Shown: piece by piece, positions 1 to 64,000 of the stretch
Numbering within the stretch: position 1 is the stretch's first letter
Layout: each line of letters begins with the position of its first letter
Source: Tubulanus polymorphus
Lineage: Eukaryota; Nemertea; Palaeonemertea; Tubulaniformes; Tubulanidae
Direction of reading: 5' to 3'
Length of the DNA: 64,000 bases
Assembly (NCBI RefSeq): GCF_964204645.1
Contig: NC_134032.1
Location: 14,564,275 to 14,628,274, forward strand
Position numbers and translations under genes: made by a program
The notes under the pieces: model-generated
Database searches by the model: none
Told to the model about the DNA's origin: nothing
Seen by the model: only the letters and a program-made list of their open reading frames with translations

Positions 1-1049
1 GAAACCCAGAAACGATCGCGTAAATCCCTAGATGAAGGTAGACTCAGGAAACTGGACGAGAATATCGATATGTTAAAACAGGAATTGGTAAGTATTAAAA
101 TCGATGATTAGATATAAGAATTAATCGGGATTCGAACCCAGGTCTCTTCTTCCAATGGTGGCAAACTCAGGGAACTAAGTGAAATGTATGTTGTAGAATG
201 AAGTGGTAATTATTGTAATATATAAAATAATGTAAGGGCTGGGGTTCGGTGGCGTACGTTGAAGGTTGACCATCACTAGACCAATCGAGCTTTCATGTCG
301 GTTATACAGCTTGATATCGTCTCTATACACATCCTCGCTTGCCAGGGTTTAACCTCCCACCGTAGCTCACTGGCCGCACACCCTTCATTGGTTTATTACA
401 TTGCCCTAGATTTCTTGGACGGACAGGTTTCCGCTCAGCGTCAACTTATCCATTTATTTTACCAACTCGCCATACTCGAGTACCCAACTCGGCTCATTTC
501 GAGTCGAGTTACCAACGCGTTTTAAGATGGCGCCTATGGCGAGTGCGTTCGTCGTTAGATGAACAAACAAAATGATAGTTAATTCAAGTTACGATAGTGT
601 CATTAACTTAAGGTGATTCGATTTGTACCACGTGATCATACGCGGCTGTCTAACGCGAGTTAACCGAGTTGCTTAAATAAAAAACGCCTCAAGAAATGTT
701 GGGCGGTGTAAAAGAAGAGTGAAGATGGTCACTGTATAATATTTCATTCAATGTATATTTCTTGTATCTAATCGCTCTACTTCAGTCGGGTATGCGTGAA
801 CAGGACCGCGCGATGGCCAAACAGCTAATCGAGATCCGTCGTCGAATCTATCAGTTCAAACTGGAACGCAGCTGCGACGAACATCAGGAGATGTTGGACG
901 ACGTTCAAGACGAACTTGAAGAACTCGTTGAAACCGATAAAATTTCTGACCTCGTCGAAATTCCGATCGATCGCGTCATGGCGATGCCTTTACGTCAACA
1001 CGGAATTACCCGTATGCACATCAGCCGCAGACGATTCTCCGTGTTTTAG
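1..1049 (+). CDS. FAM167: FAM167 family protein, C-terminal part (two exons)
   Basis: Exon 1-87 is cut by the window edge, ends in phase 0 and has donor GTAAGT at 88. Exon 786-1049 follows the acceptor TTCAG at 781-785 and ends in TAG. Joined, they give the last 116 residues. An amphipathic helix (SLDEGRLRKLDENIDMLKQEL region) runs into a coiled-coil stretch (MAKQLIEIRRRIYQFKLERS), then an acidic segment and the tail GITRMHISRRRFSVF. Order and spacing match vertebrate FAM167A/B, which end in a TKMN-type, S-x-RRF tail. FAM167A has been linked to non-canonical NF-kB signalling in vertebrates; no function can be read from this sequence. The N-terminus lies left of the window. The family call is by recognition of the conserved C-terminus and is fairly sure. 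Confidence 0.85.
88..785 (+). other. FAM167 intron
   Basis: This 698-bp intron runs from GTAAGT to TTCAG. On the minus strand near 124-137 it carries a tRNA B-box-like GGGTTCGAATCCC, probably an old SINE scrap. At 333-350 there is a half copy of the CTCGCTTGCCAGGG arm of the hairpin element at 5175-5265. No coding sequence is apparent. Confidence 0.5.
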
Positions 1050-1077
1050 TGCCTGTGAACCCCACAAACGCTTAACT

Positions 1078-1370
1078 GTGGTGGCAATTGAGGATTCCAC
1101 TTGTGGCAAGTGAGGATGATCCACTAGGTGTCGCTAGTGCCAGTTGTACATCAACTACTGCGGCGATAGAGGATTCCACTTGTGGCAAGTGAGGTTCCAT
1201 CAGGTGTCGCTAGTTTGCAGTAGGACATTAAAATTACTGCGGCAATAGAGGATTGCACTTGTGGCAAGTGATGATCTGCAAGGTTCGCTAGTGTGCAGTA
1301 ATAGACTAAAGCGGTAATAGGGGATTCTACTTGAGGCAAGTGAGGATCCACCAGGTGTCGCTTGTGTGCA
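1078..1370 (+). repeat. Imperfect ~82-bp tandem repeat in the FAM167 3' UTR
   Basis: About four diverged units follow the stop codon. Each carries GAGGATTCCACTTGTGGCAA followed by a (C)CACTAGGTGTCGCTAGTG-like segment. Related single copies lie at 1674-1710 and, inverted, at 7803-7865, so the unit is a dispersed family that expanded here. Because a poly(A) signal follows at 1434, the array is probably transcribed as 3' UTR. Confidence 0.65.
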
Positions 1371-1433
1371 TAATCAAATTGAAAATTGTGTTTTAGTGTT
1401 TATCATTTTATTTTGTTTCATTCGTTTTTTCTT

Positions 1434-1443
1434 AATAAATAAA
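1434..1443 (+). promoter_or_regulatory. Poly(A) signal for FAM167
   Basis: Two overlapping AATAAA hexamers on the plus strand lie 385 bp after the FAM167 stop. They fit a 3' UTR of roughly 400 nt. No other plus-strand gene lies nearby. Confidence 0.5.
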
Positions 1444-1805
1444 TATTATATACATTTTAACTATATGGTATTTACTCGAGTTAGTTGAGTTACAGTTTCA
1501 TGTTCGTGTTGTTGAGTTACAGGACATCGCTACTGTGGCTAGTGAGAATCCGCTAGGGGCGCTGGTGTGCATACTCGCTGTTACTCTGGGTCCGCTACGG
1601 GTGTAGTATATAACTTGCGCTTACTCGAGTATCCGGTGGGGTATAGGGGTGCTAATGTTAATGGCTCGGTATTGCTGTGGCAATCGAAGATCCACCAGGG
1701 GCGCTTGTGTGTAGTCTACGATAAAAACCTAACCTTACTTTAAAATCTCAACACAGATATCGGAAAAACGAAAAACATCTTTTACACAGTCACAATGAAC
1801 GTATA
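1444..1805. other. Gap between convergent FAM167 and fibrinogen-like genes
   Basis: No coding sequence is seen. It contains GAGTTA-rich simple sequence and a copy of the FAM167 3' UTR repeat unit at 1674-1710. That copy includes CCACCAGGGGCGC at 1692-1704, a CTCF-like core. Confidence 0.4.
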
Positions 1806-3543
1806 TTATTTTGTTGCGCATACATATAGTTTCGTAAAGCCAATGGCCGGTCCGCCCCATTTTTTGGCAACAGTGTTCCATGTTTTGAGCGCTGTTTGCG
1901 GCTGTCCGGGCATCAACGGCCAAAAACCGTTCAGATTCGCGCTCGTACAATTATTAAACCACCATCCACCGCCGTAATCCGAGGCGCAGTTCGATTCCGG
2001 AGACTGGTCGTTATCTCTGTCATACGTACTGAAATACATATTGTAAATCGACGTATTTTCACCCCCCGCGAACAACGCGTCGCCCCAATTCTTGAATCGT
2101 AAATCGCTCACGTCCAGCGCGGACTGGTTCAAGCTGATTCGATAGTTGTTCGATTCGTCCTCGACGAGTAGGTTATCGTAGAAAATTTTCTTCGAAATCG
2201 AGTGATTCGTTTTAGCATGCAGCTCGACGCATAGCGTGTAGGCGCGACCGTTCGTCACCAGTTTATGAAGTGTTTCTAATCCCAGCCACATGGAGTCGCC
2301 ACTAGTATTAAACCCGTCTTTGTATTCGGCCCAGGATTTGTTAAAGTTATCGGAATCGTTGAACGTTCGCTTGCTCAACATCGTGCAGCCCATACTGCGA
2401 ATGTAGCAGGTACAACGGACGAAAACGAGGCTGTCCGCAGCGCCACCTGGTCGTATGTATTGCCAATAGGAACCGTCAGATCGCACATGCGCATTGCAGT
2501 AATCCTCGCAGCCTAGAAAGAGATCGTTACGCATATATTAGGTTTGGTGGAGGATTCCACTGCGGGGTGCTTCGTTCGATCTTACCTTGGGCGAGTTTTT
2601 CACATCTCTGTCCCGTCCAACCTGGGGAACAGTTAATGCACAGTCGCTTCTTCGCAACGTATCGACCGCCATTCAAACAAAATCCAGGCTTGAAAAAAAT
2701 TACGAGATTTCAATATGGCAATCGGGCAGCTATATCACATTATCAGTTTTTATTGAAAATGGGCGAACGAACGAACGGGCTCTCAGAAACGATTTCTTCT
2801 TAGATTGAATATGAATACGGTAAGCATCTAAAATGGAAATCGAGGTTTGAGAAAAGTTACTAGATTATCAATATGGTAACCAGGCAGCCATAGTACATAG
2901 CCATAAGCATTACGTGAACTTTCACAATATTCTGTCTTAGATAAAGTACACGAATGCAAAAAGTCGTCCAACACTGAAATTCAGGCTTTAGAACTAATCG
3001 ATTTACAATATGGCAATCAGGCAGCTAAATCGCATTTATCCAATGGAACCAACGAGAGTGGAAATTTGTTCAAAGTTGCACGATGAGTTTTCTAAATATA
3101 AAAATGGAATATATGTAGTAAGTAATATGTAGTATATGGACTAAGATTTGAACCTTATCACCCCCCCCCCCTGTCCCGAAACCACCCTCACGCTCCGTTC
3201 ACAAACTCACCGGAGCTTCCTCGTAATATACAAACGCAGGAGCCGTAATTAGTTCACTACAGTTTTGATTATTCATCTGACGATTCCCTAGAATGCAAAC
3301 CGTTTCTCCGTAGCCAAACCCGGTACAAGTCGCCATTCTGCTACACTGACGAGCGCACTGAAATTCCGACGTAGCAGTCCGAGTTATCGTTACTGTCACG
3401 TCCGGTGCGTAGTCCGTACCGCATTTAGAATGTCGCGTGTAATGGTTGACGTATTGGTGCACGTTCTCGTGTCCGGTGCAGACGAAAATTAAACATTTCA
3501 GTAAAATTAGTTTCAGATTTGTTCCGAATATAAATTTCGCCAT
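1806..3543 (-). CDS. Secreted PAN/apple - EGF-like - fibrinogen-related protein
   Basis: Three exons with matching phases, 3543-3211, 2688-2586 and 2512-1806, give 380 residues. The start at 3543 (MAKFIF) places a hydrophobic signal peptide at about residues 4-24; an in-frame ATG at 3570 would put charged residues in front of it. Residues 38-108 look like a PAN/apple domain with a CxxxC pair (QCARQC). Residues 112-146 form a short EGF-like module with only four clear cysteines (NGG...CINCSPGWTGQRC). Residues 147-380 are a fibrinogen C-terminal domain: FNKSWAEYKDGF, the calcium-site region DRDNDQSPESNC and GGGWWFNNCTSANLNGFW. Invertebrate proteins of this class are secreted lectins, often in immunity. 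The usual GGGWT motif is degenerate (SMGCTM) and the C-terminus is atypical. Domain calls are firm; ligand and role are unknown. Confidence 0.85.
2695..3035. repeat. Three diverged ~140-bp direct repeats in intron 1 of the fibrinogen-related gene
   Basis: The core AATATGGCAATCGGGCAGCT recurs near 2713, 2870 and 3010 with substitutions. A reverse-complement relative, GGCTGCCTGGTGGCCAT, recurs at about 6400, 6570 and 6717. They look like one dispersed family. Confidence 0.5.
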
Positions 3544-3570
3544 GCCTGATTCCCTCTCGACGGTTCCCAA

Positions 3571-4460
3571 CTACACTGGGTTTTGCTGACGACGAATCGA
3601 GCGCTCGAGTTGTTTTTTCCCTTGCGATGACGCACTTTTAGGGTTTAATAGTCTACTATCATGGCAAGGAGACCTAAAAATATGAAATAACGAGCACGCA
3701 ACATTGCAATTAGCAGGAAACATTTTAGTAGTAGTAACTACAAGTGCTAAAGTATAAAAGGTTGAATTATACATTGTTGTTGATTGTATTCAAACAGATA
3801 GGAAGGACTTGCATAAAAAACTAGATGAATCGCATAGTATAGTATAATCTAAATAGTCTAATCTAAATGGTCTAATCTAAATCAATAGTGCCACACTCAT
3901 AATAAATCACTCATTTACCCGATGAAGCTACTCAACATTTAGGAAAGCTCTTACTTCAAATAAATATAGTTAACCCAAATATTACTAACTGTCTCTTCGT
4001 ATCTAAGATTAACTAAACTATGACATCTCGTCTGATGCTACTAACAGCATTAATCACATGCAATGATTAGACTAATGGATGATTAGGAACGTAGTTCAAG
4101 GTCGAATTTATTTCGTGGAAAGTATATTAAAGAAAGACAGAGATTAAAGGAGAGAAAAGACGAACAAGTTACCAATAAAATTACACAATTTCTTGCAAAA
4201 AGCACAATTATAAAAAGAAAGAGAGAAAAGTAACTTTCTGTTTGAGCTGAGCAAAGCCTTGCAGCCGCAATCGCACGCGACCCTCAGTTTTAAAAAGGGA
4301 AACGAAAGAACAAAAGTAAAAGAAATTCAGAATCGATGAATTTCGTAAGTTTTATCATGGACTCTAAAACAGTTTAAGGAGTATGAGTAAGCTGCAAAGT
4401 TCAGAAGAAGGGGCAATTATAGCAATTAGGGTTATTACGTTGATAGTTGCTGTCAGATGT
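3571..4460. other. Intergenic DNA, no feature recognised
   Basis: This is AT-rich sequence upstream of the minus-strand fibrinogen-related gene, so it should contain that gene's promoter. I see no TATA box in the right orientation. A plus-strand TATAAAAGG near 3752 has no gene after it. Confidence 0.4.
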
Positions 4461-4609
4461 TGACCGTCAGGTGCTGCCCCTATATATAATACAAGCGGTG
4501 AACACGTGAACTAATTCGACTGCACGATATTCCCACTGCGGCATGCGAGTAATGAATTAGTTCACGTATACACCGTCTACGATATGTAAAGAGGCAGCAC
4601 TTGACGGTT
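4461..4609. mobile_element. TIR element, ACCGTCAGGTGCTGCCCCT family, copy 1
   Basis: The left end ACCGTCAGGTGCTGCCCCT is matched by an inverted right end, AGGCAGCACTTGACGGT. The internal segment holds TTCACGT and GCATGCGAGTAATGAATTAG, which recur in copy 2 at 8930-9083 in the opposite orientation. There is no coding capacity, so it is a MITE-like element. Homology to copy 2 continues past the right end (TAAGATTTCAAAC...GGTTGCGCTG), so the true unit may be larger. Confidence 0.65.
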
Positions 4610-4924
4610 AAGATTTCAAACTGGTTGCGCTGTTAACGTGATCATAAACACGCTACATAACACAACCGCATTCATCACACCATTTTTTTGTAAAAAAAAC
4701 AATAAGCGGAACTATTTCTGAATTTATCGCGGTCTGAATTCAGGTTGATCCGCTTAAGAAGTGGGGTCTCAACATCTAAATCAGGGTGGCGTAGGCATGG
4801 TAACAATGTTCAAGAAGTTTCACAAAATGGAGAGGCTTTCCTCTCTATACAAAATTTGTCAATATCTAAATTTATTGCAATTGTTCTCATCACGTAAATC
4901 AATAATCAATAAGCTCTTATCCAC

Positions 4925-5167
4925 ACGTCACTCGAGGGTGGAAGTGGAACGCTGTTCGGTGTGTATCAGGATCAGACAAACTTTCTGTCGGAAATTCTCA
5001 TCGATGTCAACATCGGTTTCGTTAATGGATTTGTTTGCCGATCGATAAGTGCTACTTCCGGTTCTGAACAGCCATTTGTACGAGTGTGCCGGCCACGTGA
5101 TCACCAGTTTGAATTAACACGGTTCGCATTGTCTCATTATCAGTCGCAACAACGAATTCGGAAATAA
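4925..5167 (+). other. Coding-like stretch of unknown origin
   Basis: The plus strand stays open and reads GSGTLFGVYQDQTNFLSEIL and onwards to TAA at about 5165. An AG precedes it, but no convincing exon partner was found on either side. It could be a stray exon, a pseudogene piece or chance. I do not recognise the peptide. Confidence 0.2.
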
Positions 5168-5174
5168 TGAATTA

Positions 5175-5265
5175 TAATTCCTCGCTTGCCAGGGGATTGG
5201 TTGTTGAAACGAACAAGATCGCTTCGACAGTAGGGCAAGCGAGAGACCCCTGGGAAGCGAGGATT
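5175..5265. mobile_element. Short hairpin element with CTCGCTTGCCAGGGG arms
   Basis: The arms at 5175-5194 and 5247-5265 are near-perfect inverted repeats about 19 bp long around a ~50-bp centre. A solitary arm occurs at 333-350. This fits a tiny MITE. Confidence 0.5.
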
Positions 5266-5589
5266 AACCACAGATTAGAACTCTGAGGCGCGGCCCATTT
5301 CCGTTTGTGAAGGGTTAACTCGAATTGAAATTAGTCTTCAACTCACAACTTTGGAACCTTGGACCACAGTTTTGATCCAGTTAACTCTCCATTAAAATCA
5401 GTTCATTTTCAGTAGCTCTGTACACACGGATGGAGTCTAGACATTCACATGAATAAATAATGAATTTTGCCGCTATACGTTTCGTGTTACATTGAAATCA
5501 AATACATATATTTGAATTATGTAGTATAGATAGATATATATTTTAAAAGTAGACCTACAAGCACTCGACTACACAAAAACAAAGCCCTC

Positions 5590-5815
5590 GTCCTAGAGAG
5601 AGAGGGGGCATGGGGAGGGGAAGAGGGGAAGAGAGTGGGGGAAGGAGAGATAGAGATAGAGCGGGTGAGAGGAAGGGAAGAGAGTGAGGGAAGGAGAGAG
5701 AGAAGAGGGGAGGATAGTGAGGGAAGGAGAGAGAGAGAGATGGGGAGAGAGAGATGGGGAGAGGAGGGGAAGAAAGAGAGTGAGGGAAGGAGAGGGAGAA
5801 GGGGAGAGGAGGGGA
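5590..5815 (+). repeat. Purine-rich (GAGAGG)n tract
   Basis: About 225 bp of almost pure G/A on the plus strand, with GAGAG and GGGGAA units and strong strand asymmetry. It can be read as long reading frames on both strands, but these are repeat artefacts. Such tracts may form triplex DNA. Confidence 0.85.
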
Positions 5816-5989
5816 ATGTTATTCGTTATAATCGATTCTCTCAACCAAATTTTAATTTCATTCAATGAAAAATTCCCTCTCCCCCCGGCGAACAGAACAA
5901 ATAAAATGCAAAATTCCCGGGTTTCGGGGCGCGAGAAATAAACAATCTACACTGGATACAAATTAACTAAATTACCGATGGAAATTGAT

Positions 5990-6245
5990 GAAGTGAGCGC
6001 CTATAGCGCGCACGCGTGGATGATGGAATTCAAATTGTCAGCGTAGACGTCGCGAATACAAACACGGACGGCGCTGTGCGTTTCGCTCTGTTCCGCTCTG
6101 ACAGGTCGTTTGTGATCGGCTGCGGCTCAAAAACTATAGCGCGTGTTTTTGATGGGTTTATTTTTCAAGATTAAACTCCACTCATATCGCACCGCCGCCG
6201 CCGCTGCTGCTGCTGCTGCTGCTGATGTTGCTGTGTATCTATTGT
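5990..6245. other. CpG-rich patch ending in GCC/GCT triplet repeats
   Basis: CpG density rises sharply around 5995-6135 compared with its surroundings. The patch ends in (GCC)n(GCT)n at about 6189-6225. A promoter or first exon is possible, but I cannot attach it to a gene. Confidence 0.3.
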
Positions 6246-7311
6246 TTACCACCTTCCGACACGATCCAATGAAAACACATCGATTTGAAATTTTTCAATT
6301 TATCGTTTTAAAGTGGTTTTGAAAATGCACCGTTCGGTAGCCAGAGAGAACGCGTAGTGCAGTGCGTACAGAGCGTGGTGCAATAATAACGAAACTAGCT
6401 GCTTGGTGGCCATTTTTGTTCCACCCGGTTAAATTTCCAAGCCCAAGAAGTCAAAGGAGCACCGAGCTTCAATATCAATAATGTTGCCAGAGGTTGCCAC
6501 GTTGAGTCTGGTCCAACTTTCAAAGTTCCACTGAGCATGTTCAGCTGGCGAGGAATATAACAGGTCGCCTGGTGGCCATTTTGATTCAAGTAAAAACCGT
6601 TTTCTAGAAATCGTTTTGCAAATTCTATTTCAGAATGAGTTACATCTTTATTTTGGGCACCGAATTAAACTTTATGCTCACTTGGTCCTGGGATATTATG
6701 AGAGTGAACTCAAGTTGGCTGCCTGGTGGCCATTTTTATATCGGTGATATCTATTTTTATATCGGAAACCGCGATCATCAACTAAAGACCGCGAGCATCA
6801 TAAAACTAAATCTCCATATTTTATTAAACTCATTTCTCTTGCTGACCCTTTCACTGTAAACCCAACCCTTTTACTGTGAAATAACCCCTTTCTGTAAACT
6901 TACCCCCTTTACTATTAACTTACCCGCTTACTGTTGGCGATTGGTGATGTTCGATTGAAAGACTCGTAAATGGTGGCGCCGGAATCACTGACACCTGACT
7001 CTTAAGTTTCGCGGACGTTGAGATTTATTCCCGATCAAACAAAACAAAATACTTCAAATCGTTCGAATCAAGCGAATATTTCAATTTCCAATCATTCAAC
7101 TGCGCAATAGGACAACTAGAAAATACGTTCGTTCACTATTTGAGTCCGTGTTTTAGCCGTAGAAAATACTAAATTCAGACAGAAAAAAAGAAAAGATTCC
7201 TTTAGTGTTAGTTTTTGTGATTCCTGAAGATTAATGCGATTATAGTGGAGATGTTGAAAATGAATCATTAAAACTAAAGGAAATCATTTCGGATTTTTTT
7301 CCTTTCAGAAT
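6246..7311. other. Intergenic DNA with three GGCTGCCTGGTGGCCAT repeats
   Basis: Copies of (C)TGC(C)TGGTGGCCATTTT lie near 6400, 6570 and 6717, about 150 bp apart. A short (CCCTTTACTGT) run follows at 6845-6935. No gene is apparent. Confidence 0.4.
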
Positions 7312-7515
7312 GCGCGGCATTTTTGACTACTCACAATCATCTCAATCCTGTTCGTAGCTCCGATGAAGCGAATGGCTTTCTCGCGCGCGCATGGTGTGGA
7401 GGTATAGACGCCGCGTGGTGGTCGACAGAACTGCGCACTCAGCGCCGCTGGTTATACTCCCGAGCGGGCGGCGGCCGCGCGAGAAATGTCTACGTATTAA
7501 TCGGAATCCGATGAA
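7312..7515 (+). other. CpG-rich segment behind a splice-acceptor-like sequence
   Basis: TTTTTTTCCTTTCAG at about 7293-7308 is a good acceptor, followed by an ATG and CpG-rich DNA with GCGCGCGC and GGCGGCGGCCGCGCG. The ATG reads only 15 codons before a stop. It could be a 5' UTR exon or CpG island; coding is not supported. Confidence 0.25.
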
Positions 7516-7973
7516 TTAATCCGCGAAAGCCAGTTAGAAAATTAGTTTCATACGTCAGAAAATGTACAGAACATTGTGATACATTGTTATAATTTTCTTT
7601 TCGTGTTTTACATAGATCCGTAAAGGAGATATGTTATCTGTGCGCATGCGTATATACACTGAACAGCTGCATCTTCTATCATTGTCCTCAGAACTTTTCA
7701 TTAAAAAGATTAACTCAGATGATCTTTAGGTTCATATATAGGGTGAATTACTGATTACAATTCGAAGAATTGAATCTGAGAAGAAATCTGGGAGTTGTTG
7801 TCTCATTGCACACTAGCGAACCTGGTGGATCTTCGCTTGCCACGAGTGGAATCATCGATTCCAACAGTCGAATGTAGAGTCCTAATTCCTGCAACATTAA
7901 AAAATCGAGTACTCTTATTTGATGGACGATTGTGCAATCAAGCGTGAAATAATTCATGCTGTATTGTTGAACA

Positions 7974-8153
7974 CAGTGGAACCTCATTACAACGGAACTT
8001 CGCTGAGCCAGAGAAAGTATGTTCGTTATAACCGATAGTTCGTTATATTTAGTATGAAATTATAGTGAAATTCTGTTACTTGGGATGAAATTCTATATAT
8101 TTGTAATATCCGATGAATCGTTGTATCCGAGTTCGTTATAACGAGGTTCCACT
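7974..8153. mobile_element. TIR element, CAGTGGAACCTCGTTATAACG family
   Basis: The left end CAGTGGAACCTCATTACAACG is mirrored by the right end CGTTATAACGAGGTTCCACT. The 180-bp element has no coding sequence. Ends of the CAGTNGAANCTNGTTATA type resemble mariner/pogo-class elements (family-level inference). Partial copies lie at 12830-12885, 39351-39372, 40339-40358 and 54750-54768. Confidence 0.7.
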
Positions 8154-8844
8154 ATTTGCATATGTGACATGATAGTTAAGATTCTCTAAAATAATTTTTG
8201 GTTATCTTAGATATTATTTGCCGTGTGATGGTTTGAAATGGTTGTATCGTTCGACAACCTAGATGAGTTAACTAACTTTCTTGGTGAAGCAGATAAAATC
8301 GGAATCATTTTCTTTTTTGATCTGAGATTCCAGCTCGGTATCGCCTGCTGCCGATCGCCCGATCATTAATCTCTCGGCGCGTGTCGTCGTACGATCGAAA
8401 CTGACACGATTCGAAATTCTCGAGAAATTTGATTTATGCCCGTTCGTATTTTAATAATTGATTCTAATAAATGACCGTTTTAAAGACTTTCTCTCAGCGC
8501 AGTCGTTACAGTATTATAAATGACCCCATATATCCAGCTTCCTGAATGCGAGGTTTTAATGGAACTACGAGAGCGAACGAACGTTGTGAAACGCGATATT
8601 CTCTTTTTAATGCATTATCAACAGTTTCTGAGAATTAGACAAAATTCTGATTACATTTAGTTTAGATTACGTTTAGTTTCCCTTCAAAATGTCAGTGTAA
8701 AAAGATTTCTCATGCTTGGACCACTGGATAATGATAATCAATTCTGAATGATATATCCAGGTACGGTACCGGACACTTCATATTTAAGATTTGTCATTTT
8801 TTGGAAATGAGCTGCCCCTCAAAAAAGTTCGGCACGGACGAGTA

Positions 8845-9090
8845 AGCATGCAGATCCATCAGGTTCGAACCCCTGCCGGGGGAGGATGCCATAGTTTGTA
8901 AGGCCCAGCAGCGCAACCCGTTTGAAATCTTAACCGTCAAGTGCTGCCTCTGTACATATCGTAGACGGCGAATACGTGAATTATTTATTACTCGCATGCC
9001 GCAGTAGGAACATCGTACCGTCGAGTTAGTTCCCAGAATTACCGCTATTCTTATATATAGGGGCAGCACCTGACGGTCAATAGATGATAG
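8845..9090. mobile_element. SINE scrap plus TIR element copy 2
   Basis: 8851-8890 has CATCAGGTTCGAACCCCTGC, a tRNA B box shared with the SINE-like copies at 45.05, 45.37 and 52.2 kb. From 8930 to 9083 lies an inverted copy of the 4461-4609 element with ends AACCGTCAAGTGCTGCCTCT and AGGGGCAGCACCTGACGGT. Homology outside its left end matches the right flank of copy 1. Confidence 0.6.
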
Positions 9091-9895
9091 CAATACTGCG
9101 GTATCTTTTTCGTGTAGCCTCTTCACATTGCTACGGAGCCCGGTGGATACTGGGCCCTTGGTTTATCTGTTCAGGTTCGAACCCGCTTATCGTCTATTCA
9201 ATAGAAGATTCGAGATAATGCCGCATCCGAAATTCTGACCGACTCGTCACAAAGAGTGGAAGAAATAGAAAATAAGCACACAAAATATTATCAATTTTCA
9301 ATTTGTACCTTTATATTTTGTATTTTGCCTAAAAATCTTATCGCATCAAGTACAACAACTGTTTACTGTACAATATATTAATAATTATACGAATAATGAT
9401 CATGTTTTATTTCATGTTGCCCGTTGAGGGTAGGAGGGAGGGTTGGATGAATAGAAAATTACAACCTCAGAGGACACGTTTATCATTCATCTACAGTTTT
9501 AATTCTCGCGTCGTTTCCGTGAATAAGTTACGACACTGAAATTTATAATAAATTCCGATTTTCGATTCTAAATTTCTCGCGTGGAAAAAAAGCTTGAAAA
9601 CGACAACGATTAAATAACAATAATACAACAGAGGAAAAAAAACATTTCATGAACACACTATAAAAATAAAACGAATTCGAGTATAATTTAATGTTAATTT
9701 GAAGAGAGGTGAAAATAAGGCGCAGCATGGTCAGCACGCTGTTGGTTGTATTTACAATCGATAAACGAGTTACAACTTGAATTTTGTAAACTGTTTTATG
9801 AATCTGGTTGAAGTTAGACTAGACAGTAACTGACATTCGTAAAGTAAGGCAGGTTATGAGTGAACGTATTCCGGTTAAGGAATAGCAAAACTCCA

Positions 9896-10056
9896 GGGTT
9901 GGGTTTCATAGATGTGCAAGCAAAATATTCCCTGGGAACATTTTGAAATTCGTCAGTTATAACCATGGTTTCTCATTGTTACTATGGTGGTTGCTTAACC
10001 AGATTTAGGAGTTATCCGTAGGGATAACTTCGATACGAGTCTATGAAACCGGGCCT
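9896..10056. mobile_element. Short TIR element with GGTTTCATAGA ends
   Basis: GGTTTCATAGA at the left is the exact reverse complement of TCTATGAAACC at the right. The interior, GTCAGTTATAACCATGGTTT and following, recurs at about 63218-63262. Non-coding and MITE-like. Confidence 0.5.
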
Positions 10057-10559
10057 AGATTACTGACTCTCAACTCAACCGATAGGTGGAGCGTACCAGA
10101 TGAGAATTCCGTAAACGGTGGAAACCAATCAAAACCTGCCAAAATAAGCTTACAATCACCTGTCCCGGTGAAGGCAAGATTTGCTATAGAACCTTTCTAA
10201 TTCAAAAGATTGAACAATACACATGTGAAAACTATTTAACATTTTAGTCATGGATCTAGTTCCTTAGTATCTCCGTTAAAATTCTCATCCTAAGGCAAAG
10301 ACATTCAAAGTGAACTAATTCAACATTCAGAACTCGAGAGTAAAGAACTTTGGAACCGAGTTCGAACGAATGGCGGCAGATGATTTCGACATTCTTCAAT
10401 TTCAAAGTAAAACAAATAAAACTAGAACCAGGCTTAAGCACCGTAGAATGATTTAACAGTATTTGCACACAACAGAATTCTTACTCTACTTTACGACGTA
10501 CAAGAAATACAAGTGAAATTAATAAACAGACTTTCGGTAAAACCTTTGAAAATCGAACT

Positions 10560-10862
10560 CAGGGGCAGGTCCAGAGCTCATATCGAGGGGTAGCACCCGA
10601 TGAAAGGAGCAATAATTATTCAGAAGGGGCACTTAAGTAGCGAAAATGGGTCTGACTGCCCTACCCAAGGAAAATTTTGAAATATGCAAGTCTGATGCCA
10701 TTTCCAAGGATTTGAGCTTGTTTCATCCTAAGAAAAATCACATTAGGAGCCTTTAGACGTCATCAAATTGTGCTGAATTTTTTACGGGAAAGATTTTCCA
10801 GGGCCAACTGAAAATCTAGAGGGTAGCACGTACCCCAGGTGCTGCCCTCTGGACCTGCGCCC
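10560..10862. mobile_element. TIR element with GGGGCAGGTCCAGAG ends
   Basis: GGCAGGTCCAGAG at the left is mirrored by CTCTGGACCTGC at the right. GGTAGCACCC and GGTAGCACG stand just inside each end. No coding capacity. The flanking 9.1-11.3 kb otherwise shows nothing I can name. Confidence 0.55.
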
Positions 10863-11329
10863 GAACTCAACAGAGGGTTAATGTACCGGTGATCTTACCG
10901 ATTACTAAAATCAGTCCAAACTCCATCCAAAACGCAGAGTCTACTGCATAGCTTTGATTTTTGCATAGAAAATATATGAACTGCACCGATCGCGATCGCC
11001 GTTTCGTTTAAACAAGTAAAATTCAAGGATGTTGCGAATTCATCGCGTCGGTTTCGTTCTCCGCTAGAAACGCAGGAATCGAACGCGTCATTCGAGTTTT
11101 CTTCAATCGCAAGGAAGAAAATTATAGGAAATATCAGAATATTACGAGCAGAAATCGAACGATGGGCGGGGATGATAGTCTCGCGGTCAATCTGTCAGTT
11201 CAATTCTACCAGAAATACGTTTAAAATAGAACACGTGAAATGTAAACAGTTTTCTCTACATATTCATACACACATTATTTACATTAGTTACATTAGTAAT
11301 TACATACATAACAGATCATCATTATCAAA

Positions 11330-11720
11330 CTCGCGGAGACCGATACACTAGCACTGATCCCCACTGCTCGCGGAGACCGATACACTAGCACTGATCCCCA
11401 CTGCTCGCGGAGACCGATACACTTGCACTGATCCCCACTGTTAGCGGAGACCGATACACTAGCACTGATCCCCACTGCTCATGGAGACCGATACACTTGC
11501 ACTGATCCCCACTGCTCGCGGAGACCGATACACTTGCACTGATCCCCACTGCTCGCGGAGACCGATACACTAGCACTGATCCCCACTGCTCGCGGAGACA
11601 GATACACAAGCACAGATCCCCACTGCTCGCGGAGACCGATACACTAGCACTGATCCCCACTGCTCGCGGAGACCGATACACTAGCACTGATCCCCACTGC
11701 TCGCGGAGACTGGCACAGAT
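11330..11720. repeat. 37-bp minisatellite, about 10 units
   Basis: The unit CTCGCGGAGACCGATACACT...GCACTGATCCCCACTG repeats nearly perfectly. It lies just beyond the likely CLK poly(A) signal. Peptides readable from it are artefacts. Confidence 0.9.
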
Positions 11721-11781
11721 TCTCAAACTACAGTTTGATATTACGCTCTGTTCATAATTCATCATTTAAAACTTGATGACG

Positions 11782-11787
11782 TTTATT
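11782..11787 (-). promoter_or_regulatory. Poly(A) signal for the CLK gene
   Basis: AATAAA on the minus strand lies about 217 nt after the CLK stop codon at 12004. It is the first such hexamer downstream. Confidence 0.5.
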
Positions 11788-12003
11788 AAGAGTTTGTTGT
11801 CGACGCGACGCAGCGCCGACCCCCGAAGAACCACTTGAACGAACCACAACTCGCCGTTTGAATTACCGAGCAAACGTTGTTCCGTCTCATCGACAATCGT
11901 TGTCACGACGACGACGATGGACGATTTCGCCTTTTAAGTACGTTTAGTTGTCGTAAATCTACCAGTAGATGGCGTCAGGTGGTATCATCGGGGCGGCCTC
12001 ATT

Positions 12004-15000
12004 TCATCTGCTCAGACTGTGCGATCGTTCGCGACTGGACGACGAGGTCGGGTTGCCGTTTTTCGCGACGAGGGCGCCCTCTAGACGTTGATGGCTCGGT
12101 AGCGGGTCGAAGAACGGATGTTGTAACGATTCGTCGAGGGAAAGCCTCTGAGATGGGTCGTATTCGAGCATCTTTTCGATCAGATCAAACAGATTACGAT
12201 GTTCTTTAGAATCGTTCATCATATAACGCTGAAAAACAAAACAGAAATTTCGTAAAAATTTATTTCGACGATTCGCGCAAAAGCTGATGAAATAATGTCA
12301 CATACAACGGGACCTCGTAATTTAAGTAATTCTCAACGTTTTGCATTTCCCCGAGAATTGTATTTTTCTAATTTTTCAATTTTCTTATTTCATGTAAAGT
12401 GCATAGATTACTATGGTAGAAAATGCGCTATATCAAGTAAATAGATTATCATTATTATTACTATAATTATCATCGTTACAATGTCTACAATCAGGGCACT
12501 TTCCGGCCATTTACAAATTCCTGAGATTTGCACAATTTTTTCATGTGATTACAGAAAATTCCCCGAGTAAATCAGAGAAGTTTCTTGGTTCAAAATGTTA
12601 CAATTCATTCGATTTTTATGCATCACGGTATTGAAAATATAAAGAAACACGTGGTCGATTGCATTATCCGATCTACCCGAGTTCTCCAGGTTTTTTGATA
12701 GAATTCCCTAAGTTTTCCCCGATTTGTTTCTAGATTTTTCTGATTCCCTGAGTTTTCTAGGTCAGTGGCGCTTCACTGGTGAGTGCCTGAGAAAAGCCCA
12801 TTTGTTATAACCGATAATTAGTTATATCCAGTACGAAGTAAACGTTAGTTGAAAATTCTAAGTTTGCTGTAACGAGGTTCCGCTGTATTTAGGTAATAAA
12901 ATGTTTAGTTGAACTATATTTCCCGAAATGATTGGCCCGACGGTCAGATGCTGTATCGAGGTTCCGCTGTATTTAGGTTATAAAATGTTTAGTTGAACTA
13001 TATTTCCCGAAATGATTGGCCCGACGGTCAGATGCTGTAATGAGGTTCCGCTGTATTTAGGTTATAAAATGTTTAGTTGAACTATATTTCCCGAATTGAT
13101 TGGCCCGACGGTCAGATTTAAACTCGGAAAACTGTAGCACTGAATCCTGGTTTTTAGTCATGATACGGAAAGCAATAAAACACGTCACGAAGCCAACCCC
13201 TTCACCCCCCACTTCCCCGACTGATATTTAACTCTAATGAATCTAACCAAATTCCACAAAACAGATGTAAAATAGATGAGAGCAAGGTTCCTACAATTCC
13301 CGGTATCCAGAATTCAAGGACTTTTCAAGGAATTTTCAAGGAGTAATTTTCAATATTCAAGGATGTTTACGCGGTCATATATAAGGAAAAAAAGTCGAAC
13401 ATTCAAAAACAAAATCCATGTTTTTCTCAAATTTTGATCAGTTGTTGTGTGTGCCGTTTTGGTTTTAATGTTTAAATGTTTTAAATCTCAAAGTGAAACA
13501 ACTTTCACTCACAAGTCACACAGTGAAGAATAATAGAATACACTGTCTTCTGAAAAGGACCTTTTGAAAAATTTTAATAGGACTTTCCCAGAATTTAAGG
13601 AGTTTCAAGGAGTTTATGGATATTTCTCAAAATTGAAGGATTTTCAAGGACCTTGAAAAATATATTCAAAAATCAAGGAGTTTTCAAGGAGTTGTAGGGA
13701 CCCTGGAGAGCTACGATACCATAAACTTTATGTGGAAAATATATTACATGCAGCGTGCAATAGGAGATTGAAAGCTAAGCACATTTAAATATGTGATCCT
13801 CAAGTGTGGGGACGTGGGCCTCTGATAAATGCTCTTCTTACCTGTAGCGGTTTACACAGTTTTTTAACTACCGAAGCTTGGTTACTGTTGCGACTTATCA
13901 ACGTCATCGAATCCGGCTTGAAATAGCGTTTTCTTGAAACGATAAAAAAATTTCGAAAAAATGTCGAAGGTAAGTCGGCGTACGCACTATTAACGGGACT
14001 TCATCGCCGGACTGCGCGTCTAAGTTATTCAATCGAAATCGGATGAAATCGAGCAAGATTTTGAAATTGAAATTTCTCTTTTTTTCAATCAGCGCCGAGA
14101 CTAGACGCTAGTTAATAGAAAATAACGCGCAGCCCGTATGAATAGTTGTCTGTCCGTCCATCTCGGTCAGGATTGAGAAGATCGAGGAAATAAAACAAAA
14201 ACATCAATAAAACTCAGGGTTCTTACAAGATCAGCGAATTAAAACTTAACCCAAATCCACTGACCAAAAATTTTCTGATTAAAATAAAAGATGTTCTCGA
14301 TGAGGGCTTTTTCTTAACCCTTTCAGTGCGTCTACACCGCAGTGCGGTGTATAAATCAGTGATGGATTTTGCTAGTACACCGCACTGCGGTGTATTGATG
14401 TAATTAGTAATTTGTAATTATCTCTATTGAAAAATGGCAGAAAGTGTCAAACATAGTGAAATACTAGTAACTAACGATACACCGCACTGCAGTGTAGACG
14501 CACTATAGTGGTATTCCCATTGTTCAACACACTAGGGTGGAATTTTTTAGAATTTTCAAATTTTCTCCAGCACTATAGGGTATTAATTAGTCAGCACTGA
14601 AAGGGTTAAAGGTTCCCTGAGCCACTCGGCAAGAACAACAAGACGCCAAAAAATTCATCGAATTCCCTCACTTTTCCGTGCGTGCAGTGCAGGGAAAAAT
14701 AAATCCAGAATTCAATGATATTTCCAATTCGTAAGAACCCCGAAAATTGGGCTTTCATGCTGCAAAAAATATAAATAAATGAAATAAAAGTCTATAGCTG
14801 CTACAGAAAAGCTTTTTAACACCTCGAAAATTGACTGAAGACACAGTGCCTGCTAAAACTAAAACAAATTTCAAAAAATATTAGAATATTTCATGAGAAA
14901 AAATCGAATAAATGAAAAAGCTCTTCGCCCGTCGATTATATATTTATATATATATATATATAAAAGCGTAATACGGGTTGTTGACACCAGGGGGCAGCAG

Positions 15001-18000
15001 GGTTAACGCACACGCACACATACAGAACATACCGTTACGATTTAGAGAACGAAAACAAAGCGTTGAAGAAAAAAAAAACAACTAAAATTTCATGCATTAT
15101 TTCAGTCCGAACGTAAAACCAGGTTTCAGTTTTCCGCAATTCATAAAACTGCGATAGCATCGTTTGTTACAACATGCGCGCTATCGTTACGAGACGTCCT
15201 TAAAATCCCGATCACCCTCAACCCCCGCCCTCCGAGCCACTGGGCTGCTGCTGCTGCTGCTGAACCGATTGACTTACGTAAAAGGGTTTACAGTTTTCGC
15301 GCACGTATCGACCGGCTGTGGTCGTAGCGTCCCAGTCTAGTCGGCCGTGCCAATAATAACCAGTTCTATAATATATTACAAACAGTATTACACAAAAACT
15401 TGATTCAACTGTATTACAGTAATACGTGATACGCAGGAGTGAGCGCGGCTTTAAACGGTAATACACACACATAGATAGCGAGCGTGGTTTTATAGAGACC
15501 TAGATCTATTCAATTCCACTGCATTAATGTGAGATCTTTTTCAAATTGTCAAACATCGTTTTAAGTCAATTTAAATTTGCTTAATTGCAACTGTTGAACC
15601 GGGCTCAGTTTTAATATCGTTATTCGAGGTTCAGTTGGTTCAGTTAAAACCTATCTATAAAACCGTGCCCCAGGGGGCGCTGCTAGTGCTGAAGGAGTGA
15701 TTAACTGACAGTACGCCTGTTATGCGGGTTGCGCGTTAGGAAGCCAGGACGGGACAGGGCGGGGCAAGCTGGGCCGGGGCAGGGCAGAGGTTCTGTTGTG
15801 TGGGTTGCCTGTTAAGGGAGCTGGACCGGGGTTCTGTTGTGTGGATGACGTGTTAGGGCCACGTTGGAGCGAGGGACATGCTAGGTTTTTATTTAGAGAT
15901 ACAAATGAAGCCTTCTTGTCGTCGACCTGTGAAGGAATAACATTCAAATTTTGTCGATTAGCAACAATATTGTTCTCTGATACAAAATTTCAGTTTCAAT
16001 CTCAGCCACCTGAACCACACGAATCGTAAACAGCCTGAAACATGAATTGTAATCAGCCTGAAACACAAATCATAATCAGCCTGAAACATGAATCGTAATC
16101 AGCCTGAAACATGAAACGTAATCAGCCTGAAACATGAAACGTAATCAGCCTGAAACATGAATCGTAATCAGCCTGAAACATGAATAGTAATCAGCAACCG
16201 TAATTAAGACTCGGGATGGACAGACAGACATTAAACTCATTTTCATTTACTATGATACGATATTTTGGTTTCAACAAATCAACAAATTAATTCACCAAAG
16301 ATTTCTCAATTTTAAAAATAACTTCTTTTTTTTGTCGAAATGCTTCTAATCTCGACGGGAAAACTTACTTGGATTTTTTTGCCATTCTGTAAGGAATCGA
16401 TCCTAATATTCGTTCCATCATTGCTAGGTGTTCTAAGTTATCGTGTGTCTGAAAATCAAAGAATATTCATTAACACGGTGGCGCCACTCACACTTTATCA
16501 GCTAAGAATCCAATCGATTAACGCAATGCAAGACATTGATGGAAACTGTCTGATTTTGCGCGATCTAACAATTTCAATAAATTCCCAGACCTCTGGGGCC
16601 GGTTCCATAGACAGGACTTAAGACCGGTCTAAGACAAACTTAGTTCTATAGCCAATCTAACAACTTAAGACAAGTCTTAAGGTTTAAGACCACTTTTGGT
16701 CTTAAGTCTCGACTATGGAACCAGCCCCTGGTGTTTTTTTCTTTAAAAAAATTCCCTGATTATTCCTAGACTTTTTTTTATAGCACAGAAAAATTCCCTG
16801 ACTTTTCTCTGATTCCCCCTGGTCAGTGACCGACCTTAATTAGTCACCGACGGTTGAGGTGAGGTACATGTATGAATCTGTGATACAACCTCGCTCACCG
16901 GACATTCTACACCGACTTATAGCATCACGAGACCCTGCCACATTCCTACCCTATTGGACCCAATTCCCTTTTGGAATAGTTTCAGTTGACAACGATGTAT
17001 TCGTGGTTGTGCAGAGGAGGGTAATTGCCACATACCTGGAATAGCGTGTAACCAGTGTATAATTCAAATATAATACAACCAATACTCCACGTATCACAAG
17101 GTTGACTCCAACCTAATTCTATAAAAGACAAACATACAAAAATAATGTTTACTTATATCAAAATTACTGGAACCAGGTTGATCAAGTATCTAACTGACGG
17201 TAGAAAATCCCTGCACACTAAGAATAAAAGAGTCTGAAATGTTTCCTTGAGCTAGTGTAGTTTATTCAACGTTTCGACTTTATCCTAATAGCCATCTTCA
17301 GGAATACTGTATTCCTTGAGCTAGTGTAGTTTATTCAACGTTTCGACTATATCCTAATAGTCATCTTCAGGAATACTGTATTCCTTGAGCTAGTGTAGTT
17401 TATTCAACGTTTCGACTATATCCTAATAGTCATCTTCAGGAATACTGTATTCCTTGAGCTAGTGTAGTTTATTCAACGTTTCGACTTTATCCTAATAGTC
17501 ATCTTCAGGAATACTGTATTCCTTGAGCTAGTGTAGTTTATTCAACGTTTCGACTATATCCTAATAGTCATCTTCAGGAATACTGTATTCCTTGAGCTAG
17601 TGTAGTTTATTCAACGTTTCGACTTTATCCTAATAGTCATCTTCAGGAATACTGTATTCCTTGAGCTAGTGTAGTTTATTCAACGTTTCAACTTTATCCT
17701 AATAGTCATCTTCAGGAATACTGTATTCCCTGACCTAGTGTAGTTTATTCAACGTTTCGACTTTATCCTAATAGTCATCTTCAGGAATACTGTATTCCTT
17801 GAGCTAGTGTAGTTTATTCAACGTTTCGACTTTATCCTAATAGTCATCTTCGGGAATACTGTATTCCTTGAGCTAGTGTAGTTTATTCAACGTTTCGACT
17901 TTATCCTAATAGTCATCTTCAGGAATACTGTATTCCTTGAGCTAGTGTAGTTTATTCAACGTTTCAACTTTATCCTAATAGTCATCTTCAGGAACACTGT

Positions 18001-21000
18001 ATTCCTTTTATTCAATTGATGCTGACATGAAGACATATATGTGTTATGTATGTCCAAAATCCAGAGAGAATGGCCATACCATAAAGAGAATGGCCGCACT
18101 GGACGTAAACAAACTCCTAAAACCTCAAAAGGGATAAAGACTGATTTTTCATCGAATGTTTTACGCGGCCACGGCTGATAACTACTGACCTAATATCACT
18201 TCAGGCGCTCTGTAGTGTCGTGTAGATACGATCGTGCTGTGATGTTCGTGGTCGAACGTCGCCGATCCGAAATCAATCAGTCGTATATCGGTATTCTTCA
18301 CAAAACGAACGTCTTTTTTCTACAGTGAGAAAATATCAACAACAGGCGTTTATGAAGTTTTAAAAAGATGACTTGTCAATTTTTTTTCTCGAAACTCTCG
18401 CACGACCGAAGTCACAAACCTTTTTACTGTTGTAAACCGTGTCATAATCGGAATCGACGAATAAGATATTTTCAGGTTTCAAATCCGTGTGGGTCAATTT
18501 CAGACGATGCAAAACTGTAGAAAAAAAAATAAATTCATAAATCGATGAGTCAAATATTTAAGCCTGATTCGTTACGAGTGCCGCCATCTATTGGCGTACG
18601 GATGACTTACATCTAACGCTATAACACAGTTGATACGCTATATGTCGAACTTGATGCAGTTTATACGGATAATAATTATTATCTTTCTGTAAACGAGAAA
18701 AAATATGAGAATATTAGTAAAAAAACATTCACAAGTTCATCGGCGGCTTCCAAAAAAATGCCAAAGTTTCAGGGTTAACTTGAATCTAGAATCAAAGCAG
18801 CGATAACGGGTTTTCTGCGTTGATGACCGTACAAAGTTTCATCGAAATCAGTCATTATCAGTTCAACCAAAACGGTATTTTTTGGTAGGAGCGCCACCTA
18901 GGGGTCAACACCTGTATTATACATTTGGTTCAAAGAGTACAAACCAGATTTGAGGACAACGGAGAAAACTATACGAACAATGCCACAATTCAGGGTTGAA
19001 TTGGAATAGGTTCATTTTGCATTCGTTTCTAAATCGTGGGTCATATTTAAAACTCTGCATTGACTGTGGGACTGGATTCTGTTTGCTTTCCAACGATAGC
19101 GTCAATGACCTATCTCATTTAAAGACTTTAAAGGACTCTTTTTTACTCCCAATTAATCGTATAAACTTACCAGAAAATCAAACACGCTTAAACCCAACAT
19201 GTCAAACGCGAGGCACATGTGACCGTGATAGTCAAACCAGTCCATCATATGTACACAGAGACTGCAGAAAAAAAAACAAGAAATATTTACAATCTAAAAT
19301 ACTGAAAACAATTGGAAATCAATTTGTAACTAAATTCTGCTGTTCTAAAAAGCGTTTAAAGTTTGCTCTGCTAAAATATCTGACAAAGAACGATTTCTCT
19401 ATTCAACTTTTCCCTCCTCTCCCTTCCCCTGGGGGGTGCCAACCTCTGACAACAGCTATCAATAACGAATAGAATCTTTCTTCAGTATAAACATTTCATA
19501 TAAAATATGAAAGAAAATGTTCGAATCAAGCGATCAACAGTGAGACCCTTCACGAATATCAAAACAAATCGAATCAGTATTTCTCATAATGAAATACCGA
19601 TATTGGCAGCTCTGTTTCTCCTCGTCGTCCCGAAACCTTTCGAATAAACTCACTTCTTTCCTTCGGGATCTTTATCTTGTAGTTTTTCCAGCACGTTGAT
19701 CTCGAGTTTCGCAGCTTCGCGATACTTCGTCACATTCTTTATCACCTTCAACGCGACATCCATTCCATTTCTGTTTAACGAAGAAAAAAAAACATGACAA
19801 CTGAAATATCTAAATGAACCTGTGCAGTGGCTGCGTGAAGGTCTCAAGGTATGATCTGCTGTACTACAGCTTGGCAACACTATGAATTTTCCATGTTACA
19901 GGGTTCTTTTTTTTTATAGATTAGGGATCGAAATTCCTTAAAATTATATATTTCCCCCGACACTTGGACAGATTCCTTGATAAGATATCATCATTGGCAG
20001 CTGTTTCTTATCAAGAGGTTCCTTGTGCCACTGGTCACCAGTCAGAACAACAAGACACCAAAAACACATATTCCCTGATAAGATTATAAGATATCCGCAG
20101 TGCGAACTGATTCTTCTGGTTTATCAAAGAATCATTGATCGTCTTCATATTCCAAACCTCTCATGAATAAATGGTTTCCCATAGTAAACAAGCAGATCAC
20201 ATGCTACTCATATCCAAGTCTCTGATTCGCCAGAGCTGGTCACCTGGTATGCAAATTACCCACATGGTCACTAGCCCTGGCCCCTGATTGGCCAGAGCTA
20301 GTCACATGATGTGCAAATTACCCCAAGGTCACTAACCCTAGCCCCTGATTGGTCAGTGCTGGTCACATGGTATGCAAATTACCAACATGGTCAATAAACC
20401 TAGACCCTGATTGGTCAGTGCTGGTCACCTGGTATGCAAATTACCCACATGGTCACTAACCCTGGCCCCTGATTGGCCAGAGCTGGTCACATGGTGTGCA
20501 AATTACCCCAAGGTCACTTACCCTAGCCCCTGATTGGTCAGTGCTGGTCACATGGTATGCAAATTACCCACATGGTCAATAAACCTAGACCCTGATTGGT
20601 CAGTGCTGGTCACTTGGTATGCAAATTACCTACATGGTCACTAACCCTGGCCCCTGATTGGCCAGAGCTGGTCACATGGTGTGCAAATGACCCCAAGGGA
20701 TTAACCCTAGCCCCTGATTGGTCAGTGCTGGTCACATGGTATGCAAATTAACCACATGGTCACTAACCATAGACCCTGATTGGTCAGTGCTGGTCACATG
20801 GTGTGCAAATTACCCACATGGTCACTAACCATAGACCCTGATTGGTCAGTGCTGGTCACATGGTATAAACAAATAGACCAACCTTGTAGCATGACCAAAT
20901 GTGTCAACATGAATTGACTTGGATTTTTATTGGATTGTTTTTTTTTGTAAAGTTAGATTGATTCTTGTTTGAATAAATTCTTAAAACTTAAAATTTATGG

Positions 21001-24000
21001 GTTTTTCTTATCTCATTAATAAGTTAAAATCCTGGATCCAGTTCCACAATTAGTGAGTTGAATTTGACCCTGTAGAGCAAAAAATTCTAAGATGAACTCC
21101 GGAGCTCACAACTCTCTCAAACTCAGATGTCAATTTTGCTGCCTTTAAACACACTGAATTAATGATGATATTCTAAACGCAGTTTGATTTTACCAGTAAA
21201 CTGCGTTCCACACTCAGAAACAAGCTTCATCATGTTCATACACTACACGCACTGAGAGTACTAACACTGCATCAGTGTGGTTTTTATCGAGTGCTAGAAA
21301 TACCTGAGAGGAGTGGAGAAGAATGATGAGGGGAGAGGAGCAGGTAGATGAGTGGGAGGGGAGGTGATAGAAGAGATTTGGAGGATTAGAAACTTTTATA
21401 AGCCTTTGTTGGCTTCATCTAATCTCCTCCACATTGTATTAAAATGACCAATGCTTGTATATTTTTTGTATATCATTATGGTATGTTGTAATTTATCGTG
21501 GAAATGATTAATTATCGTTATTATTATCACGACGAGGGAGGAGTTGAGCTGGAGAGGGATTCAAAGGTGGTAAGGGGAGAGAGATTAGAGGCAGAGGAAG
21601 ATGAAAGAGGTTAAAAGCTTGGAGCAAATGAGGAAGGGAAAAGGAGTCAGTAGGAAAGAGTATATAAAGGCATAGATAGAGGGAGGGACAGGGAGGGAGG
21701 TAGGGGCAGAGAGGAAGAGGAAGGTGTGGGGAGGGGAAGGAAAGGCAGGGATATGGAGAGAGAAGGGAGACGGCGGCAGGGAGGGAGGCGGCGAGAGGGG
21801 AAGGAGAGGCAGGGAAAGGGAGAGGGAGGGGAAGAGAGGGAGGTATGGAGAGGGATAAGGATAGGGAAAGAGGGAGAGGAAGGCAGGGAGAGAGGGAGGC
21901 AGTGAGAGGGGAAGGAGCGGGCAGGGAGAGGAAGGCAGGGAGAGAGGGGAAGGAGAGGGCAGGGAGAGGAAGGCAGGGAGAGAGGGGAAGGAGAGGGCAG
22001 GGAGCGAGGGAGAGGGCAGGGAAAGAGGGAGGCAAGGAGGCAGGGAGTTTAGATGTTATGAAGTGAAGCATGCGTTCGATGTACCAGGTATTTATCTATA
22101 AATTAAACATTACGTCAGCCACCTGTGTGTTTTCCTCCCCTCCCCCTCCTCCTCCCTCCCCCTGATTCCGGCTAGTAACTACTTGTATATATATACCTAT
22201 CTAACCGAGTTGTATCTATATATCTACATGTATTAAGACTTTCCTCGAAAACTGACGTTTAAACTAACAAGAATACAACGTAGCAGTTTACGTCATCGTT
22301 AACAGCCACGCAGTAGAATTATTGAGTATACCTCCGCTAAACCGTCAGACGGGTGGAGGGAGAGAGGGGGGGTAATAGATAAACCATACTAGGGTTCAGG
22401 GAACATAATAATAAACACTATATATATATTACTATCATACTGCCGGTTTTATGGAGTGGTATTACCTTTAACCCGCAGGCTCACTCAATTCATTATCAAT
22501 TTAGTTAGCCCCCGGGTTAAAGGTAATACCACTCTATAAAACCGGGCCCTGAGGTTCTTACAGATCAACAAATCCATATTTCCCTGTCCCTTGACCGAAA
22601 ATTCCATGATTAAATTATAAGATATTTTCAGTGAGGGCTGTTTCTTATCAAAAGGTTCCTTGTGTCACTCGTCAGAACAACAAGACACCAAAAATTCAAA
22701 TCCCGACTTTTCAAGAAAAAGATATATCAGAATTCCCTCATTTTCCGTGATCTGTAAGAACCCTGGATAAACAGTTTAGTACATCGAAGTTGAGTTCAGT
22801 ACATCGAAGTACGTCGACAGTTGAGTACATCGAAGGGTTAGGATCGGTTGATGGAACGCCTGCTTCATTCGTGTCGGGAATGACCAGGGGGGTTTGTTAG
22901 GGATGACACGAAATAAGCATCAAGTCAAATCAAATAAGATGGAGGTTCATGCGAAAAGAAAAAATATGATCTACTCACTTTTGTCGGTCTTTAACGTGGA
23001 TCACTCGTCCGAACGTACCCTCACCTAAAGTTCGAATAACTTCGTCTGAAAAAAGACCAATCGACAGGCGTCAATCACCACGTCAGAACGACCCTGCCCC
23101 GCCCACTGATGGATAGAGAGGGTGTGTCGGATATGTCGGACCCCAGACGTCGAACGACTGGAATCCAACATAACCCACGTTGCGTCTCAACCGACGACGA
23201 TGACGAATTCTTCGAAGCGTTTTTCCGCGATGAAATTTTTTTGCGTCGTGAAATTTTTTCCGAAGAATTCGCGCGTTTCTTTTTTTTCATCGCGGAAGAA
23301 ACACCTCGAAAATAACGTCAAACGCTAAGTAAAAATCGATCGGACAAAAAATTTACCAAAAATATTTTCACAATTTTATTTTAATGGGGTCAATTTCTAG
23401 TTAGCGTTTTCGCGTCGATACAGAACCTGAAAATAATCTCACTAATTAAGAATTCATTATCATTGATCAATTTACTTTTTCTAACAAACTATTTTCAAGT
23501 TTGATGATATCGGTTTTTTTTAAGCATCCACTTGCAGGCCTTTAGGCGGACGCTGTATTTAACTTCAATCTAGGTTTCAAGGCTAGGAATGCAGCAGCCA
23601 ATAACAAACGTGCCGCATCTAGGGCAAGATAGACCCTCGTGAGGGCAGAATGTACCCTCGTAAGGGCAACACATGTTCTCATTAAGGGGGTCTGCTAATA
23701 GGGGGCTCTGTGATCATTAAGAGTTTGAACTCTTCTTCATACGAGGATAATTTTGATAATAATAACTCACGGCGACGGCTGGCATTGTTGCTAAACGACC
23801 AGCGGTTTCAACGATACCACGCGCCTCGTCATCATTATTTCCAAAAAAGAAATGGCCAAATATTTCTTTTTTTCACTTTTAAGAAAATCGAGAGCGATTG
23901 AGAGAGAGAGAGACTGGGTATTTGATATTTAAACGTTACGAAAAGAAAGTTGTGTGTACATCTAGCTTGTAGAAGATCGCCTGTCTTATAGATGAGGTGC

Positions 24001-24366
24001 CCATCGGAATCATCTTCAATACTCGGTGCCCTCGCCTTCGTCTGCTATTGAGTAACCATAGTAACAACATCAGCGTCATCATCGCCGTCATCATTGGTAG
24101 TTTGGTATGGTCGTCGTTGGTAGTAGTTGGTAGTAGTTGGTGTAGGCGGCGTTGGTAGTAGTAGTAGGGCGTCGGCGGCGTCGTCGTCATGGCGGCGTAT
24201 TTTCATTCGTAACAATGTACACAGATTTCGTTCGTTGCGTTTAATGAATTTGCGAAGCGCGAACCGTTCGTAGGATGTGGTGGTTTATATGTGTGATAGA
24301 GAACAAGGAACAAGCAACCCGAAATCAGTTATCAGGTAACAACAACAATAATAACAATAATAAATC

Positions 24367-24419
<53 letters not shown>

Positions 24420-27400
24420 TAGTTGTATCCATGTATAGATACAATACAATGAAAGTGTGGGAGATGAAAAAATTTGTTTAAATCGACATCTATTTCGATA
24501 TCGATTTCTAGTAGTATATCTAAATATATAATCAATAACGTTATAATCTAAATGTTCATCAACGTTTTAGATTAGAGCGTTATAACATTAATTCGTTATA
24601 ACCCGCGCGATTGTTATTTCTAGTCGAATAAAAAAAAGTTCTAATTTCGATACGTTTTTTCGTCGAAATTAATTTTGACTAATCGTAATCCAGCATCTTA
24701 GTGGAATATAGCAGATTTAACCAGTCTATTACCATGTGATGTTTCAGGTTGAATACCTCTACCCAGTTTGATTAATTCTAAATACCAATGCTTTTAATAT
24801 ACTCAGGGTCTTTTAAATACGGTTTCTATTATTCAAGATGGCCACCACGAGGTAGAGTAGGTCGAGCGACTTCAAAAAGTACACATGCATCCATGACTGT
24901 CCCAGAGAGAAGGGGCTCAAAAACTAGCCACTCCTGCCCTTCTTGAGGGGAATTTGAAATTGCGCTTACAGCCATTTTTTGGATTTGACCTATTTGATGG
25001 CAGCCAATTTTTAGAATTTGACCTTTTCAATAGCAGCCATCTTGAATTTGACCTATTTAGTGGCAGCCATCTCTAGAATTTGACCTATTTAATGGCAGCC
25101 ATCTCTAGAATTTGACCTATTCAATAGCAGCCATCTTGAATTTGACCTACTTAATGGCAGCCATCGCTAGAATTTGACTTATTTAATGGCAGCCATCTGT
25201 AGAACTTGACTTATTCAATAACAGTCATCTCTAGAATTTGACCTATATAATTGCAGCCATTTTAAGAAGTTGACCTATTTAATGGCAGCCATCTTAAGAA
25301 GGATGAATCTAGCATATTTCTTCAAACTGCGGTGCAGTTTAGTAAACCAGACGCCTGAGTTCATTCCGAGCTCCGATGCGAAGCTCTATTTTGCGGGTAT
25401 TCTTTGTTTTTGTGCAAATCGTCGTATTTTTCCAGAAGATTATTTCGAATTTGATGAAATATGTTTGCATCGCGCCGAATTATCTCCCCACACCTCATCG
25501 CTTTACATTGGAAAAAAAAACAACAACCAGAGAACATAAACTTTACTGCGTTACCGAAAATATGGTTGAAACTCGCGGAGAATAATTTTTTCCGAATTTT
25601 TGAAATTTCAGTAAAATTCACGTCCGTCGGGAATTCATTTTTCTTTCATTAAGGGTCAAGGTCGTCTCATGCAAACCGCGCTCAAACGAAATAAACGTCC
25701 ATTCAAAATTCCACACTCGACTTTTTACACATTTCAACACCAGTCACGCGGCAGTACACTGTATACATCTCATCAAAAATTTGTCATTATGAATTTTCGA
25801 TCTGATTCATTCAGTCACCTGCTGAACTATAAATGCCACTAATAACAGTTAACGATTCCAATCAACAAAGAAATGAAAATAAGGCAAAAATTAAAAGTGA
25901 CTTGTGGCACATCGACAATTAGTTCACTAACTGTAAAGTGGGTCATCGAGATACGAATTTTGCTACAAGCATCCATCGACAATATACAATAACACCCTGA
26001 ATCAACCGCTAAAATCAAACCACATTTATTCATATCCTCACACCTGACTCTCAACGGAAACCCTCACGCTCCTCACACCCTCACAGTAGACTTTCATACA
26101 CCTCACTATCTACAGTCAGAGATGTAAGTGGTGAAAATGGCGAAACCCGTTGGAAATGAAGTGAGAGTGCTTCATTCGGAAAAATGTGGAATCAAAATAA
26201 CCGTTCAAAAACTGGAAAACTTACATCTCTGTACAGTAGACGCTCGGTTTTCCATCTGTCAGTCTCAGTCCATGCAGCAGGCGACGAGTATCACCTTCAT
26301 AAAAATACTTAAACAATTCTCATCTAACTGAATTTCGCAGGAAATATTCAAAATAACACTGTGTGTGCATTTAATTTAAATTTGAACAAGTGATCTAATA
26401 ATAAAAATCTCAACATATTTCCATGAGTTTTCTGAAGAAAGTTACCCGATTTCCAGTTAAGTGGCCACGCTGGTAGACTGCTCCAGAGAGGTAATTGGAT
26501 CAGGGGTCCAACAGCGATGCTGAAGGCCGCAATACTTTCCAATATAACGAAAATGGCTTTCCCCTAAATTTTAGCAGTTTTTCAAAAACAAATTCCCTGA
26601 CTTTTCTTAAGAAAAGTAAATTCTGTGACCTTTCCCTGATTTGCAGCTCATAAATGTAATTAAACTAATTTCAGAGTCGTGAATTGCGAAACCGGACCCT
26701 GGCGAGTGAATGTTTGATGAGAATTAGTTGAGTATTGTTACTGTGGTTACGTACCGCGTTAGAAGCTCGGCGACCGCTAGAATGTTCCGTACTCGGTTCA
26801 CTACCGGGTTTAACGTGACGATCGGCGTACGGTAACGGTAAGTGTACACCGACACCGCCACCGGGTGGCGCCGCCGCGGCCGCTGCAGACGTATCCGCGT
26901 CGCCGCCGTACGTAGAAACAGACGGATCCATACCGGTAACCGGGTTGAGCAGACGTTCTGTACGGAGTAGTGGTGCACCCGGTGGCGCCGCTGCCGCAGT
27001 GGTGGTCGTACCAGCGGTTGAGATTGGCGCGGCGTGTCTGGCGCGTGTTTTCGCCAGTAATTCGGCGAGCGGATTTTTCTCCTTCGGCAACTGGTACGAG
27101 TCGAGTAAAACCGGTTTAAACGAGTCGACGTCGTCAGCGTCGTGCTGCGTCGCCGTCGTCGGACTCGGTCGTGGTTTACGCTGCGGCGGTCGTTCTCGTT
27201 CCGGTTCCAGGTAAACCTCCGCTTGTCGCGACACCTCGGCGTCGTCGTTATTGACGACGGTAATCTCCGGCAGCGGCGACGGCGCGGCGGCCATTTCTTC
27301 TTCTTCTTCCTCGTCCGGACTCGGACTCGGCGGTGGCGGCGGCGGTTTTTTCATCGTTACTTTCGACACGCCTAAACTCAACAATCCGAGGCATCCTTCC

Positions 27401-30400
27401 GGTATCGGTCCGGTACGAGTCGGCGCGCACGCCAGGAAATCGCTGAGCGTCGGGCGTTCGCGGGCGCTACTCGCACCGTCTACCCATCTCATATTCGTCA
27501 CCAGATGATCAGCCTGTAAATTATCGGTTTGTTTACGTTTGGTTTGAGCTGCGACGACAGACGCCGGCTCCGTCTGTTCCTGCGGCACCTGCACCCGCTG
27601 CTGCTGCTGCTGCTGCTGCTGGTTTTTAGTTTTCGCTCCGCGTAATTTACGCCGGCGTTCCAGACGCTCGTCGAGGTCGAGGTCATCGAAAGTATCGCCG
27701 TCGAAGATCGCCGCTACGAAGTCATTGTTGTCGTCGTCCTGGTTACGATGAAAAACGCGGAAGTGTTTACGCCGCGATAGAAAACGAGTCATCGGATTAA
27801 TACGGTAACTGACCACTAGGGGGAGCTCTATTGAATTAATACGATAATCGATCGCTAGAGCGTGCTACTAACTGATGACGATATCGAAGCTGTTTCTAGA
27901 TCGTACAGAAAAAAACCAAACAAAACCAAGCTGAATATTATAAATAGTGCGACAAGTCACTCTTCTATCTAAATTCAAGATGGCCGACATGGTGGAGGTT
28001 TGTACTACGAAAATGTTGTTCATATTTTTTTCGTCGAAATCGACAGCTATTCCCGGTGCGCTGTGTCATTCTTTTAAGATTTATACGGATTAATTACTAG
28101 ATTACGTAATTACCGATTCTATTGTACGAGTTGTATTTGACTAGTCATACACACCGGGTACCGCGTACACCGACCTCATTGTCAATTCAACCCAATTAAT
28201 TCAACTACTATAAACCAGTACATTTTTAATTACTCTCCTATCAGAGATACGAAGACCGTTATAATAAAAACATAACTAATTAACGTCATAATTAGGGAAA
28301 ATTCATGAAAATGAGTTTGTCCACGATCTACTCACTTCAAATCAACGATCAGAGATAGGCCTACCCAACGAACGGTACTGCCACAAGTATCAATTGTCTC
28401 CACCAGTAACTGGGCCAGTTATACTATCCTGGCTTAGATGTATAACCAGGCTAAGACTATGTTAAGCCTAGCGCACATCGACACTGCGATTGGAGACAAC
28501 TAGTTGCAAGGCAGTTTTCGGCGCATGAGAGCAACTGGCTGGATACAATCAGTTGCTCGAATTTGTCGATGTGAGCGAGCTTACGACTGGTTAGCGTCCA
28601 TCTATCTCCAGTTCTACCCAGTTGCTCATGTTCTACTTTTGAGCAACTAGTTGTACTCAATTGCTCTCATATCCGTCGATGTGAGCGCTCCATAATCAAC
28701 AACACATGGTTGTAACTGACTAAAACAAAGCTATTTGTCACGTGACTTGTGATGCCCTCAAGAATATTTGCTAAACCACATCTCAGTTGCTGTCGATGTG
28801 TGCGCTATAGACCTAGCGACCGGCATGAGCCACGCAGTTGCTGGGGTTTACTAAATTTTTGATGTGCGCGGGGTACTCGCTCACTAGCAACTAGTTGTCT
28901 CCAGTCGCTTTGTCGATGTGCGCTAGGCTTTAGTACTTAATCTAAATAACACCATATTTGTTCCATTTAGAGACAATTAAACTACGTAACATCAGTGAAA
29001 TATCATTTCAAACTCTGTAACAAATCTAACGACGTTAAAACACTAACTCTCCGGCAATACAAACCAACCTTCTCCGCGACAACAACAATTACTATAGGTC
29101 TCTCAAGACAAGATGTTGTTTAAAAACTTGACAACAGGACCCAGTTCCACAGTTCTGAGTTAAATTTGACTCTAAGAGTTAAAAACATTGAAAATGAACT
29201 AACTTTAACTCTGAGTTAACTCTTAACTCACAACTGTGGAACCGGGCCCAGAGCTTCTAAATTTACGCGATATCCAAATTCTATCGAGCGCTTCCGATAT
29301 CTTGAAACGTTCACTGTTTCACGGTCGTCCCAAACGGAGGTATATCAGCTACGCTCAAATTCAAGTTGATCAACAATATCAATATTAGACAGAACTGAAA
29401 CGTCTATCTGTGAACCTACTCGATATGTTACAAGATTAAATAACAACCTTTTTTACAAGATAACATCCGGCCTCGAAATACAATCAAAACATTACCCGAA
29501 CCCCTTATCACATTGGGTCATAATTACTAGATTATCTTACTGTCTTTTAATAGCGCACATAATGTTTCTTGCCTTGTGAAAAATTGTCATCCAAAAAGGA
29601 ATCCAATCCTGTATTTCTCTAAATTTCATTTTTCAAAAATGAGCTTCGGGTTAAAATGTGAATCAACAGACGTTTAGTACAACCTCCACGAGTGGCGCCA
29701 TCTTTTAATGAGAGAGTGAGTTAGTGCTGACACGACAAATAAAGGTTTGCACAAAAAACGAAATGATTTCTAGTGTAGCGAAATATGCGGTTACAAAAAG
29801 TGAGAAATTCCACATCTCTTCGGAAAGAGGCCGCAAGACCTAACTGTGAGACACGCCACACCATCTGGTGACACGGACAGAAACCCTCACAAGGACCTAC
29901 TGCGAGACACGCCATCTGGTGAGGGAAAAACAAACATCTATTCATGAACTGAAGATAAAGCGCCACCTATTGTGTGAGCAGTCAATCACGGCAAACGTTG
30001 AATATGATAAGAGTCAAAACCAGCAGCGAGCAGGCCGGGCAGCCAGCTGGGCCGCCGGGGCAGGCAGCCGGGCCCGGCGGGCAGGAGACACGTTAGCTCA
30101 AACCAAAACTATTACAATCAATCAGTGCAAGTGTTATCACTACAAAATTAAAATATATATATAATATACAGCATACGTGATGAACTATAGACGATGGGGG
30201 GGGGGGCTAGAGAAAAACAGGGTCTATTATTAGTCTCAATGGGGCCGTTTTAACTAAATATATACCGATTCATGAACCCGACACCAGGGGGCGAGTTTCA
30301 CAGGCAGTTGAAGAAGATGGCTGACTAATTACTTATTAGGTTCTTCACTACGTACTATTAAGTGATCGAAGAGTCTCATCCCTGGCAAGTGGGGACTGGC

Positions 30401-30658
30401 AGATTGAGAGCAGTAGCTAGGTACGGGTTCGAGGGGGGAGGTTGTCGCTATATTCTAGTTCATACTTCTCTTCGAGTTCAAGCAAAGCGATGGCGAGGTA
30501 AAGCAGAGAGCGAGAAGCATGTTATAATAGCGCCTGGTATAAGCTCACAGCAGGATACACGCATGGCGAAAGGGAAGAAGAGAAGTTGAAACAGCAACTG
30601 GTGCTCTGTATATAAACTTGTTCTCACTCTCTCTCTGAGGAATGCGCGTAGCCAGTTT

Positions 30659-30699
<41 letters not shown>

Positions 30700-33600
30700 A
30701 ATGTAAAACCAGTGGAATTTTCCAACATTACGGAAAACGTTAACCCCTTCATATCTGATTACAAACAACCGTTCAATATCGGAAATATCCGAATTTCAAG
30801 TTGGCTTCACAATTTCCGGCGATTACTTCTCACAAAAATCCAAATCATCTAAAGGATCCGATTTACAGTTCACGGAGTTACTTACATTTATCACAGAAAC
30901 CAAGAACTGAGTTCAACAAAGTAAAAGTTTTGACTCAAAAGTCATCAGATTTTGAACTAATTCTGACTTATAAATCTATGGAACCAGATCTAGTATCAAC
31001 TTTAACCCGGCCCAGTCATGATTTGAGACCAAAAATAATCCTAATCCTTAAAACTGGCCCTAAGTGGTTAGATTGGATATTTTGTATGGAATGCTGGTTA
31101 ATTATCATGATTAAATGATTTAGCTGCTCTGTAGAGTAGTCGTATAGAAGCACACAGTCGTGTGCTGTTATTTTCTAGTCACCACCAACACCACTGGGAG
31201 GGTGAGGGGGTGGTGGTGTACGGAGGTGCTGATGGATTTTAACTGCGTAAAAACTATTCGCAAACCGCGGAGGAGTGAGAGGGAAGTCAGCCATCTTCTT
31301 TTTCAATTATAAACCGACCTCCTAAACTAATAGTTCGTCCAAACTGTCCCTTATCGAAAAGCATTTCTGATTAAAGCCCCGACGGACCGTTAGGGCCCCG
31401 ACGGCCGTTCGGGCCCCGTGTGTCTTACGTGATAGCGTCGTCATACATCTCGTGTATTATTCCGTGTTGATCGAGATTGAATCACCGGTAATCGAAGAGT
31501 TTCATCAGATTTATTACAGCGCTAACAAAGAACCACACACACACACACACGGTCGGTGTTCTAACTACTAAAGTTCAGCAATGATTCAAATATTCTTTCC
31601 TAAGTTATCAAAACTTCGCTAGCTATATTCCAGAAACGAACATTTTCAAAACTTAATAATCCCCTTCGATTAATTCACAAATCCTCGGTAGAAACAACGA
31701 TCTCTCGGGAAGTTGTTTGTTGAGAATATTTTCAGCGCTCTACGATCATCCTCTACTGTAGGAGGCTGTTTGCATGTAATGTATATGAGACCCTGATTCA
31801 TAGTAAAACTGATGACCTAATTTTAGTAAGTATATATATATACAGAGCTGATTATTAATTGAAAGCTGAAATAACAGAACAGTAACCCGGCTTATAATTA
31901 CTGACCCCGATCGATCCCCCCCCCAATCTAAACATCCTCAGATCGATAAAAACCGATCACAATCCGTAAGACAGCTAGTCAAAGTTTGATTTTGATTCGA
32001 GTTTCTTAACAAGAAAACACTGGAAAGAATTAGATGGAAACTTATTCTAGTTGGGTAGTCAGAAATATCTCGTATCCTCCTGCCCGGTTCGTTACGTTCA
32101 TTTTCAATTTTTAGAACCCCCAACAATGAATCTAGTATCCACGGATAACGGAATACTTCCAAAAATCAAGACGATAAATTCGGAATAGCTACCACCCCTC
32201 CCCGAGTCATTCGAGAGATTTCTATAATTACAAACGGGACCAGTTTGGACAGACTAAAGTCCGGCGTCGAGGGGTGTTACCTTCTTCATCGGTTTACGAT
32301 TCTCCGTCGGTTTCTTCTGTTTGACGGCAGCGCCACCTCGGCCGCCGCCGCCGATCGCGGCAGCGTTCTCACCGACGCCGCCATCTTTCTCTTGTTTGGC
32401 GGTATCCACCTCGGATCCTGGCATCGCTCGATAGTCACAAACGATCGTACTGCATATTCCTTCGATCAACTCCTAAATCTCCTCCTCGCGCTTCCTTTAA
32501 CGCGCGTGCAGACGCCACGGATAGAAAAAACCTCTCAAATTTTTCAAACCGACTAAAAAGTCAGGATTTCTCGTCGGACGGTTTGTTGTGAGGAGGGATA
32601 GATGGTGAATGCAGAGCGGGGAGGATAGATCGAGATAGATTCAACAGGCCGTGAAGAGGGGAAGGTATTTTTAGACGTCTATAGCCGGTAATCGACTAAG
32701 AATGATGTAGACCACATGCCACACGTATCAGCGCGAAGAGCACGAGATACTCAAAACATCACACACATATAGATATATATATATACACTGTCTGAGTATG
32801 AGTTATAGATATAGTAACACCGACGGAGATAGCAGCGCCACCGAGTGGTAGAAAAACACACCACAACAACTGAGATAGTAACGACACCTGGTAGTAGATA
32901 GATACACCAAAACAAGTGAGATAGCGGTGCCACCGAGTGGTAGAAAAATACACCACAACAACTGAGATAGTAACGACACCTGGTAGTAGATAGATACACC
33001 AAAACAAGTGAGATAGCGGTGCCACCGAGTGGTAGAAAAACGCACTGAAATAACCAAGATAGTAGTACCATCTGGTGATCGAAAAATACAGTACAAAAAC
33101 TGATAACAGCGACACCTGGTGGTAGATAGACACACCGCAATAACTGAGATAGTAGCGACACCTGGTTGACTAGGGATTTGCGAATTATGAATGATAGTTT
33201 ACACGGTTCCAGGCATATTCCATTTACAAAATGTAAGTCATCATCTGTAAAACGGTCACTGATTGGTCGTTAATCTACGCACACTCTGTAAAACAGTCGC
33301 TGATTGGTCAGTAATATACGCACACTCTGTAAAACAGTCGCTGATTGGTCAGTAATATATGCACCCTCTGTAAAACAGTCACTGATTGGTCAGTAGCGTA
33401 CGCACACTCTGTAAAACAGTCACTGATTGGTCGTTAATCTACGCACACTCAGTAAAACAGTCGCTGATTGGTTAGTAATATACGCACACTCTGTAAAACA
33501 GTCGCTGATTGGTCAGTAATATATGCACCCTCTGTAAAACAGTCACTGATTGGTCAGTAGCGTACGCACACTCTGTAAAACAGTCACTGATTGGTCGTTA

Positions 33601-36600
33601 ATCTACGCACACTCTGATTGGTCAACACCTCATTCACAGCATACCCATACATGCAAAATACATCCAGTACTCCTGATTCACAACTACTAGCACCACCTAT
33701 CACTCATACACCAAACTAAGGCTTGTAAACATTCTTCATCAAATATATCGTTATTTTTTCAAATACAATAAAATAATAATTCAAATTCAGATTGACGTCA
33801 AACACCGACGACAGACGAACCGGCCAGCCGAGAGATTGCACAAAACAGAATTCACGCAAATCACGCTAAAATATCGTAGTAGGTAAATCAGAAAATTCAA
33901 ATTTCCGTTTTAAGCATCTTAAAACTGGAACTTCATCTATTCGCTGATTCGTTCGTTTGTTACGTTAGACTTACCGACTAAACCCCATCGATCGAAACTT
34001 TTTAAAAAGAAATTACTAAATTCCTAATCAATCTTTTAAATATTTTTTCGAATTTCTTTTTTCTAATTTCTCTCTAGGGAAAGAATTTTAAAAACCGTGG
34101 ATCATCGATATTGGACTTACCGAACTTATAGAATGTGTAAACGAGGAGGAGCCTACTTGATGTACGGCGCTGTCCGACCTCCGTCTGCCGTACGAGTGTC
34201 GATTACGACGTCTCCACCTTGACCTTGAACTCGTCGTCGACGGCGTCTGCTGTTCGACGTTGTTGTTGTTTTTTGACGACGATCGTCGGTCCACGCCACC
34301 GCGGTCCCTACGCCTCGACGACGATCGTCGGTCCCCGCCGCGGTCCTTACGTCTCGACGAATAACTGCTTTTGAAACTGGAACTGCGACGATGTCGGCCG
34401 CGCTCGCTGAAACAACGGAGAAAAATTAAATTAGGATTACCAGACTACGTTAGGATTTCTCAGGGTGGATATAGACAGGGTGGATCTAGGGTGCTATTAG
34501 GCAGGGTGGATCTAGACAGGGTGGATCTATGGTGCTATTAGACAGGGTGGATCTATGGTGCTATTAGACAGGGTGGATCTAGACAGGGTGGACCTATGGT
34601 GCTATTAGACAGGGTGGATCTAGACAGGGTGGATCTATGGTGCTATTAGACAGGGTGGATCTAGACAGGGTGGATCTATGGTGCTATTAGACAGGGTGGA
34701 TCTATGGTGCTATTAGACAGGGTGGATATAGGGTGCTATTAGACAGGGTGGATCTATGGTGCTATTAGACAGGGTGGATATAGACAGGGTGGATCTATGG
34801 TGCTATTAGACAGGGTGGATCTAGACAGGGTGGATCTATGGTGCTATTAGACAGGGTGGATCTAGACAGGGTGGATCTATGGTGCTATTAGACAGGGTGG
34901 ATCTAGGGTGCTATTAGACAGGGTGGATCTATGGTGCTATTAGACAGGGTGGATATAGACAGGGTGGATCTATGGTGCTATTAGACAGGGTGGATCTAGA
35001 CAGGGTGGATCTATGGTGCTATTAGACAGGGTGGATATAGACAGGGTGGATCTATGGTGCTATTAGACAGGGTGGATCTAGGGTGCTATTAGACAGGGTG
35101 GATATAGACAGGGTGGATCTATGGTGCTATTAGACAGGGTGGATCTAGACAGGGTGGATCTTTGGTGCTATTAGACAGGGTGGATCTAGACAGGGTGGAT
35201 CTATGGTGCTATTAGACAGGGTGGATATAGACAGGGTGGATCTATGGTGCTATTAGACAGGGTGGATCTAGACAGGGTGGATCTATGGTGCTATTAGACA
35301 GGGTGGATCTAGACAGGGTGGATCTATGGTGCTATTAGACAGGGTGGATCTAGACAGGGTGGATCTATGGTGCTATTAGACAGGGTGGATCTAGACAGGG
35401 TGGATCTATGGTGCTATTAGACAGGGTGGATCTAGACAGGGTGGATCTATGGTGCTATTAGACAGGGTGGATATAGACAGGGTGGATCTATGGTGCTATT
35501 AGACAGGGTGGATATAGACAGGGTGGATCTATGGTGCTATTAGACAGGGTGGATCTAGACAGGGTGGATCTATGGTGCTATTAGACAGGGTGGATCTAGA
35601 CAGGGTGGATCTATGGTGCTATAAGACAGGGTGGATCTAGACAGGGTGGATCTATGGTGCTATTAGACAGGGTGGATCTAGACAGGGTGGATCTATGGTG
35701 CTATTAGACAGGGTGGATCTAGATAGGGTGGATCTAGGGTGCTTTGCACCATGGAGATAAATTTTTTTGAGGAATACTAAATGAACAAAAAATTCAGTTT
35801 ATTTCCAAACAAAATTTACCAACGCATTTCTTTGAAAGACTCGAATGATTAATTAGACTTATAATCATTACCTTAGATTAATAAGACATATTTTATTTTG
35901 AAAATCATCGTACGCCGAGACTAATTTTCCAACAAGCATTCGAGCGGGTGGCTGATCGCATGCGCGATCATTTGAAGGCTTAATGACTATGCGTTTAATC
36001 AAATCCTCCAAAAGTTGAAATATGAATGACATACGGTGACAAAATCAAAATTTTTCATCATTTTCAAAGGTATGCTGATCAGCACGTTGAAATAATTGAT
36101 ACACGGATAAATCTTTAGAAGATAAAATCCCACTATTTACAGATTAAAAGAATTTAAAAACCAGAATTCATTTATTAAATCTAAAATATTTAAAAGACAC
36201 GACGTTTCGATCTCACCCTAGAGATCATCGTCAGGTGTGAGATATAGATTAAAAACAGGGGTATATATACAGAGGAGGACAGGTTAATTGAGTAAATTGG
36301 TGAGTGAGTAAATAATTAGTGTTTGGCAAGGCATGAAGTAATATACTTAGAAAGAAGGGAATTATGCGGAGAAAAGCCATTATTTAAATTGGTACTAATA
36401 TCTGAGTGACGAGTAATTAGGGCAGACTCAACTATGTGGCGTTTAGTGTAATTGCTTCCACTAATTATTTACTCACTCACCAATTTACTCAATTAACCTG
36501 TCCTCCTCTGTATATATACCCCTGTTTTAAGTCTATTTCTCACACCTGATCTCTAGGGTGAGATCGAAACGTCGTGTCTTTTAAATATTTTAGATTTAAT

Positions 36601-39600
36601 AAATAAATTCTGGTTTTTAAATTCTTTTAATCTGTAAATAGTGGGATTTTATCTTATTGTCCGTTCACCACGTTTGAGTGTGGTCATCGTTCTATTAAGT
36701 TTTTAGAAATTGATTTAATCGTGTAGATATAAAATTGTAGAAAAGGTACCCGCCGAGTTGGTGGGTATTTGACACTGGTTTGTAGGTTGATAGCTGCGCA
36801 GCGAGTGTGGTAGATGGACACGTGTGGATTGTGTTTACAAACTGAATGTCGAGCATCATGGCGGAAACTCTCAGGCCTTTTTTTAATAGCTTCATTTACG
36901 GGGTAGACCTATTAAAATATCATTTCGGAGGAAATAAAATTCAAAAAAAAATTCCCTTTGTGTGATAAAATCAGTTTTTGAAGGAAGAGGGAACTGTTGA
37001 TATGTCCAAACTAATGATTCTTGGAAAGTTCGAATTCTGCGCACTGTGATTAAAAAAAATCAACCTCGCGTTTTTCAATTTTTTTCATCATTAAAGCCAG
37101 GATTCTCATTCGGAAGAGGTGAAAAACTTCTTTTTTTTTGCTTGTTTTTCCACTGAATTAGTTCCACGGAAGAAAATAAAAATTTTTAAAATATTTTTTT
37201 TTAAATTTGACTTCTTCAAATTTCGGGAGGCGGTTCCCGTAAACCAAGCTATTAGAAATAAAAGCCTAAGTAGTGTGTACAGTGTGAGTCACTAGTGATC
37301 CAGTTCCAGTCAGTTGCCCATGTTCTACTTTTGAGCAACTGGTTGTACTCAATCGCAGTCATATCCGTCGATGTGCGCGCTCTGGATCTCGATGATCGAC
37401 ACGCGCCATGCAGTTGCTGCAACTGACCGGTTGTAACTAGATTTCGATGTGCGCGGGGTAATCGTTCGGTAGCAACTAGTTGTCTCCAATTGCAGTGTCG
37501 ATGTGCGCTAGGCTTAAGGGAACATTCACTTACACAAGGCCTCCGCGTGCGCGCAGAAATCATTAGATTAGACTGTTGCACCTATTCAAAAACCTTTCTC
37601 ACTTCAGATAAAGAACTGTTATTAGGTAGGAGGTACAGCGGATATTACAAATATAGAATTCTAAAGAAAGTATTTTCTATACAAACTGTTCTTACTGCGT
37701 ACAGGGGAAAACCTCAGTCTATTTTCAGGATCACATTGACAATATGAAAAACCTATTGCGATTGGTGGAACTGATAAGGATTTCAATTACTAGACCAATA
37801 ACAACCCGGCTAACAAATAATAAATTGCCCATGGGCAAAGTGTGGTTTACCTTGAAAGTTAGAGGTTGTTAGGGGTAAGGGCATTGCTTGAAAAATCTTT
37901 TTAATTCGTGACAATTCAAATTTCTACAAGTTTAAATATTGTATTTTATAAATAAAATATTTTATCTTTCTTAAAGGATTATTTTGTAGTCAAATAAGAC
38001 CAAAGATATACATTTGTTTACGGTCCACATCCAAAAATTTCTTAGGGTACAGGTAGGCGTGGAAACTATTTTATATTTTCAAAGAAATATTTTTTCATAA
38101 TATGAAAAAAATACAAATAAAATTCATGATATCACATATCAGAGGGTGGCTGAATGTATGGCCGCGGAAGCTAAATACCGGTGCAGTAAGAAATCGGCGT
38201 ATTAGATCCTGGAATTTACCACTACAATATTCAGACCTCGACTTACACCTATAGTTTGCTGCTTAGTATTTTCAGGTCACAAGAAATTACAATCGATTAC
38301 AAATTCTATCAAACAGAAAACACAGCGCTCATCTTCTGCTGATGAAATAACGCGCCAGCAAGCAGCGTTACAGTATCACTATAGTAGTGTATACTGTACG
38401 CGCGTGTGTTTGTGTCAAGGTGCAACAGTCTAATCTAATGATTTCTGCGCGCACGCGGAGGCCTTGTGTAAGTGAATGTTCCCTTAAGCCTAGCGCACAT
38501 CGACACTGCGATTGGAGACAACTAGTTGCTACCGAACGATTACCCCGCGCACATCGAAATCTAGTTATGACCGGTCAGTTGCAGCAACTGCATGGCGCGT
38601 GTCGATCGTCGAGATCCAGAGCGCGCACATCGACGGATATGACTGCGATTGAGTACCACCAGTTGCTCAAAAGTAGAACATGGGCACTGGACTGGAACTG
38701 GAGATAGATCGACGCTTACCAATCGTAAGCTCGCTCACATCGACACATTCAAGCAACTGATCGTATCCAGCCAGTTCCTCTCATGCGCCGAAAACTGCCT
38801 TGCAACTAGTTGTCTCCAATCGCAGTGTCAATGTGCGCTAGGCATTACACTTTCAAATGTCAATCAAATCAATCACCGGGTATTAAAATGAAACAATACC
38901 TATGGCGGATAATGATTACATTCTCACCAGTAATGAGCATTAGTCCAATGAAACGTTCGCCATTCTATGGCTTTCCCATAATTATTTTAGTAGCGCCGGA
39001 ATTCCCCGTATATCCCAAAAAACAGCCAATCACATTCGCTCGTAGAGACGACGCCCCCCAATCGAGGTCATTGCAATTTTTTACGCGAGAGCTAAGAATT
39101 TTCCCGCCAAAAACAGTTTTTCGTAGAATTTTAACTCAGTTGACCATGTACATCGACGGAGGTTCGCCATGTCTTCAATCGCATCAATTATACATCGTTT
39201 AAGCCGAGAACCAATGAAACAAATGCTCACATAAAAAACGTACCGCGATTTTACATGAATTGGCTCAATGCCAACATCATATCGCTGACAAAGGTAAACC
39301 AAAAACCTTTCTCACTTCAGATGAAGAACTGTTATAAGTTAGCGGGAACAGTGGAACCTCGTTACAACGATTCATCGGACATTACAAATATAGAATTCTA
39401 AAGAAAGTACCGGTAAGAAAATTTCACTAATTGTATATATATAATTCATTGTCTGTCGATGCTGCAACATGATCAGTGATGGATCGAGAAATTCTGAATC
39501 GGGGAAGGCCCAAAAATCCAAGGCCTACATGTACCTGGTATAGGTGACACGAGCACGAGTCCTGAATATGACAATATATCATCTAATCGGCCCAACTTTA

Positions 39601-42600
39601 GAATCCTTACTTAGAAACTTAGAATACTTAAGAATCATTAAAACTGCACCGAAACAATCGGGAAGGTTCCATTACCCAGATCAATGAAGTGGAGATTTGT
39701 TGCAAAATGGCGATGCCCAGAGATTGAGTATTCAAGTATTCAGTAAAAACTGAGTAGCCTAAAAGTGGTGGCGATATTCAAACAAGCAAATTCTCATCCA
39801 CTACCGTGCCATGACAGTTTTTTTCTTGTTTTACAGATGGATACCGCGAAGGGATGCTGTTGGAAGTGCGACAAACCGCGGGATGTGAAAACTTGCAGCA
39901 GATGTAAAATTGCTAAATACTGCACAAATCAATGTCTACAAGCCGATGCTGCGAAACATAGGGTACAAAATACTATCTGTTATTTCTGTCATCAGTAGGC
40001 GATTACCAAAAACTCATCCCCCCCGACCTGCAACGTATAATCACCGATAATTTCAGCCCACATTTTTCTCTAAATGTTATAGATCGACTGTCAATATTTG
40101 GGAACCGACAAAAATCGACCGTGTGATTTCTGTCAGCAAGTGAAACCATCGCGGATGTGCAGTAGGTGTTTAGAAGTCGGTTACTGCTCAAAAGATTGTC
40201 AACGCAAAGACTGGCCGTCGCATAAACAAGGGTGCAACGAATTTAAACATAACATGCTTCGTGATTTCCGTTCAGGGTTCGTACTATTTGTGTGTCTTCC
40301 ATTTTCTATAACTTCCAAAGGGCCAAATTTCCATAAAGTGGAACCTCATTATAATGACCTCTGAAACTACGATTTATCAGATATACCAAACTTAAAATAT
40401 GGTCTAGTGTAAAAAGCTATTGGTTATTAAGATTTTCAACGACTTTCAGGTCCGGTGGGATTACTCAATATAGGCCTATCCAATTCTATGATTTACCGTG
40501 GTACTGGGGCAATCAGGCCGCAGTCGATTGGTTACAGTTGCCGAACAAAGAGGGCGCTGACTACGAACGCGACATCAACGTCTTGAGCGTTGGATGCGGT
40601 AACCTCGGTAACGTATTGTTGACGACGGCGAACGTACCAGACGCGTTCCGCAACAAAGTGAATTTCGTTCTGGTTGATTTTTGTCCGCACATAATGGCTA
40701 GAAATGTGCTGTTTCACTACATGATAACAGCTGCAGCAACGGAATACCAACAACGCGGTCCGGAACGCGGCGAGGACCAAACTGACAAGGCATGTCGTTT
40801 GATGTCACAGATCATGTATTCCCTGCGATTGTCTCCGGACGCGCGGAATTATTTGGTCGCGGCTCTGGAAACACTCGTCGAAATGAATGAAGAAAACGCT
40901 GATCATATTTTGGGAGGAAAGTTTGAAACATTAAAACAAATTTGGCAAAAATGGAAAGATTTGGCGTTTGACGACGCAGCTGTGGAGGCGATGAGATCAA
41001 CTAGAACTGACATGATGAGCACAGCAAATGAGCAAAACGGAATTGATCATTATCTGGCATCGATACCAAAACGTTACGTAAAATCGTGTAAACAGTGGTT
41101 CGAAAATGGACTGTTCGCTCGGACCCGAGACACGGACGAACGAGAAAAGATGAAATTCCCGAATCCAACCCTAACGATGATGAATCCATGGCTCAATGAA
41201 TCGGAAGATGAAGAATTATTGCGGCGAATTTTGTTGAATTACTACCAACAACGACCAAACTACCGGGACGAGATGTTGTACGTGGTTCACTTCAATTGCG
41301 CAGCGCCACACTGGTGGAAGTACGACGACGTACGACGACACCGCGACAACGATGACATCATCGACATGTTCGACGCGTATTTCAGACATGTTTTACGCCG
41401 AGCGATTGTTAACTATCGCCGTATCAACGTCACGTTCATCGTCGACGACTACAGACAAATCAATAAATACATCGGAGACCGAAAATTTGACCGAATCGCC
41501 ACGTCGAATGTGGCCGATTATTACAAAGGTTTGTACGAGCTCGTCGATGACATGGCGCCGCGTTTGAACCGCGAAAATAATCACTCAGTTTTGATGACAT
41601 CACTGATGAACTGGCCCTTCAGACCAGTAATCATAGCTGCCGAAGAAATTGCTAAAATGAAAGCTAGAATCAGCAAACTGTTCAAAGGGGTGACATTGAA
41701 ACTTGAAGACGATTTGGAATTTCAGGAAAGTAATATTGATCGGTGGCCGGCATTTTTGAATTACCTACGAGGCATGTTACAAGCTCATTTGAAATGTCGA
41801 AATGTCGTCAAACTGAATGATGTTTGGAAATGCCGAAACGGAGTGCGTCTGGCGAGGTTTGATTTATTCGAGAATTCAATCGTACCGTTCCAGCGTTCAC
41901 AAGTGAAATACGCAGTCAACCTACCACAGAAATACGAGAGAAATTTGGAATTCATTGTCGCCGATAGCGATGACGAAATGTAGTTCACAAAGGTCAACGA
42001 GCCTCATTTGACGAGTAATTCTCGATTGAGAACATTGATGAATAATACTTTATGATAAAAATAAGTAACTACCGTAAATAAGAATATCTGAAAGAGCTCT
42101 CACCAGTGTTCAGTGTTTTCAATAAGAAATTAATAAGCCAGGTCCCTTTGAAAAACAGGAGGGTCCCATAATATGTCACAGTCCCTGAAATGAAAGCTGG
42201 TTTGAAAAATCAAGGCGGGTCCTTTACAAACGACAGACAGGTCTGGGACCTGGCTCTTATTGAAAACACTGGTGTTGAGTTCGAATTGCTACAATAGATA
42301 TCCGCATTTTTTAATTTCATTTTTTTCAATGTACCCTCAACGCACTGAGTGCCAATTTACGATAAACTGAATCAATTAAGAAATTAAATCAAATCGATAG
42401 AATCGAATCTGTGTGAAACGTTTTTGTGGGGTTAAAATTGGAATTTAGGAGGGTTAAAACCTTCGAAATGCACCGATTATAGATCAACTTGTATATAGGC
42501 CTAGTTGTATTTAACAGATAAACTGTAGTTGAACTGAGAGTCCTGTGGTTTATATCCAACAACTGAGAAAGGATGTAAGGGGTTGACTTTATCTAGGGCT

Positions 42601-43251
42601 AACAGAAATACCTTGTGTTTCCCATTTCTGATACAGTTGACCTGCTCACCAAGTATCTATTCTACATATTACTTTTTTTTAAATCATGGTCGAGCTGCTT
42701 ACTTACAGTCCCGGCAGTTATAGCAATGAATTAAATTATAGAAATTTAACAAAATAACCAATTACAAGAAACAAGGTATCCAGACAATATAATAGACATA
42801 GCAGAACGATATAACGACATACCCGGCCAATTACAAGAAACAAGGTATCCAGACAATATAATAGACATAGCAGAACAATATAACGACATACCCGGCCAAT
42901 TACAAGAAACAAGGTGTATTTTTTTTTGTCTTGAACCACATATATCAGACAATATAGGCCTAATAGACATACTGGTGAACTTCAGAACATCTCTCCCTGA
43001 ACTTTTCATTAGGAACGTTCAAAAACCTTTCTTTCGATATCCGAGCGGGGCCTGGTTTATAAACTGATCGTTACAAAATCACAACAATGTACGTACCTTC
43101 GTCGCGGTAACGGCGAATGCGACGACCTTGACCTGTCTCGTTTATAACGAGAATCGGACGAGACGCGACGACGTTTTCTCAACGACCGATAGCTGTCGCA
43201 ATCATCGGCGGAACTCGGGCTGCGGCGTCTACGTCTAGTGCTGCGTGGCAT
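12004..43251 (-). CDS. CLK: CLK/LAMMER dual-specificity protein kinase
   Basis: Thirteen coding exons with agreeing phases: 43251-43097, 34406-34121, 24044-23960, 23045-22979, 19770-19654, 19261-19171, 18686-18611, 18514-18420, 18319-18190, 17118-17036, 16448-16369, 15365-15278, 12228-12004. They total 1578 nt (525 residues), normal for CLKs. Residues 1-147 are an RS-rich domain. [10 protein letters not shown] leads into the kinase domain: glycine loop GEGTFG (183-188), VALK lysine 206, catalytic HTDLKPEN (Asp303), [19 protein letters not shown] (340 on) and the hallmark EHLAMMER (401-408). CLKs phosphorylate SR splicing factors in the nucleus and tune their own splicing. In-frame splice choices are visible: donors 34121 or 34157, a TAGCAG tandem acceptor at 24046, and an exon-12 duplicate at 13842-13932. 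Exons 1-2 are joined to the rest by phase and RS content, less firmly than the kinase exons. Confidence 0.93.
12838..13125. repeat. 84-bp tandem repeat, about 3 units, in the last CLK intron
   Basis: The unit contains GAGGTTCCGCTGTATTTAGG and CCCGAAATGATTGGCCCGAC. GAGGTTCCGCTGT is the end of the CAGTGGAACCTCGTTATAACG element family, so a fragment of that element was amplified here. Confidence 0.8.
13285..13710. repeat. TTCAAGGA-rich element in the last CLK intron
   Basis: It begins AGGTTCCTACAATTCCCGG and ends near TTGTAGGGACCCTGG, a loose inverted pair. Both halves hold many TTTTCAAGGA(G) words. It is probably an old TIR element. Confidence 0.4.
13842..13932 (-). CDS. Candidate mutually exclusive copy of CLK exon 12
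   Basis: The minus strand has acceptor TTTCAAG and donor GTAAGA around 91 nt. The exon enters in phase 2 and leaves in phase 0, exactly like exon 12 at 15365-15278 (88 nt). It reads K-KRYFKPDS...[10 protein letters not shown] where exon 12 reads [13 protein letters not shown]...VRENCKPFY. Both share an aromatic start and the CKP exit. Using both would break the frame, so they would have to be alternatives. The copy lacks the conserved RLDWD and AGRYV residues, so it would alter the CLK-specific segment after LAMMER, or it may be decaying. Splice sites and phase are seen; use in mRNA is inferred. Confidence 0.6.
14328..14605. mobile_element. Non-autonomous piggyBac-like element
   Basis: A TTAA is present at both borders (14324-14327 and 14606-14609). 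The ends CCCTTTCAGTGCG and CAGCACTGAAAGGG are inverted repeats. TTAA target duplication with CCC...GGG ends is the piggyBac signature. The interior has three copies of the palindrome ACACCGCACTGCGGTGT (some with changes). At 278 bp there is no transposase. A partial inverted copy lies at 52350-52427. Confidence 0.75.
15668..15681 (+). promoter_or_regulatory. CTCF-like core motif
   Basis: CCCAGGGGGCGCTG matches the conserved bilaterian CTCF core (CCNNNAGGGGGCGC). Similar sites lie at 1692, 14984, 18891 (reverse), 27812, 30281, 59186 and 60341. Motif match only. Confidence 0.3.
16027..16195. repeat. 23-bp tandem repeat (CAGCCTGAAACATGAATCGT)
   Basis: About seven units with small changes lie in CLK intron 11, upstream (in the direction of transcription) of exon 12. 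Confidence 0.85.
16595..16729. mobile_element. TIR element, GGGGCCGGTTCCATAGTC family
   Basis: Ends GGGGCCGGTTCCATAG and CTATGGAACCAGCCCC are inverted. The interior has GACTTAAGACCGGTCTAAGA and its mirror. Other copies lie at 49640-49772, 56249-56389 and 63033-63167, with expanded copies at 47830-48195 and 55613-56248. No coding capacity. Confidence 0.75.
17236..18005 (-). repeat. 69-bp satellite with hammerhead-ribozyme-like core, 11 units
   Basis: Units are spaced exactly 69 bp. Read on the minus strand, which is the sense of CLK pre-mRNA, each has CTGAAGA, then a hairpin (GACTAT, loop, ATAGTC in several units; a one-pair mismatch in others), then GAAACG. This is the CTGANGA / stem II / GAAA arrangement of hammerhead ribozymes and of Penelope-like element terminal repeats. 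Stem III and the cleavage site are not clear, so activity is uncertain. The array sits in CLK intron 9, between exons 9 and 10. Confidence 0.7.
19920..20110. repeat. Copy of the TTATAAGATATCCTCAGTG family
   Basis: It contains CCTTGATAAGATATCATCAT, TTTCTTATCAAGAGGTTCCT and GAACAACAAGACACCAAAAA. The same block recurs at 22553-22763, 50990-51380 (about three times) and 57240-57560 (about three times). Confidence 0.55.
20221..20870. repeat. ~61-bp tandem array carrying CCAAT and octamer motifs, ~11 units
   Basis: Each unit has CCTGATTGGTCAGTGCTGGT and most have ATGCAAATTACC. So each repeats an inverted CCAAT box (ATTGG), and many repeat the POU octamer ATGCAAAT. Two unit subtypes (GGTCAGTGC and GGCCAGAGC) alternate, suggesting a dimeric repeat. 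It is in CLK intron 4. Confidence 0.85.
21520..22045 (+). repeat. Purine-rich (GGGAGAGG)n tract in CLK intron 4
   Basis: Over 500 bp of nearly pure purine on the plus strand with GGCAGGGAGAGAGGG units. The CLK pre-mRNA would therefore carry a long polypyrimidine run here. Long reading frames on both strands are artefacts. Confidence 0.85.
22442..22546. mobile_element. Hairpin element with ~33-bp perfect arms
   Basis: CCGGTTTTATGGAGTGGTAT...ACCTTTAACCCG is mirrored almost perfectly by CGGGTTAAAGGTAATACCAC...TATAAAACCGG around a ~40-bp loop. No coding capacity; MITE-like. Confidence 0.6.
22553..22763. mobile_element. TIR element with GGTTCTTACAGATCA ends
   Basis: GGTTCTTACAGATCA at the left is mirrored by TGATCTGTAAGAACC at the right. 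The interior holds the AAATTATAAGATATTTTCAG / AACAACAAGACACC block seen elsewhere in the window. A right end also appears at 58372-58388. Confidence 0.6.
24360..24419. repeat. (AAT)n microsatellite
   Basis: About 17 AAT/TAA triplets in CLK intron 2, close to exon 3. Confidence 0.9.
24940..25295. repeat. ~31-bp tandem repeat (TTTGACCTATTTAATGGCAG)
   Basis: About ten units alternate GACCTATTTAATGGCAGCCA with TCTCTAGAATT. The repeated GCAGCCATCTT resembles a YY1 core, which may be chance. Confidence 0.8.
25300..25620. other. Ambiguous coding-like segment
   Basis: Both strands stay open. Plus reads [20 protein letters not shown] then [12 protein letters not shown]. Minus has a good acceptor (TTTTTTTTTCCAATGTAAAG) and reads [20 protein letters not shown] then [12 protein letters not shown] to a stop. 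Neither has a clear partner exon. At most one can be real. Confidence 0.2.
26755..27808 (-). CDS. Large low-complexity exon in CLK intron 2, function unknown
   Basis: The exon is open for about 1.1 kb on the minus strand. It lies between a possible acceptor (GTGGTCAG before 27808) and donor GTACGT after 26755, or starts at ATG 27792 ([18 protein letters not shown]). It holds polyQ (8), polyP, acidic polyE and polyA runs, and ordered-looking pieces such as [18 protein letters not shown] and [21 protein letters not shown]-rich third positions support real coding. The donor leaves in phase 0, and CLK exon 3 enters in phase 0, so it could be an alternative first exon of CLK. It could equally belong to a separate nested gene. 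Without splicing it would end at a stop at 26671. I do not recognise the protein. Confidence 0.5.
28465..28929. mobile_element. Harbinger-like MITE, AGCCTAGCGCACATCGACA ends, copy 1
   Basis: Inverted ends AGCCTAGCGCACATCGACA and TGTCGATGTGCGCTAGGCT (left and right, with small changes) are flanked by TTA on both sides (28462-28464 and 28930-28932). TTA target duplication is typical of PIF/Harbinger. The interior has several GAGCAACT and CAACTAGTTG words. No transposase. Confidence 0.7.
29137..29249. mobile_element. TIR element, GGNCCAGTTCCACAGTT family
   Basis: Ends GGACCCAGTTCCACAGTT and AACTGTGGAACCGGGCCC are inverted, with GAGTTAA words inside. Further copies lie at 45827-45936, 45959-46070 and 62183-62276. 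It is the source of tandem arrays at 48.5, 50.1 and 61.1 kb. Confidence 0.75.
30660..30690. repeat. (CTG)n triplet repeat
   Basis: About ten CTG/GCT triplets in CLK intron 2. Similar short runs lie at 6196-6222 and 15244-15263. Confidence 0.85.
32281..32472 (-). CDS. Possible 64-codon cassette exon in CLK intron 2
   Basis: The minus strand reads [20 protein letters not shown], a Gly-rich run (IGGGGRGG) and a basic end ([14 protein letters not shown]). It lies between acceptor ATTTAG and donor GTAACA. Length is 192 nt with phase 0 at both ends, so inclusion between CLK exons 2 and 3 keeps the frame. The peptide is not a CLK feature I know. It could instead belong to the unknown gene of exon 26755-27808, though their phases (0 then 2) do not join directly. 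Confidence 0.4.
32815..33165. repeat. ~84-bp tandem repeat with GCCACCGAGTGGTAG
   Basis: About four units combine GGTGCCACCGAGTGGTAGAA with ACGACACCTGGTAGTAGATA. All minus-strand frames are open, which only reflects the repeat. Confidence 0.8.
33236..33625. repeat. 41-bp tandem array with CTGATTGGTCAGT, about 9 units
   Basis: The unit CACTCTGTAAAACAGTCGCT-GATTGGTCAGTAATATACG repeats at 41 bp. It shares the 13-mer CTGATTGGTCAGT with the otherwise different array at 20.2-20.9 kb. Confidence 0.85.
34457..35755. repeat. 1.3-kb composite 41-bp array (ACAGGGTGGATCTA)
   Basis: It is built from ACAGGGTGGATCTAG (15 bp) and ACAGGGTGGATCTATGGTGC-TATTAG (26 bp), usually alternating to a 41-bp period. 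It ends about 50 bp from the acceptor of CLK exon 2. On the minus strand every long unit offers CTAATAG and CACCATAG. Confidence 0.9.
36115..36660. mobile_element. Long palindrome of Penelope-like terminal repeats
   Basis: Two inverted arms of about 200 bp (36115-36322 and 36461-36655) surround ~140 bp. Each contains TATATATACCCCTGTTTT and a GAAACGTCGTGTC segment. The left arm, minus strand, reads CTGACGA, stem GATCTC/GAGATC with a 6-nt loop, then GAAACG: a hammerhead-like core. The right arm lost about 6 nt inside CTGA(CGATGA)TCTC. No reverse transcriptase remains. Confidence 0.6.
37302..38844. mobile_element. Inverted pair of Harbinger-like MITE copies
   Basis: 38487-38844 is a full copy of the AGCCTAGCGCACATCGACA element with TTA at both sides. 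37302-37581 is a truncated inverted copy that also includes about 65 bp of the other copy's outside flank (GTGCAACAGTCTAATCTAAT and on). The arms are therefore a segmental inverted duplication separated by about 840 bp. Both arms read as ~107-residue open frames, which are element artefacts. Confidence 0.65.
39837..41983 (+). CDS. Two-MYND zinc-finger protein with DUF4470 domain
   Basis: Exons 39837-39962, 40083-40276 and 40450-41983 have agreeing phases and give 617 residues. ATG follows directly on acceptor TTTTACAG, so a 5' UTR exon should lie upstream. MYND finger 1 uses Cys8/11, Cys20/23, Cys29/33, His41 and Cys45. MYND finger 2 uses Cys56/59, Cys68/71, Cys77/81, His89 and Cys93. [20 protein letters not shown] (149 on) followed by [17 protein letters not shown] marks DUF4470, which co-occurs with MYND fingers in animals. 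MYND fingers bind short proline-rich peptides; the overall role is unknown. The first donor (GTACAA) is weak. The gene lies antisense inside CLK intron 1. Confidence 0.85.
41984..43096. other. 3' flank of the MYND gene, within CLK intron 1
   Basis: It contains inverted AAGCCAGGTCCC(T)TTTGAAAA and GGACCTGGCTCTTATTGAAA ends (about 42110-42272), a small TIR element related to 56513-56645. At 42755-42915 there is a ~66-bp repeat of about 2.5 units (AATATAATAGACATAGCAGA). No further gene is seen. Confidence 0.5.
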
Positions 43252-44160
43252 CTATAAAAATAGAAACGCATATATTAACTACTATTGAGAACAGTCTACC
43301 CGGTGCGCGACACCATGGGATGGGATGCTATTTCCAGAGGTTAATTATGACTGGAGACCGAGCGGTTATTGTTTACAGGCTGCTACTACCGTTTTCATAT
43401 CATTTGCAGGTGCGTTGGAAGCAGTTTTTGATTGCTGCGGCCAAATGCCGATTTTGGACAGGTTCTAAATATTGCCGCGGCGAATTTACTTAATTTCTTC
43501 AAAAATGTGGTGGTCAAAGAAAAAAAAAACGTTATTCAGTAAATTATTACAATTACAATTCCAAAATGTTTAGAGGGGAAAATTTAGCTCACAAAAACGT
43601 TTGCTATAATAAAATTACTATACTGAAAATCAGATTTGTAGTATTGTTTTTGCTTCTTAAGGTATATGGATTTTCATCTATTTGAACCTCTTGAATCTTA
43701 CCGAAACTATTATTTAATGTGACATTAAATGAAGGCTGGCTAAAAATGTATTGGTGTAAAATTGATTCATTTCAAGTCGTTTTATTCGGATTAAAAGACT
43801 GAGGAGCGTAAAACGGACAGACTAAGCTATACGCGGAAAAGAAAATCTGTGAAGGTTTTACTGGAAATAGGCGTAAAATCGGAGCGATATAAACAACACG
43901 TAACATCCAGATCAGAGACTTCTTTAATTAGACTCCGGTTTCAAACTATCAACTCACTTCTATTGCTGGAATCGTCGCGATTTTATTCAATATAAAATCA
44001 ACAAAAACCATCGGAATCATCGAAGGATTTTCCGTAAATCCGTGACGTCAGGTTCTACTCGAGTTGTGATTGGCTCCGGTAGATAATGACGACACTTTCT
44101 TCTACGGCGTCCTGATTGGCCCAATTTTTGTGGAGTAGTTTCGAATCCTGATTTTTTCGT
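43252..44160 (-). promoter_or_regulatory. Likely CLK 5' UTR exon and promoter
   Basis: TTTTTATAG stands directly before the CLK ATG, implying an upstream non-coding exon. A donor GTGAGT follows 43958 on the minus strand. Two inverted CCAAT boxes (GTGATTGGC and CTGATTGGC) near 44070 and 44113 lie just upstream. Transcription start and exon length are inferred. Confidence 0.45.
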
Positions 44161-45046
44161 AGAAAATATCACAGCGGATTTGTCGCGATATTTGAAATAA
44201 GAAGATACTTGAAATATCTACATCTATTCTAGGGTACATAGAAATCAGAAAAATCAGAGAAATCCAGACTTAACCGGAAAATCTGGGAGAGTTCCGACGA
44301 GAAAAATTAAAAAACAAAACGGATTTTGGCTTCATCCTCAGAGCCAGAGTTGCCTTAGTTGATTCAGAAATGATAAAATATGACATCAGATATACCGGTA
44401 GTGCACAGTTAAGTTTATTAGCAAAAACTATATCGCATCAGCATCATAAAACATACAATAAAATACATTCAATATCAGCGTTTGATAATCAATTATTCAC
44501 CCTTAAAATATTTCAATTATGATTCATCATAAAAAGATTTCAGGTTTTATACAGTGGTGGCGCAATTCTAATGATTAGAACTTTATAAAAACGCATAGCC
44601 TGTCCACCCTACCTCCTCTAATCCCATATACATCTTTCAATTTAACTCTTGTTCAAACTAGAAGCTTGCATAGGAGACCTACCCAGCATATAAAATAACA
44701 AATAAACAGTGGTTAAAACACCCTCTTGTCATGCTATCTCTATTCAAATTTAGTCATATATACATGTACATAAATATACAAAAATTGTTTACATGATATC
44801 CACATTTCAGTAAATATATACAAAATAGATCGTGATAATTCATTTGTATAACATAGTACAGACATGGGATTTAAAACATTCATTTAAATTGATTTAAATA
44901 AACACGCATACTAATCAGAATAATATGAACAATATGCAAATATTACGCATATTAGATAGTAGATAATTCATTTCCTTTTATAAACAACTTAACTACCGTA
45001 CCGAATATTTTAAAGTCGGTACGAATGAAAAGTCATCATCCCTCAG

Positions 45047-45115
45047 CAAGGAATCGAACCCGATGGCATCGCTAGACTCAGCCACGGCACGAAACTCAGC
45101 CACAATAGATCGAGT
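45047..45115 (-). mobile_element. tRNA-derived SINE fragment
   Basis: The minus strand has box A-like TGGCTGAGTCTAGC and box B GGTTCGATTCC. Same family as 45335-45420, 52150-52232 (-) and 8851-8890. The rest of 44161-46506 is AT-rich intergenic DNA with two TIR elements. Confidence 0.55.
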
Positions 45116-45334
45116 GCTGCACAGCTACACGCGTAGTTTAGATATGATGTCGGGATTAGCCAATCAGGAGTTCTGCTTCATTTTAGCGCGGGTTTTCCCA
45201 TTCATAGTTATTTCTGTGAAATTTTCCTCAGCATTTATACAACGAGGAATCTAATTGGTGCCGCAAGTTTTTATATGGTAAACCTGCGTACCCGGTCTGT
45301 GGCAGGGGTACATATCGTGGTTGAGTCTAGTTAT

Positions 45335-45420
45335 CTACTGAGGCAGGGTTCATACCGTGGCTGAGTGTAGCGATACCATCAGGTTCGAATCCCTAAAAAG
45401 GGAGGATGAAGTAAAGTATG
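45335..45420 (+). mobile_element. tRNA-derived SINE fragment
   Basis: CCGTGGCTGAGTGTAGCG (box A) and CATCAGGTTCGAATCCC (box B) are correctly spaced for a polymerase III promoter. The tail GGGAGGATGAAG is shared with the 8.85-kb copy. Too short and altered for a functional tRNA. Confidence 0.55.
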
Positions 45421-45826
45421 TCATGTACAAATATGTAGATTGAACTACGGATCGACAAAAAATTAATGCTCGATTTAAAAATAGAATTTACTGGACTATA
45501 CCCTGACGCCCACATCAATAAAATATATTCATTAGTTCATTAAGTTACGCAACAAGCTTCCCACCCAAGAACCTTGATATATGGGTACATTATGTCACCA
45601 ATAGGCGCCACCTGCATGAAACATTAATAACAAAAAACCTCTTTGAATAAGGCACAATATTTACAGCATAAAAACAGTTAACGTTGTTCAACATGGAGAC
45701 ACATCTACATTTCAATACAATTTTCACAATTAGGAACTGTAACCCTGACAACTGTAATATTTTCTCTACGTCTGATGATGGCCGATAGTCTTCAGCCAAA
45801 GCGTTGTTCAAAGGGTTATTCCCCAG

Positions 45827-46070
45827 GGTCCAGTTCCACAGTCGTGAGTTAAGATTTGACTCCGAGTTAAAACATTGAAAATGAACTAACTTTAACTCCG
45901 AGTTAACTCTAACTCAAAACTGTGGAACTGGTTCCTGGGTGATATTAGCTAATATACTAGACTCAGTTCCACAGTTGTAAGTTCAGACTTGACTCAGAGT
46001 TAACTCAGTGAAAATGAACTAATTTCAACTCTGGGGTTTACTCGTAACTCACAACTGTGGAACTGGATCC
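45827..46070. mobile_element. Two adjacent GGTTCCACAGTT-family TIR elements
   Basis: 45827-45936 and 45959-46070 each begin with (C)CAGTTCCACAGT and end AACTGTGGAACTGG. Interiors have TTGACTC and GAAAATGAACTAA words as in the 29.1-kb copy. Confidence 0.7.
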
Positions 46071-46506
46071 TGAATTATTATTGAGGTGGATTTAGCCGTA
46101 ACCCTAACCCTAGCCTAATAATCTGAAGTCCAACTGACAGCATCACACAATATGAACACAAAAGAATATGGATGAAATAAATCCTCAGAGAATTCCACAG
46201 CATTTTTTGATAACTGCCTAAACCCTGAGATTTTCTGGAAGCCCATGTAAACATTTGACAATCCTAAGTTCAACTATTGTAAGCTAACCACCAAATCAAC
46301 TTCACAGTCTTTACCTTAGTCATACTGCCCCTGCTGGAGAGCCTAGATATTAAACTACGTCCGAATCACAGAGATCTATAAAAAAATATTACATTTTTAA
46401 TTCCATCATATAGAATTCACTAAGACATGTATTCTAAACCTGCAATATAGTGGCTGTATGTCCAGTATATTGATTCAGTGCATCTCATAAAGAAACTGAA
46501 CACTTT

Positions 46507-49500
46507 TTAATTAAGAAGAAAATCTTCACTGGAAGCAGGTGTCTTCTCGTTAATTCCAGTCTCACGTAGTATTCCATTTTCCATTAACATCAAGCTGACA
46601 GTTTCTTTCTTACGTTTTTGTTTCCTGGAAAATCACAAGTTTACGAAGTAGTAGCACAGGAACAGTAATTTAGTCTTACTGGTACCAGCTGATCTTACGG
46701 GTTACCTCTAGAACAATGTAAATACCAGCTGATCTTACGGGTTACCCTTAGAACAGTGTGAATACCAGCTGATCTTACGGGTTACCCCTAGGACAATGTG
46801 AATACCAGCTGATCTTACGGGTTACCCCTAGAACAGTGTGAATACCAGCTGATCTTACGGGTTACCCCTAGGACAATGTGAATACCAGCTGATCTTACGG
46901 GTTACCCCTAGGACAGTGTGAATACCACCTGATCTTACGGGTTACACCTAGAACAGTGTGAATACCAGCTGATCTTACGGGTTACCCCTAGAACAGTGTG
47001 AATACCAGCTGATCTTACGGGTTACCCCTAGGACAATGTGAATACCAGCTGATCTTACGGGTTACCCCTAGAACAGTGTGAATACCAGCTGATCTTACGG
47101 GTTACCCCTAGAACAGTGTGAATACCAGCTGATCTTACAGGTTACCCCTAGAACAGTGTGAATACCAGCTGATCTTACGGGTTACCCCTAGAACAGTGTA
47201 AATACCAGCTGATCTTACGGGTTACCCCTAGAACAGTGTGAATACCTGCTGATTTTACGGGTTACCCCTAGAACAGTGTGAATACCAGCTGATCTTACAG
47301 GTTACCCCTAGGACAATGTGAATACCAGCTGATCTTATGGGTTACCCCTAGAACAGTGTGAACACCGTCTTGAATTCAGACAATTGAAAATGAATGACAT
47401 TCAACTCTAGAATTTAAATAAGATCCTCACTGCAGTGTTGAGTGAAATAATTAGCCTACTAGGCCCAGTTTAACTGAATTATGTAGAGCCTTTGATCCAG
47501 ATTTACTGAAATATGTAGGCTACTTACGGCGAACTCTTTCCGAAAGTCTCTCCATCCTCGAGCGTTTCGGGAAGAACTTGATTCAAAGTTTCAGGCAGAA
47601 GCAGCGCCAAGAGGCCGGCAGCGATGGCTGTACTACCGAATATTATCGATGGCAAAGGATTCCAATATTTACTCTACAATATACAATATACGATACATGA
47701 TATACGATACATGATATACGATACATGATATACGATATCGGGGATGAATCCAGAAAAATTGGAAGGTAGGGTCCAGAAGAAATGACTAATTCACGGAATC
47801 CCAGAGGAGGGAAGTTTGAATTTTGCTATTTAGTTCGATTGGTTATAGAATCAAAATGGGTTTAGACTGATCTCAAGTTGTTTGATTGGCTATAGAACCA
47901 AAATGAGCTTAGACTGGTCTTAAGTTGTTAGATTGGTTATAGAACTAAAATGAGCCAAGACTGGTCTTAAGTTGTTAGATCGGTTATAGAACTAAAATAA
48001 GCTTAGACTGGTCTTAAGTTGTTAGATTTAGTTATAGAACCAAAATGAGTTTAGACTGATCTTTAGTTGTTAGATTGTTTATAGAACCAAAATGAGCTTA
48101 GAACTAAAATGAGCTTAGACTGGTCTTAAGTTGTTAAACCTGGCTCTAGAACTAAGTTGATCTAAGTCTAAACGATGACTGTGGAACCGGCCCCAGAGGG
48201 AAGCAACATTATAACGGTTGATACTTACGAGACTAGCGATCTGAGGAGCGATCAGTCCGCCGATTCTGGCGTGCATCGATCCGGTTCCTACCCCCACGTT
48301 ACGTATAACAGTCGGGAAAACTTCGGCCGAATAAACGTAGATGATCGAAAACGACGCGGAAATTCCGAACTTCCCGATATTCGCTAGGGTCAACAGCAGC
48401 GGCAACAGTTCTAGAAATAGCAATAATTATGAGAAAATATGAAATCGATATTTCAGTGGATTTGGTGCGTCACCTCCAGGACCAGGGCTCAATTCTACAG
48501 TTCTAGGTTTTAGTTTCACTTGTAGTTTTAACTCAGTTGTGAGTTAGAGTTAACTGTGAACTCAGGATCCAGTTCCACAGTTGTGAGTTAGAGTTAACTG
48601 TGAACTCAGGATCCAGTTCCACAGTTGTGAGTTAGAGTTAACTCTGAACTCAGGATCCAGTTCCACAGCTGTGAGTTAGAGTTAACTGTGAACTCAGGAT
48701 CCGGTTCTACAGTTAAGAGTTAGAGTTAACTCTGAACTCAGGATCCGGTTCCACAGCTGTGAGTTAGAGTTAACTGTGAACGCAGGATCCAGTTCCACAG
48801 CTGTGAGTTAGAGTTAACTGTGAACGCAGGATCCGGTTCCACAGCTGTGAGTTAGAGTTAACTGTGAACGCAGGATCCGGTTCCTCAGCTGTGAGTTAGA
48901 GTTAACTGTGAACTCAGGATCCAGTTCTTCAGTTGTGGTGTTTGAGTTAAACCAATAATTAAAACTTAACCGTAGAACTGGGTTGAAGATCTTAGGGAGT
49001 CTAATGAATGATGACACATCATAAATCTACGAGCACCTTACACATTCCCCTTCGAACGTGCATTATAGTATAGAGCTTCTTGATTTAGTTTCGAATCCTC
49101 ATTATCATTATCATCGTCATCATTATCATCATCATCACTTTCACTTACTTTCATTTTTTATGAGTGGCGCGCAACAGAGACAAGCAACGCCACCTAGCAG
49201 CATCATGAATACTAACGTGCGTTGGCGTCCGATTCGATTGAGAACGAAACACGTTAAAACGTACGACGGTATTTCCACGGCGCCGGAGATGAATATACTC
49301 AGATATATGTTACCGCCCATCTCTTCGGAACTCAACGCTAAACCGTAATAAATTAAACTGTTTACAAACCTGAAAAATATAAATGAAATTTGTTCAGGAT
49401 CCACACGCGGGGATATTTTGTTTGATTTTTTGATTGAGTGTCCCTTACAGACCGACCACACCTGCCGGGAGCGAAACAGGGGGTTTGATTTTGAAATCGG

Positions 49501-52500
49501 AAATCGAAGTACAGATATAGATGTGTGATCGGCGGTCGAGTTAACACGCGGGATATTAGCCGTATGGCTCGAGAGTGCCCCCCCTCGAAAGTTTGCCCGT
49601 TGAAATATAGGGATTCATTTTTATCAACTCTGATAGCCTCTAGGGACTGGTTGCACAGTTGTGGCCATAAATGGATCTTTAGACTGGTCTTAAGTTGTTT
49701 GATTGGCTATAGAACTAAGTTGGTCTAAGACTGGTCTTATGTCTTAGCCGTGACTGCGCAACCGACCCAGGAGGTTCTAAAATGGTCATACAATTTTAGA
49801 CCCCCTTTGTTCGGCTTCATTCCTTTGGCTTTCCCTTAGGCTAGGGGACTGGGAGTGCCCTTTTTTAGTGCTGTCAATTTTTGTTTCAGTACATTCTAGC
49901 CCTGACCCTAATTTTGTATATCTAGATATATCTAGATTGTTAGAGGATTAAGTTAAGACCTGTCTTAGATCTCACACCTGTGCTGCAGTGCGACATGTCC
50001 GTGGTTTGGTAAAGCTTTCTACAGTTATGGGACCCAGTTTCACATATTGTCAGATTTTACTTCGGTGTGGGTTGTTAATTTAACATAGTGTGGGTTTGAT
50101 TTGATTCTGGATCCAGTTCCACAGTTGTGCGGGTTAAATTTGACATTGGGTCCAGTTCCACAGTTGTGTGGGTTTAATTTAACTCTGGATGCAGTTCCAC
50201 AGTTGTGTAGGTTTAATTTGACTCTGGATACAGTTCCACAGTTGTGTGGGTTTAATTTGACTCTGGATATCATCCCACAGTTGCGTGGATATAATTTGAC
50301 ACTGGATCCAGTTCCACAGAACTTAGTGTGGGTTTGATATGACTCTGGATCTAGTTCCACAGTTGTGTGGGTTTAATTTGACTGTGGACCCAGTTCCACA
50401 GTTGTGTGGGTTTGATTTGACTCTGGATCCAGTTCCACAATTGTGTAGGTTTAATTTGACTCTGGATGCAGTTCCACAGTTGTGTGGGTTTAATTTGACT
50501 CTGGATATCGTCCCACAGTTGCATGGATATAATTGGACACTGGATCCAGTTCCACAAGTTATGCGAGTATAATCTTATCATCTTTGGTTTTATGTAATTA
50601 CTGTATTAAACTGTGACATAAAATCTGAAATGGATCCAGTTGTCAAGGATCAATGCTAAAACAACATAAACAAAGGTACTGATGAAAACAATCTTCTCAA
50701 CGCTAAACCGTGATCCCTGTAAACATGTGATGTTATTTTGGCCGTGCCATATACATATATCTCTCTAGTGCATGACTCACCAGTTGAAAAATATGTTTAA
50801 AGACTTTTTTCTCATATTCGGTGTTCGCACCAAGTCAATTACATTTGGCATTGGGCCTTCCTGTACCTGGAATAATATTCAATAGTATCGACAACATAAA
50901 TCACCTGATCATCTCAGGAAAGATCTTAGGTCGTCTCTTACTAAACGCATCATTTTTCCTTCATTTTCTCTAAATCTACTAAATCTCTAAAACTACATAA
51001 TTGCAAGGCACCAAAAATTAAAATTCCCTGATTGAATTATAAGATATCCTCAGTGGAGGCTGTTTCTATTTAAAGAGGTTCTTTGTGCCACTGGTCACCA
51101 GCAAGAATTCATATTCCCTGATTAAATTATAAGATATCCTCAGTGAGGACTGTTTCTCATCAAGCGGTTCATTGTGCACCAGCAGGAACAACAAGACAAA
51201 AATTCAAATTCACTGATTAAATAATAAGATATCCTCAGTGGGGGCTGTTTCTAATCAAGAGGTTCCTCATGTCACTCGTCACCAACAAGAACAACAAGGC
51301 ACCAAAAATTCAAATTACATGATTTTCAAGAAAAGAGTCAGAATTCCCTGATCCTCCAGATCTGCTGGAGCCCTGATTTTCAGAGTAGCTGTTTAGATCA
51401 ATTTCACGCCCACTCATTTTTTCTATCATAGGAATCTTAAGATAATGTTTACCCTACCCAGTCTAGTCACTCCTTCCTCCTGAAGCCCAAACTCATAATC
51501 AAATTTCAACTGTATAATTCCCTGTTGTTGTATAAGGTATGGGCCACACGAGCATATTTTTTTTCACATTTGATATTTTCGCCCGATTATTTACGTCGGC
51601 GATCGTATCGCCCGCAAATTCGCTCGTGTGCCCGCACTCGGGCGAATTCCGCCGAGCGATCCATTTCTATCAACCAATCGGACACATTGTTGACATCACG
51701 TGATCTATTAACCGTCACCCATTAAACGGCGTCAGAATTTTGGTTTAATCGCTACACGTGAGCCCGCTCTTATCGGGCGTATAAATTCGCCGACGAATTC
51801 GTCGCGATTGGACAAAAAAATACGCTCGTGTGCACGTAGCTTAAAACATGGCCAATTTTGCTCCGACGGAACAAACTTTAGCGTGTCTCCTAATTGTTGT
51901 TTTGACTCTTACCTTTACTTGGACGTTAAAGCATATTTTTTCCGGAGCAATTTTACCATTTAATCGAGCTATTTTCTCGACGATAAGTTGCGCCTCTTCG
52001 CACCGGCCTTCCGAGATCAGCCACCGCGGCGATTCAGGAATTATCCTGCAAGCATCGAATTTATATAAGCTTAAAATGGTTTGGATTTTATAAAAGAATT
52101 TAACAAGCTAACCATCGATGGAACACTGTGTATCGAGATTTTGAGGATTGGACATCCTACTTCTGGCAGGGATTCGAACCTGATGACATCGCTACACTCA
52201 GCCATGGCCCAAAACCCAGCTGCCTTGCAACTAGTTGTCTCCAATCGCAGTGTCGATGTGCGCTAGGCTTTAGTTACTAATATTTCACTATGTTTGACTG
52301 GTGCTGCCATCTTTCAAGAGAGATTAGTAATTACTAATTAAATCAATACACCGCAGTGTGGTGTACTAGCAAAATCAATCACTGATTCGTACACCACACT
52401 GCGGTGTAGACACACTGAAAGGGTTAAGGGGTTGTGGAATCGGAGAAACTTACCACCAGTAGACGAGTAACAGAATGAATGGAATGGAAATGCTGAGTTG

Positions 52501-55500
52501 TAACATGATGTGATTCCTGACGAAATACGCGATTCCCGGTAACAACATGAATCCACATGCGAAATAACCCTGCACGAATATACCCATCCCCATACGATAC
52601 TTCGGACCCATCATCTCCATCACTAAAATAACACAGAAAATAAAAACATGGTCAGAGCATTAGAAGTACGATAGCCCCCCCCCCCCCATACATTCTAGAG
52701 ACTGTAGGTAATAGTAGAGGTTCACACAGACGTGGAGAGTAGATGATACAATTAAAACCCACTCTTTACGAAGTTATACGTTAAAAACGAAATTCATTAA
52801 CTAAATCAAAAGTAAAAGAGACTATTGGTAATAGTAGAATAATCCAGTTCACCCAGATGCAGAATTTAAAGCATTTAAAATGAAATTTATCAATCAAATC
52901 AGAAGTTAAAGAGACTATTGGTAATAATAGAATATCTCGGTTCACTCAGACGTGGAGAATAGATTAAACCAACTATATTTATATATAAATTTGAAACATT
53001 AGAAATGAAATTTATAAACCAAATCAGAAGTTAAAGAGACTATTGGTAATGGTAAAACAGTCTGGTTCACTCACACGTGTGGAATAGATTATATATACAA
53101 ATTTAAAGCATTTAAAATGAAATTTATAAACCAAATCAAAAGTTAGAGACTATTGGTAATCGTAGAATAGTTTTGGAATTTTGATGTAAATAAAGTATGA
53201 AAATAAATTCGAAAATTTTTTCGAAAAAAAACAGACTTTACCGAACACGAATGAGGTCGTGAACGCTCCTGCGGCGGCGGTTCCAACAATGAATCGTAGA
53301 ATTACGTACGTCGTATAGTTCGGAGCAAACGCGGCCGACACTGCCGTTATCGATTCCAACAATAAGGCCAAAACCATCGTTTTATGACGACCAAATCTAT
53401 AAATAGAAAATAATAAGGAATTTCTACCAAGGAGAAATAATTTCACCCTATTTCCGCCTCAATATAATTTCTTAATTTTCTTACATCTCAATTTCATTAA
53501 TTTCATAATCACTAATATCTCAATTTCATTATTTCTTAAATTACTTATATCTCAATTTCATTATTTCTTAAATTACTTATATCTCAATTTCATTATTTCT
53601 TAAATTACTTATATCTCAATTTCATTATTTCTTAATTAACTTATATCTCAATTTCATTATTTCATAATCACTAATATCTCAATTTCATTATTTCTTAAAT
53701 TACTTATATCTCAATTTCATTATTTCTTAAATTACTTATATCTCAATTTCATTATTTCTTAAATTACTTATATCTCAATTTCATTATTTCTTAATTAACT
53801 TATATCTCAATTTCATTATTTCATAATCACTAATATCTCAATTTCATTATTTCTTTAATTACTTATATCTCAATTTCATTATTTCTTTAATTACTTATAT
53901 CTCAATTTCATTATTTCTTAAATAACTTATATCTCAATTTCATTATTTCTTAATTTACTTATATCTCAATTTCATTATTTCTTAATTTACTTATATCTCA
54001 ATGTCATTATTTCATAATCACTAATATCTCAATTTCATTATTTCTTTAATTACTTATATCTCAATTTCATTTAGTTGTTAATTATCAATATCCGTGAGTG
54101 TTGGAGGGAAAAGTAATCCACACCATCAATTAAGTTTGATGGGAGTTAAACATTAGTTGTCAGACTCCTGCAGCTAAATACACTCAATCAATTCGTCTCT
54201 CTGTAAAAGGGGGGATCCGAAGGAGGTCACCACTTCATCGACTAACTACATATTGTTTCCAAGAACATCATACAATAAGTGGTTCATAACAGACAAAACT
54301 TTTTAACTATTATCAAAAGTATGAAAATAGAATAAAAACAAGAAGTCAAAAAGTTTTCTCTGCACGCAATGACCTCATAAAATTTATCTTGGGATTTTTG
54401 TTGTACGACACAATACGTGAGACGACAGGTGAAATCAGTTCATTCTATATCAGATATTTCAAATCTATATCAGATATTTCAAATCTATATCAGATATTTC
54501 AAATCTATATCAGATATTTCAAATCTATATCAGATATTGCAAATCTATACACGATAATTTCAAATCTATACACGATAATTTCAAATCTAAATACAGGGAC
54601 GTCACATGAGTAGTTCGCATCCGATGTATTGTCCATCATATTGTCCATGAGGTCATAGCTGTGGAACTGGGTTCACAGTCAAATTTAACCAACACAACTG
54701 TGGAACTGGATCCAGTTTTATCAAAGGTGGAATTTTTCTACGTGAGTGGAACCTGATTATAACGCTACCTCAGCTCAGAAATAACAATTTATCAGTTTTA
54801 ATACATTCGTGAATTCAGTCCCAAATCTCAATGATTTTGGAAATTAACAGGGAACTACAGTTAAATGAAGATCGCCGTAATCAGTTTCACTGTACAACAT
54901 TATACATATGAGAGACTGTTCATGCATACCGTGGCACTTAAGGTAGGGGCACACGAGCGTATTTTTTCGCCCGATCGCGGCAAATTTATAAATCGCCAAC
55001 TCGATCGCCCGGCGAATCGCCCGTATCAAACATGTTTGATATTTTCGGCCAATTATTAACGCCGGCGATCGGATCGCCCGCAAATTTGCTCGTCTGCCCG
55101 CACTCAGCGAATTTCGCCGAGCGATCCATTTTTATCAACCAATAGGATGCATTGTTGATATCATGTGATTCGTTAACTCTCTCCCTCTTAGTGCCAGTCG
55201 CTGACCGAATATCGGTTTGGTCGCTATGTGTGCCCGCTCTTATCAGGCGTATAATTTCGTCGACGAATTCGCTGGCGAATTTAATCGTCGCGATCGGGCG
55301 AAAAAATACGCTCGTGTGTCCCTAGCTTTACAAACTATTCCTTAATGCGGAGCTTAAAAAGTTTATAACCATGGTTTACCTGTCTGATACAGCTCCAAAC
55401 CCGATACACCCGGTCATAAAACCAGCCATATAAATTGTTTGTATGAGTGGCTCCATCCAGTCGTATTTACATATCGTACCGAACTATAAAAAAAAATATT

Positions 55501-58500
55501 CAAAGAAAATAAAACAACACTGTAACGTTTTATAGACAGGGGGAAGGGGGCTGTCTCTTAGCCCCCCTCGGGTAGAGCAGCCATGTCAAAGGCCTCTATC
55601 GGGGTGACGCCCTGGGGCCAGTTGCACAGTCATGACTTAACTCCAAAAGAGGAATCAAAAGAGGACTGGTCTTAAGTCATTAGATTGGCTATAGACTTTA
55701 TACGGTCTAAGACTGGTCTTAGGAAAGTTGTTAGATTGGCTATAAGAACTGAAATGAGCTGAGACTGGTCTTAAGTTGTTAGATTGGCTATAAGAACTGA
55801 AATGAGCTGAGACTGGTCTTAAGTCATTAGATTGGCTATAAGAACTGAAATGAGCTGAGACTGGTCTTAAGTCATTAGATTGGCTATAGAACTTATACGG
55901 TCTAAGACTGGTCTTAGGAAAGTTGTTAGATTGGCTATAAGAACTGAAATGAGCTGAGACTGGTCTTAAGTCATTAGATTGGCTATAGAACTTATACGGT
56001 CTAAGACTGGTCTTAGGAAAGTTGTTAGATTGGCTATAAGAACTGAAATGAGCTGAGACTGGTCTTAAGTCATTAGATTGGCTATAGAACTTATACGGTC
56101 TAAGACTGGTCTTAGGAAAGTTGTTAGATTGGCTATAAGAACTGAAATGAGCTTAGACTGGTCTTAAGTTGTTAGATTGGCTATAACACTACGTTAGTTG
56201 GTCTTAGGCTGAGCTTAAGTCTAAGCCATGACTATGCAACTGGCACCAGGGGCCGGTTGCATAGTCATGGCTTAGACTTAAGACCCGTCTAAGACCAACT
56301 TAGTTCTATAGCCAATCTAACAACTTAAGACCAGTCTTAAGTTTCAAGAACACTTTTGGACTTAAGTCACGACTGTGCAACTGGCACCTGGTTTTAACTA
56401 TCTCTGTCCTGATGAAACGGGTAACCTCGATAGGAATCCGAACCTCCTAAATCTGTCCCTCTGTACTTCATGAAAGATACTTTAATATGTAATTCAATGT
56501 ATTCTGCATCTATGCAGTGTTTTCAATAAGAGCCAGGTCCCAAGTCCTGACCCGCCTGTTTTTTCAAACCAGCCTTCGTTTCAGGGACTGTGACGTATTA
56601 TGGGACCCTACCGTTTTCCAAAGGGACCCGGCTTGTTTATTTCTTATTACTTCTTTGATACAGAGATCTGGACCCCCAGACCACACCCTTCTGCCGCTCC
56701 ATATTTCACGAGAGATACATCAATTATGTATCTAATATATTCAGTATCTCCGCAGCCCCTGTAAGTCAACATGTCAAGTGAACACAGCTTGTATCGCTAA
56801 CAATAACGAATCTTGTCTTTCTAGGTATTTGTGATCACAATGTTGAATCTGTCTTTCTACATATTTGTTTTAGCGCACAACGACATAATGACAAAAAGGC
56901 AGCTGCGAACCATACAGCTAGACATGGGTTGGGAACAGCGTATCAAATAATAGTTAATTACACATAGCATAATACCCCTGGTATATATATATACAGTAGG
57001 ATCATTTTGTCTTCAATAACCCGATATATTTACCACTATAATTTAACACTAGGTCAAGTGAAGCTGAACAGAGTGTAGGCAGAGGGGGGTCTGAACAGGA
57101 TAACTCCATTAACTGAAGAATTAACAATCATAACAGGTCCCTAGATGTTCATTTTTTTACTGAAAATTTGCAGTCATTTGAGTGTTCATTGACTGCTAGT
57201 TGATAATGGGAAACCCGGGTGAGGGATCTCTCCAACACCTCTTACAGTTCGGAGAATCTGAAATTCTCTAATTAGATTCAAAGATATCCTCAGTGAAGGC
57301 TGTTTCTTATCAAGAGGTTCATTGTGTCACTCATCACCAGCAAGAACAACAAGACACCAAAAATTCAAATTCCCTGATTAAATTATAAGATATCCTCAGT
57401 GAGGGCTGTTTCTTATCAATAGGTTCCTTGTGTCATCTCATCACCAGCAAGAACAACACGACACCAAAAATTCAGATTCCCTGATTGAATTATGAAATAT
57501 CCTCAGTGGAGGCTGTTTCTTATCAAAAGGTCCCATATGCCACCAACCAGTCAGAACAACAAGCAGGACTGCCAACCACCGAAAAGTGCTATCAGGAACA
57601 AATTGATTTTTTTTCAGTAACATTTCATTGAAATATGGAAGAAAATGTTCAAATTAATCAGTAATCAACAGTAAGACCCTCAGTAACATCTTTCATATTT
57701 CTGTTCAAATTAATCAGTAATCAACAGTAAGACCCTCAGTAACATCTTTCATATTTCTGTTCAAATTAATCAGTAATCAACAGTAAGACCCTCAGTAACA
57801 TCTTTCATATTTCTGTTTAAATTAATCAGTAATCAACAGTAAGACCCTCAGTTACATCTTTCATATTTCTGTTCAAATTAATCAGTAATCAACAGTAAGA
57901 CCCTCAGTAACATCTTTCATATTTCTGTTCAAATTAATCAGTAATCAACAGTAAGACCCTCAGTAACATCTTTCATATTTCTGTTTAAATTAATCAGTAA
58001 TCAACAGTAAGACCCTCAGTAACATCTTTCATATTTCAGTTCAAATTAAACAGTTATCAACGGTAAGACCCTCAGTAACATCTTTCATATTTCTGTTCAA
58101 ATTAATCAGTAATCGACGGTAAGACCCTCAGTAACATCTTTCATATTTCTGTTCAAATTAATCAGTAATCGACAGTAAGACCCTCAGTAACATCTTTCAT
58201 ATTTCTGTACGCATCAAACAAATAAAATCAGTATTTCTTTTCATAAATAGTAACAAATACTGAAAATCAGAAACAGTTGGCAGCTCTGAACAAAAATACT
58301 GAAAATCAGTGACAGTTGGTAGCTCTGAACAAGACTCCTTAACTTTTCCCTGATTTTCAAAAAGAGTTGCCTGATCTGTAAGAACCCCATTTAACTACAG
58401 GGGCAGATATCTACGCCGCTATTTGGAAATTAGATATCAGTTTTATCTGACACTATCAATCATATTTTCAATTTTGGGGTCAGCGATCATGAAGGCAATG

Positions 58501-60228
58501 ACCTTGTACATTAGCAGTTTCACAACAAACAGTAACTAATATTCCTTCATAACAATTCTGATGTCTACTGTGTTTATGTAACTGTGAAGGCTGATGCACT
58601 TTTCAGAACCCGTTGCCAAAGTATAAATGACATAAACTTCATTAACTTCATGACTACTAATCATAACTTGTCAATCATAAATCTATTCTCAGCACTAGGC
58701 CCCTCCCTCACGAGCACTAAGCTCAGTACAACAAAAAGAATTGTGAATGTAAAATTATTAAGTGCGTTGTGATTTTTTCACGTGGTTTTTCCCCCTCCAT
58801 AACCACCCCCCTCGCCCCCCTCCCCCGAAACCTGCGGCTGTTTGTTCTAAAGTCAGTTCAACTTTTACCCCATCCCCCCTTGCTGGAGCTGAGGCCAGTT
58901 ACATTTAACTTTGACCTCTCAGTCTTAGTTGTTGAACCCCCCCCCCACTTTAACTCAGACATTGAGATATTATCAAATAAGAACCCACTGTACACAGAAC
59001 ACATACACATATTTAAGGCATTAAAGACAGTTAATAGCACCAAAAAGAAGGCCACATAGCATAAGAAAATGCTGGCTAGATGTTGATGTGCAAATAGACG
59101 AGCTTCTGCCTGGCTGAGATGCGTGTTTATGTAAAAAGACATCTCAAAACCACCTTGTTCCGTGACTATTACGATAAGATTTTCCCACAGGGGGCGCATT
59201 TGAACTGTAAATAATAGGATCATAGCATCATAAAGGAACAATTTATCATTATTATCATCATTGTGTAAGATGTTTTTATGTCACCAGATAAAATAACTGA
59301 ACTGAAAAAGACACAAGGTGTTCGACATTTTGGGCTCAGAAGATTTTAATTTTCTACCTTTCATTACTCATTGGTAGGAGCGAGGTGGCCGAGTGGTTAG
59401 AGCGTTCGGTCTGGGACGCCAGGTCGTGGGTTCGAACCCCGTACATTGCCGTAATGTCCTCGGGCAAGACACTTGATCCTCATTGTCTCTCTCCACCCGG
59501 GAGTAAATGGGTACCTGTGACTCCTGAGCGCTTGTTAGCAGCTCGGTGTTACTTTTCCCCAGGGAGAGATGACTGATACATGTTAGAGTATAAAATTGGC
59601 CGGGGTAATAATACTGAAAATGTAAAGCGCTCTGAGCTGCCTGGCTGGATTTAGCGCTATATAAGACACATATTATTATTATCATTATTATATCATTATT
59701 ATTATTATTATTATTATTATTGAATTATATATTCAAAGGTCATTTTACTGGAACTACTGTACTTACCTCACTACGCATGGTAGATGTGTATTGCGACTGG
59801 TCAAAAGTCCATTTCGAACATTTTCTCACGATCGTTCGCTCGGTTTCGAGAATTTCGGACAGCGCCTGAAATCGGTCGCTAGCGTTTGTAACGTCGTAAC
59901 CGCCGGCGACGGTATCGTTCAACAATGCCGCGACTATCGCGCTGTAGTTACGCTCGTACACGTGACACGAATCGTACTGTACAGCTTTGTCACCGGTGCC
60001 GCCATCTTTTAACGGAATGGCGAGACGTTTTTGGTCGGCGGCCGATAAGTTCTGTATTTCTGGCACGTAACACCAGTGATCCTGAGCGCCACCTATGAAC
60101 ACGTGCGCTAGATTCTGCAATCCGGTCTGAATTCCGACGAGACCGAACAGAAGATATAACAGTATCTGGTATCGTCCACAGTCGCCGATTCTTATCAACA
60201 CGTCGTCAAAATTCATTTTCGACGTCAT
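46507..60228 (-). CDS. SLC22-type organic ion transporter (MFS)
   Basis: Ten exons, all in phase: 60228-59767, 55483-55380, 53396-53242, 52622-52454, 52045-51913, 50866-50781, 49369-49149, 48410-48229, 47673-47528, 46624-46507. They give 591 residues, typical of SLC22. [15 protein letters not shown] precedes TM1. A large extracellular loop follows with sequons at Asn60, 94, 104 and 115. Family signatures are SDRFGRHKT after TM2 (187 on), [10 protein letters not shown] (297 on) after TM6, and [16 protein letters not shown] (531 on) after TM12. SLC22 proteins move organic cations, anions or zwitterions across the plasma membrane; the substrate cannot be told here. The C-terminal tail is hydrophilic. 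Introns are packed with tandem repeats. Start ATG 60228 is the first in frame; an acceptor-like TTTTTCAG near 60275 suggests a 5' UTR exon. Confidence 0.94.
46683..47362. repeat. 40-bp minisatellite, 17 units, in the last SLC22 intron
   Basis: The unit ATACCAGCTGATCTTACGGG-TTACCCCTAGAACAGTGTGA repeats with about 95% identity between exons 9 and 10. Confidence 0.92.
47830..48195. repeat. Expanded copy of the GGCCGGTTCCATAGTC element (47-bp array)
   Basis: About six ~47-bp units (GATTGGTTATAGAACTAAAA...GACTGGTCTTAAGTTGTTA) end in GACTGTGGAACCGGCCCCAG, the terminus of the TIR family. So the interior of an element was amplified. Confidence 0.75.
48480..48930. repeat. 44-bp array built from the GGTTCCACAGTT terminus
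   Basis: About ten units of GGATCCAGTTCCACAGTTGT-GAGTTAGAGTTAACTGTGAACTCA. Each contains the end of the TIR family plus its GAGTTA interior. In SLC22 intron 7. Confidence 0.88.
49640..49772. mobile_element. TIR element, GGCCGGTT(C/G)CATAGTC family
   Basis: GGACTGGTTGCACAGTTGTG at the left is mirrored by GACTGCGCAACCGACCC at the right. The interior is GACTGGTCTTAAGTTG, GGCTATAGAACTAAG. Confidence 0.65.
50095..50570. repeat. ~40-bp array built from the GGTTCCACAGTT terminus
   Basis: About twelve units of ACTCTGGATCCAGTTCCACA-GTTGTGTGGGTTTAATTTG. The CCAGTTCCACAGTTGTG core is shared with the 48.5-kb and 61-kb arrays, but the rest differs. In SLC22 intron 6. Confidence 0.88.
50990..51380. repeat. 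About three copies of the TTATAAGATATCCTCAGTG block
   Basis: The word ATTATAAGATATCCTCAGTG with CTGTTTCT and AACAACAAGACA recurs at ~100-bp spacing, ending near GATCTGCTGGAGCCCTG. Confidence 0.65.
51530..51845. mobile_element. TIR element with ACACGAGCATATTTTTT ends
   Basis: GGGCCACACGAGCATATTTT at the left is mirrored by AAATACGCTCGTGTGCACG at the right. The interior is CpG-rich with GCGATCGTATCGCCCGC. A second copy at 54947-55326 has ends GGGGCACACGAGCGTATTTT and AAATACGCTCGTGTGTCCCT. No transposase. Confidence 0.7.
52150..52428 (-). mobile_element. SINE fragment, Harbinger end and partial piggyBac-like copy
   Basis: 52150-52232 holds inverted box B (GGATTCGAACC) and box A. 52208-52268 is a right end of the AGCCTAGCGCACATCG element followed by TTA. 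52350-52427 is a partial inverted copy of the 14.3-kb piggyBac-like element ending CACTGAAAGGGTTAA. Three insertions are nested within 280 bp. Confidence 0.55.
52750..53165. repeat. ~105-bp tandem repeat, about 4 units
   Basis: Units contain AGAGACTATTGGTAATAGTA, GGTTCAC(T/C)CAGACG and AAAATGAAATTTATAAACCA. In SLC22 intron 3, ending near exon 3. Confidence 0.75.
53455..54075. repeat. 32-bp AT-rich minisatellite, about 19 units
   Basis: ATCTCAATTTCATTATTTCT-TAAATTACTTAT repeats with a higher-order variant (TTCATAATCACTA) every 5-6 units. It begins about 60 bp upstream (in transcription) of SLC22 exon 3. Confidence 0.9.
54440..54595. repeat. 20-bp repeat (ATATCAGATATTTCAAATCT)
   Basis: About five perfect units followed by a variant ACACGATAATTTCAAATCT. 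Confidence 0.85.
55613..56389. mobile_element. GGGGCCAGTTGCACAGTC element: one expanded and one normal copy
   Basis: 55613-56248 begins GGGGCCAGTTGCACAGTCAT and ends ATGACTATGCAACTGGCACC. Inside are about six ~95-bp units (AGACTGGTCTTAGGAAAGTT, GATTGGCTATAAGAACTGAA). 56249-56389 is a normal 140-bp copy placed directly next to it. Confidence 0.75.
57240..57560. repeat. About three copies of the TTATAAGATATCCTCAGTG block
   Basis: Same ~105-bp block as 50990-51380: AAATTATAAGATATCCTCAG, TTTCTTATCAAGAGGTTC and AACAACAAGACACCAAAAAT. Confidence 0.65.
57645..58205. repeat. 56-bp minisatellite, about 10 units
   Basis: GTTCAAATTAATCAGTAATC...AGTAAGACCCTCAGTAACAT repeats at 56 bp. A single related unit occurs at 19505-19560 (CGAATCAAGCGATCAACAGT). 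Confidence 0.9.
59382..59722 (+). mobile_element. Full-length tRNA-derived SINE with (ATT)n tail
   Basis: The head GAGGTGGCCGAGTGGTTAGA (box A) and GGGTTCGAACCCC (box B) resembles a Ser/Leu-type tRNA. The body has GGCAAGACACTTGATCCTCA and CACCCGGGAGTAAATGGGTA, a conserved block of widespread mollusc/metazoan SINEs. The tail has AAAGCGCTCTGAGCTGCC, GCGCTATATAAG and (ATT)n. It lies in SLC22 intron 1 near exon 1, opposite to transcription. Confidence 0.85.
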
Positions 60229-61099
60229 GGCGATGAGCGAGCGCGCGGGTCGCGATAAGGTTCGAAACCAAAATCTGAAAAATCATCAAAACCAAAACTT
60301 GATTATATGAAACAGTGAAAGTATTTGATTGAGTAAATTCCCCAGGGGGCGCTGCATTTGCTCAAAAGATGGTTACAGTGAACCAGTAGATAGTTGACAT
60401 AGTGATAATTAAAAGTTCATTGTTACTATGGTATTTATCCGCTGGTTATATTTGAGCAACTTTTGAACAACTGCAGCTCCAGGGTCTAACCAAATATTTG
60501 TAATATAAATTATTGAGATAAGGGCCACATTCAGCAGCCTTCATTCACTTTTGACGGAATTCCCAGAATTTCAAACTAAATTGTTCCATTCAAATTGCCC
60601 CCTTTTGAGGTTTCTTTCTTCCAACAAAATGTACCTTAAATAAATGTAGCAGTTAAATATTGTGGGACTAATATAAGTACCGTATGAATGGTCCAACTTG
60701 ACCGCACTTTCGCTCAACGAACAGAGTGGTCCGGTAACCCAAAACTCAACAGACACCAGCTAACAGATTGGAAATCTTTACTACAAGCAACTAATTTCAA
60801 ATAAAAGTCAATAACAAAGTCCATTTTCCATGGATAGAATTTAGTTTACTTTGGATGCGGGCCAAACAGTTTTACATGGAATATTGATAAAAGGTGAGGT
60901 GTTTTTTCTATATAAAACATGTGACAGGTGGAAGGGCAGCTCCGATAGGAAACTCTTATATCACATAGGTTTAAAGGTAAAGGTAAATGACTTCTTTTGG
61001 TTCCGTAGATTATGTAAGAATTATACAGACTTTGTACATCCTTAAACATTGGGATCCAGTCCAACATAAGTCAGTTTGAACTAAATTCCACCGTTCCAC

Positions 61100-61925
61100 T
61101 ATTCCAGACCCAGTTCCACAGTTAAGAACCCAGTTCCACAGTTCTGGACCAAGTTCCACAGTTCTGGACCCAGTTCCACAGTTCTGGACCCAGTTCCACA
61201 GTTCTGGACCCAGTTCCACAGTTCTGGACCGAGTTCCACAGTTCTGGACCCAGTTCCACAGTTCTGGACTCAGTTCCACAGTTCTGGACCCAGTTCCACA
61301 GTTCTGGACCCAGTTCCACAGTTCTGGACCCAGTTCCACAGTTCTGGACTCAGTTCCACAGTTCTGGACCCAGTCCCACAGTTCTGGACTCAGTTCCACA
61401 GTTCAGAACCCAGTTCCACAGTTCTGGACTCAGTTCCACAGTTCTGGACCCAGTTCCACAGTTCTGGACCCAGTTCCACAGTTCTGGACCCAGTTCCACA
61501 GTTCTGGACCCAGTTCCACAGTTCTGGACCCAGTTCCACAGTTCTGGACTCAGTTCCACAGTTCTGGACCCAGTTCCACAGTTCTGGACCCAGTTCCACA
61601 GTTCTGGACCCAGTTCCACAGTTCTGGACCCAGTTCCACAGTTCTGGACTCAGTTCCACAGTTCTGGACCCAGTCCCACAGTTCTGGACTCAGTTCCACA
61701 GTTCAGAACCCAGTTCCACAGTTCTGGACTCAGTTCCACAGTTCTGGACCCAGTTCCACAGTTCTGGACCCAGTTCCACAGTTCTGGACCCAGTTCCACA
61801 GTTCTGGACCCAGTTCCACAGTTCTGGACCCAGTTCCACAGTTCTGGACCCAGTTCCACAGTTCTGGACCCAGTTCCACAGTTCTGGACCCAGTTCCACA
61901 GTTCTGGACTCAGTTCCACAGTTAT
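61100..61925. repeat. 20-bp satellite (GGACCCAGTTCCACAGTTCT), ~41 units
   Basis: Near-perfect 20-bp units carry variants (GGACTCAG, CAGTCCCACA, GTTCAGAACC). The variant pattern of 61361-61420 recurs at 61661-61720, giving a 300-bp higher-order unit. The core is the terminus of the GGTTCCACAGTT element family. Open minus-strand frames are artefacts. Confidence 0.95.
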
Positions 61926-62182
61926 GCATATCCCCTATGGTGAACTCAACTGACGGAACAACGGACAGCGAGTCAAAAGTCAAAGAGTGCACATTATCAT
62001 TATATTTCTCCATTCATAAGCTATCATAACTATATCAATATTTTTAGATATATATCTCATGATAGTAAACATTAATAGATATCGTCTACATATATATATC
62101 TCAAAACTCATCCTTATCACTACTTTCACCTCAGAAATAATGTGTAACGTTATGCTGAATTATTCAAACATTCTCTAGCCTA

Positions 62183-62276
62183 GGGCCCGGTTCCACAGTT
62201 GTGAGTTAAAATCAGTTCATTTTTAATGTTATAACTCGAGGGTCAAATTTAAGTCAGAACTGTGGAACTGGGCCCT
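62183..62276. mobile_element. TIR element, GGGCCCGGTTCCACAGTT
   Basis: GGGCCCGGTTCCACAGTTGT is mirrored by GAACTGTGGAACTGGGCCC. It is the best-preserved ends of the family, 94 bp long, about 260 bp from the 61-kb array. Confidence 0.75.
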
Positions 62277-62289
62277 GGATTTTAAAGGC

Positions 62290-62690
62290 AAAACCCTGAA
62301 ACTGTATAGCAACTTGTTGTTTTGTTTAGAAATGTATTTGTTAGTCGTGTTTGTAAAGTAATTAGTCATATGTTCTTTCTGTCTTTGTTTATGGCATGTT
62401 GTTGCTCAAATTGTCTACTCACTGTCTGTCACCTTTGTTTTTCATACCTAAGTTTTTGTTACTATGCAGGAATATATATATAGGTGTAACAAGAGTCAGT
62501 TGAAACAGAATGAGGGACACAACGCACACTTTTATTTGGCAGTTTGTACTGAGCAGTTGTTGCGGTCGGTCGGAAGCCGACCAAGCATTTGAATAAAAGA
62601 TATTTTATCAAGATGGAATTGATGACTTTGGATTTATTTTGACGAGCTAGTTCCCGCGTGCACTGAAAATCCTAGTTGTTACAACTGTTT
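62290..62690 (+). mobile_element. Possible solo LTR
   Basis: A TATA-like ATATATATATAGG at ~62470 and AATAAAAG at ~62593 lie between TATAGCAACTTG and GTTGTTAC, flanked by AACTG on each side. The layout fits a retroelement LTR, but the ends are not the usual TG...CA. No internal coding region is present. Confidence 0.35.
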
Positions 62691-63032
62691 CAAAATAAAC
62701 ACAAGATATCTTATTTATTGTGCCTGGATTTTCCGAGGGTGAGATCAATCTACACCGACACTTTCTAGCCACTGTTGAAGAATTCTAAAATCATCGCACT
62801 GCTGAGGCTGACACAGAAGTTGTCATTAAAAAATACCAGTCCAAGCCTTGATTAACTCTGATAATTAACATGATCAGACATTCACTCGGACTAATAGTTG
62901 TGTTAAACTGTAGACAGCCATCAGCTCAACTTGGATATAAAATTGTTTTACCCAAATCTGCACTGAACAATTCAGAATGAATATACCAACAATGACCTTT
63001 ATATCTTGATTTCCAAAAATCTAAGCAACCTT

Positions 63033-63167
63033 GGGCCGTTTCCTTAGTCAAGACTTAAGACTAAAAGATCTTAAAGACTAAAATGTCTTAAGCTGTTAGA
63101 TTGGAACTAACTTGGTCTAAGAACTAAGTTCATAAGTCTAAGCCCTAACTATGGAACTGGTCCCTGG
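63033..63167. mobile_element. TIR element, GGGCCGTTTCCTTAGTC copy
   Basis: GGGCCGTTTCCTTAGTCAAG is mirrored by CTATGGAACTGGTCCC. The interior is GACTTAAGACTAAAAG, TGTCTTAAGCTGTTAGATTG. A diverged member of the 16.6-kb family. Confidence 0.6.
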
Positions 63168-63489
63168 GCTACGAGCGAGTCTCATAGCTGTAGATGCAAA
63201 ATGATGTTTTGAAATTTGTCAGTTATAACCATGGTTTCTCATTTTTACTATGGTGGTTGTTACCCTGATTGAGGGTTACCTGTTGGGGTAACTTTGTAAA
63301 CAGGGAGCGTACTTGAAATATCGAAAATATTTGGATTTTAACTCGATTAAGTGAGAACTGAGCTACTGGATCCTGGTTTTTTGTCTTTGTCGGATGTGTT
63401 GCATAAAAATTCTGAAAATTCAGGGCAATCCCCTGTCTCGTTCCCAATCAGGGAGGACTCGTTAGGGACTAGCCGAATATGTAAGATAT

Positions 63490-64000
63490 ATATTGATACC
63501 TATTGAAAAAAGGAAAAAAGCTATACTAATAGACATTCTCTCTTCAGTAGAGGCTGCTGATGCAACGTATGCTCGTAGACAGTTTCTGTGTGCTAGTAAA
63601 AGAGGTTCTAACCTTCAAAAATATTTACCAGGAAAAATGACTGATACATACCCGGTACGCAATTCAACGTTCGACATATTTTCATCGGAACTGCGAATAT
63701 TACGAGGGAGTTTCACCTCGTCGGGGAATGAAACGGCGTAAAGTTAGAATCAGCGGCTCGAACTCAGACACCTCAACCGTGTTTTGTTATTTATGGAAAG
63801 TATTGCTTTTCTTCTCTTGAAAAACCACCACATTAAACAAAGCTTCAACGGAGAGTTTTATGTCGAGTAGTTTCGATGCCAAGATATTTCTTCGCACAAG
63901 GTCGAAACTGAATCGCGCAGAGAATGATGTGGAAAAAATAACCTTTCTTAAAGCCGACAATATCAAGGGTGGAATTAGAGGAAAGTGCATCCTCGAATAT
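63490..64000 (+). other. Weak coding-like traces at the right edge
   Basis: 63860-64000 is open on the plus strand from ATG (MSSSFDAKIFLRTRSKLNRA...) to the window end. 63493-63741 is also open (82 codons). I find no splice structure joining them and recognise neither. It may be the start of a gene lying to the right. Confidence 0.25.

Follow-up and report, generated by a model that had tools for sequence, protein, structure and literature searches.

Does a CLK kinase gene of the nemertean Tubulanus polymorphus carry two interchangeable versions of one exon of its kinase domain? The locus lies in assembly GCF_964204645.1 on NC_134032.1, positions 14,564,275-14,628,274, and this stretch of 64,000 nt is the window to which all coordinates below refer. 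The reading that we favor, with a probability of about three in four, is that an old tandem exon duplication in the gene has become a mutually exclusive exon pair. Exclusive use of the two exons, and two versions of the kinase in the animal, are what the sequence suggests.

The gene and its two serial exons

The minus-strand gene is an animal CLK (LAMMER) kinase, a regulator of RNA splicing. Its assembled translation contains the LAMMER motif, the HTD catalytic loop and the kinase domain, and the best PDB match of isoform A is human CLK2 (555 bits). The Pfam Pkinase model gives 169.8 for isoform B vs. 168.7 for isoform A. The features of the gene are:

22979-23046, minus strand: kinase exon with the GEGTFGRV glycine loop (its 5′ end is approximate and probably at 23045)
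19654-19770, minus strand: kinase exon with VALK (assembled translation)
19171-19261, minus strand: kinase exon (assembled translation)
18611-18686, minus strand: kinase exon (assembled translation)
18420-18514, minus strand: kinase exon with the HTDLKPEN catalytic loop (assembled translation)
18190-18319, minus strand: kinase exon with DFG and the activation segment (a stretch identical to human CLK2)
17036-17118, minus strand: kinase exon (assembled translation)
16369-16448, minus strand: LAMMER exon, upstream of A and B, its 3′ end the split codon AA/ (assembled translation)
15278-15365, minus strand: exon A, 88 nt, phase 2 in and 0 out, canonical CLK segment of 29 residues (aligns with the GRLDWD region of human CLK2)
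13842-13932, minus strand: exon B, 91 nt, phase 2 in and 0 out, alternative segment of 30 residues (frame, splice sites, homology, codon use)
12004-12228, minus strand: last coding exon, RYMMNDS...HPFF (assembled translation)
11787: AATAAA downstream of the last coding exon (motif scan)

Exons A and B stand in series between the LAMMER exon, which ends at 16369, and the last coding exon, which starts at 12228. They are adjacent internal exons of 88 and 91 nt, equal in phase (2 to 0), open and bordered by GT-AG. Either one supplies the missing base of the codon AA/ at the end of the LAMMER exon and runs in frame into the last coding exon, and in-silico splicing leaves both the A-only and the B-only transcript open through to the end of the protein. 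Exon A ends in CKPFY and exon B in CKPLQ; RLDWD and AGRYV are absent from B. With both included, the frame shifts and translation ends once 16 codons of B have been read, at a stop 40 nt short of the last junction; with both skipped, the stop falls within the last exon, at its nt 8-10. Both wrong products thus cut the kinase before the last part of the C-lobe. The initial annotation had given the coordinates, strand, phases, splice dinucleotides and end motifs of the two exons, the lack of RLDWD and AGRYV in the translation of B, the frameshift on use of both and a placement after the LAMMER motif in the C-lobe; all of this was reproduced, with A and B lying downstream of the LAMMER exon.

It had also called the splice sites good, which is borne out for exon B. 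On a matrix trained on 8 donors and 8 acceptors, the B donor (CAG/GTAAGA) ranks second among the 227 GTs of 12229-16368, with only the donor of the LAMMER exon above it, and the B acceptor ranks third among 186 AGs. The donor of A is TAC/GTAAGT; the acceptor of A is weak on the same matrix, and there the description did not hold. No third alternative exon was seen in 12229-16368, where the best 10 of 56 candidates overlap A or B.

The genome apparently has a single CLK gene: a search with the CLK query gave 15 matches at E <= 10, and the LAMMER part was covered only by the gene's own exon, a missing match elsewhere in such a search being no proof of absence. That exon B stems from a second CLK gene was considered and rejected, the next-best match elsewhere having an E of 0.0015 and covering the C-terminal part only.

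Homology and age of exon B

Is exon B related to the CLK segment at all? Its best BLOSUM62 score against the homologous segment of human CLK1-3 is 36 (range 26-36), and A is far closer to the human CLKs (72-102). In an order-3 Markov simulation, 2 of 935,907 candidate exons reach 36. From 20 stretches of 10 kb, chosen arbitrarily elsewhere in the genome (200 kb), came 2,369 candidates, none of which does so, the maximum being 13. Within the window, four of 893 candidates score at least 21; three of these overlap A, and the fourth is B. Shuffling B never gave 36 against human CLK1-3 in 20,000 trials, and reached the A-B score of 9 in 1 of 20,000, although B had been chosen by eye beforehand and the shuffles take no account of that choice.

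Together with nine flanking residues, B has seven distinct matches at E <= 10 among all PDB sequences, all seven to CLK3, and the five alignments to CLK3 among the matches listed are all in register; the best E is 0.83 for the whole sequence and about 4 for the aligned stretch, values that are non-significant alone and include the shared flanks. Over the full isoforms, B scores 431-520 bits and A 450-555 bits against CLK1-4, so that swapping A for B lowers the CLK match by 17-35 bits.

It could be argued that an AG and a GT happen to flank an open frame here and that B is nothing more, as it is short (91 nt) and its 30 residues alone have no match in PDB at E <= 10. We consider this very improbable. 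About 2e-6 per candidate times 6.2 candidates per kb gives, as a hand product, about 6e-5 for the 4.1-kb interval, and the real candidates stop at 13 vs. 36 for B. Nor is it supported that B is a piece of a repeat or mobile element, since the sole match in a genome-wide DNA search with B, in which very common words were skipped, is B itself. Eukaryotic CLK was also sought outside eukaryotes: none was found in viral contigs (no relatives among 18 pattern matches) or in bacterial and archaeal contigs, where 2 of 49 pattern matches, both bacterial and of 35% identity, were not used.

Codon use is exon-like as well. The codon log-odds are +5.5 for B and +6.4 for A, with 9.4 (sd 6.1) for the training exons and -14.2 (sd 12.6) for open intronic 90-mers, of which 1.8% of 1,364 overlapping ones equal or exceed B; on a synonymous-only score 1.2% of intronic 90-mers do so, the introns being common to this null and to the training set. 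With homology, splice sites, codon usage and chance tests pointing the same way, there is good support for the proposal of a duplicated alternative coding exon that is frame-compatible and belongs to the CLK C-lobe.

Compared directly, A and B are identical at 5 of the 29 residues aligned and at 31 of the 87 nucleotides. Their similarity is 5-6% of the self score, which falls under the 15% floor on exon similarity of the WebScipio survey of Drosophila. At two positions B also agrees with CLK1-3 (F412 and L436) and A does not, having Y and F there, although such retained ancestral residues amount to two or three sites, picked out post hoc. Since B is closer to the human CLKs than to A, the duplication looks old and B is probably under selection.

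The swapped segment and known exon pairs

By alignment and the published structure as excerpted (PMC2667211), the swapped 29-30 residues correspond roughly to CLK1 409-437, a stretch that takes in the helix alphaH, Trp419 and, within the MAPK-like insert, a sheet of two strands. What is exchanged is the latter half of this CLK insert. According to the same excerpt, the segment lies over the LAMMER helix and over the docking groove of the SRPK type, and Trp419, strictly conserved in CLKs and lying between the MAPK-like insert and alphaH, packs on the LAMMER alanine. The structural account of CLK vs. SRPK docking rests on this segment in the portions available of two papers (PMC2667211; PMC10952393). 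The conserved Trp is present in isoform A, within RLDWD, and absent in isoform B, exon B having no Trp; this concerns isoform B alone, not the CLK membership of the gene. At the places where human CLK1-3 have four acidic residues, B has one.

Without the strictly conserved Trp, the fold of isoform B could be destabilized. The missing Trp and the far divergence from A (5/29 residues) would fit a dying relic of the duplication, unspliced or spliced as noise. We regard this as unlikely, because B is open, has a strong donor and acceptor and exon-like synonymous codons, and keeps CLK residues. In simulations, the share of unselected copies in which the frame stays open and neither splice dinucleotide is lost is about 1.1% at 1 substitution per site and about 0.2% at 2 per site, though 12% at 0.3 per site.

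Exon pairs within kinases have precedents. Exons 6a and 6b of JNK1/2/3 (MAPK8/9/10) form a mutually exclusive pair, as is proposed for A and B, and they too belong to the C-lobe of a CMGC kinase. JNK exon 6 is located near the GEMV/GELV segment that precedes helix alphaG; the JNK swap is accordingly upstream, whereas the A/B swap is downstream of the LAMMER helix. In this genome, a single JNK exon copy encodes the GEMV/GELV segment and no second copy was seen in three forward frames of a 1.6-kb piece, so that its JNK gene provides no positive control. In the excerpts available, the JNK exons are listed as changing substrate binding (PMC8699841; PMC8586503; PMC7259801). FYN likewise swaps tandem duplicated exons within the kinase (FynB/FynT), but there the swap concerns the SH2-kinase linker and the N-terminal kinase domain of a tyrosine kinase (PMC9741552, as excerpted).

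Closer relatives also have relevant splicing. Drosophila Doa belongs to the same gene family; it is among the Drosophila genes with EST-defined mutually exclusive exons, the exon position not being given in the excerpt (PMC3303723), while the Doa isoforms described differ, unlike A and B, in promoters and N-termini (PMC9653240; PMC12795684, in part). A splice site in the CLK MAPK-like region is known and conserved from Drosophila to humans according to the accessible text of a 2025 paper (PMC12795684), the primary paper cited being Kpebe and Rabinow (2008, Genesis 46:132). In mammals, skipping of CLK1 exon 4 or retention of intron 4 similarly controls kinase output by CLK splicing, but it yields a truncated inactive kinase, whereas the A and B forms both keep the full domain (PMC10082069, excerpt). 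The initial annotation knew of no description of exclusive exons at this point. The titles and abstract beginnings of the literature matches listed report no exon swap in the CLK alphaH segment, and CLK appears 0 times in the main text available of a survey of human mutually exclusive exons (PMC5740500); the claim calls for caution in view of the conserved site in the MAPK-like region (PMC12795684) and the exclusive exons of Doa (PMC3303723). Kinase exon pairs as such (JNK, FYN) are already known, and a splice site in the CLK region has already been mentioned (PMC12795684).

Enforcement of the choice and its possible meaning

How might exclusivity be enforced? Splice-type incompatibility and steric exclusion are ruled out, as both exons are GT-AG and lie 1,345 nt apart. 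For nonsense-mediated decay (NMD), a stop needs to lie more than 50-55 nt upstream of the last junction. By this rule the A+B product, with its stop at 40 nt, is expected to escape, and the stop after joint skipping lies inside the last exon; NMD as the enforcer is therefore weakened. As classical NMD would target neither of the wrong products and the exons have the splice types and spacing just given, we infer that exclusivity is imposed by regulated splicing.

The same expected escape would suit another role for B, that of a truncation switch, in which A+B transcripts end the protein after the 16 codons and lose the last kinase helices. The outcome would be comparable to the truncated CLK1 from exon 4 skipping in mammals, and inhibition of CLK1 shifts CLK1 splicing between full-length and truncated forms (PMC10082069, excerpt). 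Such a switch has no need of CLK-like residues, of phases compatible with A or of an open B-only frame, yet all are present, and we find it rather improbable.

For the mutually exclusive pair, no selector system was recognized in the introns of 12229-16368 from the inverted pairs listed there. These number 19, as a raw count; the strongest are in a repeated element (14314-14609), and the remaining ones are short or AT-rich. Two candidate TGCATG motifs, presumably possible Rbfox sites, are offered as leads only:

15091-15096, minus strand: TGCATG, 182 nt 3′ of the exon A donor
13747-13752, minus strand: TGCATG, 90 nt 3′ of the exon B donor

Two TGCATG occur in 12229-16368 vs. 0.8 (sd 0.8) expected. 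Other regulator motifs are near or below expectation: YCAY clusters, 1 vs. 1.4; TCTCT, 4 vs. 5.4; ACTAAY, 4 vs. 3.6.

Our preferred reading would thus run as follows. An ancient duplication gave two serial versions of one CLK segment exon, of which the spliceosome would pick one per transcript. Form A would be an ordinary CLK. Form B would retain the catalytic motifs in full, together with a basic tail resembling alphaH, and as it is without the LAMMER-packing Trp and has one acidic residue vs. four, its docking or regulatory surface may be altered, so that substrate choice, stability or temperature profile might differ. A bolder version, which we hold to be unlikely, is that the choice of exon would switch how the LAMMER helix is covered and with it the mode of the kinase, from free-roaming CLK to docking-guided or from one temperature-activity profile to another, the choice being possibly self-regulated. 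Lacking the sealing Trp and with an alphaH almost purely basic, form B might then expose or re-charge the SRPK docking groove.

If the toggle were true, a single exon would serve the purpose for which vertebrates and plants use several paralogues. An exon pair found in nature that exchanges this very segment would be a ready-made test of the explanation of CLK/SRPK docking. The pair would also be a case in which a splicing kinase has gained variants through splicing and not through gene duplication.

CLK gene and its candidate alternative exons

The window, placed at 14.56-14.63 Mb on a 16.7-Mb contig (the genome is 268 Mb in 77 contigs, and its gene content points to an animal), carries a CLK/LAMMER kinase gene on its minus strand. 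The gene model consists of the assembled kinase exons, with the N-terminal exons outside it, and human CLK2 is the nearest solved structure among PDB sequences (555 bits). A genome search with the segment from LAMMER to the end gave 15 matches (E up to 10), of which the three strong ones correspond to exons of the gene itself; the best match outside them has an E of 0.0015. Many invertebrate groups have a single CLK gene, as stated in passages of the 2025 CLK paper (PMC12795684). One intron of the gene contains a minisatellite (17243-18007; unit 69 bp, 11 copies, 97% match), and another (11330-11710; unit 37 bp, about 10 copies) is found directly downstream of the poly(A) signal at 11787.

Exons around the candidate mutually exclusive pair (window positions, in order of transcription)
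16448-16369, minus strand: LAMMER exon; two codon bases are left over at its end
15365-15278, minus strand: exon A, canonical CLK segment, 88 nt, between the LAMMER exon and the last coding exon
13932-13842, minus strand: exon B, candidate alternative, 91 nt, between the same two exons
12228-12004, minus strand: last coding exon, downstream of A and B

Exons A and B have identical entry phases and identical exit phases, and in the translated exon model a transcript with either one alone encodes a complete kinase. When A is joined to B, nt 49-51 of B form a stop codon 40 nt upstream of the last junction; when both are skipped, the last exon itself supplies a stop at its nt 8-10. The usual 50-55 nt rule of nonsense-mediated decay would spare both of these wrong products, so that strict exclusivity would have to be imposed by control of splicing. 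TGCATG occurs twice, at 15096 and 13752, once downstream of each alternative exon (2 vs. 0.8 expected; four motif sets were scanned), and this is only a lead.

The intron between A and B also harbors a 296-bp repeated element (14314-14609) with strong inverted repeats and TTAA at each end, which we take to mark it as piggyBac-like. A first look gave 3,035 candidate copies; the 40 scored, its own included, all match at 99-100%, so that it has the appearance of a MITE with recent activity. The window is very rich in minisatellites (44 tandem-repeat rows with a score of at least 150, some overlapping), among them a 20-bp unit in about 41 copies at 61107-61923, which reads open in more than one frame on both strands. 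Other frames include FAM167 (723-1049, plus strand), one with a Fibrinogen_C domain (1806-2537, minus strand) and a long one carrying a DUF4470 domain (40358-41983, plus strand), preceded by frames at 39747-40364 that are presumably MYND-finger-like.

Exon B against chance, and its age

Candidates were defined as AG...GT intervals of 25-35 residues, open in the entry phase, and each received the score of its global alignment with the homologous stretch in human CLK1, CLK2 and CLK3 (CLK4 was left out). Exon B scored 36 at best. Only four of 893 window candidates reached 21 or more, three overlapping A and the fourth being B. A score of 36 was reached by 2 of 935,907 candidates in order-3 Markov sequence (149.8 Mb) and by none of 2,369 taken from 20 arbitrary 10-kb pieces of this genome (maximum 13). 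On a splice matrix built from the eight other donors and eight other acceptors of the gene, the donor of B ranked second of the 227 GTs in the interval, exceeded only by that of the LAMMER exon, and its acceptor third of 186 AGs. The acceptor of A is weak, and one constitutive acceptor is even lower (leave-one-out). Weak acceptors are common in regulated exons. The coding score, from a small training set of 831 codons, was +5.5 bits for B and +6.4 bits for A; that of B was matched by 1.8% of 1,364 open, overlapping 90-mers from introns (1.2% by synonymous codon choice alone), a null drawn from the same introns used in training.

A PDB search (E up to 10) with B and nine flanking residues retrieved seven sequences, every one a CLK3, in register in all five printed alignments; the best had an E of 0.83 for the whole sequence and of about 4 for the stretch. 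Without flanks B retrieved none at that threshold. The database homology signal is thus weak, and the case for B rests on its position and on the controls for chance, splice sites and codons.

A and B are identical at 5 of 29 aligned residues and at 31 of 87 nucleotides. Compared with human CLK1, CLK2 and CLK3, exon B reaches scores of 35, 26 and 36 and exon A scores of 76, 102 and 72, but B compared with A reaches 9. Moreover, F412, L436 and the basic residue preceding Tyr411 keep the CLK state in B and are altered in A; such sites are few (two or three) and were spotted after the fact. Judged by these comparisons, B did not arise recently from A in its present form. In simulations of a neutral copy, starting from A with substitutions only, the open frame and both splice dinucleotides survived in 11.6%, 2.8%, 1.1% and 0.2% of cases at 0.3, 0.6, 1 and 2 substitutions per site. 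The simplest reading would be that B has long been retained under selection.

Precedents among kinases

Mutually exclusive exon pairs are already known in kinases, as in JNK (PMC8699841, PMC8586503, PMC7259801) and FYN (PMC9741552). In the JNK locus of the present genome (L003, G000:C4:1752900-1754500), one copy was seen of the exon that is paired in vertebrates, and the three forward frames gave no second one. For CLK, a review describes exon 4 skipping (PMC10082069), and a term search did not find CLK in the main text of a survey of human mutually exclusive exons (PMC5740500). A known splice site in the MAPK-like region is reported to be conserved from Drosophila to humans (PMC12795684), and Doa, the Drosophila CLK-family gene, is among those listed from EST data as having mutually exclusive exons (PMC3303723). 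Given these hints of prior art, the novelty of the CLK site is unproven. A separate observation is that two bacterial loci (L001, Succinimonas; L002, Ruminobacter) code for a protein that shares about 35% identity with a query from the CLK activation segment to LAMMER.

The predicted swapped surface of the kinase

By a hand count from the LAMMER motif at 386, the A/B segment corresponds to about CLK1 409-437, and the Trp falls at 419, matching the publication. According to the structural work, the MAPK-like insert of CLK has a two-strand sheet (409-418) in place of its second helix, followed by helix alphaH (424-432; PMC2667211). This helix covers the site of the substrate-docking groove of SRPK1 (PMC2667211; alphaH also in PMC10952393) and contributes to burying alphaG, the LAMMER helix; an alanine of alphaG packs against Trp419, which is strictly conserved (PMC2667211). 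Exon B retains Tyr-Phe, one Val and Cys-Lys-Pro-Leu, and is without the Trp. Its basic and acidic residues number 7 and 1, as compared to 4 and 3 in A and 7-9 and 4 in human CLK1-3.

The MAPK-like insertion is among three variation hotspots in CLKs, and is placed in two ways, before the LAMMER motif or between helices 7 and 8 of the kinase; the same source reports that CLK thermal profiles are determined outside the activation segment (PMC12795684). As the catalytic motifs fall outside the swapped exon, form B, the predicted product with exon B, would be expected to be a kinase whose surface above the LAMMER helix is remodelled. Such a form may open an SRPK-like groove, recruit another partner, change stability or shift the temperature profile.
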